Origin: Antarctobacter heliothermus
Lineage (GTDB): Bacteria; Pseudomonadota; Alphaproteobacteria; Rhodobacterales; Rhodobacteraceae
Assembly (NCBI RefSeq): GCF_900188425.1
Contig: NZ_FZON01000004.1
Location: 62,001-126,000 of the forward strand
DNA: 64,000 nt
Reading direction: 5' to 3'
The position numbers and the translations under genes are program-made. The notes under the pieces are model-generated. The model was not told the origin of the DNA. It worked only from the letters and a program-made list of their open reading frames with translations, and ran no database searches. The stretch's first letter is position 1, and the number at the start of each line of letters is the position of its first letter. Below, one piece after another: positions 1 to 64,000 of this stretch.

Positions 1-345
1 AAGACGACGCGCCTGCTGCGCGAGCGTCTGGGATGGGACGAATCGCAGATCACCACCACGTTCCAGAGTCGATTCGGCCCCGAAGAGTGGCTGAAGCCCT
101 ACACCGTCGAAGAGGTCGCGCGGCTGGCCAAGGAAGACGGCAAAAAGCACATCGCGGTCTGCGCGCCGGCCTTTTCCGCCGACTGCATCGAGACGCTGGA
201 AGAGATCAACGAAGAGATAAAGGAAAGCTTTGAAGAGGCGGGCGGTGAGCAGTTCACCTATATCCCCTGCCTGAACGATGACGCCGCGCATGTTGACGCG
301 CTGGCCCGCGTGATCGACGAAAATCTGGGTGGCTGGGTCTCGTGA
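1..345 (+). CDS. hemH: Ferrochelatase, C-terminal part (truncated by window edge)
   Basis: The frame is open from base 1 and ends at TGA 343-345, giving the last 114 residues of a protein whose start lies outside the window. The segment has the C-terminal ferrochelatase pattern: FQSRFGPEEWLKPYT, then VCAPAFSADCIETLEEI, then YIPCLNDDAAHV. In characterised ferrochelatases this half contributes to the active-site wall and the conserved glutamates. The enzyme inserts Fe2+ into protoporphyrin IX, the last step of haem synthesis. A hairpin terminator follows about 65 bases after the stop. The identification rests on remembered family motifs and covers only about a third of the protein. Confidence 0.9.
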   Translation, partial: KTTRLLRERLGWDESQITTTFQSRFGPEEWLKPYTVEEVARLAKEDGKKHIAVCAPAFSADCIETLEEINEEIKESFEEAGGEQFTYIPCLNDDAAHVDALARVIDENLGGWVS

Positions 346-404
346 CCCGGTCAACCTCTAGGTTTTGTTGAGTTTAACGAACAAGATACACAGTGTTGAA
401 AACG

Positions 405-436
405 AAAAAAGGCGGTGCCGTCGCACCGCCTTTTTC
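405..436. terminator. Bidirectional intrinsic terminator between hemH and the 63-aa gene
   Basis: A perfect 8-bp stem (GGCGGTGC at 411-418, GCACCGCC at 423-430) with a CGTC loop has six A on its left and five T on its right. It can therefore end transcription from both convergent genes. Confidence 0.85.
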
Positions 437-459
437 CTAGTTTTAGAAACCGTTGACGA

Positions 460-651
460 TTAGTCAGCGGCAGCAGCTGCGATGATCGCGATCAGGAGCA
501 GCGGGATCAGGATACCAGCGGAGGACGATGCCTCTTTGGTTTCTTCCACGATCACGACGGGCTCCATGACAACGTCGTCCTTAGCATAGGAACCGGCGAA
601 TGCGGTGGTAGCTGCGCCAGCGAACACGGCTGCGAGAGCGATTTTTTTCAT
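460..651 (-). CDS. Small secreted or membrane-anchored protein, 63 aa, unknown function
   Basis: This 63-residue protein has a signal peptide (MKKIALAAVFAGAATTAFAG, cleavage near A19). A short acidic and Val-rich stretch follows (DDVVMEPVVIVEE), then a strongly hydrophobic C-terminal segment at about 44-62 rich in Ile, Leu and Ala. The start is backed by GGAGAAG a few bases upstream, and a good terminator lies just downstream, so it looks like a real monocistronic gene. It is convergent with hemH. The C-terminal segment could be a membrane anchor. I do not recognise a named family and infer only an envelope location. Confidence 0.75.
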   Translation of the reverse strand: MKKIALAAVFAGAATTAFAGSYAKDDVVMEPVVIVEETKEASSSAGILIPLLLIAIIAAAAAD

Positions 652-799
652 GTTTCTTCTCCAAGTAATCGCCTATCGCGGTCATTATTAACCATACGAC
701 AGGCACCCAAGACTTACCTCGTAACTCTGTCTAAGCAGTATTTCAGAGGCTTTGCAATTGCTTCTTGGGGACCGGATTTGGCCCCCAAGCCCTATGTCG
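652..799. other. Intergenic region upstream of the 63-aa gene
   Basis: These 148 bases lie between two leftward genes and should hold the promoter of the 63-aa gene. The only motif I note is TTAACCAT at 688-695, which matches the CtrA half-site known from Caulobacter. It occurs singly, so the match is weak. Confidence 0.3.
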
Positions 800-1387
800 T
801 CAAATTAGCAACACCTGTGTTCCGACGACGGCCATTTCATACAGTTGCTCGATGTGTTCGTTGTACAAACCGATGCAACCGTTGGACGACCGACGCCCGA
901 TCTTGCGGGTGTCGTGGGTGCCGTGGATGCGGTAGTAGGTCCATCCCAGATGCAGCGCGCGGGTGCCCAGCGGGTTGTCCGGGCCGGGGCCAACATAGTC
1001 GGGCCACTCGGGGTTGCGGATCTTCATCGAGGGGGTCGGACGCCAGTCCGGGTTGGGGTCTTTCAGCACCACGCTGGTGCGGCCGCGCCGGGTCAGATCC
1101 TCTGTCAGTGGCACCGAAGAGGGGTACAGGAAATAGGTGCCGTCCTGCCGCCAGTAGTGCAAGGCCCGCGATGAGATGTCGACAAGGATCGCGCCCTTTG
1201 TCAGGTTGCTGAAATAATCCTGCCAAGCCAGCGTGCGAAAGCTGGAGACGTTGCGGCGCACGATGCTGGTCACGTCACGCTCTATCTCTGTGCTGTCGTC
1301 CTGGGCCAGAAGGGGTGTGCCGATCAGCGCCGCGCCTCCGGCCAGGAATGCGCGGCGGTCAAAGGGTTTTCCTGCCGAATGGGTCAT
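800..1387 (-). CDS. L,D-transpeptidase (YkuD family), exported
   Basis: The 195-residue protein starts with a twin-arginine-like leader (FDRRAFLAGGAALIG). The YkuD catalytic motif is near the C-terminus: His in YRIHGTHD, then SSNGCIGL, with the nucleophilic cysteine at about residue 171. Such periplasmic enzymes form 3-3 peptidoglycan cross-links or attach proteins to peptidoglycan. The frame extends 22 codons further upstream to 1453, but the Tat-like signal begins at the ATG at 1387, so I chose that start. The gene is divergent from the CAP-domain lipoprotein gene. The exact reaction catalysed is unknown. Confidence 0.88.
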   Translation of the reverse strand: MTHSAGKPFDRRAFLAGGAALIGTPLLAQDDSTEIERDVTSIVRRNVSSFRTLAWQDYFSNLTKGAILVDISSRALHYWRQDGTYFLYPSSVPLTEDLTRRGRTSVVLKDPNPDWRPTPSMKIRNPEWPDYVGPGPDNPLGTRALHLGWTYYRIHGTHDTRKIGRRSSNGCIGLYNEHIEQLYEMAVVGTQVLLI

Positions 1388-1553
1388 GGTGCAATATCCT
1401 CGGGGATGTTTTTGCTGTTGCAACATAATATGGCGCGAATGCCGCAGTCGCAATTCAAACGCTTGTCAACCGGCCTACTCACGCCGATGTGGGTTTGATT
1501 GGCAACGCGTCCTTCGGTATGGCAGGGGAAACGAAGAAATCAAGAGCAGCCAC

Positions 1554-2120
1554 ATGAACCGACGCGCCTTCCTTGCCATGTCTTCCGCTGTCGCCATGGC
1601 CGCCTGCACCACGACACCCATCAATACAGAGCCGCGCTTGGGCCCGGACGGTAAGCCGCTGCCACAGGTTTACCGGATTTCCAGTGGCCAGACCGGCCGG
1701 ATTCAGTACCGGATGCTCGATTCGGTGAACGCACTGCGCAAGTCTGCCGGTGTTGCTGAACTGACGCTCGACTCCAAGCTGAACGCCGCCGCCGCCACCC
1801 ATGCCCGCGACATGTCGGTGCAGAACCGGCCCTGGCACTTTGGGTCGGACGGATCGTCGCCCATCGATCGCGTGCGCCGGGTGAGCTATGCGGGACGTCT
1901 GGTGGGGGAAACGATTTCGGAAACTTACGAGACAGAGCTTCAGACCCTCGGCGCCTGGATGGAAGTGGAGAGCACGCGGAACGTGATTCTCGACGGATCT
2001 GCGCGCGATCTGGGATTTTCTTGGTTTCAGGAACCCAACGGCAAGATCTGGTGGTGCATGATCGTCGGCGCGCCCGGCGGCGGCGGTGCCGTGCCCGGCG
2101 GGACACCGACCGCCAGCTGA
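1554..2120 (+). CDS. CAP-domain (SCP/PR-1-like) lipoprotein
   Basis: The predicted protein has 188 residues. The N-terminus MNRRAFLAMSSAVAMAAC is a lipoprotein signal with a twin-arginine-like start and a lipobox cysteine at residue 18. The mature part has the bacterial CAP-domain pattern: NALRKSAGVAELTLDSKLNA, THARDM, WHFGSDGSSPIDRV, GETISE and the final WWCMIVG. The frame is open far upstream, but this ATG starts the signal. CAP proteins are extracytoplasmic and their bacterial roles are poorly defined. The neighbours on both sides are L,D-transpeptidases, which suggests a cell-wall context. Confidence 0.85.
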   Translation: MNRRAFLAMSSAVAMAACTTTPINTEPRLGPDGKPLPQVYRISSGQTGRIQYRMLDSVNALRKSAGVAELTLDSKLNAAAATHARDMSVQNRPWHFGSDGSSPIDRVRRVSYAGRLVGETISETYETELQTLGAWMEVESTRNVILDGSARDLGFSWFQEPNGKIWWCMIVGAPGGGGAVPGGTPTAS

Positions 2121-2137
2121 TCGACCGGCACCCGGCG

Positions 2138-2165
2138 CAGGGCGGGGGGTTGCCCCACCGCCCGC
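2138..2165. terminator. GC-rich hairpin between convergent genes
   Basis: GGGCGG plus GGGG (2140-2149) can pair with CCCC and CCGCCC (2153-2163) with a one-base bulge. It lies between the CAP gene and the leftward L,D-transpeptidase gene. There is no T-tract, so termination is only suggested by position. Confidence 0.35.
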
Positions 2166-2175
2166 CTGACACCCA

Positions 2176-2667
2176 TCACGGCTGAATCGTGATCGGTGTT
2201 CCGTTTTTCACCATCGAATAGACTTGGCGCATCTCACGGTCGGTCACGGCGATACAGCCCGCCGTCCAGTCGCGCCCGCTCTTGCGATACTCACGCGGGC
2301 GCCCGTGGATAAAGATGTCGCCACCCGGACTTTTGCCCAGTTCGCGCGCCTCTGCGCGATCCTCGTTGTTCGGGTAGGACACGCCGATGCTGAGGTAGAA
2401 CTGACTGTTCGGATTGCGCCGGTCGATGATGTAGGTGCCTTCGGGTGTTTTGCCGTCACCCTCGACCTTCTTGTCGCCCTCGGGCGCAAAGCCCAATCCA
2501 ACATCGTAGCTTTTCAACACACCCTGACTGCTGAGCAGGTGCATCCGGCGCTCCCCCTTGTCGACAACCACATGTGTGACCGCCGGTCCATGATAGGTCG
2601 GAAACTTGCCACACGCCGCTGCGGAGAGCCCAAGCGTTGCCAACAGAAGAACCCTGAGAATCGTCAT
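2176..2667 (-). CDS. L,D-transpeptidase family lipoprotein (ErfK/YbiS/YafK-like)
   Basis: This 163-residue protein has a lipoprotein signal (LLLATLGLSAAAC, lipobox cysteine near 19). A YkuD-type domain follows: VVDKGERRMHLL, GLGFAPEGDK, GDGKTPEG, then IFIHGRP and the cysteine of WTAGCIAV at about residue 138. The TPEGTY and AGC spacing resembles the YafK-like branch, which in E. coli includes an amidase that releases Braun lipoprotein. Hydrolase activity is therefore an alternative to transpeptidation. It lies 33 bases after the sodium channel gene on the same strand and may share its transcript. Confidence 0.87.
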   Translation of the reverse strand: MTILRVLLLATLGLSAAACGKFPTYHGPAVTHVVVDKGERRMHLLSSQGVLKSYDVGLGFAPEGDKKVEGDGKTPEGTYIIDRRNPNSQFYLSIGVSYPNNEDRAEARELGKSPGGDIFIHGRPREYRKSGRDWTAGCIAVTDREMRQVYSMVKNGTPITIQP

Positions 2668-2700
2668 TTTACTGCCCCGTTCGTTTTTCGGGATTCTACC

Positions 2701-3513
2701 TCAATCGGGGCGATTTGCGTAGCTCACGTTTTCGCCATCGCGCGCCTGTTCGCCTAGACGCCGCTCGATCGCCTCCAGCCGGGCCAGAACCTCATCGCGG
2801 TACAGATCGGTGCGTTCGTTGTCCTCTTCGTGGTGGGCGTCCTGCATCGAGTTCACGATCAGACCCACCAGCAGGTTCACCACCGCAAAGGTCGTGACCA
2901 TGATGAAGGGTACAAAGAACACCCAGGCGTAGGGGTAAACCTCCATCACCGGGCGCACGATTCCCATCGACCAGGATTCCAGCGTCATGATCTGGAACAG
3001 CGAATAGGCCGACATCCCGAGGTTCCCGAACCAGTCGGGAAAGCTGTCGCCGAACAGCTTGGTCGCCATGACGCTGCCGATGTAAAAGATGATCGCCATC
3101 AGCAGGAAGACGCTGCCCATGCCCGGCAACGCGGTGATGAACCCCTCTACCACCCGCCGCAACCGAGGTGCGACAGAGATCACGCGCAACACCCGCAGGA
3201 TTCGCAACGACCGCAACACGGACAGTCCGCCCGCGCCGGGCACCAGAGCAATGCCGACAATCACAAAGTCAAAGACGCTCCACCCGCTGCGGAAAAAGCG
3301 CATCCCCCGCGCCACCAGCTTGGCGGCAATCTCGACGATGAAAATGCCAAGACACAGCCTGTCCAGCGCCGTGATGAACCCGCCGAAACGGCTCATCAAG
3401 GTCTCGGATGTTTCCATCCCCAGCACGACGGCGTTCAATATGATGACGGCAATGATGGCGTTCTGAACACGGGGCGCGTCGACGAAGGCACCGACGCGGG
3501 CGCGGAAATCCAT
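2701..3513 (-). CDS. Bacterial voltage-gated sodium channel (NavBac type)
   Basis: The protein has 270 residues and the six-helix single-domain ion-channel layout. S1 is at about 17-37, S2 at 47-68 and S3 at 76-92. The S4 voltage sensor has arginines at 101, 104, 107 and 110 spaced every three residues. The pore filter TLESWS is at 177-182 and S6 at about 197-223. A polar neck (HHEEDNERTD) and a C-terminal heptad-like helix (EVLARLEAIERRL) follow, as in NaChBac, NavAb and NavMs, where the tail assembles the tetramer. The LESWS filter is the Na+-selective signature of that family. The ATG at 3513 has GGAG about 10 bases upstream, and the upstream extension would overlap the methyltransferase gene. 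It lies 4 bases after that gene. Confidence 0.95.
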   Translation of the reverse strand: MDFRARVGAFVDAPRVQNAIIAVIILNAVVLGMETSETLMSRFGGFITALDRLCLGIFIVEIAAKLVARGMRFFRSGWSVFDFVIVGIALVPGAGGLSVLRSLRILRVLRVISVAPRLRRVVEGFITALPGMGSVFLLMAIIFYIGSVMATKLFGDSFPDWFGNLGMSAYSLFQIMTLESWSMGIVRPVMEVYPYAWVFFVPFIMVTTFAVVNLLVGLIVNSMQDAHHEEDNERTDLYRDEVLARLEAIERRLGEQARDGENVSYANRPD

Positions 3514-3517
3514 GGGC

Positions 3518-4747
3518 TCACTTCTCCAGCTGCAATGAGGCGACAAGTTCCACATGGGTTGACCAGCGGAACTGGTCAACCACCTGCACCCAGTCAAGGC
3601 GATAGCCCGCCGCCTGCAACCGCACACAGTCGCGGGCAAAACTCACCGGATTGCACGACACATGCGCAATGCGCGGCACCCGTGCACGGGCCAATTCCGC
3701 CACCTGCGCCTCTGCCCCGGCGCGCGGCGGGTCGATCACCACCCCCTCGAAACGCACCAGCTCATCCGGCAGCAGCGGGTTGCGGAACAGATCGCGCACC
3801 GCATGGGTGACATGACGCAGCCCCTGCGCCTGCCGCCAACCCAGATCCAGCGCCAGGGTCATGGCCTTGTCGCCCTCAACCGCGTGGACGCGCGCCTTTT
3901 CGGCCAGCGGCAGGGCAAAGGTGCCGCAGCCCGCAAAGAGATCGGCAATATAGCTGGCCCCGTCCAGCGCCTCCTGCACAGCCGCCAGCAGCGCCGCCTG
4001 CCCGCTTTCCGTCGCCTGCAGGAACGCGCCCGGCGGCGGCACAACCAGCGCCGCGCCAAACCGCTGATGCGGCGGCAAAAACGTCAGCACATCGTCATCC
4101 CAGGCCAGCCGCGCCAGCCCGTCTGCCTGCGCAATCGTGGCCAATTCGGACCGCAGCGCATCGTCGATCGGCTTGCCGCCGGTGACGACGATATCCAGTC
4201 CCGACAGGCTTTCCGTCACCAGAACAGACAGTTCGCCCTTGCGCGACGCCCCGACAACCGCCAGCCGCTCGATCAAGGGCAACGCCCCGGCCAGGGCGGG
4301 CGTGACCAACTGGCAGCCCGGAACGGCCACGATCACCTCCGACGCCTTCTGGTGAAACCCGACAAGCGCGCCCTTCTTGGTCCGGCGCGCGGAAAAACTG
4401 GCGCGGCGGCGCGATTGCGTCGGAGAGGTGAAGGTCGGGCGCAACGGTGCGGACAGGCCCTGCGCCTCCAGCGCACGGCGCACCACCTCTTCTTTCCAGC
4501 CGGTGACAAACCCGTCCGAAGCGTGCTGCAACTGGCACCCGCCACAGGATTTCGCATGACGACAAGGCGGCGACACCCGGTCGGCCGAGGGTGTGACAAT
4601 GCGCGGCGCGGAGATGGTGTCCCCCGTCACATCCCCTTCGACCACTTCACCCGGCAAGACGCCGGGCACAAACACCGGCCCCGGCGCGATCCCGTCGCCG
4701 CGATGGCCCAGCCGTTCGATCGTCACCTGTTGCGCGCCGTCGGACAT
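3518..4747 (-). CDS. Class I SAM-dependent RNA methyltransferase (TrmA/RlmC/RlmD family)
   Basis: This 409-residue protein has a TRAM-like N-terminus (VTIERLGHRGDGIA). An iron-sulfur cysteine cluster comes next, at C62, C68 and C71 (CRHAKSCGGC). The SAM-binding segment is YIADLFAGCGTFALPLA, followed by VVIDPPRAGA. HVSCNP carries the likely nucleophilic cysteine near residue 365. Enzymes of this family make 5-methyluridine in 23S rRNA or tRNA. Which uridine is modified cannot be decided from sequence alone. The gene probably leads an operon with the sodium channel and the second L,D-transpeptidase; nothing visible explains that pairing. Confidence 0.9.
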   Translation of the reverse strand: MSDGAQQVTIERLGHRGDGIAPGPVFVPGVLPGEVVEGDVTGDTISAPRIVTPSADRVSPPCRHAKSCGGCQLQHASDGFVTGWKEEVVRRALEAQGLSAPLRPTFTSPTQSRRRASFSARRTKKGALVGFHQKASEVIVAVPGCQLVTPALAGALPLIERLAVVGASRKGELSVLVTESLSGLDIVVTGGKPIDDALRSELATIAQADGLARLAWDDDVLTFLPPHQRFGAALVVPPPGAFLQATESGQAALLAAVQEALDGASYIADLFAGCGTFALPLAEKARVHAVEGDKAMTLALDLGWRQAQGLRHVTHAVRDLFRNPLLPDELVRFEGVVIDPPRAGAEAQVAELARARVPRIAHVSCNPVSFARDCVRLQAAGYRLDWVQVVDQFRWSTHVELVASLQLEK

Positions 4748-4823
4748 GCTCGACCCCTTGCTGCTTCTTCTCTGTTAAAAATACCCAATATCCGCCACCC
4801 GAGGCGGGCGCCAGCACTGCGGG

Positions 4824-6656
4824 CTATTCCGCGGCCTCGGACCCGATGAAACCGCCCGATTGGCGCTCCCAATAGCGGGCATACAGACCCCTTTGCGCCA
4901 ACAACGCCTCATGTGAGCCTGCCTCGACGATGCGGCCCTGATCCATGACCACAATCCGGTCCATCTGGGCGATGGTCGACAGGCGGTGCGCGATGGCGAG
5001 CACGGTCTTGCCCAGCATGACCTGCTCCAACGCGCCCTGGATCTCTGCCTCGACCTCCGAATCCAGCGCGCTGGTCGCCTCGTCCAGCACCAGAACAGGC
5101 GCATCGCGCAGGATCGCGCGGGCCAGCGCGATGCGCTGCCGCTGTCCGCCGGACAGTTTCACGCCGCGTTCACCCAGCCGTGCGGCATAGCCGGTGTTGC
5201 CCCGGTGATCCGTCAGACCAAGGATGAACTCATGCGCCGAGGCGCAGCGCGCGGCCTCGAACACTTCTGCGTCGCTGGCACCGGGACGCCCGTAGCGGAT
5301 ATTCTCCAGCGCCGAGCGGTTGAACATCGCGGTTTCCTGCCGGACCACGGCAATCTGGCGGCGCAGGGCGTGCTGGGTCAGATCGCGGATGTCGGTGCCG
5401 CCCATGGTGATGCGCCCTGATTCGACATCATACAGCCGCAAGAGCAGCGACACGGCGGTCGATTTACCCGCCCCCGAGGCCCCCACCAAAGCGACCTTTT
5501 CACCCGGCGCAATGGTCAGATCGAACCCCGCCAAGGCGCGAGACTCTCCGCCATAGGCAAATCCGACCTTGTCGAACCGGATTTCACCGGCCTGCGCCTG
5601 CCCCATGGCATCCGCGCGGTCCACAATTTCATGCGGCGGGGTCAGCGTGCCGATACCGTCCTCCATCTCTCCGATATTGGTAAAGATCGACATGGCCGTG
5701 CGGCCCAGACGGTTGGTCAGCATCGACAGCCGGGTGGTGATCATCGCCGTCACGGCGATGTCCCCGGCGCTGGCGGTGCCGCGGCTGTACAGGTAAAGCG
5801 CGCCAAGGATCGACACCACCGGCAGGATGCCCCCCAACGTCATCAGCACCATGCGGAAGATCGCCGAAAGATCGCCGAAATCCAGCGCGCGGGCGCGGTA
5901 GGATTCCAGCGCGGCACGGGTGGCGGCATCTTCGTCCTCGTCCCGCGCGAACAGCTTGACCGTGGCGATATTGGAAAAGGTGTCGACGATCTGCCCCGTC
6001 ACAACAGTGCGCGCTCCGGCGCGGTCCTTGGACAGCTTTTGCACACGCGGGATGAAATAGCGCAGCGCCAGCGCGTAAAGCACCGCCCAGACGACAAAGA
6101 CCCCCAGCAGGCGCATGTCGATGGCGCCCAAAAGCAGAAAGGCCCCGGTGAACATCGCCAGCGCGTAGACGATCACATCGGTCGTCTCCAGCACCAGATC
6201 GGTCAGCGACCGCGCCACCTGCAACGCCTTCTGGCTGAGCCGCCCGGCAAAGTCGTTCTCAAAGAACCGCATCGAATGGCCCATGACGTGGCGGTTCAGA
6301 CGTTGCAGCACCATCGGGAACAGGTTTGGCCCCAGCATCACGCCGGACACACCGGCATCAAAGACAAACAGAACCGGACGGATCAGCAGGAAAAACACCA
6401 GACCAAAGACGATCAGACCCCAGTACGGCCCCCAAAAGGCCCCCTGCCCCGTGACCTCTGCCCCGTCGATCACCCAGCCAGTAAAGCGCGCCGCGACCAG
6501 TTCGGACACGCCGGTCAGCGCGGTAATCAAAACGGCCAGCAGGACCGGGCGTTCCGCGCCTTTCAGCGCCCAGCGTGTAAAGGCCCACAGGCCTTGCGGC
6601 GGCGCGCCATCGGCGGGCTGGAACGGGTCGATCTGCGGCAGGAGGCGGCGGATCAT
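4824..6656 (-). CDS. ABC half-exporter, third gene of a tandem trio (membrane plus ATPase domains)
   Basis: This 610-residue protein has an N-terminal six-helix exporter domain (about 30-320) and an ATPase domain (about 350-600). The ATPase motifs are Walker A GASGAGKST, signature LSGGQRQ, Walker B VLVLDEAT and the switch histidine in AIAHRLST. All catalytic motifs look intact. The N-terminus has DPFQPADGAPPQGLWAFTRW, a pattern shared with the two upstream copies. Its ATG overlaps the preceding gene's TGA as ATGA, so translation is coupled. It is the last gene of the trio. The substrate is unknown; lipid-like or drug-like cargo is typical for this architecture. Confidence 0.9.
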   Translation of the reverse strand: MIRRLLPQIDPFQPADGAPPQGLWAFTRWALKGAERPVLLAVLITALTGVSELVAARFTGWVIDGAEVTGQGAFWGPYWGLIVFGLVFFLLIRPVLFVFDAGVSGVMLGPNLFPMVLQRLNRHVMGHSMRFFENDFAGRLSQKALQVARSLTDLVLETTDVIVYALAMFTGAFLLLGAIDMRLLGVFVVWAVLYALALRYFIPRVQKLSKDRAGARTVVTGQIVDTFSNIATVKLFARDEDEDAATRAALESYRARALDFGDLSAIFRMVLMTLGGILPVVSILGALYLYSRGTASAGDIAVTAMITTRLSMLTNRLGRTAMSIFTNIGEMEDGIGTLTPPHEIVDRADAMGQAQAGEIRFDKVGFAYGGESRALAGFDLTIAPGEKVALVGASGAGKSTAVSLLLRLYDVESGRITMGGTDIRDLTQHALRRQIAVVRQETAMFNRSALENIRYGRPGASDAEVFEAARCASAHEFILGLTDHRGNTGYAARLGERGVKLSGGQRQRIALARAILRDAPVLVLDEATSALDSEVEAEIQGALEQVMLGKTVLAIAHRLSTIAQMDRIVVMDQGRIVEAGSHEALLAQRGLYARYWERQSGGFIGSEAAE

Positions 6657-8518
6657 TCAGCCGCCTCTGTCGCGTCTTCGCCCAGAAACCCGCCCGATTG
6701 ACGATTCCAGTACCGCGCATACAGCCCGCCCAGCGCCAGCAGGTCATCATGGGTGCCCTGTTCGGCGATGCGGCCCTGATCCAGCACCACGATCCGGTCC
6801 ATGCTGGAAATGGTCGACAGGCGGTGCGCGATGGCCAGCACGGTCTTGCCCTCCATCACGCGGGCCAATGCCTCCTGGATGTTGGCCTCTACCTCTGAAT
6901 CCAGCGCGCTGGTCGCCTCATCCAGGACCAGGATCGGCGCGTCCTTGAGGATCGCACGGGCCAGGGCGATGCGCTGGCGCTGTCCGCCGGACAGCTTGAC
7001 GCCGCGTTCGCCCAGATAGGCGGCATAGCCCTTGCGCCCCCGGAAATCGCCCAGTTGCAGGATGAACTCATGCGCCTCGGCGCGTTTCGCGGCGGCAATC
7101 ACCTCCAGTTCACAGGCGTCGGGTTTGCCATAGCGGATGTTGTCCAGCGCCGAGCGGTTGAACATCGCGGTTTCCTGCGTGACCATGCCGATAGCCTTGC
7201 GCAGGCTGGCCTGCGTCACGGTCGACACATCGGTGCCGTCGATGCGCACCTGCCCGCTTTCGGTGTCGTAGAGCCGCAACAGCAGCGACACCAAGGTCGA
7301 TTTCCCCGCGCCGGATGCGCCGACGATGGCCAGCTTTTCGCCCGGTTTCACGGTCAGCGACAGGTCCGTCACACCGCCGGTCCGCCCGCCATAGGCAAAT
7401 TCGACCGCGTCAAAGACGATCTCTCCCTCGGGCACAGTCAGATCCACGGCACCGGACTGGTCGGTCAGGGCATGGGGCACGCTGAGGGTGGACATGCCAT
7501 CCTCGACCTCTCCGACATGGCTGTAGATCACCATGAGGGTAAAACTGATCCAGCCGGTCATCTGCGCCAGCCGGATCGTCACCGCGCCCACGGCGGCAAT
7601 GTCGCCGGGCGACACGCCCGCACCGTGAAAGGCGATGGCGGTGCCGACCATGATCACCGGCAACAGCCCGGCGATAAAGATCAACCCAAGGCGAAAGGTG
7701 GTGGTCGCCTCGCCAAAGTGCAGCGCCTTGCCGCGCAGGGATTCCATCGCGCCCAGCGCGCGGCGGTCCTCATGGCTGTCGCCGGCAAACAGCTTGACCG
7801 TCTTGATGTTGGATATGGTGTCGACGACCTGTCCGGTGACCATGGCCTGCGCCTCTGCCCGCGCGGCGGATCGCGCGCGGATCTGCGGCAGCATCAGCCG
7901 CAGAAACCCCAGATACAGCGCAAACCACCCCGCCAGCAGCACCAGCATCAGCGGATGGATCGCCCCCAGCAAGACGGCGGTGCCAATCACCGTGGCCAGA
8001 CCAAAGGTGACGGCGTTGACCGTCTCGATCACGATTTCGGTCAGCGACCGCGCCGCCTGCACCTTTTTCTGCGCAATACGTCCCGCGTAGTCGTCATCGA
8101 AGAACGTGACCGACTGGCCGATGGTCCAGCGATACAGGCGTGCCAGCACCAGCTTGAAGATATTCGGCCCGATCATCACCGATTGCGTCAGGGCCAACCC
8201 GCCAAACAGCAGCGGCCGCGCCACCAGCAGCAGCACGACGGCCAGCATCACCAGCCCGCCGTGATCCGACAGAAACCCCTGATCGACCGGCCCACCCACG
8301 GCATCGACGACCCGGCCCAGCAGGTACATCGACAGCACCTCTGTCACACCGGCGGCGACAGAGATCGCCACCCCCAGCCCGATGATCAGCCAGCCGCCCT
8401 GCAAAGCCCACAGGATGAACGGCCACAACCGATCCGGCGGCATGCCGTCCGCATGACGTTCCGGGTCGATAAGGTTTCCGGCCCGATGGATAAGGTTTTG
8501 GTAAAGGGTTCGCATCAT
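6653..8518 (-). CDS. ABC half-exporter, second gene of a tandem trio
   Basis: This 621-residue exporter is fused to an ATPase: membrane domain about 40-330, nucleotide-binding domain about 360-610. Walker A GASGAGKST, signature LSGGQRQ, Walker B ILVLDEAT and the H-loop in AIAHRLST are all present. The N-terminal DPERHADGMPPDRLWPF matches the motif in the other two copies. The start overlaps the stop of the upstream gene, with ATG possible at 8518 or three bases later. The ATPase half is closer in wording to the 4824-6656 copy than to the first gene, which suggests the second and third genes arose by duplication. They could form a heterodimer. Confidence 0.9.
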   Translation of the reverse strand: MMRTLYQNLIHRAGNLIDPERHADGMPPDRLWPFILWALQGGWLIIGLGVAISVAAGVTEVLSMYLLGRVVDAVGGPVDQGFLSDHGGLVMLAVVLLLVARPLLFGGLALTQSVMIGPNIFKLVLARLYRWTIGQSVTFFDDDYAGRIAQKKVQAARSLTEIVIETVNAVTFGLATVIGTAVLLGAIHPLMLVLLAGWFALYLGFLRLMLPQIRARSAARAEAQAMVTGQVVDTISNIKTVKLFAGDSHEDRRALGAMESLRGKALHFGEATTTFRLGLIFIAGLLPVIMVGTAIAFHGAGVSPGDIAAVGAVTIRLAQMTGWISFTLMVIYSHVGEVEDGMSTLSVPHALTDQSGAVDLTVPEGEIVFDAVEFAYGGRTGGVTDLSLTVKPGEKLAIVGASGAGKSTLVSLLLRLYDTESGQVRIDGTDVSTVTQASLRKAIGMVTQETAMFNRSALDNIRYGKPDACELEVIAAAKRAEAHEFILQLGDFRGRKGYAAYLGERGVKLSGGQRQRIALARAILKDAPILVLDEATSALDSEVEANIQEALARVMEGKTVLAIAHRLSTISSMDRIVVLDQGRIAEQGTHDDLLALGGLYARYWNRQSGGFLGEDATEAAE

Positions 8519-10359
8519 TCCGCCGCCTGCGTATCAGGATCAAGAAAGCCGCCCGATTGGCGCGCCCAGAAACTGGCATATAGGCCACCCTGCGCCAAAA
8601 GCGCATCATGGCTGCCCTGTTCCACGATGCGGCCCTCCTCCATGACCAGAATGCGGTCCATCTGGGCGATGGTGGACAAACGGTGGGCAATGGCAATCAC
8701 GCTTTTGCCCTGCATCATCCCGTAAAGGGTATCCTGAATCGCGGCCTCTACCTCTGAGTCCAGCGCGCTTGTCGCCTCATCCAGCAGCAGGATCGGTGCG
8801 TTTTTAAGGATAACACGCGCCAAAGTCACCCGCTGACGTTGCCCGCCCGACAGTTTGACCCCGCGTTCCCCAACCTGCGCGTCATAGCCACTGCGCCCCT
8901 CGGGGTCCGCAAGATCAAGGATGAACTCATGCGCCTGCGCCTGTTTGGCGGCTTCGATCATCTCTGCCTCTGACGCGTCGGGACGACCGTACAGGATGTT
9001 GTCGCGCACCGACCTGTGCAACAGCGCCGAATCCTGCTGCACCATGCCGATGTTCAGCCGCAGACTGTCCTGCGTGACCTTTGCGATGTCCTGCCCGTCG
9101 ATCAGGATGCGCCCCTGTTCCACGTCGTAGAACCGCAAGAGTAGTTTCACCAGCGTCGACTTGCCTGCCCCGGACCGACCCACAAGGCCGATCTTTTCCC
9201 CCGGCGCGATGGTCAGGGACACGTTGTCCAGCCCGCCAGAGCTGCGCCCATAGTGGTGGGTCAGACCTTCAATGCGGATCTCTCCCAGCCCCATCTCCAG
9301 CGGTTTTGCATCGGGCGCGTCCAGCAGGGTGATCGGCTGGGCAATCGTTTCCATCCCCTCGGCCACCACGCCAAGCTGGCGGAAAAACGTCGTCAGCGCC
9401 CACATGATCCAGCCGGTCATGGCGTTCAGCCGCAGCGTCAGCGCCGTTGCCGCCGCCACCGCCCCGGTCGAGGCCGCGCCCTGCATCCACAGCGCGATGG
9501 CCCAGCCAACCACGCCGACAATCAACACGCCGTTCAGCAGAACCAGCACCACGTCCATGATCGTATACAGCCGCATTTCGATCTGAAAGGTCTGGCGCGT
9601 ATCCTCGATCGCCTCTTTGGCGTAGTCCAGTTCGCGGGAATGATGGGCGAACATCTTGACCGAATGGATGTTGGTATAGCTGTCCACCACGCGGCCCGTG
9701 ACCTTGCTGCGCGCGTCCGACGCCGCCTTGGACGCGGGACCGACGCGGGTCACGACCCAGCGCATCAGCACGGCATACAGACCCAACCAGATCACCAGCG
9801 GGATCATCAAACGCGGGTCCGCATCGCCCAGCAGAACCAGCGCGCCGATCAGGTAGGCCAGCGAAAAGGTGATCGCGTCAAAGACCTGGAACACCGCCTC
9901 ACCCGCGGCCGGGGGCGTCTGCATGATCCGGTTGGCGATCCGCCCGGCAAAGTCGTTCTCGAACCAGCCAACCGACTGGCGCAGCACATGGGCATGTGCG
10001 CGCCACCGGATCAGTGTGCCGAAATTGGGCATCACACCGTTGTTCAGCAACAGCACGTCCAGCGCCTGCACCAAAGGGCGCAACAGCAGGATGAACACCG
10101 CCAGCCCAATCAGCGCGGTGCCGTGATCCTGCCAGACCTGCGTCGGATCACCGGACAGGATGTCGACCACCCAGCCCATGATCCAGAGCAACCAGATCTC
10201 GACCGCTGCCACAACAACCGAACTGGCCGCCGTCCAGGCAAAGATCGCCCGGAAGGGTCGGGCGTAATCCATCAGGAACGGCAGCAGGCGCTGCGGGGGA
10301 ACATCCTTTTGCGGATAGGGCGCATAGGGATCGACGAGATTTTCAAAGAAACGGAACAT
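8515..10359 (-). CDS. ABC half-exporter, first gene of a tandem trio
   Basis: The 614-residue protein has an exporter domain followed by an ATPase with Walker A GRSGAGKST, signature LSGGQRQ, Walker B ILLLDEAT and the H-loop in AIAHRLST. It differs from its two downstream paralogues in Walker A (GRS rather than GAS) and in RVTLARVILKNAP. I chose the ATG at 10359 because AAGGAG lies nine bases upstream; an in-frame start ten codons earlier has no better site. It leads the leftward trio, which is coupled by 4-base overlaps. Three half-transporters are one too many for a single heterodimer, so homodimers or alternative pairings are possible. Confidence 0.9.
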   Translation of the reverse strand: MFRFFENLVDPYAPYPQKDVPPQRLLPFLMDYARPFRAIFAWTAASSVVVAAVEIWLLWIMGWVVDILSGDPTQVWQDHGTALIGLAVFILLLRPLVQALDVLLLNNGVMPNFGTLIRWRAHAHVLRQSVGWFENDFAGRIANRIMQTPPAAGEAVFQVFDAITFSLAYLIGALVLLGDADPRLMIPLVIWLGLYAVLMRWVVTRVGPASKAASDARSKVTGRVVDSYTNIHSVKMFAHHSRELDYAKEAIEDTRQTFQIEMRLYTIMDVVLVLLNGVLIVGVVGWAIALWMQGAASTGAVAAATALTLRLNAMTGWIMWALTTFFRQLGVVAEGMETIAQPITLLDAPDAKPLEMGLGEIRIEGLTHHYGRSSGGLDNVSLTIAPGEKIGLVGRSGAGKSTLVKLLLRFYDVEQGRILIDGQDIAKVTQDSLRLNIGMVQQDSALLHRSVRDNILYGRPDASEAEMIEAAKQAQAHEFILDLADPEGRSGYDAQVGERGVKLSGGQRQRVTLARVILKNAPILLLDEATSALDSEVEAAIQDTLYGMMQGKSVIAIAHRLSTIAQMDRILVMEEGRIVEQGSHDALLAQGGLYASFWARQSGGFLDPDTQAAE

Positions 10360-10532
10360 GCCGGGGCGCTCCTTGGAGCAAATAGACAATGAAAAGGTAA
10401 AACGGGTCTGGCCAAAGCCTGCCCGCGCGTGCAGGTCGGCTCAGCCGAAGCTGATATGAATCCTGTCACGCACCATCATGTCTCCCGGGGAAAGGTTGAG
10501 TCGGAACTTTCTAGGACAGAAAAAACAGTCTG
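10360..10532. other. Intergenic region upstream of the ABC exporter trio
   Basis: These 173 bases should hold the promoter of the exporter operon. AAGGAG at the left end is the ribosome-binding site of the first exporter gene. No convincing operator, riboswitch or small gene was seen. Confidence 0.4.
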
Positions 10533-11696
10533 TCACCCCTCGTCAAGCCAGCGGCGCAGGTCCGCCTTGTCCGGGATGAACCCCTGAGCGATCCAGTGTT
10601 CTTCGGCCCGACGCAGCGCATCGCCAAGGGCGGCACCCTGATAGCTCGGCATCAAGTCTTTGGCTTTCAGAGGGAATTTGGCCTTCGCACCTTTGGCGAT
10701 TGGCGCAGTTATGTCCTGCGGCAAAGGGCTGCCGAAACTGGCCGCGCGCAGGGCCACAACGGTTTGCGCCACGTCTGGCCCCTGCCGATAGGCCAGTTCC
10801 GCCGGGCCTTCCGTACTGCCCATGAGGTCGCGGTAGAGGTGCAGCTTGCGTTGTGCGGCCTTGGACAGGCGCAGTGCCTCACCGTCAAAAAAACCCAGCA
10901 CTGCCATGCGCGCCATCGGATCGGGGGCGCGGCCCAACGCCGACTCAAACATCAGATAGGGGCCCAACGCGGTGATCCCGGCCCCCGGCAGGACATGGGC
11001 CAGCACGCCCAGCCGTTCCATCACCGAAATCGCAATCAGCGGATCGGGCGCCTTCAACAGCTTGACCAGTTCCACGCCCACCCGTTCGCGCGACAACAGA
11101 TCCAGCCCGTCGATGTTGGCGGCGATTGCGGCCAGGGCATCCGGATCCATGCCCGCGTCCGGGTCACCATACCACGCCGAGAAACGGAAAAAGCGCAGGA
11201 TGCGCAGGTAGTCCTCCTTGATGCGGGTATCGGCATCAAGAATGAACCGAAAATGCCGCGCCTGCAGGTCTGGCAGGCCGCCCAGCGGATCAATCAATGC
11301 GCCACGGCGGTCCGCATACAGTGCGTTCATGGTAAAATCGCGCCGCACCGCGTCCTCGTGAACATCATCGGCAAAGCGGACCACGGCCCGACGGCCATCG
11401 GTTTCCACATCCGCGCGAAAGGTCGTGACCTCGAACCCCTCCCCACCGGCGACCACGGTCACGGTGCCGTGGTCGACCCCGGTGGGCACCACCTTGAGTC
11501 CTGCGGCCTTGGCCAGCGCCATCACGCGGGTCGGGCGGGCATCGGTCGAGATGTCCACATCAGAGACCGGCACGCCCAACAGCGCGTTGCGCACACAGCC
11601 GCCAACCGCATAGGCCAGATGACCGGCGTCCTCCAGCATGGCCATCACGGTCTGCGTTGCCGGGGACCGCAACCAATCGCCGGTCACACGGGTCAC
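10533..11696 (-). CDS. cca: tRNA nucleotidyltransferase (CCA-adding family)
   Basis: This 387-residue class II nucleotidyltransferase has the head-domain motif VGGCVRNALLGVPVSDVDIS, where the DVD pair binds the metal ions. RRDFTMNALYAD, DPLGGLPDL and RILRFFRFSA follow, all typical of the CCA-adding/poly(A) polymerase family. In bacteria with one such gene it adds or repairs the CCA end of tRNAs. Its start overlaps the stop of the upstream NUDIX gene by four bases, so the two are translated together. Poly(A) polymerase is an alternative assignment, but the length and motifs favour CCA addition. Confidence 0.9.
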   Translation of the reverse strand: MTRVTGDWLRSPATQTVMAMLEDAGHLAYAVGGCVRNALLGVPVSDVDISTDARPTRVMALAKAAGLKVVPTGVDHGTVTVVAGGEGFEVTTFRADVETDGRRAVVRFADDVHEDAVRRDFTMNALYADRRGALIDPLGGLPDLQARHFRFILDADTRIKEDYLRILRFFRFSAWYGDPDAGMDPDALAAIAANIDGLDLLSRERVGVELVKLLKAPDPLIAISVMERLGVLAHVLPGAGITALGPYLMFESALGRAPDPMARMAVLGFFDGEALRLSKAAQRKLHLYRDLMGSTEGPAELAYRQGPDVAQTVVALRAASFGSPLPQDITAPIAKGAKAKFPLKAKDLMPSYQGAALGDALRRAEEHWIAQGFIPDKADLRRWLDEG

Positions 11697-12295
11697 GAAT
11701 GGACCCAGTCTGCCAGTGCGCGCAGCATCCGGGCCGTCGCACCCCAGATGTAATACGGGCCGAACGGCGCAGTGTAATACAGGCGCCGTTGCCCGCGCCA
11801 GCGCCGTCCCTGAACAGAATAGCGCGCCGGATCAATGACATGGGCATAGGGCACCATGAACACCTCTTCGACTTCTCCCGGCTCTGGCACCGGGGTGAAA
11901 TCGCCGTGCACCAGCCCGATGACGGGCGTGACCAGAAAGCCGGTCACGGTCTCATGCGGCGGCAGTGTGCCCAGCACCTCGACCTGCGCGGGGTCAAGCG
12001 CCACTTCCTCGTGCGCCTCACGCAGAGCGGCGGCGATCTCATCCGCGTCGCCCGGATCGACCTTGCCGCCGGGAAAGGCGATCTGGCCGGGATGGTGTTT
12101 CAACCGGCTGGAGCGTTTGGTCAGGATCAGGTCCAGCCCGTCATGCCCCGGTTTGAACGCCGCCAGCACCCCGGCAGGGCGCAGCTTGCGCCCCTCAGTC
12201 AGGACAACCGCAGGGTTCAGGTCGAAATCGGACGAGGGCGCGCCGGTGGCTTGGGGCGCCCGGCGCAGGGCCGTGATCTGATCACTTGTTGCCAT
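11693..12295 (-). CDS. NUDIX hydrolase, CoA pyrophosphatase type (NudL-like)
   Basis: The protein has 200 residues from the ATG at 12295. The NUDIX box is GGKVDPGDADEIAAALREAH followed by EEV. It is preceded by LTKRSSRLKHHPGQIAFPGG, the LLTxRxxxLxxHxGQIAFPGG pattern of the CoA diphosphatase subfamily. Those enzymes cleave CoA or its derivatives to 3',5'-ADP and phosphopantetheine. The chosen start overlaps the Hsp33 stop by 14 bases; an in-frame start twelve codons earlier lies deeper in that gene and is less likely. No strong ribosome-binding site is visible, so coupling to hslO is probable. Confidence 0.87.
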   Translation of the reverse strand: MATSDQITALRRAPQATGAPSSDFDLNPAVVLTEGRKLRPAGVLAAFKPGHDGLDLILTKRSSRLKHHPGQIAFPGGKVDPGDADEIAAALREAHEEVALDPAQVEVLGTLPPHETVTGFLVTPVIGLVHGDFTPVPEPGEVEEVFMVPYAHVIDPARYSVQGRRWRGQRRLYYTAPFGPYYIWGATARMLRALADWVHS

Positions 12296-13265
12296 CAGCG
12301 CTGAACCCCACGGTGGCCGGATCAAGCTCATAATGCGCGCCGCAGAACTGGCAATCGGCGGTCACAAGCCCCTCATCCGTCGTCATGTGGCCAATGTCCT
12401 TGGCCGAATAGATCGACAGGCTTTGGCGCACGCGATCCTCTGAACAGGTGCAGCCAAAGCGCACCGGCTGCATCTCAAAGACGCGCGGTTCTTCCTCATG
12501 GAACAGGCGGACCAGCAGATCGGTCGGCGGCACGCTGGGGCCGATCAGTTCCAGTTGTTCCAGCGTCGCAAGGTGGGCATTCACCCGGTTCCAGTTTTCT
12601 GCGGCGTCTCCGTCCACCAGATCCCCGGCTTGCAACAGACCCTCCTCACCCGACCCGCCATCCTTGGCAAAGGGCGAGGCCTTGGGCATGTGCTGCAACA
12701 TGATGCCGCCCGCACGCCAGTGTTCCGGCACACCCGGTTCCGTCGAGCGGCCGTAGGACAGCGCAAAAGTGGTCGGCAATTGTTCCGACTGGGCGAAATA
12801 GGCCGCCGCGCAGTCGGACAGGTTGTTGCCCGCGATGGGGGTAATGCCCTGATAGGGCTGCATGCCCTTGCCTTGGTCGATCATGATCGCAAAGTAGCCC
12901 GCGCCCAGTTGCTGAAACGGCGGCGCATCGGTGATGCGGTCTTCGTCATAGCTGGCATAGGCGCGGATGCGGGCAGGCTGCCCCTCTTCTTCGGGACCGT
13001 AGTAATCGGTGGCGATCATCCGCACCGGGCCATTGGTCTGGACCTGCAGGGACAGTTTCCATCGCAGTTTGACGGTCTGGCCGATCAAGGCGGTCAGCAG
13101 AGCCATCTCTGCCACCAGCGCCTCAACCGGGGCGGGGTAGTTGTGTTGTTGCAGGACGCCGGACAACACACCGTCAAGCCGCGCAACGCGGCCGCGCATG
13201 TCCGACCGGTCAAGCTGAAAGGGCAGGACTGTGTCGTCCCAGGCGATTTTATTGCCGATGCTCAT
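12282..13265 (-). CDS. hslO: Hsp33 redox-regulated chaperone
   Basis: The predicted protein has 327 residues. The C-terminal zinc-binding redox switch is visible as GCTCSED and, 34 residues later, DCQFCGAHY, giving the CxC and CxxC pairs of Hsp33. Oxidation of these cysteines is known to release zinc and activate holdase activity under oxidative stress. The core has WNRVNAHLATLEQLELIG and LLVRLFHEE. The frame is open for 70 codons upstream, but the ATG at 13265 has AAGGAA just before it and starts the family-like sequence. The gene is divergent from the small NUDIX gene and heads an operon with the NUDIX hydrolase and CCA enzyme genes. Confidence 0.93.
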   Translation of the reverse strand: MSIGNKIAWDDTVLPFQLDRSDMRGRVARLDGVLSGVLQQHNYPAPVEALVAEMALLTALIGQTVKLRWKLSLQVQTNGPVRMIATDYYGPEEEGQPARIRAYASYDEDRITDAPPFQQLGAGYFAIMIDQGKGMQPYQGITPIAGNNLSDCAAAYFAQSEQLPTTFALSYGRSTEPGVPEHWRAGGIMLQHMPKASPFAKDGGSGEEGLLQAGDLVDGDAAENWNRVNAHLATLEQLELIGPSVPPTDLLVRLFHEEEPRVFEMQPVRFGCTCSEDRVRQSLSIYSAKDIGHMTTDEGLVTADCQFCGAHYELDPATVGFSADGNK

Positions 13266-13343
13266 GGGGTTTCCTTGTCTGCCTTTGGCTGGCATATCGC
13301 GTGCATATAGGACCAATAGGGCGGGACGCAAAGGGGGCCGGAC

Positions 13344-13787
13344 ATGACGCCACGGTTTGGCAAGCCGCCACAGATGGACCGGCGGTATACGCTGAGGCCC
13401 GGCGCATATGCAATCCTGCCGCGCGATGGCCGCCTGCTGTTGACCCGACAGGACGCGCCCTGCCCGGAGGTGCAATTGCCCGGCGGCGGGATTGATCCGG
13501 GCGAAAACCCGTTACAGGCGCTGCACCGTGAGATCTTTGAGGAGACCGGCTGGCGGATTGCGCGGCCGCGCAGGCTGGGCGCGTTCCGCAGGTTCACATT
13601 TATGCCCGATTACGGCCTGTGGGCCGAAAAGCTCTGCATCATTTATACTGCAATGCCCGTGTGCCCGCATGGTCCACCGACAGAGCCGGGCCACACGGCA
13701 ATTTGGCGCACTCCAGAGGCCGCAGCGCACGAATTGGGAAATCCGGGGGACCGCGCCTTTGTCCTGCGCCACGGAACGTCCGGATAA
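13344..13787 (+). CDS. NUDIX hydrolase, 147 aa
   Basis: A complete NUDIX box is present, GGGIDPGENPLQALHREIFE followed by ETGW, preceded by LPRDGRLLLTRQ. Family members hydrolyse nucleoside diphosphates linked to another moiety. The substrate of this one cannot be read from sequence. A purine-rich AAGGGGG lies about ten bases before the ATG. It is divergent from hslO and convergent with the response regulator gene, with only 15 bases between the two stops. Confidence 0.85.
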   Translation: MTPRFGKPPQMDRRYTLRPGAYAILPRDGRLLLTRQDAPCPEVQLPGGGIDPGENPLQALHREIFEETGWRIARPRRLGAFRRFTFMPDYGLWAEKLCIIYTAMPVCPHGPPTEPGHTAIWRTPEAAAHELGNPGDRAFVLRHGTSG

Positions 13788-13802
13788 CGACACAGCGGCA
13801 GG

Positions 13803-15089
13803 TCAGTCGGATCCGCGTTTGTCCTTGAGAACGTCAAATTCCAACAGAGTTGCCGATACGTCGTCGCTCAGCTTGCCAGCGCCGTCCATCTGCTGGGTCA
13901 GTCGCCAGTACATGTCCTCAAGGATTTCCGGCCCGTTGCCGCAGCGCGCACTTTCGCAAAAGATCCTGACCAGGCCGTCATCGCCCAACATTTCACCGTT
14001 TTTCATCACGGCCTCGGTGAATCCGTCCGAATAGAGCAACAACAGATCACCCGAGCTGAGGGTGAAATCATGCTGGTCGTAAGACACCTCATCCACCAAA
14101 CCAATGGGCAGACCCCCGTCCCCGATAAATTCATGGCTGCCATCGGGATGCAGCAGCAGCGCGGGGGAATGTCCCGCCTGAACCATGCGCATTCGGCCCG
14201 TGGTCAGGTCGGCGGCAACATAGGCAAGGGTCAGGTATTCCTCGACCCCTGGATCGGCAGACAGTCTTTGGTTTAGCAGCCGCGCCGTCTCGGCGGGTTC
14301 GCGCATGGCGTAAAATTGATCAAACCGGCGTTCCAGCGCGATGTTCTGTTCCGGGAAGGTGGAGGAAAGATAGCCCGCGACCCGCGCCGTCACCATGGCC
14401 GAGGTGATGCCGTGGCCGGACACGTCGATGCTGTATAATCCCAACCGTCCGAAACCGGGTTTGAACATGCCCACAAGATCCCCGCCGACGTGGCCGCAGG
14501 GATGCAACAACAGGCTGACCCGCGATGTCAGGATCTCACCCACCCGTTCGGGAACCAGCGATTGCTGGATCGTGCGGGCCTGGCGCAGATCATTGTCGAT
14601 GGCCGTGTGGATTTCGCGCAGCTCATCAAAAGCCTCGGACACCTGGCGGTTCTTTTCGGACAATTGCCGTTCCATGGATACGATCCGCTCACCCGCAGTG
14701 ATGCGGGCGCGCAGTTCGGGGGCATTGACCGGCTTGGTCAGAAAATCGTCCGCCCCCGCATCCAATCCCTCTGCGATGTCGCCCTTTTCGCTCTTCGAGG
14801 TGAGCAGGATGAAATAACCGTACCCCTCTGTTTTCAACTCACGAAAGTGCCGACAAAACTCAAGCCCGGTCATGCCGGGCATCATCCAGTCTGACAGCAC
14901 AAGATCGGGCGGATGTTGGCGGCAGATCTCCAGCGCAGCCTGACCCGATTCCGCCGTCAGCACCTCATACCCCCAACGGCGGACCATGGTTTCCACCATC
15001 TTGAGTTGCGCACGGCTGTCATCAACGACCAGCACGCATTGGATTGCGCCAGTCACTTCGGATGGAATGCCTTTTCTCTGAGTCTGCAA
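13803..15089 (-). CDS. Response regulator with PP2C-type (SpoIIE/RsbU-like) phosphatase output
   Basis: This 428-residue protein has a receiver domain at about 17-135. The phospho-acceptor is Asp67 (LVLSDWMMPG) and the conserved lysine is in FLTKPV. A helical linker follows (about 135-180, with ERQLSEKNRQVSEAFDELRE). The PP2C phosphatase domain (about 185-420) contains GGDLVG, IDVSGHGITSAMV and LLLYSDGFTEA, which hold the metal-binding aspartates. Proteins of this design control anti-anti-sigma factors in partner-switch systems. The likely start is a TTG at 15089 preceded by AAAAGGG seven bases upstream; a GTG twelve codons in is an alternative. It is divergent from an Hpt gene that could feed phosphate to Asp67. 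Confidence 0.9.
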   Translation of the reverse strand: MQTQRKGIPSEVTGAIQCVLVVDDSRAQLKMVETMVRRWGYEVLTAESGQAALEICRQHPPDLVLSDWMMPGMTGLEFCRHFRELKTEGYGYFILLTSKSEKGDIAEGLDAGADDFLTKPVNAPELRARITAGERIVSMERQLSEKNRQVSEAFDELREIHTAIDNDLRQARTIQQSLVPERVGEILTSRVSLLLHPCGHVGGDLVGMFKPGFGRLGLYSIDVSGHGITSAMVTARVAGYLSSTFPEQNIALERRFDQFYAMREPAETARLLNQRLSADPGVEEYLTLAYVAADLTTGRMRMVQAGHSPALLLHPDGSHEFIGDGGLPIGLVDEVSYDQHDFTLSSGDLLLLYSDGFTEAVMKNGEMLGDDGLVRIFCESARCGNGPEILEDMYWRLTQQMDGAGKLSDDVSATLLEFDVLKDKRGSD

Positions 15090-15314
15090 GGCGGACCCTT
15101 TTCGAAATTATCCTGGTTCGCGACGTCTATACGCGGCAGTTTCTTAACGACCCTTGAATGGTAAAATACCGCCTATTCTCTTCGCGGGGCAGACCATTGC
15201 GAAAGGTGCTCTTTACCTCCCGGATTTATACACAGGCTGCCCGCAGGGTATCATTTGGCGCGGGTCATCGGTGGGGTCCGTCTTGCAATGGGGCCGGTAT
15301 GATGGAGACAGGGT
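15090..15314. promoter_or_regulatory. Divergent control region between the PP2C regulator and the Hpt gene
   Basis: This 225-bp region must carry promoters for both divergent genes. It contains TTATACACA at 15226-15234, an exact match to the bacterial DnaA-box consensus TTATNCACA. No other structure was convincing. Confidence 0.45.
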
Positions 15315-15650
15315 ATGATTGACTGGTCACGCGTGGACGAATTGGTAGATGAAATCGGACCAGAGGATTTTGGTGAGGTTGCAGAGCTGTTCCTTGAAGA
15401 GGTCGAAGGGGCTGTTGCCCAGTTGGAGTCCAGTGAGGGCAATCCGGTTGTTACCGAGGAACAGATGCACTTCCTCAAGGGCGCATCGCTGAACCTTGGG
15501 TTCAAGACGTTGGCACAGATATGTCTGAAAGGTGAGAAATCCGCCGCCGCCGGCCATCCCGAGGCGGTCAGCCCCGCCCAGGTCCGCTCGATCTTTGAAG
15601 AATCACGCGACCAGTTCCAGAAAGGCCTGCCCGAACGGCTGGCCGCCTGA
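15315..15650 (+). CDS. Histidine phosphotransfer (Hpt) domain protein
   Basis: The 111-residue protein is a stand-alone Hpt domain. The phosphorylatable histidine is His52 in MHFLKGASLNLGF, which matches HxLKGxSxxxG. The acidic helix before it (EDFGEVAELFLEEVEG) is typical of the four-helix bundle. Hpt proteins relay phosphate between a hybrid kinase and a response regulator. The nearest candidate partner is the divergent receiver-PP2C protein, which is an inference from position. No histidine kinase gene is in the window. The start at 15315 is preceded by GGAGACAGGGT. Confidence 0.88.
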   Translation: MIDWSRVDELVDEIGPEDFGEVAELFLEEVEGAVAQLESSEGNPVVTEEQMHFLKGASLNLGFKTLAQICLKGEKSAAAGHPEAVSPAQVRSIFEESRDQFQKGLPERLAA

Positions 15651-15662
15651 CAGCGCGCCGCC

Positions 15663-16478
15663 TCAAATCTTGCGATGCAGCTCTGTCAGGTCGCGCGGCG
15701 GCCCTTCGGCAAAGGCATCGCGCCGAAGCCGTCGCATCCCGTCAATCCAGCGATCCATATCCGCCGCGCGCCTCTGGGCGTAGACTGCGGCCTCCGGGTG
15801 CGGCAGGATCAGAAATCTGCCAGCGCGCACGCCGTCGACCACCGACAGGGCCACATCGTCCGCCGTCAACACCCGGTCATGCGGGCGGTTGTCGACCCCT
15901 GTGTCGCCATATCCCAGCAGCGGGGTCGCCACGTAAAGCGGGCAAACCACTGAGACGTGGATACCCTCATCGCCGTGTTCGATGGCCAGCGATTGCGCAA
16001 GACTGACAGCGGCGTGTTTGCTGGCTGAATAAGGCGCATCGCCGATCTGGCTGAGCAAACCAGCGGCAGAGGCGATGTTGATCAACCACCCTTCGCCCCG
16101 GGCGCGCATTCCCGGCAGCACCAGCCGCGCGGCGCGCAGATGCGCCATGACATGCACATCCCAGCTGTCCTGCCACAGATCATCCGACGCGCTGCACGGG
16201 CCGTCGATGGCACCGCGCGCAAAACCGGCGTTGGAGATCAGCATGTCGATCCCGCCCAGCGCGGCCTCTGCCCGGCCGACAAGGGCGGTGATCTGGTCCG
16301 GGTCGCGCAGATCTGCCGGCGCGTGATCCGCGCCCACCGCATCGGCCACCTGTTCCAGCGCAGAACCCGCCACATCCGTCAGGAACAAATGCGCGCCATC
16401 CTGCGCCAGTCGAACCGCCAGCGCGCGGCCGATGCCCTGTGCCGCGCCGGTCAGCAGAACGCGCCGCCCGGCCAGCAT
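15663..16478 (-). CDS. Short-chain dehydrogenase/reductase (SDR), 271 aa
   Basis: This is a classical SDR: nucleotide-binding TGAAQGIG near residues 10-17, NAG motif in LISNAGFA, catalytic serine in NIASAAG and YSASKHA with the Tyr/Lys pair. The Asp in LFLTDVAG favours NAD(H). The substrate is unknown. The ATG overlaps the stop of the threonine dehydratase gene by one base (TGATG), so the two are coupled. Pairing with ilvA does not by itself define its role. Confidence 0.87.
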   Translation of the reverse strand: MLAGRRVLLTGAAQGIGRALAVRLAQDGAHLFLTDVAGSALEQVADAVGADHAPADLRDPDQITALVGRAEAALGGIDMLISNAGFARGAIDGPCSASDDLWQDSWDVHVMAHLRAARLVLPGMRARGEGWLINIASAAGLLSQIGDAPYSASKHAAVSLAQSLAIEHGDEGIHVSVVCPLYVATPLLGYGDTGVDNRPHDRVLTADDVALSVVDGVRAGRFLILPHPEAAVYAQRRAADMDRWIDGMRRLRRDAFAEGPPRDLTELHRKI

Positions 16479-17704
16479 CAGATCACGAACTGCGCGAGGA
16501 TCTCATCCTCGGTGATGTCCTGATAGGTGAACCCATGCGCGTCCAGACTGCCGAAAAGTGTCTGGAAATTCTCCGGCGTGCTGGTTTCGATCCCGATCAG
16601 GACAGAGCCGAAGTTGCGCGCTGATTTCTTGAGATATTCGAATCGCGCGATGTCATCGTCCGGCCCCAACAGGCCAAGGAAATCCTTCAGCGCGCCGGGG
16701 CGCTGCGGCAACCGCAGGATGAAATACTTCTTGATGCCGGAATAGCGCTGGGCGCGCTCCTTGACCTCTGGCAGGCGCTCAAAATCGAAATTCCCGCCCG
16801 AGGTGATGCAGACCACGGTGCGCCCCGCGATTCCCTGCCCCAGATCCTGTAAGGCATCGACCGACAACGCGCCCGCAGGTTCCAGCACGATTCCCTCGAC
16901 GTTCAGCATCTCGAGGATGGTCAGGCACAGACGGTCCTCGTGGATGGTCAGCGAATTGGCCAGGCCGACGCCTTTGAGCCGCTCAAACGTCCGCTCACCG
17001 ATCCGGGCCACCGCCGCGCCATCGGCAAAGGTGTTCACCGACGGCAGCGCCACGGGGCGTCCCGCCTGCAAGGCTGCGCGAAGACAAGCACCGCCCAGCG
17101 GTTCGACAAAGGTATACTGCGACTCGGTCCCGAAATAGCTGATCATTCCGGCGGACAGGCCGCCACCGCCCACAGGGATGACAAGGTGATCGGGGGCACG
17201 GCCCAGCTGTTGTTCGATCTCGACCGCGACAGAGGCCTGTCCCTCGATCACGTCCTCATCGTCAAAGGGCGACAAGAAATGCCCGCCCTCGGTGGCACAA
17301 AACGCCTGCGCCGCCTTCAGGCAATCGTCGAAATAGTCGCCGGTCAATCGGATCTCGACCGCGTCGCCGCCAAACATCCGGGTCTTCTGGATCTTTTGCT
17401 GCGGCGTTGTCACGGGCATGAAAATCACCCCCTGCACACCGAAATGACGACACATGTAGGCGACGCCCTGCGCGTGATTGCCGGCGGAGGCGCAGACAAA
17501 CAGCACCTCTCCGCGAGCCTTGCGCATGGCGTTGAACGCGCCGCGCAGCTTGTAGCTGCGCACCGGGCTCAGGTCTTCGCGTTTCAGCAGCACCTCGGCT
17601 CCGAAACGGTCCGACAGATGGGCGTTGCGCAATAGCGGCGTCGGTGGAAAGACGTCGCGCATGGCGGCCTCGGCAGCCCGGGCCTTATCCTTGAAATCAG
17701 TCAT
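16478..17704 (-). CDS. ilvA: Threonine dehydratase (threonine ammonia-lyase)
   Basis: The protein has 408 residues. The PLP-binding lysine is Lys52 in RSYKLRGAF, and the cofactor phosphate loop is PVGGGGLSAG. A C-terminal ACT-like regulatory domain (about 325-408) begins near KKYFILRLPQRPGAL. The enzyme deaminates threonine to 2-oxobutanoate, the entry to isoleucine synthesis. The single ACT-like domain fits the shorter regulated type, whereas E. coli IlvA has two. The start at 17704 follows the family alignment; the six extra upstream codons lack support. The SDR gene follows with a one-base overlap. Confidence 0.92.
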   Translation of the reverse strand: MTDFKDKARAAEAAMRDVFPPTPLLRNAHLSDRFGAEVLLKREDLSPVRSYKLRGAFNAMRKARGEVLFVCASAGNHAQGVAYMCRHFGVQGVIFMPVTTPQQKIQKTRMFGGDAVEIRLTGDYFDDCLKAAQAFCATEGGHFLSPFDDEDVIEGQASVAVEIEQQLGRAPDHLVIPVGGGGLSAGMISYFGTESQYTFVEPLGGACLRAALQAGRPVALPSVNTFADGAAVARIGERTFERLKGVGLANSLTIHEDRLCLTILEMLNVEGIVLEPAGALSVDALQDLGQGIAGRTVVCITSGGNFDFERLPEVKERAQRYSGIKKYFILRLPQRPGALKDFLGLLGPDDDIARFEYLKKSARNFGSVLIGIETSTPENFQTLFGSLDAHGFTYQDITEDEILAQFVI

Positions 17705-17740
17705 GTCCCTGCTGTGGCCCAAGCCCGGGCCGCGCGCAAG

Positions 17741-18481
17741 TCAGTCGATGTCGCGCCCCTCGACGCTGATCCCGTAAAGGGTGGTCAGAGCAGAGACACC
17801 GATCATCGTCGCAAACCAGCCAACGACAACGCTGTAGACTAGGTTGATCAGCGACTGGGGATCGGGATTCAGCCACGCAGGCAATTGCACCAGTACGCTG
17901 AAGAAGACCACGATCAGGGACAGGACCACGATTGTCCCATGTTCCTTGGCTGTTGCGGCCCAGGCTTCGCGCAGGGTCAACTTGCGGTCGATGGCCCCGG
18001 CGGGCAACATCACCCCGAACCGGAAAAACAGGTAAACGGCCAGCGCGACAAGCGCCAGCAACAGGGGCAGACCCGCGCCGGGGGCCGCAGCCATGACAAT
18101 GTCAATCGGGATCATGGCGGCCACCACTGCCAGCGATACCAGCAGCGCGATCATCACCGACCGTCCAAGATAGGCCAACACCAAGCCACCTTGCCACTTC
18201 GGCAATGCGCCCTCGGGGATCTCACCGGTCAGAACAAACCTGTGCCATGCCACGGCAATCCACAGGCTGGCGACAATCGCAAGAAAGGCCGTTGCCAGAA
18301 CCATCAGCGCCATGCCGGGACTGACAACCGTCTCACCAACGTCCCCTGTCGGCGTCGCCATCAGAATCAGCACCTGATTCAGCGCCTGCAAGGCGTAGAG
18401 AACCGCAGAGATACGGAACGCCACCTCCAGGTTGTTGATGACAATCCAGAAGGAGTGTTTGAAAACCAGCCAGCCGCGCAT
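17741..18481 (-). CDS. Multi-pass membrane protein, 246 aa, unknown function
   Basis: The protein has about five or six hydrophobic segments, near residues 25-40, 55-80, 105-130, 135-155, 185-205 and 215-235. Between them are short polar loops including DRKLTLREAWAATAKEHG, a motif often seen in the glycerophosphoryl diester phosphodiesterase membrane-domain/YciC-like group. I cannot assign a function. I chose the ATG at 18481 because AAAAGGTG lies just upstream. The frame continues 39 codons further but reads as a non-hydrophobic Arg/Pro-rich stretch. It is divergent from argG. Confidence 0.72.
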   Translation of the reverse strand: MRGWLVFKHSFWIVINNLEVAFRISAVLYALQALNQVLILMATPTGDVGETVVSPGMALMVLATAFLAIVASLWIAVAWHRFVLTGEIPEGALPKWQGGLVLAYLGRSVMIALLVSLAVVAAMIPIDIVMAAAPGAGLPLLLALVALAVYLFFRFGVMLPAGAIDRKLTLREAWAATAKEHGTIVVLSLIVVFFSVLVQLPAWLNPDPQSLINLVYSVVVGWFATMIGVSALTTLYGISVEGRDID

Positions 18482-18540
18482 GGCACACCTTTTCGTAAAT
18501 CCATTGGGGCAGGGGGTAGCACGCCAACCGCCCGCGTCAA

Positions 18541-18561
18541 CGGGCCTTCCTTGCAGGCCCG
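18541..18561. promoter_or_regulatory. Hairpin in the leader region of argG
   Basis: CGGGCCT (18541-18547) can pair with AGGCCCG (18555-18561) across a seven-base loop, about 50 bases before the argG start. It has no T-tract. A regulatory role is possible but not shown. Confidence 0.3.
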
Positions 18562-18609
18562 CCGAAAACAGGCTAATCCGCCCGCCAAACCGCCCCAAAG
18601 GACAGATCC

Positions 18610-19833
18610 ATGACCGCGCCCAAGAAAGTTGTGCTCGCCTATTCCGGTGGCCTCGACACCTCGATCATCCTGAAATGGTTGCAAACGGAATACGGCTGTG
18701 AGGTCGTGACCTTTACCGCCGATCTTGGTCAGGGTGAGGAACTGGAACCCGCCCGCGAAAAGGCCGTTATGCTGGGGATCGACCCGGCAAATATCTACAT
18801 CGAGGACGTGCGTGAGGAATTTGTGCGCGATTTCGTCTTTCCAATGTTCCGCGCCAATGCGGTCTATGAGGGGCTGTACCTGCTGGGCACCTCCATCGCG
18901 CGCCCGCTGATCTCCAAGCGGCTGGTCGAAATCGCCGAGGAAACCGGCGCCGATGCCGTGGCCCACGGCGCCACCGGCAAGGGCAACGATCAGGTGCGGT
19001 TTGAGCTTTCCGCCGCAGCGCTGAACCCCGACATCAAGGTGATCGCACCTTGGCGGGAATGGGATCTGAACTCGCGCACCGCGCTGCTCGATTTTGCCGA
19101 AAAAAACCAGATTCCGATCGCCAAGGACAAACGCGGTGAGGCTCCGTTCAGCGTGGATGCCAACCTGCTGCACACCTCGTCCGAGGGCCGCGTGCTGGAA
19201 GATCCGGCAGAAGAAGCGCCCGAATATGTCCACCTGCGCACCGTGAACCCCGAGGACGCGCCCGACACGCCCGAGGTTATCGAAGTCACCTTTGAAAAAG
19301 GCGATGCGGTGGCGATCAACGGTGAGGCACTGTCGCCCGCGACGATCTTGACGCAGTTGAACGAATATGGCCGCAAGCACGGCATCGGACGTCTGGATTT
19401 TGTTGAAAACCGTTTTGTCGGCATGAAATCGCGCGGCATCTATGAGACCCCCGGCGGCACCATCCTGCTGGAGGCGCATCGCGGCATCGAACAGATCACG
19501 CTGGACAGCGGCGCCGGCCACCTCAAGGACAGCTTGATGCCGCGCTACGCGGAGTTGATCTACAACGGTTTCTGGTACTCGCCAGAGCGCGAGATGCTGC
19601 AAGCCGCCATCGACAAGTCGCAGGAACTGGTGTCCGGCACGGTCAAGCTGAAGCTGTACAAAGGGTCGGTGCGCTGCATCGGGCGCTGGTCGGACAACTC
19701 GCTGTACTCTGAGGCGCATGTCACCTTTGAGGATGACGCCGGCGCCTATGACCAGAAGGACGCCGAAGGGTTCATCACCCTGAACGCGCTGCGTCTGCGC
19801 CTGCTGGCGGCACGCAAGCGTCGGCTGGGGTGA
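18610..19833 (+). CDS. argG: Argininosuccinate synthase
   Basis: The 407-residue protein has the ATP pyrophosphatase P-loop AYSGGLDTS near residues 10-18 and the family segments [29 protein letters not shown] and [10 protein letters not shown]. It joins citrulline and aspartate in an ATP-dependent reaction, the penultimate step of arginine synthesis, in the cytoplasm. AAAGGA lies ahead of the ATG. The gene appears monocistronic, with a strong inverted repeat eight bases after the stop. Confidence 0.97.
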
Positions 19834-19840
19834 TCTGATA

Positions 19841-19868
19841 TGACGTTACGCGGTGTCGCGTAACGTCA
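19841..19868. terminator. Perfect 12-bp inverted repeat after argG
   Basis: TGACGTTACGCG (19841-19852) and CGCGTAACGTCA (19857-19868) form an uninterrupted 12-bp stem with a GTGT loop. It starts seven bases after argG ends. There is no T-run on either side, so it may stabilise the mRNA 3' end or act as a protein-binding palindrome rather than a classic terminator. Confidence 0.6.
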
Positions 19869-19923
19869 CCCTATGTCTGCCTTTCGGTTTCACGCCATAG
19901 AGGGCATGAAACCGGAGGACACC

Positions 19924-20205
19924 ATGACATTCGATGAAATCGCAAACCTGCTGCGCAAGGGTCTGGCGCACAAACCGCTGGACAAGTCGCTGAGTTTTGA
20001 TTGTGGCGACGACGGCACTCTGCGTCTGGATGGCACAACGGTCGAACACTCCGATGCACCCGCCGACTGCACCATCCGCATTTCCCACGACAACCTGTCG
20101 AAGCTGGTTCAGGGCAACCTGAACCCGATGACGGCCTTTGCGATGGGCAAGCTGAAGGTGTCGGGGGATATGTCGGTTGCGATGAAGCTGGGCCAGCTTT
20201 TGTAG
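19924..20205 (+). CDS. SCP2-type sterol/lipid-binding domain protein, 93 aa
   Basis: This short protein has the SCP2 fold pattern: DCTIRISHDNLSKLVQG, then NPMTAFAMGKLKVSGD and MSVAMKLGQLL at the C-terminus. Stand-alone SCP2 domains bind lipids or acyl-CoA; the bacterial role is not defined. GGAGG seven bases upstream selects the ATG at 19924 over an in-frame ATG 17 codons earlier. It lies just after the argG hairpin and may have its own promoter. Confidence 0.82.
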   Translation: MTFDEIANLLRKGLAHKPLDKSLSFDCGDDGTLRLDGTTVEHSDAPADCTIRISHDNLSKLVQGNLNPMTAFAMGKLKVSGDMSVAMKLGQLL

Positions 20206-20301
20206 GCGGGGCCGCAGTCCGGGCCACCTAGCAACACGACGTGACCAAACAAAAATGACGGCCGCGCAGATCCGGAGCACCGGGGTCCGCGCCGCCGTTC
20301 A

Positions 20302-20344
20302 CCGTACCCGAAACGCAGGTACGTCACCGCCGCATACTCGGCGG
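20302..20344. terminator. Two adjacent hairpins between convergent genes
   Basis: CGTACC/GGTACG (about 20303-20323) and CCGCCG/CGGCGG (20327-20344) form two small stem-loops. They lie in the 181-bp gap between the SCP2 gene and the leftward periplasmic-protein gene. Neither has a T-tract, so termination is only suggested by position. Confidence 0.3.
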
Positions 20345-20386
20345 CGGTTGCCGGGCCAACTGACTGGCGCCAGCCCGGCTATGGGA

Positions 20387-20800
20387 TCACTTGGCGGTGA
20401 CCACGGTCATGACCAGTTCACCGTCCTGGCGGATCGGGCCATCTTCCTTGGCACCAAGGGTGTATTCAAAGATGCCGGTGCTCATGCCGCCGTCCTCGCC
20501 GTGCACCATCAGCATCAACATGTCGCCCGCCGCGACCTGTTCGGTCAGGATGGCGGTCACGTCCATGTTTTCGCCCTTGCGCAGCGGCGCGTAGCCGACA
20601 ACGGGGCCTGGCTTCATATCCGCGCCGGTGCGGTGAACCACCAGCCAGCCATTGGCCGGGGCAACGATTTTCTCTGCCGAAACGGTGCCTTCGGCGACGG
20701 TCTGATCCATGGCCTCGACCATGGGTGCCATGCCGTGGCCGCCTGCGTAAGCGGCGCCGGCGAATGTCATCAAAGCAGCTGTTACAATCTTGAAAGTCAT
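20387..20800 (-). CDS. Periplasmic DUF7282-like domain protein, 137 aa
   Basis: A signal peptide (MTFKIVTAALMTFAGAAYA) precedes a His/Met-containing start (GGHGMAPMVEAM). A beta-rich domain follows, with VSAEKIVAPANGWLVVHR, GYAPLRKGEN and LMLMVHGEDGG. This wording resembles the DUF7282 domain, whose function is not established. The Met-rich and His-containing mature N-terminus could bind metal, but this is speculation. GGGAGAAAA lies just before the ATG. It is divergent from msrA. Confidence 0.7.
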   Translation of the reverse strand: MTFKIVTAALMTFAGAAYAGGHGMAPMVEAMDQTVAEGTVSAEKIVAPANGWLVVHRTGADMKPGPVVGYAPLRKGENMDVTAILTEQVAAGDMLMLMVHGEDGGMSTGIFEYTLGAKEDGPIRQDGELVMTVVTAK

Positions 20801-21006
20801 AAGTTTTCTCCCAGTCAGGTCGTGCGGCGCAAGCGGTCTTGCCAGCGCCTGGTGATCACAGTCACGAAAGGGTTTTCGGAGAAGTTTCGGTCGGAGTGAA
20901 ATTTTTTAGCCAAGGTCACGCAACTCTCACCATCGGGTGAAGATGCGCTGCGCCGGATTGCCAGACAGGGAGGTCACAGGCAGGCTAAGGTGAAAGGAGA
21001 TCTGCC
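20801..21006. other. Divergent intergenic region, DUF7282-like gene and msrA
   Basis: These 206 bases should contain both divergent promoters. AAAGGAGAT immediately before the msrA start is a strong ribosome-binding site. I see no conserved operator. Confidence 0.4.
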
Positions 21007-21657
21007 ATGACCCGTTTCACGTTTGCCCGCCCTGCCCTGTTGTCCGCCCTTCTGGTGCTGGGCCTATCCGCCCAAAGCCAACGCGCCGAAGCCGCCGAGA
21101 TCATCGTCGCGGGTGGGTGTTTCTGGTGCGTCGAGGCCGATTTTGAAAAGGTTTCCGGGGTGAAGGAGGCCGTCTCAGGATACACCGGCGGCAAGACCGC
21201 CAACCCGACCTACAAACAGGTGACCCGTGGCGGCACCGGCCACTATGAGGCGGTCAAGATCAGCTATGACGCGGGCAAGGTGTCGGACCGTCAGTTGTAT
21301 GGCCTGTTTTTCCGCTCCGTCGACCCGACCGACGCGGGCGGTCAGTTCTGCGATCGGGGCGACAGCTATCGCACCGCGATCTTTTACACGGATGCAGGAC
21401 AGAAAGGGGCCGCCATTGCCGCCAAGGCAGAGGCCGAGAAAGCACTGGGCAAGAAGATCGTGACACCGATCCTGTCAGCCAAGTCCTTTTACCTCGCCGA
21501 GGATTATCACCAGGACTACTACAAGGGGTCGGATCGGGTTGTGACCCGGTTTGGCATTGTCAGGCAAAGCGACGCGTACAAGCGGTATCGCAAGGGCTGT
21601 GGCCGCGATGAGCGCGTCAAACAGCTGTGGGGCAGCGCCGCGCCCTTTGTGAACTGA
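21007..21657 (+). CDS. msrA: Peptide methionine sulfoxide reductase A, exported
   Basis: The 216-residue MsrA carries the catalytic motif GCFWC at 37-41, with Cys38 as nucleophile. GGTGHYEAV and EDYHQDYY follow, and there is a C-terminal cysteine (RKGCGRDE) that could resolve the disulfide. An N-terminal signal peptide (about 1-30, LLSALLVLGLSAQSQRAEA) predicts a periplasmic location. It would repair methionine-S-sulfoxide in envelope proteins. The AAAGGAG site 5-7 bases before the ATG supports this start. It is convergent with the sugar kinase gene. Confidence 0.93.
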   Translation: MTRFTFARPALLSALLVLGLSAQSQRAEAAEIIVAGGCFWCVEADFEKVSGVKEAVSGYTGGKTANPTYKQVTRGGTGHYEAVKISYDAGKVSDRQLYGLFFRSVDPTDAGGQFCDRGDSYRTAIFYTDAGQKGAAIAAKAEAEKALGKKIVTPILSAKSFYLAEDYHQDYYKGSDRVVTRFGIVRQSDAYKRYRKGCGRDERVKQLWGSAAPFVN

Positions 21658-21663
21658 GCGCGA

Positions 21664-22536
21664 TTACCTGCCAAAGTCCCGAACATCGCGCAGGTCGGGG
21701 ATCACGTCTGCGGTCCCCTGCCGCGTGACCATGATGGCCCCGGCGACCATGGCCTGTTCGATGGCCTGCGCCATCGGCATCCCGCGATCCAGACCGGCAA
21801 GCACATAGCCGGTAAAGGTGTCCCCTGCCCCGGTCGTGTCTACCGGCGACACCTTGATTGCATCAAAAATCAGTGTCTCCCCGGTATCGGTGTTGTGCCA
21901 GCGTGCCCCGTCACCGCCCAGCGTCACAATCACGTCGCGCACGGGTAAGGCCTCGGACGCGGTGCCGGTCGCCTCTTGCAGTTGCCGTGCCTCGACCTCA
22001 TTCAGGAACAAGATATCCAGCAGCGGCAGGACTGCCTGCACGGCCACTGGATCAAAGGGCGCCGCTGCATAGGCAACCCGCATCCCCTTGGCCGACGCGA
22101 TTTCAGCCGCTTCGCGTTGGCCATTGGTTTCATTTTGGGTGAGGAACACATCCGACGATTCGGCATCCTGCAACGCAGCGGCGATATGGTCGATCGGGAT
22201 CGCCTGATTGGCCCCGGGATAGAGGATGATGTTGTTCTCACCCGCGTCATCTATAGCGATCAGAGCGTTGCCGGTGTCTTGGGATACTGTGAGAATATGT
22301 TGTGTATACACGCCGTATTCCGTCAGCCGGTCCACCGCCCAGACGCCATCGGCCCCAACCGCGCCGATATGCACGCAGCGCGCCGCCCCCCGCGCCGCCG
22401 CCACGGACATGTTGGCCCCCTTGCCACCCAAACCACGCTGAAAGGACCGCGCAGCCAGCGTTTCACCCGGACCGGGCAGATGGGGCACACGGTAAAACAG
22501 ATCCGCGTTGATAGAGCCTAGATTGAAGATCGTCAT
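21664..22536 (-). CDS. PfkB-family carbohydrate kinase (ribokinase-like)
   Basis: This 290-residue kinase has the N-terminal GxGGKGAN motif (GLGGKGANMSVAAARGA) and the C-terminal signature VDTTGAGDTFTGY with the catalytic aspartate. It matches ribokinase-type PfkB proteins, which phosphorylate a sugar at the terminal hydroxyl. Ribose is likely but adenosine or another sugar is possible, because no transport genes lie nearby. It is convergent with msrA, with six bases between the stops. Confidence 0.85.
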   Translation of the reverse strand: MTIFNLGSINADLFYRVPHLPGPGETLAARSFQRGLGGKGANMSVAAARGAARCVHIGAVGADGVWAVDRLTEYGVYTQHILTVSQDTGNALIAIDDAGENNIILYPGANQAIPIDHIAAALQDAESSDVFLTQNETNGQREAAEIASAKGMRVAYAAAPFDPVAVQAVLPLLDILFLNEVEARQLQEATGTASEALPVRDVIVTLGGDGARWHNTDTGETLIFDAIKVSPVDTTGAGDTFTGYVLAGLDRGMPMAQAIEQAMVAGAIMVTRQGTADVIPDLRDVRDFGR

Positions 22537-22601
22537 GTCGCCTCTTCTCTCTGTGTACCTGGGCCAATGCCCGCCTGCGCCCCGGCCTATGCAATCTTGC
22601 C

Positions 22602-24857
22602 CTAGCTGATCTTGGCCGCTGCCAGCACCGCCATGTTCAGGATGTCATTGGCGGTCATCGAGGTCGAACAGATCTGGATCGACTCGTCCACCCCGGCAAG
22701 GATCGGTCCAATCACCGTGGCCCCGGCCATTTCCTGCATCAGCTTGACAGAGATCGACGCCGAATGGCGCGCGGGCACGATCAGGATGTTGGCCGGGCCT
22801 GTCAGGCGCTGGAACGGATAGTGTTCCTGCGCCTTGACGTTCAGCGCCACATCCACGGTCATCTCACCCTCGTATTCGAAGTTGACCCCGCGCCGGTCCA
22901 GCACGCGCGGTGCCACATGCATCTTTTCCGCCCTCTCTGACATCGGATAGCCAAAGGTCGAAAAGCTGACAAAGGCCACCCGAGGTTCCAGTCCAAGGTG
23001 CCGCGCGACACCGGCGGCGCGTTCGGCGATGGTGGCCAGATCCTCTTCGTCCGGCCATTCATGCACCAGCGTGTCAGAGATCAGCACAATGCGCCCCTTG
23101 TGCAGCAGCGCGGTCACGCCCGCCGCCCCATGGGCCGCGTCCGCATCAAAGACATGGTTGACCAGCTGCATCACATGCGCCGATTTGCGCGTGGCCCCAG
23201 TGACCAGCCCGTCCCCATGTCCATGCGCCAGCATCAACGCGGCAAAGACATGCCGGTCACGCGCCGCGAGGCGGTGAATGTCCTGCCGGTCCATGCCCTT
23301 GCGCTGCAAACGGTCGTAAAGAAACGCCTTGTAAGCCTCCAGATGGCGAGTGTTGGCGGCATTCACCACCTCCAGTTCGCGCACGGCGTCAGGCAGTCCT
23401 GCCTCTTCGAGTTTTTGTTTCACGTCCGATTCACGACCGACGACCATCGCCTTGCCCAGCCCGGAGCGCTGATACATGACCGCAGCACGCAACACGCGCG
23501 GGTCGTCGCCCTCGGCAAAGATCATCCGCGCCTGTGCCGCCCGGGCGCGGCTGTTGATCGACCGCAGGATGGAGGCGGTGGGGTCCATCCGTGTCTTCAG
23601 GTTGTGCTCATAGGCCTCGATGTCGACGATCGGCCGCCGCGCAGCCCCGGTTTCCATACCCGCCCGCGCGACCGCAGGCGGAATCCGGTGGATCAGACGC
23701 GGATCAAATGGCGTGGGAATGATGTAGTCCCGGCCAAAGGTCAGCGTCTTGCCATAGGCCAGCGCCACCTCGTCCGGCACATCCTCACGCGCGAGTTCGG
23801 CCAGCGCCTGCGCGCAGGCGATCTTCATCTCGTCGTTGATTGCGCGGGCGTGGATGTCCAGCGCGCCCCGGAACAGATAGGGAAAGCCCAGTACGTTGTT
23901 GACCTGGTTCGGATAATCGCTGCGCCCGGTGGCGACGATGGCATCCACACGGACCTCATGCGCCTCTTCGGGGGTGATTTCTGGGTCCGGATTCGCCATG
24001 GCAAAGATCACCGGGTTGTCTGCCATGCTGGCAACCATGTCCTGTGTGACCGCGCCCTTGGCCGAAACGCCAAGGAACACATCGGCCTGCACCATCGCCT
24101 CTTCGAGGGTGCGCAATTCGGTGGCCACCGCATGCGCCGATTTCCACTGGTTCATGCCTTCGGTGCGGCCCTGATAGATCACGCCCTTGGTGTCGCACAT
24201 GAGGCAGTTCTCATGCTGAGCGCCCATGCGTTTCAAAAGTTCCAGACAAGCGATACCTGCCGCCCCTGCCCCGTTCAGAACAATCCTGACATCCTCGATC
24301 TTCTTGCCCGAGATATGCAGCGCGTTGATCAGCCCCGCGGCGCAGATCACCGCCGTCCCGTGCTGGTCATCATGAAAGACCGGGATGTCCATTTCTTCCT
24401 TGAGCCGCTGCTCGATGATGAAACACTCCGGCGCCTTGATGTCCTCAAGGTTGATGCCACCAAAGGTGGGGCCCATCAGCCGGACCGCGCGGCAGAATTC
24501 ATCCGGGTCCTCGGTGTCCAGTTCGATGTCGATGCTGTTGACGTCAGCAAAGCGTTTGAAGAGCACCGATTTGCCTTCCATCACCGGCTTGGACCCCAGC
24601 GCGCCAAGATTGCCCAACCCCAGAACCGCCGTCCCGTTCGAGATCACGGCCACAAGATTGCCCTTGTTCGTATAGTCGTAGGCCAGTTCCGGGTTGGCGG
24701 CGATGTCCTCACACGGGACGGCCACCCCCGGCGAATAGGCAAGGCTGAGATCGCGCTGGGTGGTCATGGGAACGGTGGCCTGCACCTCCCATTTGCCCGG
24801 CGTGGGTTCCAGGTGGAAGGCAAGCGCCTCTTCACGGGTGAATCTGGCTTTGGTCAT
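22602..24857 (-). CDS. maeB: NADP-dependent malic enzyme with phosphotransacetylase-like domain
   Basis: The 751-residue protein is a two-domain malic enzyme. The N-terminal malic enzyme part (about 1-430) has DLSLAYSPGVA, NGTAVLGLGNLGALGSKPVMEG, FHDDQHGTA and the nucleotide-binding VLNGAGAAG. The C-terminal part (about 430-751) resembles phosphate acetyltransferase, with VTGATRKSAHV and a PANILIVP segment. It decarboxylates malate to pyruvate, and in proteobacterial MaeB the PTA-like domain is regulatory, responding to acetyl-CoA. The full length matches the family. It is divergent from mutS, with an 83-bp shared promoter region. Confidence 0.94.
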   Translation of the reverse strand: MTKARFTREEALAFHLEPTPGKWEVQATVPMTTQRDLSLAYSPGVAVPCEDIAANPELAYDYTNKGNLVAVISNGTAVLGLGNLGALGSKPVMEGKSVLFKRFADVNSIDIELDTEDPDEFCRAVRLMGPTFGGINLEDIKAPECFIIEQRLKEEMDIPVFHDDQHGTAVICAAGLINALHISGKKIEDVRIVLNGAGAAGIACLELLKRMGAQHENCLMCDTKGVIYQGRTEGMNQWKSAHAVATELRTLEEAMVQADVFLGVSAKGAVTQDMVASMADNPVIFAMANPDPEITPEEAHEVRVDAIVATGRSDYPNQVNNVLGFPYLFRGALDIHARAINDEMKIACAQALAELAREDVPDEVALAYGKTLTFGRDYIIPTPFDPRLIHRIPPAVARAGMETGAARRPIVDIEAYEHNLKTRMDPTASILRSINSRARAAQARMIFAEGDDPRVLRAAVMYQRSGLGKAMVVGRESDVKQKLEEAGLPDAVRELEVVNAANTRHLEAYKAFLYDRLQRKGMDRQDIHRLAARDRHVFAALMLAHGHGDGLVTGATRKSAHVMQLVNHVFDADAAHGAAGVTALLHKGRIVLISDTLVHEWPDEEDLATIAERAAGVARHLGLEPRVAFVSFSTFGYPMSERAEKMHVAPRVLDRRGVNFEYEGEMTVDVALNVKAQEHYPFQRLTGPANILIVPARHSASISVKLMQEMAGATVIGPILAGVDESIQICSTSMTANDILNMAVLAAAKIS

Positions 24858-24940
24858 GTCCCCTCCATCACGCGGATTTTGCGGTTTTCCCCGCTCTTTG
24901 ACAGCCTTAATGTCACGCGAAATCGTTGGGGGAAAGCTAC

Positions 24941-27604
24941 GTGAGCGCTAACAAGAAGGGAAATGGAGCGGCGGAGGAGTCACCCGTCACGCCAATGATG
25001 GCGCAGTACCTTGAGATCAAGGCACGCTACCCCGATGCGCTGCTGTTTTACCGCATGGGCGACTTTTACGAAATGTTCTTTGACGACGCCGTGGCGGCCA
25101 GTGCGGCGCTGGACATTGCGCTGACCAAACGCGGCAAACACGCGGGCGATGACATCCCGATGTGCGGCGTCCCGGTGCACGCAGCTGAGGGCTATTTGCT
25201 GACTCTGATCCGCAAAGGATTTCGCGTTGCCGTGGGCGAACAGCTGGAAAGCCCGCAGGAGGCGAAAAAGCGCGGGTCCAAGTCGGTTGTGAAACGCGAT
25301 GTGGTGCGGCTGGTCACACCCGGCACGCTGACCGAGGAATCGCTGCTGGAGGCGCGTCGGCACAACTATCTGGCGGCGCTTGGCCATGTGCGCGACGACT
25401 GGGCGCTGGCCTGGGCGGATATCTCGACCGGGGCGTTTCATGTGATGCCGCTGGGCCGCGCCAGGATCGGGGCGGAACTGGCGCGACTGGCGCCGTCAGA
25501 GGTTTTGGCCTCCGAGGGGGTCGCAGACACCCTGCGCGAGGTTCTGACCGATCTGGGACTCCACCCGACGGCATTGGGCGCAGCGTCTTTTGATTCCAGC
25601 GCGGCAGAGGCGCGGCTGGCCGCATTGTTCAAGGTGCAATCGCTGGCCGGTTTCGGAACGTTTGAGCGCGCCGAACTGTCGGCCATGGGGGCATTGGTCG
25701 ATTACCTCGATATCACACAAAAAGGCCGTCTGCCGATCCTGCGCCCGCCGCGGCAGGAACAGGTCTCGCGCATTTTGCAGATCGACGCAGCAACCCGGCG
25801 CAATCTGGAACTGACCGAAAGCCTGCAGGGTGGGCGCGCAGGTTCCTTGTTGTCGGTGATCGACATGACGGTGACGTCGGCGGGTGCGCGGCTGCTGGAA
25901 CGGCGCGTCGCCTCACCTTCACGCGACCCGGAGGTGATCAACGAACGGTTGGAGGCGGTGAATTGGGGCGTCGACGGCCCGATGGCCGACAGCTTGCGCG
26001 ATGCTTTGAAATCCGTGCCGGATGTGGACCGCGCGTTGTCGCGGCTGGGTCTTGACCGGGGCGGGCCACGCGATCTGGCGGCCGTGCGCACGGCACTGGC
26101 ACAGGCCGGGGTGATATCGGATCGACTGGCAGACGTGGCGCTGCCGGACTTGTTGACCCGCTCTGTCGCGGACCTCACGGGTCAGGAAGAGCTGTTGGCT
26201 CTGCTCGACGCTGCACTGGTGGCTGAGCCGGGGTTGCGGGTCAGCGATGGCGGTTTTGTGGCCACCGGCCATGACCCGGCCCTGGATGAGGCGCGGACCC
26301 TGCGGGACGAGGGCCGGGGGGTCATTGCCCGAATGCAGGGGGAGTATGCGAAAGAGACAGGCATCACCTCAATAAAGATCAAACATAACAACGTGTTGGG
26401 GTATTTTATCGAGACCACGGCCCTGCACGCCGAAAAGATGTACGCTCTGTCAGAGCGGTTTATCCATCGCCAGACCACCGCAAATCAGGTTCGGTTCACC
26501 ACTGTTGACCTGTCGGATATGGAACGCCGCATCCTGAATGCAGGCAACGAAGCGCTGGAAATCGAACGGAGGATTTTCGAGGCGTTGCGCCAGGCAATCC
26601 TGAGCGCGGCACCAGTGTTGTCTGACCTTGCGCTGGGGTTGGCAGAGATTGACCTGTCTTTGGGGTTGGCAGAACTGGCGCGGCAGAGAGACTGGTGCCG
26701 CCCCAAGGTCGACAACAGCCGCGCCTTTGCGATCACCGGAGGACGCCATCCGGTAGTAGAGGCAGCCTTGGCGGCCAGTGGTGCACCGTTCATCGCCAAT
26801 GACTGCGATCTGAGTGCGGAGGGGCAGGCGGCTGCGGTCACCCTGCTGACTGGTCCGAACATGGCCGGTAAATCGACCTATCTGCGCCAGAACGCACTTA
26901 TCGCGCTGCTTGCGCAGATGGGCAGCTATGTGCCCGCGCAATCAGCGCATGTCGGTCTTGTCAGCCAGATCTTTAGCCGTGTGGGTGCCAGCGATGATCT
27001 GGCACGCGGGCGTTCCACGTTTATGGTCGAGATGGTGGAAACCGCCGCGATCCTGAATCAGGCGGACGACCGAGCCCTGGTGATCCTGGATGAGATCGGA
27101 CGCGGCACGGCCACCTATGACGGGCTGTCGATCGCCTGGGCAACGCTGGAGCATTTGCAGGCCGTCAATCGCGTGCGCGGTCTGTTTGCGACGCATTATC
27201 ATGAACTTACCACATTGGCGGGCAAACTGGACGGCGTCAGCAATGCCACTGTTGCCGTCAAGGAATGGGACAATGAGGTTATTTTTCTGCACGAGGTCCA
27301 TGCAGGTGCGGCGGATCGGTCCTATGGGGTTCAGGTGGCGCAACTGGCCGGGCTGCCCGCGCCGGTCATCACCCGCGCGCGTGCCGTGCTGGAGGCGCTG
27401 GAAAAAGGCGAACGTGAGCGGGCGACGCCAAAGGCCCTGATCGACGATCTGCCGCTGTTTTCCGCAGCCGCCCGCGCACCCGAGCCTGTTGTTTCACAAG
27501 AAACATCCGCCGTAGAGGAAAAGCTGCGTGGGATTTTGCCCGACGACCTGTCGCCCCGGGACGCCTTGCAAGCACTTTACGATCTCAAGGATCTTCTGGA
27601 TTGA
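24941..27604 (+). CDS. mutS: DNA mismatch repair protein MutS
   Basis: The 887-residue protein has the mismatch-binding motif YRMGDFYEMFFDDA near the N-terminus. The ATPase has Walker A GPNMAGKSTYLRQ (about 637-649), VILDEIGRGTATYDG and the ATHYHELT switch. It recognises mismatches and recruits MutL; no mutL is in this window. The GTG at 24941 has GGGGGA seven bases upstream; a TTG five codons earlier is possible but overlaps that site. A degenerate parS-like palindrome lies within the 3' end of the gene at 27490-27505. Confidence 0.97.
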   Translation: MSANKKGNGAAEESPVTPMMAQYLEIKARYPDALLFYRMGDFYEMFFDDAVAASAALDIALTKRGKHAGDDIPMCGVPVHAAEGYLLTLIRKGFRVAVGEQLESPQEAKKRGSKSVVKRDVVRLVTPGTLTEESLLEARRHNYLAALGHVRDDWALAWADISTGAFHVMPLGRARIGAELARLAPSEVLASEGVADTLREVLTDLGLHPTALGAASFDSSAAEARLAALFKVQSLAGFGTFERAELSAMGALVDYLDITQKGRLPILRPPRQEQVSRILQIDAATRRNLELTESLQGGRAGSLLSVIDMTVTSAGARLLERRVASPSRDPEVINERLEAVNWGVDGPMADSLRDALKSVPDVDRALSRLGLDRGGPRDLAAVRTALAQAGVISDRLADVALPDLLTRSVADLTGQEELLALLDAALVAEPGLRVSDGGFVATGHDPALDEARTLRDEGRGVIARMQGEYAKETGITSIKIKHNNVLGYFIETTALHAEKMYALSERFIHRQTTANQVRFTTVDLSDMERRILNAGNEALEIERRIFEALRQAILSAAPVLSDLALGLAEIDLSLGLAELARQRDWCRPKVDNSRAFAITGGRHPVVEAALAASGAPFIANDCDLSAEGQAAAVTLLTGPNMAGKSTYLRQNALIALLAQMGSYVPAQSAHVGLVSQIFSRVGASDDLARGRSTFMVEMVETAAILNQADDRALVILDEIGRGTATYDGLSIAWATLEHLQAVNRVRGLFATHYHELTTLAGKLDGVSNATVAVKEWDNEVIFLHEVHAGAADRSYGVQVAQLAGLPAPVITRARAVLEALEKGERERATPKALIDDLPLFSAAARAPEPVVSQETSAVEEKLRGILPDDLSPRDALQALYDLKDLLD
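27490..27505. repeat. Degenerate parS-like palindrome in the mutS 3' end
   Basis: TGTTTCACAAGAAACA matches the parS consensus TGTTTCACGTGAAACA except for the two bases GT changed to AA at the centre. It is 4.4 kb beyond parB. ParB binding is uncertain because central bases matter in known parS sites. Confidence 0.35.
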
Positions 27605-27622
27605 ACGTCAGCCCGCAAATGC

Positions 27623-27645
27623 AAAACGGGCGCACATGGCGCCCG
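27623..27645 (-). terminator. Hairpin terminator after grpE
   Basis: CGGGCGC (27627-27633) pairs with GCGCCCG (27639-27645) across a five-base loop. AAAA at 27623-27626 becomes a TTTT tract on the leftward transcript, so it fits termination of hrcA-grpE. It also sits after mutS. Confidence 0.55.
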
Positions 27646-27675
27646 GTGCAAGAGAGTGTGTCGCCGTGAATCCGT

Positions 27676-28239
27676 TCAGGACGCCGGGGTAGAACTGACG
27701 CCGACCTGCGCAGGGCGCAACAGCCGATCGTACAACAGGAACCCCTCAGCAGAGACCTGAATGATATCGCCCGCGCGGGTGCCGGGCAGCGGGGCCTCGA
27801 ACATCGCCTCATGTTCCTGCGGGTCAAACCTGTCGCCGACCTTGGGGGTGATGCGGGTCACTCCGTGACGCTCAAACACCTTGAGCAGCTCCTTGAGCGT
27901 CAATTCGACCCCTTCAACCAGCGCGACAGAGGCCTGTGCGTCATCGTCCTGCGCCGCAGCCAGTGCGCGGTTGAGGTTGTCGTAGACGGGCAACAAATCG
28001 CGCGCAATCCGGGTGCCGCCATATGCCTGTGCCTCGCGCCGATCCTTTTCGGCGCGCTTGCGGGTGTTCTCGGCGTCCGCGAGGGCGCGCATGAACTTGT
28101 CCTTGAAGTCGTCCCGCTCTGCCCGCAGTTCATCTATCGCAAGGGCCACGTCATCAATTTCCTCGTTCAGGTCGGCGTGCTCTTCGGCGGCGGCCGCATC
28201 TATATCGTCGAGAAAATCATCCTTTTTCGGGTCTGCCAT
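27676..28239 (-). CDS. grpE: GrpE nucleotide exchange factor
   Basis: This 187-residue protein has an acidic N-terminus, a long helix (about 30-90, DELRAERDDFKDKFMRALAD and AENTRKRAEKDR) and the C-terminal beta domain. That domain has RITPKVGDRFDPQEHEAMFE and a GYLL-like GFLLYDRLLRPAQVGVS. GrpE drives ADP release from DnaK. It sits 11 bases after hrcA on the same strand, a common pairing. dnaK and dnaJ are not in the window. Confidence 0.95.
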   Translation of the reverse strand: MADPKKDDFLDDIDAAAAEEHADLNEEIDDVALAIDELRAERDDFKDKFMRALADAENTRKRAEKDRREAQAYGGTRIARDLLPVYDNLNRALAAAQDDDAQASVALVEGVELTLKELLKVFERHGVTRITPKVGDRFDPQEHEAMFEAPLPGTRAGDIIQVSAEGFLLYDRLLRPAQVGVSSTPAS

Positions 28240-28250
28240 GCCTTCTACCT

Positions 28251-29315
28251 TTAACTCCGGTCGGCGATCATTCGGCCGACCAGTTGAGCCGTGTAATCCA
28301 CGATCGGAACGATCCGACCATAATTCAGGCGTGTCGGTCCGATCACGCCCACCGCACCAATGATCTTTCGGTCCGCGTTCATATATGGAGACACCACCAG
28401 AGAGGAACCCGAAAGTGAGAAAAGTTTGTTCTCCGAGCCGATAAAAATGCGCACCCCTTCGCCTTCGTCGGCCAGTTCAAGAAATTCGGCGATGTCCCGC
28501 TTGCGCTCAAGGTCGTCGAACAAGCTGCGGATGCGATCAAGTTCCTCTTGGGCAGAGTCCTCTTCGAGCAGATTCGCCCGCCCGCGCACGATCAGACGTT
28601 CGCCGCTGTCGCCCTGACCATCCCAGACCGCGATGCCAGCGTCGATCAGATCAGCTGCCAAGCCGTCGATCTCTCGACGTCTGCGCGAGATCTCTGACTG
28701 CATGGTCTTGCGCAACTCGCTGAGGGTACGGCCCTCGACCAGCGCATTGGTGAAATTGGCTGCCTCTCGCATCGCGCTGGGGGTCAGACCGGGGGGCGGG
28801 GTAAAGACGCGGTTTTCGACGTGACCATCCGCAAAGACGATGACCACCAGCGCCCGGTCCCGCGCCAGGCTGACAAACTCGATATGTTTGAGCGGAGCCT
28901 CATGTTTCGGTGACAAGACCAGGGACGCGCCATGTGTGACGCCCGACAGTGCCGATCCGACCGCATCCAGCAGGCCGGACACATCGCCCGCGTTGCGGCC
29001 CAGCGTGGCGTCCAACTTTTCGCGGTCGTGGTGATCAAGGTCGCGCACTTCCAACAGGCTGTCGACAAACATCCGCAGTCCCAGTTGTGTGGGGATACGT
29101 CCCGCCGACACATGCGGGCTGTCGAGCAAGCCGAGGTATTCAAGGTCCTGCATGACGTTGCGGATTGTCGCCGCCGAGACCTTTTCTGACAGGGTGCGGG
29201 TCAGCGACCGCGACCCGACAGGATCGCCGCTGGACAGATAGCCTTCGACCACGCGGCGAAACACCTCGCGCGAGCGGTCATTCATCTGTGCCAGAAGTTC
29301 GCTTGCCTCAGTCAT
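28251..29315 (-). CDS. hrcA: Heat-inducible transcription repressor HrcA
   Basis: The 354-residue protein has the N-terminal winged-helix of HrcA ([49 protein letters not shown]) and the C-terminal effector domain ending [20 protein letters not shown]. HrcA normally represses heat-shock genes through CIRCE operators and needs GroE for activity. No CIRCE inverted repeat was found at this promoter. The ATG at 29315 is preceded by AAGGG seven bases upstream; a GTG one codon earlier is possible. Confidence 0.94.
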
Positions 29316-29336
29316 CACCTTGCCCTTGTCGGAGCC

Positions 29337-29364
29337 ATTAAAGAGCGCGTGGCCGGAACGTCAA
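29337..29364 (-). promoter_or_regulatory. Candidate sigma-70 promoter for hrcA-grpE
   Basis: On the minus strand TTGACG (29359-29364) and TTTAAT (29337-29342) are separated by 16 bases. The start codon of hrcA is about 22 bases downstream of the -10 element. The fit is good for a vegetative promoter, but this is sequence inspection only. Confidence 0.5.
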
Positions 29365-29427
29365 TCGGGGTTGCATATCCGGGGCACGGCTGTCTATCCC
29401 GGATGTGACCAGAAAAGAGGACATACC

Positions 29428-30141
29428 ATGCGACCGTCAGGACGTGATCTAAGCGAAATGCGCGCCGTTTCAATCGAAACAGATGTGACAAAACATGCAG
29501 AAGGGTCGTGTATGATCCGGATGGGCGACACGCATGTGCTGTGCACCGCGTCGCTGGAGGAACGTGTGCCGCCCTTTATCAAAGGGTCGGGACAAGGCTG
29601 GGTGACGGCCGAATACGGCATGTTGCCGCGATCAACCTCTACCCGGATGCGGCGTGAGGCTCAGGCGGGCAAGCAGGGTGGCCGGACGGTCGAGATTCAG
29701 CGTCTGATCGGGCGGGCACTGCGCGCCGGAGTGGATCGCAACGCCCTGGGCGAGCGTCAGATCACCGTGGATTGTGACGTGATTCAGGCCGATGGTGGGA
29801 CACGCTGCGCCTCGATCACCGGCGGCTGGGTCGCGCTGCGTTTGGCGGTGAACAAGCTGTTGAAAGCCGGGGACATTGTCAGCGATCCGCTGATTTCGGA
29901 AATTGCCGCCGTCAGCTGTGGTCTCTATGCCGGACAGCCGGTTCTGGATCTGGATTATCCCGAGGATTCCGAGGCCGGTGTTGACGGGAACTTTATCCTG
30001 CGGGCCGATGGCCGTTTGATCGAGGTGCAAATGAGCGCCGAAGGGGCGACCTTTTCACGCGATGAGATGAGCAAATTGATGGACCTCGCCGAAAAGGGCG
30101 TTGGCGAACTGGTCGCCGCGCAGCGGGCGGCGGTCGGCTGA
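29428..30141 (+). CDS. rph: Ribonuclease PH
   Basis: The 237-residue protein matches RNase [60 protein letters not shown] and [14 protein letters not shown]. It is a phosphorolytic 3'-5' exoribonuclease that trims tRNA 3' ends. AGAGGA lies just before the ATG at 29428; the frame is open upstream for 36 codons, but those do not fit the family. Its TGA overlaps the next gene's ATG by one base. Confidence 0.96.
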
Positions 30142-30755
30142 TGCGACGGTTTACCGGAGACCGTCTGCTTGTCGCGACGCATAATCGCGGCAAGCTGGAG
30201 GAAATGACCCAACTGTTGGCGCCATACGGGGTGTCATGTGTCGGCGCGGCAGATATGGATCTGCCGGAGCCCGACGAAACCGGCACAACCTTTGTCGAAA
30301 ACGCCCGGATCAAGGCCCATGCAGCGGCGAAAGCGACCGGGATGCCCGCGCTTTCGGATGATTCCGGTATCGAAATCGACGCGCTGAACAAGGCACCTGG
30401 AGTTTATACCGCTGATTGGGCCGAAACCGGATCTGGACGAGATTTTGTGATGGCAATGGAAAAGTCACACAAGATGTTGTTGGACGTGGGCGCGCCAGAG
30501 CCGTGGACCGCGCGGTTTTGCTGTACGCTTGTGCTGGCGTGGCCGGATGGAACCGATGCGGTCTTTCCTGGCGTCATGGAGGGCAGGGTGGTCTGGCCAA
30601 TGCGTGGATCGCAGGGCCATGGGTATGATCCGATTTTTCAGCCAGAAGGGCACGAGATAACCTTTGGCGAGATGGATCGATGGGAAAAGAACCAGATTTC
30701 GCATCGTGCAGATGCGTTTCGAAAATTTGTGGCCGGGTGTTTTGACCCAAAATAA
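30141..30755 (+). CDS. rdgB: dITP/XTP pyrophosphatase (RdgB/HAM1 family)
   Basis: The 204-residue protein has the family motifs VATHNRGKLEEM, ETGTTFVENARIKA, ALSDDSGIEIDALN and GYDPIFQPEGH. It hydrolyses non-canonical purine triphosphates such as dITP and XTP to monophosphates, cleaning the nucleotide pool. Its start overlaps the rph stop (TGATG), so translation is coupled. hemW begins inside its 3' end. The rph-rdgB-hemW order beside hrcA is common in alphaproteobacteria. Confidence 0.95.
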   Translation: MRRFTGDRLLVATHNRGKLEEMTQLLAPYGVSCVGAADMDLPEPDETGTTFVENARIKAHAAAKATGMPALSDDSGIEIDALNKAPGVYTADWAETGSGRDFVMAMEKSHKMLLDVGAPEPWTARFCCTLVLAWPDGTDAVFPGVMEGRVVWPMRGSQGHGYDPIFQPEGHEITFGEMDRWEKNQISHRADAFRKFVAGCFDPK

Positions 30756-31908
30756 CCTTGAGAATTGGCAGATCGGCGGGTTTGGACTGTATGTTCACTG
30801 GCCGTTTTGCGAGGCAAAGTGCCCCTACTGCGATTTCAACAGCCATGTGGTGTCTCACGTTGACCAGGGTCGCTGGGCGCGTGCCTTGGCCGACGAGATA
30901 CGCCGGGCTGGTGCGGAGACATCCGACCGCGTCCTTGGGTCGATCTTTTTCGGCGGCGGGACACCGTCCTTGATGACGCCTGAGACCGTTTCAACCGTGA
31001 TCGAAGCTGCACGGGACTGCTGGACCTTTGCAAATGACATTGAGATCACGCTGGAGGCAAATCCACGCTCGGTCGAGGTGCAGCGCTTTGAAGGGTATGC
31101 GCGGGCCGGTGTGAACCGGGTTTCTCTAGGCGTACAGGCTCTGCACGCCTCGGACCTGAAGCGGTTGGGGCGGTTGCACGACGTCGACGAAGCAAAGACC
31201 GCATTGGCTGTTGCCCGATCCGTGTTTGAGCGGGTCAGTTTTGACCTGATCTATGCGCGGCAGAATCAGACGCTGGACGACTGGCGGTCCGAGCTGGGCG
31301 AAGCTCTGGATATGGCCGTCGATCATCTGTCTTTGTATCAATTGACAGTCGAAGAGGGGACTGCTTTTTGGGATCGCGCCCGGGCAGGGGGGTTGCGCGG
31401 ATTGCCGGGTGAGGATCTGGCGGCGGATATGTATGAGGTGACGCAAGATCTGTGTTCGACGGCAGGATATACGGCCTACGAGGTGTCAAATCATGCGCGT
31501 CCCGGCGCCCAGTCCCGGCACAACCTGATCTATTGGCGGTATGGCGACTGGCTCGGCATTGGCCCTGGTGCGCATGGACGTTTGGGGACGGCGACACAAC
31601 GGGTAGCGACGGTTGCATGGCGTCAGCCGGGTCTGTGGCTGCAACACGCCGAGGCGGGCTCAGGCTTGGAAAGCCGCGCGTTTTTGGATGTGTCAGATCA
31701 GGCCGGGGAATACCTGATGATGGGTCTGCGTTTGGACGAAGGCCTAGATATTGAGCGCCTGCATAGACTGGATTCGACTGTCGCTGGTCCCGAAGCTGTG
31801 GCGGAGTTGGTTGATCTTGATTTGGTTCTATGGGACGGACCAGTTTTGCGGACCACCGCGAAAGGGCGGTTGGTCCTGAATTCTGTGGTCGCGGCGCTGT
31901 TGCCCTGA
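30712..31908 (+). CDS. hemW: HemW-type radical SAM haem chaperone (coproporphyrinogen oxidase-like)
   Basis: The 398-residue radical SAM protein has the 4Fe-4S motif CEAKCPYC (cysteines at 33, 37 and 40) after GGFGLYVHWPF. FFGGGTPSLM, EANP and VNRVSLGVQALH follow. HemW-type proteins lack coproporphyrinogen oxidase activity and are reported to insert haem into respiratory enzymes. The start is uncertain: the ATG at 30712 overlaps rdgB by 44 bases, and a TTG at 30742 would fit the conserved region more tightly. It is convergent with parB. Confidence 0.9.
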   Translation: MRFENLWPGVLTQNNLENWQIGGFGLYVHWPFCEAKCPYCDFNSHVVSHVDQGRWARALADEIRRAGAETSDRVLGSIFFGGGTPSLMTPETVSTVIEAARDCWTFANDIEITLEANPRSVEVQRFEGYARAGVNRVSLGVQALHASDLKRLGRLHDVDEAKTALAVARSVFERVSFDLIYARQNQTLDDWRSELGEALDMAVDHLSLYQLTVEEGTAFWDRARAGGLRGLPGEDLAADMYEVTQDLCSTAGYTAYEVSNHARPGAQSRHNLIYWRYGDWLGIGPGAHGRLGTATQRVATVAWRQPGLWLQHAEAGSGLESRAFLDVSDQAGEYLMMGLRLDEGLDIERLHRLDSTVAGPEAVAELVDLDLVLWDGPVLRTTAKGRLVLNSVVAALLP

Positions 31909-31917
31909 GGTGTCGTG

Positions 31918-32835
31918 TCAGCGGGCAGAGCTGAGTATCCCGCAAAGAACGTCGAGATGTTCCAGCGTGTCGTAGGAGATTGTCACGCGCCCGGCATCCT
32001 GGCCTGGCTGATGTTCAATCCGGACCTTCATACCCAAAGCCGCGCTGAGATCGCCTTCCAGAGCACGGGTGTCTGCATCCTTGTCCATAGAGAAGGCGCC
32101 GTTGGAGGCCTTTTTGCGAGGCTTGCCCTCTGGCGATCCTTGTTTGACGAGTTTTTCGGTGTCGCGCACCGACAGCCCCTTTGCCACGACGGTCTGAGCC
32201 AGGGTTTCCGAATCCGGGGACGTGATCAGGGCGCGCGCGTGGCCGGCGCTGAGTCGCCCTTCTGAAACATGCTGCTGAACTGTTTCTGGCAAGTTGAGCA
32301 GGCGCATCAGATTGGCGATGTGGCTACGGCTTTTGCCCAGGGCCTCCGCCAATTTTTCCTGTGTATGACCGAACTTGAACATCAATTGCTTGTACCCGGC
32401 TGCCTCTTCGATGGCATTCAGGTCTGCGCGTTGGATATTTTCGATAATGGCAACTTCGAGTACTTCGGTGTCGTCAAAATCTCGAACAAGCACAGGGACT
32501 TCGTGTTGCTGTGCCATCTGGGCGGCCCGCCAGCGGCGTTCGCCAGCGACAATCTCGAATTTGCTCGCATCGTGGGGCGAAGGCCGTACGATCAAAGGTT
32601 GAAGAACACCCTTTGTCCGGATCGAAGCCGCCAATTCATCCAGTTGAGTCTGGGTGAACGTGCGGCGTGGCTGATCCGGGTTGGGGATCAGCGCCTCTAT
32701 CGGAATCATGCGGTCAGGTCGACGCAGGCCCTCTGACTGGGCGGGCGCGTCCTGAGTCGGTGCGACATCGGCCATGAGCGCCGACAGGCCTCTGCCAAGT
32801 CCGCGGCGGGTGTCCTTTTTGGGCTTTTCTGACAT
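31918..32835 (-). CDS. parB: Chromosome-partitioning protein ParB
   Basis: This 305-residue protein carries the arginine-rich ParB N-terminal motif EIVAGERRWRAAQMA (CTP-binding region). The helix-turn-helix has KSRSHIANLMRLLNLP, and the C-terminal dimerisation domain has VRIEHQPGQDAGRVTI. ParB binds parS and spreads to form the partition complex with ParA. It is the last gene of the leftward block rho to parB, 25 bases after parA. Two perfect parS sites lie upstream in the same block. Confidence 0.97.
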   Translation of the reverse strand: MSEKPKKDTRRGLGRGLSALMADVAPTQDAPAQSEGLRRPDRMIPIEALIPNPDQPRRTFTQTQLDELAASIRTKGVLQPLIVRPSPHDASKFEIVAGERRWRAAQMAQQHEVPVLVRDFDDTEVLEVAIIENIQRADLNAIEEAAGYKQLMFKFGHTQEKLAEALGKSRSHIANLMRLLNLPETVQQHVSEGRLSAGHARALITSPDSETLAQTVVAKGLSVRDTEKLVKQGSPEGKPRKKASNGAFSMDKDADTRALEGDLSAALGMKVRIEHQPGQDAGRVTISYDTLEHLDVLCGILSSAR

Positions 32836-32860
32836 GCCTGTCCCCTTGTTGCGTCGCCGG

Positions 32861-33670
32861 TCAGGCCGCGCGTTGATCGTTTTTCTTCACCAGCTCTTCG
32901 GCCAATGCGCGATACGCCTGCGCGCCTTTTGATGACGTGTCATATGCCAGAACAGGCAGAGCGTAGGAGGGTGCCTCGGATACACGCACATTCCGCGGAA
33001 TCACGGTTGTGAATACCAGATCTCCAAGGTTCGCGCGGGCATCCGCCTCAACATGTTGGGATAGGTTGTTGCGCGCATCATACATCGTGAGGACGATGCC
33101 TTCGATGCGGAGCGACGGGTTTGCGCTTTGCCGGACTTCGCGAATCGTCAGCATGAGTTGAGACAGCCCTTCGAGCGCGAAAAACTCACTTTGCAGGGGG
33201 ACGAGAACAGAATGCGCCGCAACCATCGCGTTTACGGTCAAAAGGTTCAACGACGGCGGACAATCCACGAGGATCACATCAAAACCGTAGTCATCGAGAG
33301 CCGGCTGCCGAAGCGCGTCATGCAAAAGAAAGCTGCGTTTTTCGTTGGAATACAGTTCGATATCCGCTGAACTGAGGTCCACCGTCGCCGGAATCAACGA
33401 GAGATTCGCCGTCGATGTGGCCAAGATTACGTCGGACACTGCCACATCGCCCAACAGAAGATCATAGGTGGTATATTCGCGATCGTCGGTTTCTATGCCA
33501 AGACCGGTTGAGGCGTTGCCCTGCGGATCAAGATCGACCACTAGCACTTTTTGCCCCTGTTCGCACAAGGCTGCGCCAAGGTTGATGGTTGTCGTTGTCT
33601 TGCCGACGCCACCTTTTTGATTGGCAATAGCAATGATTCTAGGACCCGGGGGGCGTGTCGGATCAGACAT
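32861..33670 (-). CDS. parA: Chromosome-partitioning ATPase ParA
   Basis: The 269-residue protein has the deviant Walker A motif KGGVGKTTT (residues 19-27), the IILVDCPPSLN-like Walker B segment (VILVDCPPSLN) and TTVIPRNVRVSEAPSYALPV. It is the ATPase that moves ParB-parS complexes. The start overlaps the rsmG stop by eight bases, so translation is coupled, and parB follows. The short N-terminus (18 residues before the P-loop) indicates the chromosomal type rather than a plasmid type with an extra HTH domain. Confidence 0.97.
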   Translation of the reverse strand: MSDPTRPPGPRIIAIANQKGGVGKTTTTINLGAALCEQGQKVLVVDLDPQGNASTGLGIETDDREYTTYDLLLGDVAVSDVILATSTANLSLIPATVDLSSADIELYSNEKRSFLLHDALRQPALDDYGFDVILVDCPPSLNLLTVNAMVAAHSVLVPLQSEFFALEGLSQLMLTIREVRQSANPSLRIEGIVLTMYDARNNLSQHVEADARANLGDLVFTTVIPRNVRVSEAPSYALPVLAYDTSSKGAQAYRALAEELVKKNDQRAA

Positions 33671-34280
33671 GGACGAGGTCTCCGATTTCCAAGACTACAG
33701 CGTTTGGATTTGTCTTACTTGTATGCGGGGTGCAGGAGAATTGCCATTGCGCTCGAGCGTCCTCCACCTCTTTTCCCCAATTTTCGCCTTTCATGAGCAA
33801 AGCACTCCCCTGAGGAGAGAGGTGTCTTGCCGCAAAATCGAGCAATTTGGTCAGTGGGGCAAGGGCACGCGCCGAAACGGTGACGGCGTTTTGTGGTGAC
33901 GCCTTTTCGATCCGCTCCGACAGCACTCTGGTCGTGAGATCCGTCTGGCGAATTACCGTCCTGAGGAAAGTGGCCTTGCGGGTATCAGATTCAATCAAGG
34001 TCACCCGTCGGTCCGGCGCCAGTTCTGTTTTCAAAATAGCAACGACCAAACCTGGGAAACCGCCGCCGCTGCCCAAATCAACCCAAGGCCCCGACTGCGC
34101 TTTATCCAGCGCGGAGAGTTGTGCCGAATCGATGAAGTGACGTTGAACTGCATCTTTTATCGTCGATCTTGCCACGAGATTGATTCGTGGATTCCACTTT
34201 TCGAGTAAGGCCAGATATAGTGTCAGACGCTCCGATGTTTCACGTGAAACAGCGTACCCAAGCATCTCTGATGAAATCAT
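33663..34280 (-). CDS. rsmG: 16S rRNA (guanine527-N7)-methyltransferase
   Basis: The 205-residue protein has the RsmG signature: [16 protein letters not shown], then [17 protein letters not shown] (SAM site) and [15 protein letters not shown]. It methylates G527 of 16S rRNA. The start overlaps the mnmG stop by four bases (ATGA). A perfect parS palindrome at 34236-34251 is embedded in codons 10-15, encoding VSRET, so the protein's N-terminus is shaped by a DNA site. Confidence 0.95.
34236..34251. other. parS centromere site inside rsmG
   Basis: TGTTTCACGTGAAACA is a perfect 16-bp match to the conserved bacterial parS palindrome bound by ParB. It lies 1.4 kb upstream of parB in the same gene block. 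Confidence 0.93.
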
Positions 34281-36154
34281 CCCGCGTCTTTACGCGCAAA
34301 TTGACGGATTTTTGCCAAGATCAACGTCAGTGCCGCAGGAGTCATTCCATCGATGCGCCCAGCTTGGGCGATCGACTCTGGGCGTGCACGGTTCAGCTTG
34401 ATCTTGAGCTCATTGGACAGCCCCGGAAGCGGATTGAAATCAAAACCCTTCGGGATCCGAACGGCCTCATCCTTTTTCAGGACTTCAACATCCCGCGCCT
34501 GACGATCAATGTAGTTGGCATAGAGCGCTTCGCGTTCCAGTTGCAAAGCCGTCGAGTCATCAATCTCTGCCAAAGCCGGATCAAGTTGAACAACCGTGGC
34601 AAAGGACACGTCCTTGAAAGACAAAAGCTGAAACGCTGTACGGCGCGTCCCGTCTAGATTCACCGCGACTCCCGCACGTTGAACTTCGGTAGGGCTAAAC
34701 TGTGTCGCTTCCAGTCGTTTGCGCCCCTTTTCCAACGCCGAGAGCTTTTTTTCAAACCGTTCCTGGCGCGTTTTCGAAACACCGCCCAAGGCGATTGCCA
34801 TGGGCGTCAGCCTCTGATCCGCGTTGTCCGCCCGAAGCGAAAGCCGAAACTCTGCCCGACTGGTAAACATGCGGTAAGGTTCACTTACCCCTCGCGTTGT
34901 CAGATCGTCTAACATCACACCGATGTAACTGTCGGTCCGGGAAAAACGGACAGGGTCCCGATCAAGTGCCGTGGACGCAGCATTCAAGCCAGCGACAAGT
35001 CCCTGCGCCGCCGCCTCTTCATACCCTGTTGTTCCATTGATTTGTCCCGCCAGAAAAAGGCCCGTCACATCACGAATTGCCAGTGTCGCGTCTAGGGCCC
35101 GTGGATCGACATAATCATATTCAATTGCGTATCCCGGCTGAAGGATCTCAACCTTTTCCAGGCCCGGAATGCTCCGGACATAGGCTTCTTGGACCTCCTC
35201 TGGAAGCGAGGTCGAGATGCCGTTTGGATAGATTGTCGAGTCGTCCAATCCCTCAGGCTCGAGGAAGACCTGGTGCGACGTCTTATCGGCAAAACGCACA
35301 ACCTTGTCTTCAATTGAGGGGCAATAGCGTGGACCTACGCCCTCGATGTGGCCGCCGTACATTGCCGATCTCTCCAAGTTCTTCCGGATAATTTCATGTG
35401 TTTTCTCAGTGGTATGCGTAATTCCACAAGACACCTGACGCGCCCGAGGTTTATGGGACAGAAAGGAAAACAGGACGGGATCCTCATCCCCAGGCTGCAT
35501 GTCCAGTCCACTCCAATCAATGGTGCGGCCATCCAGACGGGGAGGGGTGCCGGTCTTGAGTCGCCCGATTGGCAGAGACATCTCACGAATGCGATCAGCA
35601 AGCCGAACTGATGGATTGTCGCCCATCCGACCACCGGGGTGCTTTCGGTCTCCAATATGAATGACGCCGCGTAGAAATGTGCCGCTGGTCAGAACAACCG
35701 CGCGTGCTGCAATACGAGTGCCATCAGAAAGAACAACCCCATGAACACTATTTGACTCAAGAATGAAGTCGACAACTTCTCCTTCCACCACCGTTAGGTT
35801 GGGGGTTTCTGCGATCTCTGCCTGCATAGCCTTGGCATAGATTTTGCGGTCTGCCTGCGCCCGCGGTCCTTGTACGGCTGGTCCCTTGCGCCGGTTCAAA
35901 AGGCGGAACTGGATTCCTGCAGCATCGGCGATACGCCCAATGACACCATCCATGGCGTCAATCTCGCGTACCAGATGACCTTTCCCTAACCCACCGATCG
36001 CCGGATTGCAGGACATCACGCCTAGATCAGCGCGTCTCAACGTCACTAGCGCGGTCTGCGCACCCACCCGGGCCGACGCAGTCGCGGCCTCTGTCCCTGC
36101 ATGTCCGCCGCCGACAACGATGACGTCAAAGCTATGATGTTTCACGTGAAACAC
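34277..36154 (-). CDS. mnmG: tRNA uridine-5-carboxymethylaminomethyl synthesis enzyme MnmG
   Basis: The 625-residue protein opens with the FAD-binding motif [35 protein letters not shown] and [20 protein letters not shown] follow, as in GidA/MnmG. With MnmE it installs the cmnm5 group on the wobble uridine of certain tRNAs. The GTG at 36154 has poor spacing to GAGGA. A GTG at 36145, which is the central GTG of the parS palindrome, has the same GAGGA at nine bases and is the better ribosomal start. The reading MFHVKH is the translation of parS. mnmE is four bases upstream. Confidence 0.96.
36138..36153. other. parS centromere site at the mnmG start
   Basis: TGTTTCACGTGAAACA is a second perfect parS palindrome, overlapping the mnmG start codon region and separating mnmE from mnmG. 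It is 1.9 kb from the first copy and about 2.6 kb from the rho-maf gap. Confidence 0.93.
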
Positions 36155-36157
36155 TCC

Positions 36158-37435
36158 TCACTTCCCAATGCAAAAACTCGAGAAGATTTGATCCAGTACA
36201 TGTTCGACATCCACATACCCTATCAGGCGTTCAAGCGCACGAAGGGCAATACGGATTTCCTCACTGGCAAGATCATACACATCAGTTCCGTCATCCAGAA
36301 ACACCCTCGCTTGTTCAAGATGAGCCAAGCCATCAGTCAAAGCAATCCTGTGACGCTCCCGGGAAACAAGGCCAGCACCTCGAACGATACCAGACAAACG
36401 CGATGCGATCATGTCCAGCAATTCCGGGACACCCAGGCCTGTCAGTCCGGATACACCTACTCCCGCTACATCCCCTTTCGCGGTCACCACGATGTCACCG
36501 GAAACCTCGTCCAGAAGAGGGGATTCACCAACCGGGACCAGATGAACACGCAAATCTGCCGATGCCGCGCGTTCTCGCGCCCGCTCTACACCAATTCGTT
36601 CAACCTGATCCTCACTATCGCGCAGACCTGCGGTATCCAGCAAAGTTACAGCCAATCCATTGACTTCCATCCGAACTTCAATCACGTCGCGCGTCGTTCC
36701 CGCGACATCCGAAGTGATCGCAGCCTCTCGGCCGGCGAGATAATTCAATAGGGTTGATTTGCCGGCGTTAGGAGGTCCGACAATTGCAACTTCAAGACCA
36801 AGTCGCAGCCGTTCCGCCGAACTCATGCCACGCAATTCCGCCGCAACCTCAGCGCATACTGCGTCAAGCAGCTCTCGCACGTCGGCTGATACATCAACGG
36901 GCACGTCTTCATCCGCAAAATCTATGGTTGCTTCCAAAAGGGATACAGCCCGCAGGACCTGATCGCGCCATCCGCCAACACGTTGCCCCAGCGCCCCAGA
37001 CAAAAGCCGCAGCGCTTGGTGCCGCTGTTGTTCTGTCTCGGCCTCGATAAGATCCGCCAAAGCCTCAACCTGGCTCAGGTCCAGCCGTTCATTGTCCAGT
37101 GCCCGCCGGGTAAATTCACCTGGCTCTGCGCTTCGCAACCCTTCCATTTCACCCAAGATTCGCAGCAAAGCCTGAACCACCGCCACACTACCGTGGACCT
37201 GAAATTCCGCCACCGGTTCCCCTGTGAAACTGGCACCCTCCGCGAAAACCAACACCAATGCTTCGTCGAGAAAATCACCGTCCGGCGCTACCAAGCGGCG
37301 AACAGACGCTACGCGAGGCTCCGGAATAGAGCCGGCCAGACACTCCACCGCGCGCCACGCGTCGGGCCCGGACACGCGAACCACGGACACCCCCGCCTTT
37401 CCGGCGGCACTCGTCAGAGCAAAGATGGTCTCCAT
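36158..37435 (-). CDS. mnmE: tRNA modification GTPase MnmE
   Basis: The 425-residue protein has the N-terminal tetrahydrofolate-binding domain with GEFTRRALDN (106-115). The helical domain is interrupted by a Ras-like G domain: P-loop GPPNAGKST at 220-228 and DTAG at 267-270. The C-terminal CIGK carries the functional cysteine. The G4 position reads AKGD (319-322) rather than NKxD, an altered guanine-specificity motif. It works with MnmG on tRNA wobble uridines. It lies 7 bases after rho on the same strand. Confidence 0.95.
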   Translation of the reverse strand: METIFALTSAAGKAGVSVVRVSGPDAWRAVECLAGSIPEPRVASVRRLVAPDGDFLDEALVLVFAEGASFTGEPVAEFQVHGSVAVVQALLRILGEMEGLRSAEPGEFTRRALDNERLDLSQVEALADLIEAETEQQRHQALRLLSGALGQRVGGWRDQVLRAVSLLEATIDFADEDVPVDVSADVRELLDAVCAEVAAELRGMSSAERLRLGLEVAIVGPPNAGKSTLLNYLAGREAAITSDVAGTTRDVIEVRMEVNGLAVTLLDTAGLRDSEDQVERIGVERARERAASADLRVHLVPVGESPLLDEVSGDIVVTAKGDVAGVGVSGLTGLGVPELLDMIASRLSGIVRGAGLVSRERHRIALTDGLAHLEQARVFLDDGTDVYDLASEEIRIALRALERLIGYVDVEHVLDQIFSSFCIGK

Positions 37436-37442
37436 GGCGCGA

Positions 37443-38714
37443 TCAGCTGTTCATCGAATCAAAGAATTCGGTATTCGTCTTCGTTTGCTTCAGTTTGGAG
37501 ATCAGGAACTCGACCGCATCCGTTGTGCCCATCGGGTTCAGAATCCGCCGCAGCACAAACGTCTTCTGAAGATCGATTTTATCCACCAAAAGCTCCTCTT
37601 TCCGGGTACCGGACTTGAGAATATCCAGCGCCGGAAAGACCCGTTTGTCGGCAACCTTGCGATCAAGAACGATCTCGCTGTTGCCCGTGCCTTTGAATTC
37701 TTCAAAAATCACTTCATCCATCCGCGATCCAGTATCGATCAACGCCGTCGCAATGATTGTGAGCGATCCACCTTCTTCGATATTCCGCGCCGCACCAAAG
37801 AACCGCTTCGGTCTCTGCAAGGCGTTTGCATCGACACCGCCTGTCAAAACCTTACCCGACGATGGCACCACCGTGTTGAACGCTCTACCAAGTCTAGTGA
37901 TAGAGTCGAGGAGGATTACAACATCTCGTTTGTGTTCAACCAGACGCTTGGCCTTTTCAATCACCATTTCAGACACAGCGACGTGCCGTGTGGCAGGTTC
38001 ATCAAAGGTTGAGGAAATCACCTCACCTTTAACAGACCGCTGCATGTCGGTTACTTCTTCCGGTCTTTCGTCGATCAACAGAACGATCAGATAGCACTCT
38101 GGATGGTTCTTCTCGATCGAGTTGGCAATATTCTGTAGCAGCACTGTCTTACCTGTCCGCGGCGGCGCCACGATCAACGACCGCTGACCTTTGCCAATCG
38201 GTGCGACAAGGTCAATAATCCGGGCAGAGCGATCACGGATCGTCGGATCCTCAATCTCCATTTTCAGTCGTTCGTCGGGATACAGCGGCGTCAGGTTGTC
38301 AAAGGCGATCTTGTGCTTGGCCTTCTCAGGTTCCTGAAAGTTGATCTCTTCCACGGAAACCAGCGCAAAGTACCGCTCTTCCCCATCCGGTGCCCGCATC
38401 TCTCCTTGGATCGAATCCCCGGTGCGCAGGGAATATTTGCGGATCATCTCGGGCGAGACATAAATATCGTCCGGACCCGGCAGATAGTTCGCTTCGGGCG
38501 ACCGCAGAAACCCAAAGCCGTCCTGAAGAACTTCCAGCACGCCGTCACCAAAAATGATCCACCCTTCATCTGCGCGTTCGCGCAGGATCTGGAACATCAT
38601 TTCGCCTTTCCGCATGGTCGAGGCGTTCTCGATTTCCAGGTCCTCCGCCATTGAAAGCAGATCTTTGGGGCTTTGTGCCTTCAGGTCGGACAGGTTAAGC
38701 TTTTCTTCGCTCAT
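37443..38714 (-). CDS. rho: Transcription termination factor Rho
   Basis: This 423-residue protein has the N-terminal RNA-binding region ([17 protein letters not shown]-like [36 protein letters not shown]). The Walker A is [11 protein letters not shown], followed by [12 protein letters not shown], the Q-loop region [18 protein letters not shown] and [13 protein letters not shown]. It is a hexameric ATP-dependent helicase that ends transcription. I chose the ATG at 38714 ([12 protein letters not shown]); the frame continues 24 codons upstream without family similarity. It is the first gene left of the proposed origin region. Confidence 0.97.
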
Positions 38715-39248
38715 GGCACATAAGGTGAGACCCAAGGGCTCACACATCCTTTTTCTAGCGGGGAAACTGCCTCCGGACGAAGGCAAGGTTGGCGTAACGC
38801 ATTCGCCGGGTGTGCGTCAATGAACTTTGCAAACGTTCACCGGGAACGACCCTATTCCTTAATAGTTAGAAAATAGAAAAGGTTTATGAAGTGTTAGTGA
38901 CACGATTTTCTGGGGATTATCCAGATGTCCCCAGATTTTCGAACAGCGCAGGACTGTCTGGAAAACTTCGGGGATCAATTTTAGGTAAATCAAGGAATTC
39001 AGTAGTTAATTGTTTGGATACAGTATGTTAGCGTCTTACTTTCTAAAGCATTCCGACTGAATAACCTTAAGCACAACCTGGGTCTCGTGCGATTTTCCCG
39101 CATGCGAAACTTGTGCTTCCTCACAGGGTGACAAACCTTGCGTCCCCAAGGATGGATGCCACATCCACCCCCATGCTTGCATGTGCCTCGCTTTTTCCGC
39201 AGAAACATCCGCAAGCAAGCACACCGACCTGTCCCCGGTTTTATCCCC
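38715..39248. other. Candidate chromosome replication origin (rho-maf intergenic region)
   Basis: This 534-bp gap separates leftward rho from rightward maf. It has AT-rich stretches near 38850-38900 and 38975-39070, unlike the surrounding GC-rich genes. It also has an 8-bp inverted repeat around a near DnaA box (38909-38935) and TCCCCA/TGGGGA elements at 38911, 38928, 39143 and 39244. These resemble the weak DnaA W-boxes known from Caulobacter. An IHF-like AATCAAGGAATTC lies at 38987-38999. Gene order and flanking parS sites fit the alphaproteobacterial origin. No perfect DnaA box was found, so this is an inference. It also carries the divergent rho and maf promoters. Confidence 0.6.
38909..38935. 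repeat. Inverted repeat enclosing a near-consensus DnaA box
   Basis: TCTGGGGA (38909-38916) and TCCCCAGA (38928-38935) are exact inverted copies. Between them is TTATCCAGA (38917-38925), one mismatch from TTATCCACA. The arrangement looks like a protein-binding array in the proposed origin. Confidence 0.55.
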
Positions 39249-39848
39249 ATGTCTTTTGATCTTCTTCTCGCTTCCAGTTCCCGGATCCGTGCCGACATGC
39301 TGCGTGCAGCCGGTCTTGTGATCCAGATCGAATCATCCAAAGTTGACGAGGACAGCCTCAAGGCTGCTTTGTTGGCCGAAGCGGCCAGCCTGCGTGACGT
39401 GGCCGACACATTGGCAGAGGCCAAGGCGCGCAAACTGGGCCAACGGTATCCGGGCGAAATGGTGCTTGGCTGCGATCAGGTCCTTGAGCACGCCGGTGGC
39501 CTCCTGTCTAAACCGGAAACCCGTGATGCGGCTCGCGAACAGTTGTTGCGTTTGCGCGGCCAGACCCACAGACTCCTGTCTGCGGCAGTTCTCTATCATG
39601 AGGCACAGCCGATCTGGCGGCATGTCGGAACCGCACGCCTGACGATGCGGGACTTTTCGGACAGCTATCTGGAGGCCTACCTTAACCGCAACTGGCCCGA
39701 TCTCGACACGTCCGTCGGCGGCTACAAACTCGAAGCCGAAGGCGTCCGACTCTTTGCCCGGATCGAGGGCAATCATTTTACCATTCTGGGTTTGCCGCTC
39801 GTTGAACTGTTGACCTACCTTTCGAACAGAGGAACCATTCCGGCATGA
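39249..39848 (+). CDS. maf: Maf-family nucleotide pyrophosphatase
   Basis: The 199-residue protein has the Maf N-terminal motif LLLASSSRIRADML, the catalytic acidic segment LGCDQVLEHAGGLLSKP and SVGGYKLEAEGVRLF. Maf proteins hydrolyse nucleoside triphosphates, including modified bases; exact specificity is not clear. I start at the ATG 39249 because MSFDLLLASSS fits the family, although the frame extends 37 codons further into the origin region. aroE overlaps its end by four bases. Confidence 0.92.
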   Translation: MSFDLLLASSSRIRADMLRAAGLVIQIESSKVDEDSLKAALLAEAASLRDVADTLAEAKARKLGQRYPGEMVLGCDQVLEHAGGLLSKPETRDAAREQLLRLRGQTHRLLSAAVLYHEAQPIWRHVGTARLTMRDFSDSYLEAYLNRNWPDLDTSVGGYKLEAEGVRLFARIEGNHFTILGLPLVELLTYLSNRGTIPA

Positions 39849-40678
39849 GCCTCGCGCGTATACCACTTGCCGCTGTCATTGGATCTCCGGTGGCGCATTC
39901 CCGATCCCCGCGTCTCTTTGCCCACTGGCTGACGAGGCATGGTTTGCCCGGGCATTACATCCCGATGGACATCCCGGAAGTAAAGCTGGCAGAAACCATC
40001 CGCTTGCTGCCCTCCCTCGGCTTTGTGGGTCTCAACGTCACCGTGCCCTACAAGGAAAAGGTGATGGAGATCGCGGATCTTGTGTCTGACCGGGCCACGC
40101 TGATCGGAGCTGCCAACACGCTGATTTTTCGCGACGACGGGCGCATACATGCAGACAACACTGATGGCTACGGCTTTATGGAAAACCTGCATCAGAACGC
40201 ACCGGACTGGAACCCCGCGGCGGGTCCGGCCACGGTCTTCGGGGCAGGGGGCGCGGCCCGGGCGGTCATTGCCTCATTGCTCGATGTTGGTGTTCCCCAA
40301 ATCAGACTGACGAACCGCACACGTCAAAGGGCCGAAAACCTGCGAGAGACGTTTGGTCACCGGGTTGAGGTCTACGATTGGGTACAGGCCGGAAATATCA
40401 TCGAGGATTGCGCTACGGTGGTGAACACAACCGCTTTGGGCATGGCCGGAAAGCCGCCACTGCGGGTGCCTCTGGATGCATTGGAACCTGGTATGCTGGT
40501 CACCGATCTGGTGTACACGCCGCTCGAAACCCGGCTTCTTCAAGAGGGTAGGGCACAGGGATGCACCGTGGTTGATGGCCTTGGAATGCTCTTGCACCAG
40601 GCCGTCCCGGGGTTTGAGCGCTGGTTCGGTGAGCGGCCAGAAGTAGACGAGGCTACACGTCTGGCCGTCCTGGAATGA
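39845..40678 (+). CDS. aroE: Shikimate dehydrogenase
   Basis: The 277-residue protein has the shikimate-binding N-terminus (GSPVAHSRSPRLFAHWL), the catalytic Lys in NVTVPYKEKVM and the NADP-binding GAGGAARAV. DLVYTPLET and DGLGMLLHQAVPGFERW follow near the C-terminus. It reduces 3-dehydroshikimate in aromatic amino-acid synthesis. Four-base overlaps with maf before it and coaE after it indicate one translationally coupled operon. Confidence 0.95.
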   Translation: MSLARIPLAAVIGSPVAHSRSPRLFAHWLTRHGLPGHYIPMDIPEVKLAETIRLLPSLGFVGLNVTVPYKEKVMEIADLVSDRATLIGAANTLIFRDDGRIHADNTDGYGFMENLHQNAPDWNPAAGPATVFGAGGAARAVIASLLDVGVPQIRLTNRTRQRAENLRETFGHRVEVYDWVQAGNIIEDCATVVNTTALGMAGKPPLRVPLDALEPGMLVTDLVYTPLETRLLQEGRAQGCTVVDGLGMLLHQAVPGFERWFGERPEVDEATRLAVLE

Positions 40679-41268
40679 GATTCAAGCTTGGCCTGACCGG
40701 TTCTATCGGTATGGGCAAATCGACCACCGCCAAGATGTTTTCCGACGCAGGATGTGTCGTATGGGATGCCGATGCCGCCGTTCACCGACTGTACAGCACG
40801 GGTGGGGCGGCTGTCGCACCTTTGGGTGTGTTATTCCCTAATGCAATCAAGAACGGCGCTGTATCGCGCGCGGAACTGCGCGAAACCATTGCAGCCCACA
40901 GGTCCGCGCTGTCCCAAATCGAAGCGGTCGTTCACCCGCTGGTGCAACAGGATCGCGAGACCTTTATCGAAAATCATCCTGATGCCATCGGCGTTTTCGA
41001 CATTCCCTTGTTGTTCGAAACCGGCGGTGACGCGGCGATGGATGCAACAGTCTGCGTCAGTGTTCCACATGAAACACAATCAGCGCGTGTTCTGGCCCGT
41101 GGTAGTATGACCGCCGAAGATCTGCACCATATCCTGGCGCGCCAGATGCCGAACGAAGAAAAATGCGCCCGCGCCACCTATGTGATAGAGACCGACACCT
41201 TGGAACACGCCCGCGAGCAGGTGCAAGACGTGCTCAAGGACATCGAACAAAGGGGAAAACATGCGTGA
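40675..41268 (+). CDS. coaE: Dephospho-CoA kinase
   Basis: The 197-residue protein has the P-loop [11 protein letters not shown] near residues 8-18, [12 protein letters not shown] and [12 protein letters not shown]. It performs the last step of coenzyme A synthesis, phosphorylating dephospho-CoA. It overlaps both aroE (four bases) and dnaQ (eight bases). A parS-like sequence with two mismatches lies inside it at 41061-41076. Confidence 0.95.
41061..41076. repeat. Degenerate parS-like palindrome inside coaE
   Basis: TGTTCCACATGAAACA differs from the parS consensus at two positions (T to C and G to A). It lies on the far side of the proposed origin from the two perfect sites. Binding by ParB is unproven. 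Confidence 0.35.
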
Positions 41269-41989
41269 AATCGTCCTCGACACGGAAACCACCGGGTTCG
41301 ATCCCGAACAGGGCGATCGCATTGTCGAGATCGGTGCGCTCGAACTGTTTAACCATGTTCCGACCGGCCGAACCTATCACCAGTACATCAACCCGGAACG
41401 CGGTATGCCGGATGAGGCATTTGGCGTGCACGGCATCGGTCCCGACTTGCTCAGTCCTGCCCGTCCTGCAAATCCGGGCGAAGTCACGCTGAAGGACAAG
41501 CCGGTATTCTCCAAGGTCGTAAACGCCTTTCTGGAGTTTATCGGTGACTCTCGGCTGGTCATCCACAACGCGGCCTTTGACGTGAAATTCCTGAATGCCG
41601 AATTGCGTTGGACCAACCGCCCGCTGCTGCCCAAAGGTTGCGCCATCGATACCTTGGACATCGCTCGCCGCAGATTTCCCGGCTCACCCGCCTCGCTTGA
41701 CGCACTGTGCCGCCGGTTCAGCATCGACAATACCGCGCGAACGCTACACGGCGCGCTGTTGGACAGTGAAATTCTCGCAGAGGTCTATCTGGAACTGATC
41801 GGTGGCAAGCAACCGGATTTCGGCCTGTCCACTTCCGACGGGAATTCCGGGCAAGACAGATCCGATCCACTCTGGCGTCCCCGTCCACGCACCAAAGAGC
41901 TTCCGTCTCGCCTGTCAGAAAACGAAAAGGCGGCTCACGCCGCCTTTGTCGAAAACCTTGGTGAAGCAGCGCTCTGGATCAAGACCTGA
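41261..41989 (+). CDS. dnaQ: DNA polymerase III epsilon subunit (proofreading exonuclease)
   Basis: The 242-residue protein has the three exonuclease motifs: DTETTG near residue 7 (Exo I), [13 protein letters not shown] (Exo II) and [15 protein letters not shown] with the catalytic His and Asp (Exo IIIepsilon). It provides 3'-5' proofreading in the replicative polymerase. It is the last gene of the rightward maf-aroE-coaE-dnaQ operon and is convergent with secB. Confidence 0.95.
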
Positions 41990-42002
41990 GCGCGGCCAAA
42001 AC

Positions 42003-42491
42003 TTAGGCCTGGGCGGTGCCTTCCGGCGTTGCCTGACGGCGGGCAATCTCGTTGCGGTAAAGCGCAAGGAAATCGATCGTTTCTAGATTCAGCGGTGGGA
42101 AACCACCGTCGCGTGAGACGTCCGAAACGATGCGACGCACAAACGGGAACAGCATCCGTGGGCATTCAATCAGCAGGAAGGGATGCATCTGCTCTTCGGG
42201 CACGTTCTCGATCGAAAAGACGCCGGCATAGTCCAGCTCCATCAGGAACAGCACGTCATTGCTGCCCTTGGCCTTCGACTCGATCTTGAGTTTCATGACC
42301 ACTTCGTACTGGTTTTCGGCGGTCCGCTTCTTGGCGTCCAGATTCACCTGAACCTGCACATCTGGCTGAACCTCTCCGGTCACACCCTTTTGGGACAGGA
42401 TGTTCTCGAAGGAAAGGTCGCGAATGAATTGGGCCAGAATGCTCATCTTGGGCGGCTGTTGCGCCTGCCCTGCACCGTTGGTCTCTGCCAT
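42003..42491 (-). CDS. secB: Protein-export chaperone SecB
   Basis: The predicted 162-residue protein has the SecB core: AQFIRDLSFENIL, VQVNLDAKKRTAENQYEVV, LELDYAGVFS-like MELDYAGVF, LLIECPRMLFPFVRRIVSDV and GFPPLNLETIDF. It keeps pre-proteins unfolded for SecA. The ATG at 42491 starts a low-complexity leader (MAETNGAGQAQQPPK) before the core. It lies 13 bases from the dnaQ stop in convergent orientation. Confidence 0.95.
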   Translation of the reverse strand: MAETNGAGQAQQPPKMSILAQFIRDLSFENILSQKGVTGEVQPDVQVQVNLDAKKRTAENQYEVVMKLKIESKAKGSNDVLFLMELDYAGVFSIENVPEEQMHPFLLIECPRMLFPFVRRIVSDVSRDGGFPPLNLETIDFLALYRNEIARRQATPEGTAQA

Positions 42492-42547
42492 GGATCGGTC
42501 TCCCGTTGAAATCTCAGCCGGAGGCATAGCAGCGCCCGGCGGTACGC

Positions 42548-43048
42548 TCAATGCCTCGTCCAGCCTGAACCGGGGTGATTGGGTGACTTGTCCTTGGGAA
42601 TCTCGGTAAATTCACCGTCGATTACGTCGCCCGGATCCCCGCGCGCTGCCGGATCGCGGTGAACCGGTCCTTGCGCTCCCGGTCCCATCTGAAACTGCGT
42701 CACATGAACGCGCTGCCGTGCCCAACGGAACACAGCCGTGCGCACCGGCGGCGCCAAAAGCGCAAATCCGACCGCATCGGTGAAAAATCCCGGAGTCAGC
42801 AACAGCACGCCAGATACCAAGATCATGGCACCATGCGCCAAAGGCTCACTGGGATCATCAAGGTCCGAAAAGCTGCGCCGCAGGTTGTTCATGGCAACCT
42901 GTCCTTGTGCCCGCACCAACCATGTACCGATAATTGCGGTCAAAACCACCACCGCCAGCGTTGGCCAAAGCCCGATCAGACCGCCAACCTGAATGAACAG
43001 GGCAATCTCGATCAGCGGAACCATGAGAAAAGCCAGGAATAGCCACAT
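42548..43048 (-). CDS. fxsA: FxsA-family membrane protein
   Basis: This 166-residue protein has the FxsA pattern: WLFLAFLMVPLIEIALFIQV, GLWPTLAVVVLTAIIGTWLVRAQG and, after a loop, HGAMILVSGVLLLTPGFFTDAVGFALL. FxsA in E. coli relieves phage T7 exclusion by the F plasmid when overproduced; its normal role is unknown. GGAGGACG before the ATG at 43048 sets the start. It is divergent from the Tim44-like gene and precedes secB. Confidence 0.88.
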   Translation of the reverse strand: MWLFLAFLMVPLIEIALFIQVGGLIGLWPTLAVVVLTAIIGTWLVRAQGQVAMNNLRRSFSDLDDPSEPLAHGAMILVSGVLLLTPGFFTDAVGFALLAPPVRTAVFRWARQRVHVTQFQMGPGAQGPVHRDPAARGDPGDVIDGEFTEIPKDKSPNHPGSGWTRH

Positions 43049-43151
43049 GGGAACGTCCTCCATATCCTGCGCGCAGGTGGACTCACCCATGCACCTCACC
43101 TACATAAGGATGCGACCGTGATCTTCAAACGCTCGCCGCAATGAGGTGCCG

Positions 43152-43814
43152 ATGAACTCCCCTATCCTCCAGCTTCTGGTTCTCGCCGGAATCGCCATTT
43201 TTCTCGTTCTGCGACTGCGGAGCGTGCTGGGCACCCGGGAGGGATTTGAAAAGCCGCCGGCACCCGCGCCGGCCGATGACCGACGTCGCGCCTCCCGCGA
43301 CTTTGAGGTGATCGAAGGTGGTCCCGACCATGACATCATCGACCACGTCGCCGAGGACAGCGACGCCGCCCGCGCGCTTGCCGCGATGAAGCGGGTCGAG
43401 CCCAGCTTTTCAGTCTCTGAATTTCTCTCTGGCGCACGGGGCGCCTATGAGATGATCCTCATGGGGTTTGAGCGCGGCGACATCGCCGGATTGCGAACCT
43501 TCCTTGCCGATGATGTCTATGACACCTTCGCCGAGGTCGTCGAACAGCGCGAACAGCAGGGCCTGACGATCGAGGCGGAATTTGTCGGTGTGCGTGAACT
43601 GACCCTTGCCGGTGCCAGTTTTGATGATGCGTCCGGTCTGGCAGAGGTCACCGTGCGCTACGTCGGAGAACTGACCTCTGTTGTGAAAAACGCCAACGGC
43701 GAGGTGATCGAAGGATCAACCAGCGCCGTCAAACGGCAAAAAGATATCTGGACCTTTGCCCGCACCATGGGTGCGGACGACCCCAACTGGCAGCTAGTCG
43801 CTACGGACGAATGA
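43152..43814 (+). CDS. Tim44-like domain protein with N-terminal membrane anchor
   Basis: The 220-residue protein has one N-terminal membrane segment (about 4-20, ILQLLVLAGIAIFLVLRL), a variable linker and a C-terminal Tim44/TIM-like domain (about 90-215). That domain includes FERGDIAGLRTFLADDVYDTF and VTVRYVGELTSVV. Homologues in alphaproteobacteria are inner-membrane proteins related to the mitochondrial import motor subunit Tim44. GAGGTGCC precedes the ATG at 43152; a GTG two codons earlier is possible. mltA starts inside its stop. Confidence 0.9.
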   Translation: MNSPILQLLVLAGIAIFLVLRLRSVLGTREGFEKPPAPAPADDRRRASRDFEVIEGGPDHDIIDHVAEDSDAARALAAMKRVEPSFSVSEFLSGARGAYEMILMGFERGDIAGLRTFLADDVYDTFAEVVEQREQQGLTIEAEFVGVRELTLAGASFDDASGLAEVTVRYVGELTSVVKNANGEVIEGSTSAVKRQKDIWTFARTMGADDPNWQLVATDE

Positions 43815-44851
43815 TCAGGGTCTTCCTTGCAGCGTTTCTTGCCATATCCATCATGACCGGCCCCGCCTCCCCAGAGACGGGGCCGAGTTATGAAATTCTT
43901 GCCTTTGACGATCTTCAAGGCTGGGGCGACGACGATCACACCGCCGCCCTGACGGCCTTTCTGGAAACCTGTGGTGATCTGGATGACCCGGACTGGTCCG
44001 CGCTTTGTGGGCTGGCGCGCGAAACCGACGATGCGCGCGGGTTCTTTGAATTGCTGTTCCGCCCCATCCTGATCAGCGACGGCGAAGAGATGCTCTTTAC
44101 CGGCTATTTCGAACCGGAACTGACAGGATCACCTTACCGGACCGAAACCTATCGCCATCCCGTCTATCAGATGCCGCCAGAGGCCAAGCGCAGCCGCCCC
44201 TGGTTGACCCGCCGCCAGATCCTGACCTCTGGCGTGATGGAGGGCAGGGGGCTTGAGATTGCCTGGGTCGATGACCCGGTCGAGCTGTTTTTTCTGCAAA
44301 TCCAAGGATCCGGCCGAATTCGATTTCCCGACGGACGGATGATCCGTGTCGGCTTTGGCGGTGCCAACGGCCATCCCTACAGGTCCATCGGGCGCGAACT
44401 GGTGCGGCGCGGCATCTACCGGGCGCATCAGGTTTCGATGCAGGTGATCCGCAACTGGGTCGACCGAAACCCAGATATCGGTGAGGAACTTCTCTACCAT
44501 AACGCGGCTTATGTCTTCTTCCGCGAGGTCAGCGAGGTACCCTCTGACAAGGGGCCACTTGGGGCGATGAACCGCTCGATTACCACATTGCGGTCTATCG
44601 CCGTTGATCCACGTTACACTCCGCTTGGCGCGCCGGTCTGGATCGAAAAGGCGGGTAAGGATCCAATCAACCGCCTGATGATTGCACAGGACACCGGATC
44701 AGCAATCAAGGGCGCGCAACGGGCCGATATCTTTTATGGCACGGGGGACAACGCGGGTCGCATCGCCGGGGCGATCAAGGATACAGGCCGCATGGTTGTG
44801 CTGATGCCGATCCAGCGCGCCTTTGCCCTGTTGCCTGATGAGGGCCTATGA
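43811..44851 (+). CDS. mltA: Membrane-bound lytic murein transglycosylase A
   Basis: The 346-residue protein has a signal peptide (FLAAFLAISIMTGPASP) and the MltA/3D domain sequence: FTGYFEPELTGS, FFLQIQGSGRI, ASYVFFREV-like NAAYVFFREVSE, and the terminal AQDTGSAIKGAQRADIFYG. The aspartates there include the catalytic residue in this family. It cleaves peptidoglycan glycan strands to 1,6-anhydro ends. It overlaps the Tim44-like gene and the Smr gene by four bases each. Confidence 0.93.
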   Translation: MIRVFLAAFLAISIMTGPASPETGPSYEILAFDDLQGWGDDDHTAALTAFLETCGDLDDPDWSALCGLARETDDARGFFELLFRPILISDGEEMLFTGYFEPELTGSPYRTETYRHPVYQMPPEAKRSRPWLTRRQILTSGVMEGRGLEIAWVDDPVELFFLQIQGSGRIRFPDGRMIRVGFGGANGHPYRSIGRELVRRGIYRAHQVSMQVIRNWVDRNPDIGEELLYHNAAYVFFREVSEVPSDKGPLGAMNRSITTLRSIAVDPRYTPLGAPVWIEKAGKDPINRLMIAQDTGSAIKGAQRADIFYGTGDNAGRIAGAIKDTGRMVVLMPIQRAFALLPDEGL

Positions 44852-45447
44852 CCCGGCGGCGCAAGCTGCGCCCCGAAGAGCAAGGGCTCTGGAGGCAGGT
44901 CGCACGCACGGCGGATCCCTTGCACAAACGGCCTGTCCGAAAGGCGGCAGACCCGGGAGAGGGCCCGAAACAGCTGCTGCCGCAAAATCCCGGACCGCGT
45001 GATCCCTTGTCGCCGTTTGTATTGGGCGAACGGTCGATTCCGCGCACCCAGACCCACGTTTTTCCGAAGACCAGCGCCGATCACCTGCATGAGGCCCCTG
45101 TGCGCATGGACGCCAAGGCGTTTACCCGGTTGAAACGCGGCAAGCTGGACCCGGAAGCGCGCATTGATCTGCACGGCATGACCGTGGATCGTGCGCACGG
45201 CGCATTGAACCATTTCATCTTGAACGCACAGGCACGCGGTGCGCGGCTTGTCCTTGTGATCACGGGCAAGGGCCAGCGCGAAGACCCCTATGACCCGATG
45301 CCGCGCAGACGTGGGGTGCTCAAGTCGCAGGTGCCAACCTGGTTGCAAATGCCACCGCTATCCGGCGCAGTGTTGCAGGTTTCGCCTGCACATCGAAAAC
45401 ACGGCGGTGACGGGGCTTACTATGTCTATTTGCGCCGTCGCCGGTAA
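44848..45447 (+). CDS. Smr-domain protein
   Basis: The 199-residue protein has a basic N-terminal half and a C-terminal Smr (MutS2-related) domain with IDLHGMTVDRAHGALNHFI, VITGKGQRE and GGDGAYYVYLRR. Smr domains have nicking endonuclease or RNA-binding activity in characterised members. It is the last gene of the Tim44-mltA-smr operon and is convergent with the MFS gene, three bases apart. Confidence 0.88.
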   Translation: MTRRRKLRPEEQGLWRQVARTADPLHKRPVRKAADPGEGPKQLLPQNPGPRDPLSPFVLGERSIPRTQTHVFPKTSADHLHEAPVRMDAKAFTRLKRGKLDPEARIDLHGMTVDRAHGALNHFILNAQARGARLVLVITGKGQREDPYDPMPRRRGVLKSQVPTWLQMPPLSGAVLQVSPAHRKHGGDGAYYVYLRRRR

Positions 45448-45450
45448 TCA

Positions 45451-46662
45451 CTACAGCATGCGCCGCGCCCGGCTGACGCCGATCCAGGTCATTCCCGAGG
45501 CAAAGGCAAAGTAGACCGCGACGCCGATGTATTGCGTTTCGATCCCCACACCGAAATCAATCAGAACACCAGTGATCCCTGGGCCCAGGGCTGACCCCAA
45601 AACCATCACCGCGGCTGCCATCGCCTTGATCGCGCCCAGATTTCGGGTGCCGTAGAACTCTGCCCAAAAAGCGTTGGGCAGAGTCTGGTTTGCGCCTGTG
45701 GTCATGGCCACAAACAGCAGTCCAACCAGCGTCCAACCCAGTGACCCGCCCAATGCAAAGCAAGAAAATCCTACAATCATAGGCAGTTGCGACCACGGGA
45801 TAAGCCGTCCGGTGCCAACTCGGTCCAGCAGGCCGCCCGCAATCACCATCGCCCCGACCGCCGCAGCGGTATAGACAGGAAACAGCGTGGCCAATTCCAG
45901 ATGGGTCCAGCCCTTAACTTCGGCGAAATGGACTTGCTGAAAAAAAAAGGCAGTGTTGAAGGCCGAAGGTCCCAACAACGCAGGCACCATGAACCAAAAC
46001 AAATAGTGCTTCAGGACCTCCGGTCGACGCCAGTGCCGTTGCTCCATTCCCACCGAATGATCGGTTTCCGCGTGGCTTTGCGGAGTGCGCTCATGGGTCA
46101 ACAGCATCAGTAGCAGCGGCACAGCCAGCAAACTGACGCAAGCAACTGCAACCCATAGCCAGCGCCAGTCCATCACCAGCATCAGCGAAACAAAGCCCAC
46201 CGGCAATGCCGCTTCACCCAAGGCAAATCCCAAACCTGCAACCGACAGAGCTTTGCCCCGTGTCGCGACAAACCAGCGCGACATGGACACAACGGCGATA
46301 TGACTTGCCATGCCTTGGCCGCAAAAGCGCAGCGCAAAAATCACAAAAGGCAGCAGAGCCGCCCAGGTGTTCAATGCCATGAACAAACATGAGGCTGCCA
46401 ACAAGGTAAGAACGACTGCCCCAATCGCCCGGGTGCGGAATTGGTCGGTCAGCGCACCGGCCCAAATCATCAAGGCGGCAGAGGCGCTGGTGCCGATAGT
46501 ATAGATGCCGCCCCATTGCCCGTGGCTGAGATCAAACTCTGCGCGGATCTCTCCTGCAAAGATCGAGATGAAAAAGGTCTGGCCGAAGCTCGACAGGAAT
46601 GTGAGCAACGCGCCAGCCGACAGCCAGCGCGCGTTTTCGGCGAGAAAGCGAAAGACACCCAT
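45451..46662 (-). CDS. Major facilitator superfamily transporter
   Basis: The predicted 403-residue protein has about twelve hydrophobic helices. A cytoplasmic loop is rich in His and charge (HERTPQSHAETDHSVGMEQR), near residue 190-215. Substrate-defining motifs are not recognisable. I start at the ATG 46662 because AGGGGCGA lies just upstream; a TTG at 46722, directly after the upstream stop, would add 20 non-hydrophobic residues. It follows the polysaccharide export gene by 60 bases, so it may share that transcript. Confidence 0.82.
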   Translation of the reverse strand: MGVFRFLAENARWLSAGALLTFLSSFGQTFFISIFAGEIRAEFDLSHGQWGGIYTIGTSASAALMIWAGALTDQFRTRAIGAVVLTLLAASCLFMALNTWAALLPFVIFALRFCGQGMASHIAVVSMSRWFVATRGKALSVAGLGFALGEAALPVGFVSLMLVMDWRWLWVAVACVSLLAVPLLLMLLTHERTPQSHAETDHSVGMEQRHWRRPEVLKHYLFWFMVPALLGPSAFNTAFFFQQVHFAEVKGWTHLELATLFPVYTAAAVGAMVIAGGLLDRVGTGRLIPWSQLPMIVGFSCFALGGSLGWTLVGLLFVAMTTGANQTLPNAFWAEFYGTRNLGAIKAMAAAVMVLGSALGPGITGVLIDFGVGIETQYIGVAVYFAFASGMTWIGVSRARRML

Positions 46663-46722
46663 GTCTCGCCCCTGTCGCGTTATTTGTGGAATGGGGGGCG
46701 CGTGATCCGCGCCCTTGGTCAA

Positions 46723-47862
46723 TCAGTTTGCAATGGCTCCAGCCTGAGCCGAGACGCCCAGAACTGCGCCAACCAGTCCAAACACGGTCTGTGCTGACGT
46801 GATCGGGCTTTCTGTGGCAAGCAATGTGTCGCCGGGATGGATCTGGAATTTCCGCGCGGCAAACAGCCCGTCAGCGCTGGTCAGGTCCAGTGTAAAGACA
46901 ACCTGTTGCATCTTTGGGCCATAGCCATCGGGACGGATTACCTCTGCGGGGTATTCACGCAGCACCAGCACGCCCTTTGGGTCGGCGCGGGCATCGGACA
47001 GGCCGCCCATAAGGGAAACCGCCTCAAGCGCAGTCAGATAGTCCTTGGGAAAATAGATCAGGTTTTCGATACCGCTGGCACCCAGCGCGGTAAAGCTGCG
47101 CTCATCCGCTTCGATGATGACTGTATCGCGCGGGTGCAGCAGAGCGTTCTTTGATCCATCTGCAAATAGCTGATCAGCGGAAATCTCATAGGTCTTTGAC
47201 CCCCTCAACAGGCGCACACGCGGATTCCGCATATCGGGCGCTACGCCGCCTGCGTCCGCCAGAACGTTGAGAATCTTGTAGTTCCGTGATGGCATCGGAT
47301 AGGCACCGGGTTTGCCAACGCCGCCAACAACATCAACCGCGTGATCGCGACCTTGTTGGAGGTTCAACTGAACTTGCGCTGATGGCAGGATCGGTTCCAG
47401 CCGTTGCTGGATCTTTTCGCGCGCACCTGTCGCAGTCAGGCCTCGAATGCCAACCTTGTTGACGTAAGGCAGAAAGATCGAGCCTTGCGCGTCGACCTCG
47501 ACCCCTTTGATTTCATTGAATCGTTGGCCAGGGTTCGTCAGCAGAGAGTTGTCCTGACTGTCCCAGATCGTGATATCGACGCGGTCGCCGGTTCGGATCA
47601 CGGATGAGGTGCTGCCCTGACTGGTGAGGGGCCAGTGATAATGCCCGTGCCAGCCCGACTGTGACCAGGAGGCAAGGCCGGGGACGTTGGCCCGTGTCAC
47701 TTCGACGACCTGAAAGGTCGGGTTATCGGCATCCTGCTGGCGCAGGACTTCGGATTGGACGGCAGCGCCGCGTGGCAGGCTGCAGGCTGTCAGCGACAGG
47801 ACAGCGACAAACAGGGTGATCAGTCTCAATTTACCAGACACTCCAGTCCCCCAACCGGTCAT
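46723..47862 (-). CDS. Polysaccharide export lipoprotein (Wza-like)
   Basis: The 379-residue protein has a signal with lipobox LTAC (near residue 28) and a polysaccharide biosynthesis/export domain: GDRVDITIWDSQDN, VDAQGSIFLPYVNKVGI and AREKIQQRLEP. Repeated SLBB-like segments follow (VVGGVGKPGAYPMPS, IENLIYFPKDYLTALEAVSLMGG). Wza-type proteins form the outer-membrane channel for exopolysaccharide or capsule. No Wzc-like co-polymerase gene lies in this stretch. The ATG at 47862 is one option; a GTG two codons earlier also fits. Confidence 0.87.
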   Translation of the reverse strand: MTGWGTGVSGKLRLITLFVAVLSLTACSLPRGAAVQSEVLRQQDADNPTFQVVEVTRANVPGLASWSQSGWHGHYHWPLTSQGSTSSVIRTGDRVDITIWDSQDNSLLTNPGQRFNEIKGVEVDAQGSIFLPYVNKVGIRGLTATGAREKIQQRLEPILPSAQVQLNLQQGRDHAVDVVGGVGKPGAYPMPSRNYKILNVLADAGGVAPDMRNPRVRLLRGSKTYEISADQLFADGSKNALLHPRDTVIIEADERSFTALGASGIENLIYFPKDYLTALEAVSLMGGLSDARADPKGVLVLREYPAEVIRPDGYGPKMQQVVFTLDLTSADGLFAARKFQIHPGDTLLATESPITSAQTVFGLVGAVLGVSAQAGAIAN

Positions 47863-47926
47863 TGACACTTTCTAGCGCCTTGTTCCGCTGATAGACAATC
47901 TGACGGTCGAAAGAAAGCGATTTGAG

Positions 47927-48781
47927 GTGCGGACCGTGGCAGGAACACAGCAATTCCGAAGCGTTCTGTTGCTGGGCGCCAGTGGGAAACTTGGTCGCAT
48001 GGTCCGGACCTTGTGGCATCCAGAGGGTTTTTCTGTGGTTCCGGTGGTGCGCACCGGCCCGTTGGCCACAGGTGATTTGGTCTGGTCACCCGGCGACAGG
48101 CTGCCCAGGATCGCCGGGGTTTCTGCGGTGGTTGCCCTTTGGGGAGTCACGCCGGCTCCGGGGCGCAACCTGACAGAAAACACACATCTGGCGCTGTCCG
48201 CGATGGAGATTGGCGCTGCGCTGGGTGCCGATGTGGTGGTGCATTGTTCGAGTGCGGCTGTCTACCGGCCTGACCCAAACCCGATCCCTGAAACTGCACA
48301 CCCCGAACCGGGGTCCGCGTATGGTCAAGCCAAACTGGAGATGGAACAGGCGATTTCCGCCCATCGGTCTCCGGGCGGGCCAAGGCAGGTTGTGCTGCGC
48401 ATCGGGAATGTTGCCGGGGCCGACAGTCTGTTTGGCAATCTGAAGCCAGGCGGGCGCATCATACTGGACAGGTTTCCTGACGGGTCCGGCCCGATGCGCA
48501 GCTACATTGCGCCGCGGGATCTGGTCCGGGGGATAGAGGCCCTGATACAAGCGCAGGATGCAGATGGTGCTTACAACATCAGTGCTCCCCGACCGACCGG
48601 AATGGCAGAGATTGCTGGTGCGTGCCACGCGCGTGTCGATTGGCGTGCCGCGCCTGATGGGGCCGCGCAAATGGTCTGGTTGGACACCAATCGTCTGGGC
48701 GGCGTGGTATCTTTGCCGCCAAATGCACATACGGCCGCGCATCTTGTCCAAGGCGCGCGGGACAGTGGGGTCTGGACGTGA
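47927..48781 (+). CDS. NAD-dependent epimerase/dehydratase-like protein
   Basis: The 284-residue protein begins with a Rossmann motif LLLGASGKLGRMV and has VVHCSSAAVY and SAYGQAKLEME, containing the Tyr/Lys pair of extended SDRs. It would act on a nucleotide sugar or similar substrate. The start is a GTG at 47927, with another GTG three codons later. It overlaps the sugar transferase gene by four bases (GTGA), which places it in exopolysaccharide synthesis by context. It is divergent from the Wza-like gene. Confidence 0.82.
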   Translation: MRTVAGTQQFRSVLLLGASGKLGRMVRTLWHPEGFSVVPVVRTGPLATGDLVWSPGDRLPRIAGVSAVVALWGVTPAPGRNLTENTHLALSAMEIGAALGADVVVHCSSAAVYRPDPNPIPETAHPEPGSAYGQAKLEMEQAISAHRSPGGPRQVVLRIGNVAGADSLFGNLKPGGRIILDRFPDGSGPMRSYIAPRDLVRGIEALIQAQDADGAYNISAPRPTGMAEIAGACHARVDWRAAPDGAAQMVWLDTNRLGGVVSLPPNAHTAAHLVQGARDSGVWT

Positions 48782-49413
48782 ATCTGAATCGCAAGCTACT
48801 GTATCTTTTAGATTTTATTTATGCTGTTGGTCTGACGATCCTGATCTCGCCGCTTATCGTCTATGTTGCGTATGTTGTTTGGCGCAACGATGGCTGGCCC
48901 ATCATTTACAAGTCGGAACGGATGCGAAGCCCGGACCGGGCCTTTATGTTGTGGAAGTTTCGGACCATGAAACGCGACCCGTCGGATTCCGGTGTCACAG
49001 GCCCGTCAAAATCTAGCCGGATCACGCCGACGGGGGCCTGGCTGCGGCGCAAACGTCTGGATGAGTTGCCACAGCTCTGGAATATCCTGCGCAGTGACAT
49101 GAGCTTTGTCGGACCACGCGCCCCTCTGCGTCGCTACGTCGAAAAATATCCCGAGATTTATGCCGAGGTGCTGAAAGAACGGCCCGGCGTGACGGGCATG
49201 GCCTCGATGGCCTATCACCGGACCGAAGAACGGTTGCTGTCACAGACCAATACGGCAGAAGAGACCGAAACGGTCTATTGTCGGCGCTGCATCCCGCGCA
49301 AGGCCCGGCTGGACCTGCTGTATGCGAAACGACGCAACCCCTGCACGGACCAACGGCTTATGTGGGCAACAGTATTCAAGAATGTGACGATGCACAGACG
49401 CCGACGTCGATGA
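48778..49413 (+). CDS. Bacterial sugar transferase (priming glycosyltransferase)
   Basis: The 211-residue protein has one N-terminal membrane helix (about 8-35) and the bacterial sugar transferase domain: MLWKFRTMK, LRRKRLDELPQLWNILRSD, MSFVGPRAPL and RPGVTGMASM. Such enzymes transfer a sugar-phosphate to undecaprenyl phosphate, the first step of exopolysaccharide repeat assembly. It starts at a GTG overlapping the epimerase stop. The C-terminal part has CRRC and several basic residues. It is convergent with the YjbF gene, one base apart. Confidence 0.9.
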   Translation: MNLNRKLLYLLDFIYAVGLTILISPLIVYVAYVVWRNDGWPIIYKSERMRSPDRAFMLWKFRTMKRDPSDSGVTGPSKSSRITPTGAWLRRKRLDELPQLWNILRSDMSFVGPRAPLRRYVEKYPEIYAEVLKERPGVTGMASMAYHRTEERLLSQTNTAEETETVYCRRCIPRKARLDLLYAKRRNPCTDQRLMWATVFKNVTMHRRRRR

Positions 49414-50094
49414 TCAGCGGCGCAACACCTGCGATACTAGGTAACCCAGGTAGGGACCTGCCCATTGACGCCCGCTGAGGATATATCCATCGCCACCAAC
49501 AACATAGGTGTTGGTAAAGTCAGGAGAAACTCCGTCCGCTGCGGTACATTTGGCGGTCACGACCTGTCCGCTTGTTTGCACCAGCCCCCCGGCGACGGGC
49601 ACGGTGGCCCCAGTCGTTGTGTAACAGGAGTAGCGCCGGACAATGGTCACATCCTCAGGCGTCAGAAAGCGCAAGTCATAGCTTGCCCGTCCTTCAGAGC
49701 GGGCTTGCACGCGGTGCAAAAGTTGGTCTTCTTCGGACGACATCAGATCCCCGGCCAGACCACGGGTCGAGATGACCATGCCGTCACGCAGGACGACGAC
49801 CTGACGGGACGCGTTGCCGTAGGTCTGATAGGGTCCGTTGCGCTGAATGTCCTGTAGAAGGGTTTGCGACTTACGCGCCTCGATCTCGAACAGGAAAACG
49901 GAGCCGGTGGTCGCCCCCAAAGCTTGAGCAATTTGTTGTGTTGTCAGCGGCTTGGGTTGTGTCTTCTTGGCAAAGAGCGACTTGGGTATTTGCCGCATGA
50001 ACGCAGAGGTATCCTGGTTCGCGGTGCCGCAAGACACCAGCGCCAAAGCGGCGGTCAGGGCAAGGCCAATGCGTGTGAAACTGCGCAGGGTCAT
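49414..50094 (-). CDS. YjbF/GfcB-family lipoprotein
   Basis: The 226-residue protein has a lipoprotein signal (ALTAALALVSC). Its domain has GSVFLFEIEARKSQTLL, QVVVLRDGMVISTRGL and the ending DGYILSGRQWAGPYLGYLVS. This resembles the YjbF/GfcB group linked to group 4 capsule and the yjbEFGH operon of E. coli. It probably acts in the periplasm or outer membrane during polysaccharide export. Its start overlaps the YjbH stop by four bases. Confidence 0.82.
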   Translation of the reverse strand: MTLRSFTRIGLALTAALALVSCGTANQDTSAFMRQIPKSLFAKKTQPKPLTTQQIAQALGATTGSVFLFEIEARKSQTLLQDIQRNGPYQTYGNASRQVVVLRDGMVISTRGLAGDLMSSEEDQLLHRVQARSEGRASYDLRFLTPEDVTIVRRYSCYTTTGATVPVAGGLVQTSGQVVTAKCTAADGVSPDFTNTYVVGGDGYILSGRQWAGPYLGYLVSQVLRR

Positions 50095-52250
50095 CGCCAG
50101 AACCTTCCCCAGGAATTGACTGCGTCCGGTTTGTGGTAGTCCCGAACCTGTTCGTAGAGCCGTCCATTGACGTTCAGGCGCGCGCCGCCATCGCGTGACA
50201 GCGATTGGATAACCACGTCGTTGCGACGACGCGAGGGTTGGCCAAAGAAACTGGCCAGCGGCATGGTAAAGCGGATGCCCTTGTCAAATGACCCTTCGCC
50301 GAAGTCGTTGAAAGACGCGTCGGTGAATGTCGCGTATGCCCCGATGCGCCATCCGTTTGCGAACTCGCGATCAAGGGCAATTGTGCCACCGTAGTCGCCC
50401 GCCAGGTAGCGACCGACGTCAAGCTGACCGTGAAAACCGTTTCCAAAGGCGTAGTAGGCAGAGATGTGGCCGTTGACGTTCGGGATCTCACGCTTTGCCC
50501 CGGTAACTGGGTCGACGGTCGTCATTGACTGGAAGCCGAACAATTGGTCGAAGTCGCGCCGCTGGACATAGTTGACCTCGGCCCCAAGGGCGAGACGGCT
50601 GGTCACCGGCTTCCACAGCAATTCGGCGGAGAGGCCACCGTACATCTGTTCCAGATACCCCACGGTCACCCGTGAATAGACGTTTTTGGTGGGCCGTCCG
50701 TAATGCGCCAGCTGAAGATATTCGATCGCCGGATCGCCCTGGGCCGAATACTGGGCCTTGTCGGTGCGCACGCGCGGCAGGCTCGATTCATCGAGCCGCT
50801 TTACCTGATCAAGGTTGCCGTTAAGCTTTTTGGCAACAGAGCCGCTGAGGATCAGGCTGGGTGTGATTTCCAGTTCGGCAGCGGCGCGCACGCCGACATC
50901 AGCGCGCACGGGGTTGTCCGGATCAAAGACAGAAAGCTGGAGATAGGGAGAGACCGACCAAGTAAATTTCGGGTAGATGCCCTGATCCGGTGGCGGCGCC
51001 TGCTGAAAGCCGTCTTCGAAGACGGTCCGCGCCAGCATTTCGTTGGCGGCGTCATGCTCCAGCCGTTCAAGATCGGATCGACGGAAGGTGACAGAGGACA
51101 TCGCCATGCCGTTGACCACCGGCACAATCTCGAACACCTCGACCGATGCGGGCAGCGCACGGGTCATCGCCCGTGCCATGCGACCGAAGGCCTGCGAAGG
51201 CGCACCATAGCGCGGGTTGACCATACGGATGGTGACGCGATTGCTTTGCAGGTCGACGGCTTCGACCTCCAGCCCTTCCTTGGCGGCGAGCTGTTTCAGC
51301 GATGCTTTGGCGGACGTGGACCGCTGCGGGTCCAGCGTCCATCCCAGATCGGCAGCCGCACCGGGCGCGCGGGGCGCAACCGGAAGGCCGGATGGTTCTG
51401 AGCCACCGGGAATGCCGACCGTTTTGGGGTTGGTCACAAAGGTCAGTTGAGCGCCGATTTCGGTTCCCAGAATGTGATAAACCGACAGTTGGCCGCCATT
51501 TTTGAACCGGTAATCTACGCCAAAGTTCCACGGGCTGGTCTTGTCGAGGCCGCCAAGCTGCGCCTCGCGGGTGTAATTGTCCGAGGAGTATTCCAGTTTG
51601 AGGTTGAGCCGGTCGTTGGGGGCGTAGGACACCCCGCCAAATGCGGCTACATCGCCCCGAAAGAACCGATCAATCTCGGGCAGTCCGCCCGTTCCGGTAA
51701 AGCCGCCCGGTCGTGTCCCTGTTGTGGCAAAAGGACTGTACGACCCGTAGCGACCCCAGCCAAAACCGCCGGTGACCTTGAGTCCGGGGCTCAGCGTTTT
51801 GGTCGCGACAAGGTATTCCCCGCTATAAATGCCGGTTCCGATGAAATCCTTGAGACCAACGACAACCGAAGGTCGGCGGTCGGTTTCGGTCAGCAACTGA
51901 TAGCGCAGATCAAAACTGCGGTCGAAAAGCGTGGTTGTTCCGCCGCCAAGGAAGTTCTCGATCGCCGAATAGCGAAAGCTGCCCGACAAGCGCGGCAGGA
52001 TCTGGAAGTAGAGCGTTGAACGGGACGTGCCGTTCAGGTTGGCATAGGTTCCGGCAAGCGTCGCATCCGGCGGCACCTCTGCCGTGGGCATGTCAACCAG
52101 ACCGGGAGAGCCATACAGGTTAAAGGACACCCTATCCCGCACGTCTTCCGCATTCAGGGCCCCGCCCAGCGCGGTCAAGAAGGTACCCGCCAGCGCAACG
52201 CGCCGCACGAGGGCCGATTTTCTGTTTTGAAAACCCGGCATGGTCCCCAC
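50091..52250 (-). CDS. YjbH-domain exopolysaccharide protein, predicted outer membrane
   Basis: The 719-residue protein has an N-terminal signal (VRRVALAGTFLTALGGALNA, about 14-35) and then NLYGSPGLVDMPTAEVPPDA, the opening of the YjbH domain. The remaining sequence is beta-strand rich and ends in alternating aromatic strands typical of an outer-membrane barrel. YjbH proteins accompany YjbF and YjbG in exopolysaccharide export. The operon YjbH-YjbF is leftward and convergent with the epimerase-sugar transferase operon. Confidence 0.87.
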   Translation of the reverse strand: MGTMPGFQNRKSALVRRVALAGTFLTALGGALNAEDVRDRVSFNLYGSPGLVDMPTAEVPPDATLAGTYANLNGTSRSTLYFQILPRLSGSFRYSAIENFLGGGTTTLFDRSFDLRYQLLTETDRRPSVVVGLKDFIGTGIYSGEYLVATKTLSPGLKVTGGFGWGRYGSYSPFATTGTRPGGFTGTGGLPEIDRFFRGDVAAFGGVSYAPNDRLNLKLEYSSDNYTREAQLGGLDKTSPWNFGVDYRFKNGGQLSVYHILGTEIGAQLTFVTNPKTVGIPGGSEPSGLPVAPRAPGAAADLGWTLDPQRSTSAKASLKQLAAKEGLEVEAVDLQSNRVTIRMVNPRYGAPSQAFGRMARAMTRALPASVEVFEIVPVVNGMAMSSVTFRRSDLERLEHDAANEMLARTVFEDGFQQAPPPDQGIYPKFTWSVSPYLQLSVFDPDNPVRADVGVRAAAELEITPSLILSGSVAKKLNGNLDQVKRLDESSLPRVRTDKAQYSAQGDPAIEYLQLAHYGRPTKNVYSRVTVGYLEQMYGGLSAELLWKPVTSRLALGAEVNYVQRRDFDQLFGFQSMTTVDPVTGAKREIPNVNGHISAYYAFGNGFHGQLDVGRYLAGDYGGTIALDREFANGWRIGAYATFTDASFNDFGEGSFDKGIRFTMPLASFFGQPSRRRNDVVIQSLSRDGGARLNVNGRLYEQVRDYHKPDAVNSWGRFWR

Positions 52251-52473
52251 CTCGTTGCCACCTCTGTTTCACCGTACTTGCTACCGCCTTCGGATGGCCC
52301 TGTCCATTCGATGAGGCCGTACAATGGCCTGTTGTGTGAAAATCGGCACGCCTGTGCCGGGTTATCCACATGAGGACCCTTGTGTGCTGCTTTAACCGAA
52401 CATTTTTAATCGTTAAGCGCGTGGTAATCGGCGGCGGACTACACCTGTCTCGGGTGAGAGAAAGGTGGGAAAG
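52251..52473. promoter_or_regulatory. Divergent control region between the YjbH operon and the flagellar operon
   Basis: This 223-bp region holds promoters for both directions. It has TTATCCACA at 52362-52370, a perfect DnaA-box sequence, and three TTAA cores at 52392, 52406 and 52413 that could belong to CtrA-type sites. The TTAA spacings (10 and 3 bases) do not fit TTAA-N7-TTAA. Confidence 0.45.
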
Positions 52474-53310
52474 ATGAGTGGCGACAGCAATGTTGCGCCA
52501 GTCATCATCAAACGCAAGAAGATCATCGCGGCTGACGGGCATCATGGGGGCGCCTGGAAGGTGGCCTATGCCGACTTCGTAACCGCGATGATGGCCTTCT
52601 TCATGTTGATGTGGCTGCTGAACGCAACGACAGAAAAGCAACGCAAAGGTATTGCAGATTATTTCAGTCCGACCATCGCGATGGCGCGGGTCTCTGGCGG
52701 GGGAGCGGGGGCATTGGGCGGTGATTCTGTCTTTGCCGAGAATACCTTGCCGCGTGTGGGAACAGGGGCAACCAGCCTGAGACCACAGGCCGAGCGTACC
52801 AAGGATGATGCCTTTGACTCCAAAGATCCATCAAAGGACGGACCAGAGACCGACGAATTCAAGCAGGTCGAGGAACTCCTGATGGGTCGCGGCGGCGAAA
52901 GCATGGTCGCGGACGAACTGCTGGAACATATCGTGACAGAGGTCACCGATGAGGGGCTTGTGATCGAGTTCTTTGAGACAAGCCAGGCGCGCCTGTTCGA
53001 CGAATTTGCCGAACCGACGCCTCTGCTTGAGGATCTGGCATTGGTTCTGGCGCGCGCTTCAGCCGTGGTGACAAATCCGGTCGCGATCGAGGCGCATACC
53101 GCGGGTTATCCCGTTGTTCTTGCCGACAATCCAGCCTGGAAGGTGTCGCGTGACAGGGCCGAGGTTTTTCGGGAACTGGTTGTTGATCGCGGGCTGGATG
53201 CGCAACGCGTCCGGCGTGTGACGGCCTATGCCGACCGTGATCCCAAGGCTGAAAATGTTATGGACCCGAGAAACAGCCGGATAGAGGTGATTTTCCTGCG
53301 GAGGAACTGA
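52474..53310 (+). CDS. motB: Flagellar motor stator protein MotB
   Basis: The 278-residue protein has one membrane helix with the proton-channel aspartate, Asp34 in WKVAYADFVTAMMAFFMLMW. A linker (about 60-130) and an OmpA-like peptidoglycan-binding domain (about 150-275) with DNPAWKVSRDRAEVFRELV follow. With MotA it forms the stator ion channel. The Asp and conserved surroundings fit a proton-driven motor. The ATG at 52474 is preceded by AAGGTGGG. motA lies 5 kb downstream rather than adjacent. It heads the flagellar gene run. Confidence 0.9.
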   Translation: MSGDSNVAPVIIKRKKIIAADGHHGGAWKVAYADFVTAMMAFFMLMWLLNATTEKQRKGIADYFSPTIAMARVSGGGAGALGGDSVFAENTLPRVGTGATSLRPQAERTKDDAFDSKDPSKDGPETDEFKQVEELLMGRGGESMVADELLEHIVTEVTDEGLVIEFFETSQARLFDEFAEPTPLLEDLALVLARASAVVTNPVAIEAHTAGYPVVLADNPAWKVSRDRAEVFRELVVDRGLDAQRVRRVTAYADRDPKAENVMDPRNSRIEVIFLRRN

Positions 53311-53407
53311 TGCAGTTTTCCTAGGATTTTAGTTGTTAGGTCGGCGTTAAACCCGCGCGTCTATCTGTTGTCCAAGAATTTGAGATCGACAGCAGAAAGG
53401 CTAGTCC

Positions 53408-54712
53408 ATGACAATCTCTTCTTCCCTCAACGCAGGTGTTGCGGGCCTTGCGGCCAACGCAACCCGACTGGGAACCATTTCTGATAACATCGCAAACTCT
53501 GCGACCAAGGGGTACAAACGGGTCGAGGCCGATTTCACCGCAATGGTCATGCAAGGCAATGGGGCGACCTACACCGCTGGTGGTGTGCGGTCGTCCACGC
53601 AACGCATCATTGATGAAAGCGGCGCTCTGGTCGCCACGAACAATGCCACGGATCTGGCAGTGCGCGGTCAGGGCTTTCTGCCCGTGGCGCAGGAATCGCA
53701 GGTTCTTGCCGGCAGCGGTGACCCGCAGATGTTTCTTACCACGACTGGATCGTTCCGGGTCGATGCTGATGGCTATCTCAAGACCGACTCGGGTCTGATG
53801 TTGCTGGGGTGGAAGGCAAACGCCGATGGGACGGTTCCGACCAATGCCCGCGACAGTTCGGCCGATCTGGAGCCCGTGCAGATCGCGCTCAACCAATACC
53901 TGAGTGAGCCGACCACATCGATGACTCTGGGCCTGAACCTTCCGGCGACAGAGACCTATTCGACAGCCTCTGGCGATCCGCTGACCCTGCCTGTTGAATA
54001 CTATGACAATTTCGGGCGGTCGGAAAGCCTGACGATGACCTTTACGCCGACCATTCCGGCGTCGGGATCATCCAATGAGTGGTCAGTCGTCATCACGGAT
54101 TCCGCCAGCGCAGGGGCTGTCATCGGCGAATATACCGTAACCTTTGATGGCACCCAGGCCTCTGGTGGTACGTTGGACACCGTGGTCGCTGGCACCACGG
54201 GCGGCGCTTATGATTCTGCCACTGGCACGGTGATCGTGACCACGGCAGGTGGTCCGATTGAAATCAACATCGGGCGACCCGGCACGAATGACGGGCTGAC
54301 TCAGCGATCTGACAAGTTTGCACCCTTGAACATTGCCAAGGACGGCTCTCCGGCGGGCAACATGACCTCGGTTGAGATTGACGAAAACGGTTTCGTTTAT
54401 GCCTTCTTCGATACCGGCATCACCTCGATCATCTATCAGGTGCCGCTGGTTGATGTCCCGAATCCGAACGGCATGGTGGCGCTGGACAAGCAGGTCTACA
54501 TGCCATCCCCGGAAAGCGGAAATTTCTTCCTCTGGGATGCCGGTGACGGACCCACCGGCGATGTCGTCAGTTTTGCCCGTGAGGAAAGCACCACGGACGT
54601 GGCCAGCGAACTCACCGACATGATCCAGACGCAGCGAGCTTATTCATCGAACGCCAAGGTTATCCAGACCGTCGATGAAATGTTGCAGGAAACCACGAAT
54701 ATCAAGCGCTGA
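53408..54712 (+). CDS. flgE: Flagellar hook protein FlgE
   Basis: The 434-residue protein starts with the rod/hook N-terminal motif SLNAGVAGLAANATRLGTIS and DNIANSATKGYKRVEADF. It ends with the C-terminal helix ASELTDMIQTQRAYSSNAKV followed by IQTVDEMLQ. The middle has hook-specific domains with Thr/Gly-rich beta segments. It builds the flexible hook. AGAAAGG lies a few bases before the ATG, after a 97-bp gap from motB. Confidence 0.95.
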   Translation: MTISSSLNAGVAGLAANATRLGTISDNIANSATKGYKRVEADFTAMVMQGNGATYTAGGVRSSTQRIIDESGALVATNNATDLAVRGQGFLPVAQESQVLAGSGDPQMFLTTTGSFRVDADGYLKTDSGLMLLGWKANADGTVPTNARDSSADLEPVQIALNQYLSEPTTSMTLGLNLPATETYSTASGDPLTLPVEYYDNFGRSESLTMTFTPTIPASGSSNEWSVVITDSASAGAVIGEYTVTFDGTQASGGTLDTVVAGTTGGAYDSATGTVIVTTAGGPIEINIGRPGTNDGLTQRSDKFAPLNIAKDGSPAGNMTSVEIDENGFVYAFFDTGITSIIYQVPLVDVPNPNGMVALDKQVYMPSPESGNFFLWDAGDGPTGDVVSFAREESTTDVASELTDMIQTQRAYSSNAKVIQTVDEMLQETTNIKR

Positions 54713-54747
54713 CAGCGCATCTGTCACTTCATAAAGGGGGTCGCTAG

Positions 54748-56196
54748 ATGTCTCTTTCAGGCGCGCTTTACAATGCCTTCAGCGGACTCAAGGCCAATTC
54801 CCGGGCTGCGGGCCTGGTGTCGACAAATATCTCCAATGCCACGACAGAGGGCTATGGACGACGGACCCTCGGACTTGTTCCCGGGGCCGTCGGCACCACC
54901 GGAGGCGTGCGCATTTCCGGTACCATCCGCTTTTCGGATCCGGTGTTGACCGGCGACCGGATGGTGGCGGACGCCGCGCTTGCCGATGCCGCTACAAAAT
55001 ATGACTTCGCCCGCCGGATCGAGGATCTGGTGGGCGAGTCCGGGGTTCCGGGCTCTCTCACTGACCGGATCAACGTGTTCGAGAATGCGCTGTTGAACGC
55101 GGCGTCCAACCCCGCCTCGACCCAGCGGCTGGAACTGGTGTCGAACAGTGCGGACTCCCTGGCGCGGTCGCTCAACGTTCTGTCGGACGAAGTGCAGGCC
55201 GCCCGGCAAACCGCCGATACCAGCATCGGCGCTCAGGTTGATACCTTGAACAGTGCGTTGATGCGGCTGGACGCGCTGAATGACAACATCGTTGCGGCGC
55301 GATCGACCGGAACGGAATCGGCCAGCTTTTACGACGAACGCCAGAGGGTGCTGGACAGTATCGCTGACATTGTTCCGTTGCGGGTGGTCGAGCGCGACAA
55401 GGGTGACATTGCCGTGTTTTCGCGCGGTGGCGCCGTGTTGCTCGACGGTTCGCCGGTCGAGATCGGGTTTGAACGCAGCTATGGGATCGGCGCGGGCATG
55501 ACGTTTGGTGGCGGCCAGCTGAACGGTCTGACAATGAACGGCACGCCGGTGGATCTTAACGGATCGGTGCTTTTTGCCGGCGGCAGTCTTGCCGCACAGT
55601 TCGAAATCCGGGACGGAGCGGCGGTAGACTCTCAGTCGCAACTTGACGGCATTGCCCGTGATCTGATCGAGCGACTGGGACCAGGTGGTCCGGACAGCAC
55701 GTTGGGCGCGACAGTCCCTGGTCTGTTCACCGATAGCGGACTGGCATTTGTACCTGTGAACGAGGCCGGGATCGCCAGTCGAATCGAAATCAATGGGCTT
55801 GTGGCACCGGACAGCGGCGGCGCTTGGCGACTGCGCGATGGCTTGGGTGCAGCTTCTCAGGGCGACGTGGGCGATGCACGCCTGCTGCAAGGGATCAGCG
55901 ATGCATTGGGAGCCGCAACTGTACCCGGCTCTTCGGGTTTGACCGCAATCGCACGGAGTTTTGCCAACCACATCTCTGAATTTGCCTCGACAGCAACGGG
56001 GGAGCGTGTCCGGGCGGAAGACGCGCAGACCTTTGTGTCGATACAGAACACCGCGCTCAAGGAGTTGGAACTGTCCAAGGGTGTGGACACGGATCAGGAA
56101 CTTCAACGCCTGATGCAGATCGAACAACACTACACAGCCAATGCCAAGGTCATGTCGACGATCGACGGACTGTTTGACCAGCTGATGTCCATATAA
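54748..56196 (+). CDS. flgK: Flagellar hook-filament junction protein FlgK
   Basis: The 482-residue protein has the N-terminal GALYNAFSGLKANSRAAGLV and STNISNATTEGYGRR segments. The C-terminal helix has LKELELSKGVDTDQELQRLM and QIEQHYTANAKVMSTID. It is the first junction protein between hook and filament. AAAGGGGG precedes the ATG. It follows flgE by 35 bases and precedes flgL by 12. Confidence 0.93.
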   Translation: MSLSGALYNAFSGLKANSRAAGLVSTNISNATTEGYGRRTLGLVPGAVGTTGGVRISGTIRFSDPVLTGDRMVADAALADAATKYDFARRIEDLVGESGVPGSLTDRINVFENALLNAASNPASTQRLELVSNSADSLARSLNVLSDEVQAARQTADTSIGAQVDTLNSALMRLDALNDNIVAARSTGTESASFYDERQRVLDSIADIVPLRVVERDKGDIAVFSRGGAVLLDGSPVEIGFERSYGIGAGMTFGGGQLNGLTMNGTPVDLNGSVLFAGGSLAAQFEIRDGAAVDSQSQLDGIARDLIERLGPGGPDSTLGATVPGLFTDSGLAFVPVNEAGIASRIEINGLVAPDSGGAWRLRDGLGAASQGDVGDARLLQGISDALGAATVPGSSGLTAIARSFANHISEFASTATGERVRAEDAQTFVSIQNTALKELELSKGVDTDQELQRLMQIEQHYTANAKVMSTIDGLFDQLMSI

Positions 56197-56208
56197 GGAG
56201 ACCCCGAA

Positions 56209-57207
56209 ATGGAAGTCATCGGAGACATGGCGCGCGCCCTTGTGTTGCGCACCAACCAGGTGCGCCTGCGTGAGGAAATGGATCAGCTTGCGGTGGAGGT
56301 CTCGACGGGGTTCGTCCGGGACGCTGGCAAGCATCTGCATGGTGATTTGACCGGATTGCTGTCGATCGACCGCGCCCTTTCGCGGATGGACACCTACCGG
56401 GTCAATACCACCGAGGCCAGCTTTCTATCGGGGTCGATGCAAACGGCGCTCGATGAGATCCAGGGGCGGAGCGAAACGCTGTCGCAGTCGCTGATCGCGG
56501 CGGAGCTTACGCCAAACTCGGCTCTGCTGGGCACAATGGCTGACGATGCGGAAAATGCACTCAGCCAGGTGATGAACGGGCTGAACCGTTCCGTTGCCGG
56601 GCGTTTTCTGTTTTCTGGAACGGCGACAGACCGTCAGGCTGTCCAAAGCGCCGATGACCTTCTGGTGGATGTGCGCGGGGCGCTTGTCGGGCAGACCGAT
56701 ATGGCCGGTGTCGAGGCGGTGCTGAACACGTTCTTTGGTGCGGGCGGGACTTATGAGACAACAACCTACCAGGGGTCGAACACCGGGCTTGCACCACTGA
56801 AGCTGTCCGAGACTGAGAGCGCAAATCTGGATATCCGGGCAACCGATCCGGTCTTTCGTGAAGTGTTGAAACCCATGGTGATGGCAGCACTGGCGACCGA
56901 TGGCACGCTGGGGTTCGATCAGGACCTGCAAATCGAAATGCTGACCACTGCCGGGCAGGATCTGCTCGCCGCGCAACAGGATGTGGTCGAACTGCGCGCA
57001 GGTCTTGGCGCGCTGGAGGCGCGCGTCGAAGAGACAACAGCCCGAAACTCGGCGGAATTCACCGCCACGAATATCGCCCGGCTCGATCTGGTGGGGACCG
57101 ATCAGTACTACACTGCGTCCCGCTACGAAAACATCCGGGGTCAACTGGAAAGCCTTTACGCCATTACTGCCAGGTCCCAGCGCCTTTCCCTTGCGGAGTA
57201 TCTCTGA
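56209..57207 (+). CDS. flgL: Flagellar hook-filament junction protein FlgL
   Basis: The 332-residue flagellin-like protein has an N-terminal helix with ARALVLRTNQVRLREEMDQL and the segment NGLNRSVAGRFLFSGTATD, typical of FlgL. A C-terminal helix follows (AALEARVEETTARNSAEFT-like). It is the second junction protein. AAGGAGAC is just ahead of the start. Its stop overlaps the flgI start by one base. Confidence 0.88.
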   Translation: MEVIGDMARALVLRTNQVRLREEMDQLAVEVSTGFVRDAGKHLHGDLTGLLSIDRALSRMDTYRVNTTEASFLSGSMQTALDEIQGRSETLSQSLIAAELTPNSALLGTMADDAENALSQVMNGLNRSVAGRFLFSGTATDRQAVQSADDLLVDVRGALVGQTDMAGVEAVLNTFFGAGGTYETTTYQGSNTGLAPLKLSETESANLDIRATDPVFREVLKPMVMAALATDGTLGFDQDLQIEMLTTAGQDLLAAQQDVVELRAGLGALEARVEETTARNSAEFTATNIARLDLVGTDQYYTASRYENIRGQLESLYAITARSQRLSLAEYL

Positions 57208-58313
57208 TGTTTACACGTTTTTTCCTTTCGTTCTTCCTGACGCTGGCATTCGCTTTCCCGGCATCAGCCCAATCCGTCCGCATCAAGGATCTGGTTGAGG
57301 TCGATGGCGTCCGATCGAACGACCTTGTGGGGTATGGCTTGGTGGTCGGTTTGAACGGAACCGGTGACGGTTTGCGCAACTCGCCTTTTACCGAAGAAAT
57401 CATGTCGAACATCCTAGAACGACTGGGCGTGAATGTCACCGGCGAGCAGTTTCGCCCGCGCAATGTGGCGGCGGTGCTCGTGACTGGCAAACTTCCTCCG
57501 TTTGCGCGGATTGGTAGTCAGATCGACATCACGGTTTCAGCCATAGGTGACGCCAAAAGCCTGTTGGGCGGTACGTTGATCATGACACCGCTGAATGCTG
57601 CAGATGGCCAGATCTACGCCGTTGCGCAGGGCACCATCATCGCAGGTGGTGTCGAAGTCGAAGGTGAGGCAGCCCGAATCGTCCAGGGCGTACCGACCGC
57701 AGGTGTGGTTCCCTCGGGTGCCCGAATTGAACGAGAGATCGAATTTGACTTTACCCAACTGTCGACGCTGCGATTGGCTCTCCGCGAGCCGGATTTTACT
57801 ACGGCCGCACGGATAGAAGATGTGATCAATCGTTCCATCGGGCGGCGGGCGGCGACAATGCTGGATGCGGGAACGATCAGCGTGGACTTGCAACGTGCCG
57901 GGGCTGGGTCGCCGGCAAGGGCTGTCGTCGCGATCGAGAACCTGGCGGTTGAACCACAGCGCCGCGCGCGGGTGGTGGTCGATCAGAGATCGGGAACCAT
58001 CGTGATGGGTGCTGATGTACGGATCTCTCGTGTGGCGGTGTCCCAGGGGAACCTGACCCTGCGGATCGAAGAAGCCCCGCTGGCGATACAACCCAACCCG
58101 TTCAGTGACGGGGACACGGTTGTGGTGCCGCGCACCGGTGCCCTGATCGAGGAAGAACCGGGAATCGGTCTGGCCGAGGTTCCGACGGGTACAAATCTGT
58201 CAGAGGTCATCGCCGGTCTGAACGCTTTGGGCGTCAGTCCGCGGGACATGATCGACATTCTCAAGAGCATCAAGGCAGCGGGCGCTTTGCACGCGGATTT
58301 TGTGGTGATGTAG
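57207..58313 (+). CDS. flgI: Flagellar P-ring protein FlgI
   Basis: The 368-residue protein has a signal peptide (FLSFFLTLAFAFPASAQS) and the P-ring motifs RIKDLVEVDGVRSNDLVGYG, LVVGLNGTGD and NVAAVLVTGKLPPFAR. GTLIMTPLNAADGQIYAVAQ follows, and the C-terminus is LNALGVSPRDMIDILKSIKA plus AGALHADFVVM. It forms the periplasmic ring around the rod. Length is normal. Its start overlaps the flgL stop. Confidence 0.96.
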   Translation: MFTRFFLSFFLTLAFAFPASAQSVRIKDLVEVDGVRSNDLVGYGLVVGLNGTGDGLRNSPFTEEIMSNILERLGVNVTGEQFRPRNVAAVLVTGKLPPFARIGSQIDITVSAIGDAKSLLGGTLIMTPLNAADGQIYAVAQGTIIAGGVEVEGEAARIVQGVPTAGVVPSGARIEREIEFDFTQLSTLRLALREPDFTTAARIEDVINRSIGRRAATMLDAGTISVDLQRAGAGSPARAVVAIENLAVEPQRRARVVVDQRSGTIVMGADVRISRVAVSQGNLTLRIEEAPLAIQPNPFSDGDTVVVPRTGALIEEEPGIGLAEVPTGTNLSEVIAGLNALGVSPRDMIDILKSIKAAGALHADFVVM

Positions 58314-58382
58314 CGGTGCTGAAGAGGCTTTCTTAACGGCTGGCTGGCAGGCTGGCGACGGCAACGGATCGGGAGAGCGCAG

Positions 58383-59252
58383 ATGCTCGGAATCATTGGT
58401 ATCGTGGTAATTTTCGCCATGGTCTTCGGCGGCTACCTGGCGGCTGGAGGCAAGCTCGGGATCATTATCAAGGCGCTGCCGTTCGAGTTCATGATGATCG
58501 GGGGGGCCGCCACCGGCGCCTTTTTGATCAGCAACGACGGTGCCACAGTGAAACACACGCTCAAGGATGTGGCAAAGGTCTTCAAAGGGGCAAAGTGGAA
58601 ACCCGAGGACTATCGCGATCTGCTTTGCCTGCTTTTCGAATTGATCCGGCTGGCCCGACAGAACCCGGTCGCCATCGAGGAACATGTTGAGTCTCCGAAA
58701 GAGTCCAACATCTTTGGAAAGTACCCCAAGATCCTGGCAGATAGATACGCCATCGAACTGATCTGCGACACGATGCGGTCCGTTTCGATGAACTATGACG
58801 ATCCGCATCAGGTTGAAGAAGTCTTGGACAAGCGGCTTGACGGTATGCAGCATCACGCCTTGCATTCCAGTCATGCGCTGCAATCCATGGCGGACGCCCT
58901 GCCGGCCCTCGGGATCGTTGCGGCGGTTCTTGGTGTGATCAAGACGATGGCCTCGATCGACCAACCGCCGGAGGTTTTGGGCAAATTGATCGGTGGCGCG
59001 CTGGTCGGCACGTTCTTGGGCGTATTCTTAGCATACGGGCTCGTCGGACCGTTTGCGACCAAGGTCAAGGCCGTCGCGGAAGAGGATCTTCAATTCTATC
59101 ACCTGATCCGCGAAGTGCTGGTGGCCAATCTGCACAACCATGCAACCAACATCTGCATCGAGGTCGGGCGCCAGAACACACCAGACCACTTCCGACCGAG
59201 CTTTGAGGATCTTGAGGAAGCGTTGAAATCAGTCAAGCAGGATGCCGCATGA
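58383..59252 (+). CDS. motA: Flagellar motor stator protein MotA
   Basis: The 289-residue protein has four membrane helices and the MotA/TolQ/ExbB-type segment ADALPALGIVAAVLGVIKTM, followed by IGGALVGTFLGVFLAYGLV. It also has the GGYLAAGG start and the cytoplasmic loop with charged residues that contact FliG. With MotB it drives rotation. GGAGAGCGCAG lies before the ATG, after a 69-bp gap from flgI. Its stop is overlapped by the next gene. Confidence 0.95.
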   Translation: MLGIIGIVVIFAMVFGGYLAAGGKLGIIIKALPFEFMMIGGAATGAFLISNDGATVKHTLKDVAKVFKGAKWKPEDYRDLLCLLFELIRLARQNPVAIEEHVESPKESNIFGKYPKILADRYAIELICDTMRSVSMNYDDPHQVEEVLDKRLDGMQHHALHSSHALQSMADALPALGIVAAVLGVIKTMASIDQPPEVLGKLIGGALVGTFLGVFLAYGLVGPFATKVKAVAEEDLQFYHLIREVLVANLHNHATNICIEVGRQNTPDHFRPSFEDLEEALKSVKQDAA

Positions 59253-61522
59253 CTCGCTGGATTGTCTGGATGTTGATTGGCCTCTGGCCAACCCTTGCGG
59301 GGGCGCAAACAGTGACCGTGCGCAGCGGCGAACACGGGGATTTCACGCGACTTGTCCTAGACGTCCCTGACGGAACTGAGTGGGACCTGATACCTGATCC
59401 GAACGCCGCGCTGGTCACGCTTTCATTCGGTGGTGGCCCGTATGGATTTGAAACATCGACGGTTTTCAACCGGATTGGAACTGAACGGATCGCCGGGTTG
59501 ACGCCATCGGAAGATGGTCGCACGCTTGATATAAGGTTGAATTGTCAATGTGGAGCGGAAGCATTTGTTTTGAGAGGCACGATGCTGGTGATCGACATTG
59601 CGCCTTCTGATTCCCCGGCTCAACTGACGAGGTCCAGGGCTGTCCGGCAGGAAGCGGGGGCAGGGGATCCTGCCCAATCTCCATTGCTGCGCGAGTTTTC
59701 CCAGATCCGCTTCGGCGATGCACCGCAGATTGGACCTCAATCCAAGGGGACAAAAACTTTGCCCTTCTTGGCGGAACATGTGGCTTTGGATTTGGTGCCC
59801 TCCATCCTTGATCACCGGGACGGCGCCCCGTCTGCGTCACGCGATCTTGGCACCCGTCTTGCTGCAGACCTTGCCGTGGCGGCGTCGCAGGGACTTTTGG
59901 ACCCGGCACTCATGGCTCCGACAACGCCAACTCCGGTTGTCGATCGCCAACCCAAACCCGGGATTCCCGATGAATTGGCTGTCGATCCCGGCACGCTCGC
60001 AAGACGGCTTGCGGCGGGCATGTCAGGCTTGGATCATAAAACATTGCAAGATGGGCGGATTTCGGTTGGCGGTGAGGTCTGTGTCCGTGACCGGGATCTT
60101 GCAATTGGTTCTTGGTCAAATGCCGATGACGATCCCAACCTCGTTCTGGCCGAAAAACGTGGCAAGGTCTTTGGTGAGTTTGACAGGATCGGGTCACAGT
60201 TACTCCAACAATATGCCAAGTCGTTGCTGTACTATGGTTTTGGTGCAGAGGCGCGTGCTACCCTTGCCCTACAACCTGAAACGCAAGCCCCGATCCTTGT
60301 CGCTTTGTCATATGTCATTGACGGCGAACCGGATCCAACCGGTCTTTTTGATGGGCTGTCCGGATGTGATGGCGCAGCCGCGCTTTGGTCAGTCCTGTCG
60401 AAGCCTCCGGCGCCGGAAGCCCCAAAAATATCTTCCTCAGCTATCCTCCGCAATTTTGAGACACTTCCCAAACATCTAAGGTCTCATTTGGGACCTAGGC
60501 TGGTCGATCACTTGTCCCGATCCGGCTACACCAACGTCGCGCGAGACGTTTTGCGCCGCTTGCAGCGCATGGAAGGTGGCGAAACCGACAGTATCGCTTT
60601 GGGAAAAGCGCAACTTGCGCTCAAGGACGGACGACATGGCGAAGCGGAAAAACGCCTGCACGATCTTTCCGTTGCTGGCGGACCAGAAGCGGCAAAGGCT
60701 GTCGCTGCAGCAATTGAACTAGCGGACGCGACCGATACACTGGTACCCGCGCGAATTGTCGAATTGTCCGACGCTTTTGCTACCGAACTGCGCAACACTC
60801 AGGATGGCCAGAAACTCTGGAAGTCACACGTTCGGTCGTTGCTGATAAATGGTGCGTTCGACGCGGCCTTTGCGGAATTCGACTCGCCGCACGGAATGCC
60901 ACCTGATGTCGTCGCATTCATGAAGCAAGTCGCCCTGAAGTTTCTTGTGGAGAAAGCGGATGACTTGGCATTTTTGAAGCTGGCAACGCGGTCGCTTGCT
61001 GACGGCTTGCTGCCTGATCAACCCGCGACTGGAATCAGCATTGCAGAGCGTTTCCTGTCTCTCGGCCTGCCTGAAACTGCCCTTGAACAATTGGACGCAA
61101 TGCCCGACGCAAACAGCCTGCCCGAGTCGCGCACAACCAGGGCTGCGGCGCTTCTTGCCTTGTCGCGACCCGAAGAGGCCGAGATCATCCTCATTGGGCA
61201 GCGCGGTGATAGGGTTGTCCGCTTGCGTGCCGAGGCGCGTCGCCAGATGGGTGACCATGTGTTTACCAAGGCCATCTACGAGAGCATTGGCGATGGCCCC
61301 GCAGCTGTGGACGCTGCCTGGTTATCCGGCGAATGGAAGGAAGTCGCCGAAAGTGACACTGTCCTCGCACCGGCAGCGGACCTCATGCAAACAACTCCGG
61401 TCGCATTTGAACCGTCGGAGCTGAGCCTTGCCGCTGCAAACGCACTTTCTGCGGCCAGCGCACAATCGCTGGAGACGCTGCGTGCGCTTCTGGATGCAAC
61501 GGCCGTTCCAGCTGGCGACTGA
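59249..61522 (+). CDS. Predicted periplasmic protein of the flagellar locus, 757 aa, unknown function
   Basis: The 757-residue protein has a signal peptide (MTRWIVWMLIGLWPTLAGA, cleavage near residue 19). An N-terminal beta-rich domain (about 20-120) reads TVTVRSGEHGDFTRLVLDVP and RTLDIRLNCQCG; its wording resembles AMIN-type domains. A Pro/Asp-rich linker leads to an alanine- and leucine-rich helical region (about 390-750) with TPR-like stretches such as LALSRPEEAEIIL. Cysteines occur at 99 and 101 and later in EVCVRD. It overlaps motA by four bases (ATGA), so it is co-translated with the stator subunit. A role in motor function or stator assembly is an inference from position. I do not recognise a named family. 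Confidence 0.85.
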   Translation: MTRWIVWMLIGLWPTLAGAQTVTVRSGEHGDFTRLVLDVPDGTEWDLIPDPNAALVTLSFGGGPYGFETSTVFNRIGTERIAGLTPSEDGRTLDIRLNCQCGAEAFVLRGTMLVIDIAPSDSPAQLTRSRAVRQEAGAGDPAQSPLLREFSQIRFGDAPQIGPQSKGTKTLPFLAEHVALDLVPSILDHRDGAPSASRDLGTRLAADLAVAASQGLLDPALMAPTTPTPVVDRQPKPGIPDELAVDPGTLARRLAAGMSGLDHKTLQDGRISVGGEVCVRDRDLAIGSWSNADDDPNLVLAEKRGKVFGEFDRIGSQLLQQYAKSLLYYGFGAEARATLALQPETQAPILVALSYVIDGEPDPTGLFDGLSGCDGAAALWSVLSKPPAPEAPKISSSAILRNFETLPKHLRSHLGPRLVDHLSRSGYTNVARDVLRRLQRMEGGETDSIALGKAQLALKDGRHGEAEKRLHDLSVAGGPEAAKAVAAAIELADATDTLVPARIVELSDAFATELRNTQDGQKLWKSHVRSLLINGAFDAAFAEFDSPHGMPPDVVAFMKQVALKFLVEKADDLAFLKLATRSLADGLLPDQPATGISIAERFLSLGLPETALEQLDAMPDANSLPESRTTRAAALLALSRPEEAEIILIGQRGDRVVRLRAEARRQMGDHVFTKAIYESIGDGPAAVDAAWLSGEWKEVAESDTVLAPAADLMQTTPVAFEPSELSLAAANALSAASAQSLETLRALLDATAVPAGD

Positions 61523-61707
61523 CCTATCCTTACGGTTTCTAAACAGTTCTGGCCTACCCAATAAGGTATGAAAAACTGAATGGAGAGGCCAGGAAATGGC
61601 GCAGGTCCACAATCGGCAGAATGCCGACCCGACCCGGACGCTTCAAACGTCATCGCGGCACAGCAAGTGGGATCGGAAAACTCCGGCAACTAGGTCAGGG
61701 TGCGTTC

Positions 61708-61725
61708 CAAGGTTGGGAAACCTTG
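61708..61725. terminator. Hairpin between the 757-aa gene and flhA
   Basis: CAAGGTT (61708-61714) and AACCTTG (61719-61725) pair across a GGGA loop. There is no T-tract. It is a possible 3'-end or regulatory structure for the upstream operon. Confidence 0.35.
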
Positions 61726-61753
61726 CCCTTCATGTCCGGCCCTTCATGTCCGG
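61726..61753. repeat. 14-bp perfect tandem repeat (two copies)
   Basis: CCCTTCATGTCCGG occurs twice head to tail with no spacer (61726-61739 and 61740-61753), directly after the hairpin. The biological meaning is unknown. Confidence 0.8.
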
Positions 61754-61950
61754 TCCAAGTTTTCCGCGCTTCCGGTTTATGCGTCACCGATAAAATTTAC
61801 GTCAAATTCCATCCGCCAGCACCCATCCGCCCTGATCAATAATCAACGCACCGCACCGGTCATCGGTCGAGAAATCATCGGCACTACAACCTGCAACATT
61901 GAACGGCCATCAAACCGCCGACGTCTGGCGTGACAGCGAGAAAGCAGCCC

Positions 61951-64000
61951 ATGTCACCTTCAAGCCTCTTCAAACCGACGATCCTGATGGCGCTCGCGCT
62001 AATGGCGGTGATTGTCATGATGGTTTTGCCCGTACCCTCCTGGGTACTGGATGTCGGTCTGGCCGCGTCCTTTGGTCTTGCAATTCTGATCTTTACGGTC
62101 ACGCTTTTTATCGAACGCCCGCTGGATTTTTCCGCATTTCCGACAATCCTTTTGACCTCGCTGATGCTGCGGCTGTCGCTCAACGTCAGCTCTACCAAGT
62201 TGATCATTGGTCAGGGGCACACCGGCACTCATGCGGCCGGTGAGGTAATCGAAGGTTTCGCCAATTTTGTCATGGGCGGCAGCGTTTTTCTGGGCCTTGT
62301 TGTCTTTGGCGTGCTGATGATCGTGAACTTTGCCGTGATCACCAAAGGTTCGGCACGCATGGCCGAGGTTTCGGCCCGCTTTGCGCTAGACGCGATGCCG
62401 GGAAAACAATTGGCCATCGATGCGGACATGTCGGCCGGAGCCATCGACCACGCAGAAGCCAAGCGCCGTCGTGAAACCGAACAGCAAGAGACAACCTTTT
62501 TCGGATCTCTCGACGGGGCGTCGAAATTCGTCAAGGGCGACGCAGTTGCCGGCCTTTTGATTACCATATTGAATCTTGTCATGGGGATCATCATGGGCAC
62601 CGTGATGCACGGTATGCCGCTGAGCAGCGCGCTTGAGACCTATGCCATCCTGACCGTTGGTGACGGGCTGGTATCTCAGATCCCGGCTGTGATCATTTCG
62701 ATTGCGGCAGGTCTCTTGCTGGCGCGTGGCGGGTCCACCGGCGCGACGGATGTCGCGGTTGCAGCCCAACTCGGGCGGCATCCCTCGGCGCTTTTGGCGG
62801 TTGCAGTGCTGATGGTGCTTTTTGCGCTGGTTCCAGGCCTGCCTTTTGTGCCCTTCATTCTTGGCGGCGGGGTTCTTGGCGGGACAGCATGGTGGTTGTC
62901 CAGACGTCCTCCTGAAACAGAAGACAGCACAGACACCACCGAGGAAGAGCCCGGGCCGCCCGTTCAGCATATGGGAGACGTTCTTGATCTGGACGACATC
63001 CATGTCGAGTTTGCACCCGATCTGGTCAATATGGTGCTGGATCCGGGCACCGGGCTGGACGTCAGAATTGCCAACATGCGGCGGCATATCGCGTCGCATT
63101 TCGGCCTCGTCCTGCCAGAAATCCGGCTGACGGACGCCCCTTCCTTGCCGACCGGCACTTATGTGATCCGCATCCACGGGGTCGAAATGGCGCGGGGTGA
63201 GTTGAATCCCGACTTCGTTCTTGCACTCTTGCCGGAGTTCAGCGGTGCCCTGCCACAGGGACGTGACGTTACTGAACCAGTCTACGGCGCGCCCGCACGC
63301 TGGTTGCGGCCCGAGGATCAGGAAAAGGCAGCGATCACCGGAGCGACAATCGTTTCACCAACCGAAGTGCTGGCAACCCATCTGCTGGAGGTTATCCGAC
63401 GCAACTTTGGCCGCCTTCTCACGTTGAAGGCGTTGCGCCGTCTACTGGATGAAATGGTTTCTCTCAGCAACCAATCTCGGGCCGAAGCAAATCGCAAGCT
63501 TCTGGATGAGCTGATCCCGGACAAGGTGCAGATCGATACTCTGCTTCAGGTGCTACGTCTGTTGTTGGATGAACAGGTTTCAGTGCGCAACCTGCCGTTG
63601 ATCCTTGAGACAATTGCCGAAATGCGGGGCCAGCAATCTCAGGCCGAAGCCATCTGTGAGCATGTGCGCCAGCGGCTTGGTTTTCAGCTTGTGGCTGGGA
63701 TGCGGCGTGACGACGGGACGATTCCACTGGTGCAGCTTGCCCCGGAATGGGAAGAGACCTTTTTGTCCTATCAGGTCGAAAGCAGCCAAGGGGCGCTGGA
63801 TGTGGCGCTGCCGCCGGACAAATTCGAGGCGCTCACCAGCGGTTTGGCTGATACCATCGGCGAAGCAGCAAACCGGGGCGTTTCTGCCGCTGTGGTCACA
63901 TCTGCCCGACGCAGAAGGTTTCTGCGTACGGTCATGGTTGCCAAGGGCCTCAGCAATCCCGTCATGTCCTATGAGGAAATCGGGCTTGAGGCACGGCCCG
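61951..64000 (+). CDS. flhA: Flagellar export gate protein FlhA (truncated by window edge)
   Basis: The frame starts at ATG 61951 and is still open at base 64000, giving 683 residues. It has about eight membrane helices in the first 320 residues with the FHIPEP-family motifs: LMLRLSLNVSSTKLIIGQGH, NFVMGGSVFLGLVVF, MAEVSARFALDAMPGKQLAI, DADMSAGAID and GLVSQIPAVIISIAAGLLL. The cytoplasmic domain follows with YVIRIHGVEMARGELNPD, HLLEVIRRN and the VSVRNLPLILETIAE segment. It forms the export gate of the flagellar type III system. A start at 61987 is an alternative. Confidence 0.96.
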   Translation, partial: MSPSSLFKPTILMALALMAVIVMMVLPVPSWVLDVGLAASFGLAILIFTVTLFIERPLDFSAFPTILLTSLMLRLSLNVSSTKLIIGQGHTGTHAAGEVIEGFANFVMGGSVFLGLVVFGVLMIVNFAVITKGSARMAEVSARFALDAMPGKQLAIDADMSAGAIDHAEAKRRRETEQQETTFFGSLDGASKFVKGDAVAGLLITILNLVMGIIMGTVMHGMPLSSALETYAILTVGDGLVSQIPAVIISIAAGLLLARGGSTGATDVAVAAQLGRHPSALLAVAVLMVLFALVPGLPFVPFILGGGVLGGTAWWLSRRPPETEDSTDTTEEEPGPPVQHMGDVLDLDDIHVEFAPDLVNMVLDPGTGLDVRIANMRRHIASHFGLVLPEIRLTDAPSLPTGTYVIRIHGVEMARGELNPDFVLALLPEFSGALPQGRDVTEPVYGAPARWLRPEDQEKAAITGATIVSPTEVLATHLLEVIRRNFGRLLTLKALRRLLDEMVSLSNQSRAEANRKLLDELIPDKVQIDTLLQVLRLLLDEQVSVRNLPLILETIAEMRGQQSQAEAICEHVRQRLGFQLVAGMRRDDGTIPLVQLAPEWEETFLSYQVESSQGALDVALPPDKFEALTSGLADTIGEAANRGVSAAVVTSARRRRFLRTVMVAKGLSNPVMSYEEIGLEARP

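Follow-up and report, generated by a model that had tools for sequence, protein, structure and literature searches.

A motK-type gene coupled to motA in Antarctobacter heliothermus and its relatives across the Alphaproteobacteria

The locus and the layout of the encoded protein

The DNA analysed here comprises 64,000 nucleotides of Antarctobacter heliothermus (RefSeq assembly GCF_900188425.1, contig NZ_FZON01000004.1, positions 62,001 to 126,000 of the forward strand) and is called the window throughout. It carries a run of genes in the order motB-flgE-flgK-flgL-flgI-motA-motK, with motB at its head and flgE, flgK and flgL assigned by profile; the coordinates of the features discussed are collected in Table 1. 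The motK frame starts with ATG and continues uninterrupted for 757 codons to its stop. Its ATG overlaps the motA stop as ATGA (bases 59249-59252), in accordance with the initial annotation, where a 757-residue gene overlapping the end of motA by four bases and lying before flhA had been noted. Between motK and flhA there is a gap of 428 bases (61523-61950), too short for the usual lytic transglycosylase gene; in Phaeobacter inhibens sltF is located at this place. At the other end of the run, exopolysaccharide genes yjbF and yjbH (PF11102, PF06082; window 49414-52250, minus strand) are divergent from motB and adjoin it, with a Poly_export gene, a sugar transferase and an epimerase nearby. The exact CtrA box TTAAN7TTAA was not found anywhere in the window. 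Candidate CtrA-like half-site pairs with 7 of 8 bases occur at 52413-52427, 5' of motB, and on a second contig of the same genome (L046, 9079-9093), 5' of fliL.

Table 1. Genes of the window and parts of the MotK protein considered in this study
Feature	Position in window	Strand	Basis
motB, probable MotK partner	52465..53310	+	PF13677 above cut-off, PF00691 slightly below
flgI, directly 5' of motA in the window's clade	57207..58313	+	PF02119
motA, stator subunit, 4-base overlap with motK	58383..59252	+	TIGR03818 above cut-off; PF20560, PF01618
motK (CP4) coding sequence, 757 residues, stop included	59249..61522	+	open reading frame; family by genome searches
signal peptide, residues 1-19 (approximate)	59249..59305	+	by eye: MTRW, hydrophobic core, LAGA/Q
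AMIN-like beta domain, residues 20-119	59306..59605	+	AlphaFold2 model; AmiC match
linker, mostly disordered, residues 120-279	59606..60085	+	low pLDDT
TPR-like helical solenoid, residues 280-715	60086..61393	+	AlphaFold2 model, fold searches
flhA, end beyond the window	61951..64000	+	PF00771 over nearly full length, extended locus

The signal peptide that had been proposed was accepted by eye from the sequence, and the first 45 residues are, again by eye, similar in kind across 30 related sequences. These 30 sequences (alignment A3) are the window protein and the 29 next best from the 207 matching genomes of the order described below; the window protein with its 29 relatives also served as input for an AlphaFold2 model (mean pLDDT 80.2, pTM 0.59). 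In this model residues 20-119 form nine strands with block pLDDT of 87-93, and the structure program VIA-align superposed AmiC (4bin) on the model with Z 11.9 and rmsd 2.4 over 103 residues (model range 19-312). The N-terminal part of AmiC is an AMIN domain, and the AMIN-like beta domain assigned at first reading is thus borne out. pLDDT falls below 50 over most of residues 133-275, a stretch predicted to be mostly disordered from about 130, and across the 30 aligned sequences the linker is between 122 and 195 residues long. Helices span 281 to 750, so the TPR-like helical region is indeed present; it begins, though, about 110 residues earlier than residue 390, which had been given as its start. 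Residues G27, H29, F32 and R34 are invariant in all 30 aligned sequences, as are C278, just before the solenoid, and C373, and the pair C99-x-C101 is found in 29 of them. Conserved cysteines of this kind were rejected as a family-wide feature, since each of the 20 long relatives from outside the order has none or one.

Occurrence and gene order in the Rhodobacterales

Whole-genome search gave a match to the window protein in 207 of 292 genomes of the order, representing 95 of 113 genera; the 85 genomes with no match had been taken in regardless of flagella. In this search, as in that of the class, three candidates at most were scored per genome, and a miss is not proof of absence. Gene order was read in the best 80 of 293 confirmed loci, named loci hereafter, among which the nearest to the window is that of Mameliella (60 per cent identity in the best segment). 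motA stands directly 5' of motK in all 80, and in 79 of these the start codon overlaps the motA stop, by four bases in 69 loci and by one base in 10; the single remaining locus reads TAG-CG-ATG, with the ATG as putative start. With matches in 207 of 292 genomes and with motA at the same side in every named locus, the motA-motK coupling is not a matter of chance, and the coupling on which the earlier reading had laid weight proves to be conserved in related genomes.

The commonest arrangement, fliF'-fliL-pflI-motE-motA-motK, was seen in 62 of the 80 named loci; in Phaeobacter marinintestinus (L117) it continues into flhA. The arrangement of the window, flgL-flgI-motA-motK-flhA, is shared by 14 others. 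The last four show motA-motK with none of the upstream genes sought: three (L084, L092, L104) are short contig pieces and the fourth belongs to Salipiger pallidus (L091). Plasmid records held one distant relative (Paroceanicella), informative on gene order. One record titled Enemella evansiae, of the Actinomycetota (L050, JAFKDC010000001.1), carries flagellar genes in a run of Roseobacter type, including a 45 per cent MotK, and is probably mislabelled or contaminated.

In the window the complete fliL-pflI-motE-motA-motK operon is therefore not present as one unit, flgI preceding motA. The genes fliP-N-H-F and fliL-pflI-motE of this genome are placed on contig C79 (L046 5772-10691) and not between flgI and motA (57207-59252). 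Its MotE gene, at G000:C79:35085, is recognised by MgtE_N above the cut-off (27.9 vs 25.9); against FlbB it stays far below the cut-off (E 8.9e-8, 32 of 110 bits). In a FastTree phylogeny of 81 MotK proteins, rooted at the midpoint, the 14 flgI-motA loci, the window and L091 make up a clade of 16 with support of 0.999, of which L091 has a different neighbourhood. The simplest reading is that a single rearrangement in this clade separated motE from motA-motK, and the split operon is a derived arrangement of genes, not a property of the MotK protein. A second, different separation was found in L040, where fliL-pflI-motE and motA-motK are about 8 kb apart on opposite strands. Because motA-motK stays unbroken in both separations, it can be argued that the tight unit is the stator gene together with motK.

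Relatives across the class and database searches

Across 337 genomes of the class, the profile of the 30 sequences found 130 with a match; 126 of these belong to orders other than that of the window, and beta-domain matches reach down to E 2.4e-20. Among the matches listed, most frames from those other orders have 1000-1400 residues, and the best matches fall on the beta domain, often twice in tandem. Twenty class loci (L137-L156), which are among the stronger of the 126 matches, were read, and each has a motE-type gene 5' on the same strand. From 103 genomes with a listed MotK place, 13 with no listed MotE place were set aside; in 82 of the 90 pairs that remain, motE and the motK homologue lie within 8 kb on one contig when the best match is taken. 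The number becomes 83 if the second-listed match of G306 is counted (a 1366-residue frame beside MotE, the best match being a 401-residue frame elsewhere on the contig), and in the other seven pairs the two genes are on different contigs. CheY-like genes between motE and the homologue form a pattern in 11 loci, with PF00072 confirmed in the one given to Pfam. Nine MotB-like frames from seven loci outside the order were compared with PF13677: seven reach the cut-off and two are below it, so that a confirmed MotB-plug gene is located just 5' of the homologue in six of the seven loci. Two loci carry such genes in pairs directly before the motK homologue, with both above the Pfam cut-off in L155, and with one above and one just below it in L142.

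The TPR parts were aligned profile against profile by hhalign (99.9 per cent, E 1.8e-32, 406 columns), and part of this solenoid alignment may be generic TPR likeness. Since the beta domain matches separately and the gene context agrees, homology with MotK is the better reading of the sequences of these long class-wide proteins. Of the 20 long relatives, all but L150 carry the motif GxHxx[FY]xR[LIVM], and five of these 19 have it twice. The model built for one of the long relatives (mean pLDDT 76.9, pTM 0.47) has AMIN-like domains at 28-121 and 128-222; the linker after them is disordered to about 424, and a third beta region at 428-607 precedes a solenoid that starts at 638.

According to PMC12363192, the conserved proteins CP1-4 are absent outside the Rhodobacterales, and PMC10954123 reports no BLAST similarity between motK and the Caulobacter gene CC_2058. 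For CP4, the published confinement to one order is contradicted by the class-wide profile matches. We tentatively suggest that MotK could be what the Rhodobacterales keep, in shortened form, of a single ancestral stator spoke of the Alphaproteobacteria, traceable by sequence through the class. In such an ancestor two tandem AMIN-like domains (GxHxx[FY]xR) would have been followed by a long linker, then by a third beta region and a TPR solenoid, and the gene would have stood beside motE and a stator gene (motA here, a MotB-type gene elsewhere); the number of beta domains may set the stator position. The class-wide sequence link is a modest new point, the orthologue itself being ordinary.

Searched as a single sequence, the window protein gave nothing above cut-off in Pfam and NCBIfam, and thus no profile of a known non-flagellar family claimed it. 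Two weak Pfam names (E 0.16 and 0.25) were taken as chance. The Pfam TPR models did not match the window protein itself, and a single-sequence search of the PDB sequences returned nothing. Profile A3 found two PDB sequences, taken as chance; profile A4 found mostly generic TPR chains together with PilQ (E 2e-4 and 2.7e-3), and no motor-scaffold chain was among the profile matches to PDB sequences up to E 1. By structure, the first rank of Foldseek among 350,542 chains was 9hmf_K of the Campylobacter jejuni motor scaffold, both for the window protein (E 3.4e-7, the next at 1.9e-4) and, by a narrow margin, for the long relative (E 2.1e-9, the next at 3.8e-9). The 9hmf_K matches have TM-scores of 0.14-0.19 (0.19 for the window protein) and rmsd of about 35, and are followed by unrelated TPR proteins, closely so for the long relative; with TM-scores this low, they speak for a comparable architecture and not for close structural agreement. 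For both models, the lists from VIA-align consist mostly of unrelated TPR proteins, 9hmf not being among the rows listed. Chain 9hmf_K has 773 residues, equal to residues 16-788 of PflA if the length of PflA is, as we assume, 788. On account of this length and of the domain description in PMC12222027, 9hmf_K is taken here as PflA.

The matches to AmiC and PilQ could be read as the mark of a protein with a general cell-wall role whose only tie to motA is the shared operon, and AMIN domains are found in amidases and secretins. This reading is scarcely credible, as FlgI accompanies the MotK match in 119 of 130 class genomes, as motK remains with motA when the operon splits, and as mutants of the counterparts in C. 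sphaeroides, P. inhibens and Caulobacter are immotile by the published accounts. MotE is present alongside 118 of the 130 MotK matches. Against a role of MotK in the motor together with MotE stand 12 MotK-positive genomes with no MotE match, 63 MotE-positive ones with no MotK match and 81 FlgI-positive ones with no MotK match.

Identity, probable role and known counterparts

The gene is assigned as motK on its order, on the architecture of its product and on published descriptions. MotK was described in 2024 for the Fla2 flagellum of Cereibacter sphaeroides (PMC10954123), in a gene order of the fliF-fliL-pflI-motE-motA-motK type. As described there, it is encoded after motA and has, like the window protein, a signal peptide, an eight-strand AMIN-like N-terminus, a proline-rich middle of low confidence and a helical, TPR-like C-terminal part; it is 652 residues long against 757 in the window, whose genome keeps motE on another contig. 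In the same report periplasmic MotK binds MotE and MotB2, MotE is unstable if MotK is missing, the protein sits at the flagellated pole, its localisation requires MotA2/MotB2, and the flagella of a motK mutant do not rotate. The initial annotation had called the protein unrecognised and its layout foreign to any standard flagellar protein. Neither statement can be kept: MotK has the same layout and position, CP4 of P. inhibens the same position, and PflA of Campylobacter the same order of parts.

CP4 (PGA1_c35690) was described in 2025 as essential for motility in P. inhibens (PMC12363192). Like the window gene it stands between motA and flhA in a cluster of the same type, with the difference that sltF precedes flhA where the window has its gap. 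In Table 1 of that paper the locus tags run fliF, CP2, CP3, motA, CP4, sltF, flhA, with the tag of fliL between fliF and CP2. By gene order the names of separate papers can be joined, CP2 being PflI, CP3 MotE and CP4 MotK; the word MotK is absent from the main text of PMC12363192, and no statement that CP4 is MotK was found in the literature searched. This identity explains why a "conserved protein" of the Rhodobacterales is essential for swimming. The motor-related periplasmic role, tied to the stator, that had been suggested from the sequence is upheld.

The exoproteomes of the CP1-4 mutants are read in PMC12363192 as different stages of assembly, and fewer proteins are reported outside the CP4 mutant, which would suit a protein that helps stator or rod parts to assemble, as a chaperone or assembly factor, and has no permanent place in the motor. 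This is very unlikely: the non-motile CP4 mutant still releases FliC, FlgK and FlgE, thus flagellin and hook proteins (PMC12363192), MotK of C. sphaeroides is found at the flagellated pole (PMC10954123), and Caulobacter fssB mutants bear filaments (PMC7885107). In P. inhibens the CP3 (MotE) mutant shows no flagella, and FlgH is all that it releases (PMC12363192), which disagrees with the C. sphaeroides motE mutant, listed as flagellated in Table 1 of PMC13023049. In its Results PMC12363192 places filament and hook proteins outside the CP1 and CP4 mutants, and the late-acting proteins of its Discussion are CP1 and CP3, which may be a slip.

In Caulobacter, CC_2058 (FssB) is described with a signal peptide, an AMIN-like start and a TPR region, and its gene adjoins the MotE-type gene CC_2059 (PMC7885107, PMC10954123); its likeness to the window protein is drawn from these descriptions. 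Mutants of CC_2058/fssB are reported to have filaments, to be paralysed like motB mutants and to lose stator-dependent signalling (PMC7885107). The E-ring review PMC13023049 and the C. jejuni preprint PMC11870540 propose MotK, MotC and CC_2058 as PflA-like and MotE as the E-ring protein, the link of rhizobial MotC being made in PMC13023049.

It is probable that MotK is a bridge between the MotE E-ring and the stator, and that the orthologue in the window acts as MotK does elsewhere. The product would be exported to the periplasm, where its C-terminal TPR-like solenoid would point inward and contact the E-ring that MotE forms around the MS-ring. On its flexible linker, the AMIN-like domain at the N-terminus would extend outward to the periplasmic part of MotB and possibly to peptidoglycan. 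By recruiting or holding stator units at the rotor, MotK would enable rotation. The spoke geometry of this proposal is borrowed from PflA, and the need of MotK for MotA2/MotB2 in its localisation is as compatible with a part carried by the stator as with a fixed spoke.

The protein might instead be a peptidoglycan anchor carried by the stator, with its AMIN-like domain attached to the wall and its TPR part holding MotB open, and with no fixed spoke to the E-ring. The closeness of the AMIN-like fold to that of AmiC speaks for such an anchor, as does the dependence on MotA2/MotB2 in C. sphaeroides, for which the authors put forward anchoring to the wall and an opening of MotB (PMC10954123). We consider it unlikely, because MotK binds MotE and stabilises it (PMC10954123) and because in PflA the same kind of domain, with its loop, is reported to bind a protein, PflB. 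For the bridge between E-ring and stator, the present profiles offer a sequence handle on a component which the E-ring preprint calls unconserved in sequence and traces by structure and TPR content. The alphaproteobacterial link of E-ring, spoke and stator is therefore testable in ordinary laboratory strains.

A further counterpart is PflA of C. jejuni, described in PMC12222027 with a beta-sandwich at the N-terminus, then an unstructured linker and 16 TPR motifs. At the sequence level, the profile search of PDB sequences gave no match between PflA and the window protein. They are alike in the order of their parts, that is, signal peptide, AMIN-like beta-sandwich, unstructured linker and TPR superhelix (PMC12222027), and in its own motor PflA meets the E-ring protein FlgY and works with PflB (PMC12222027, PMC11870540, PMC13023049).
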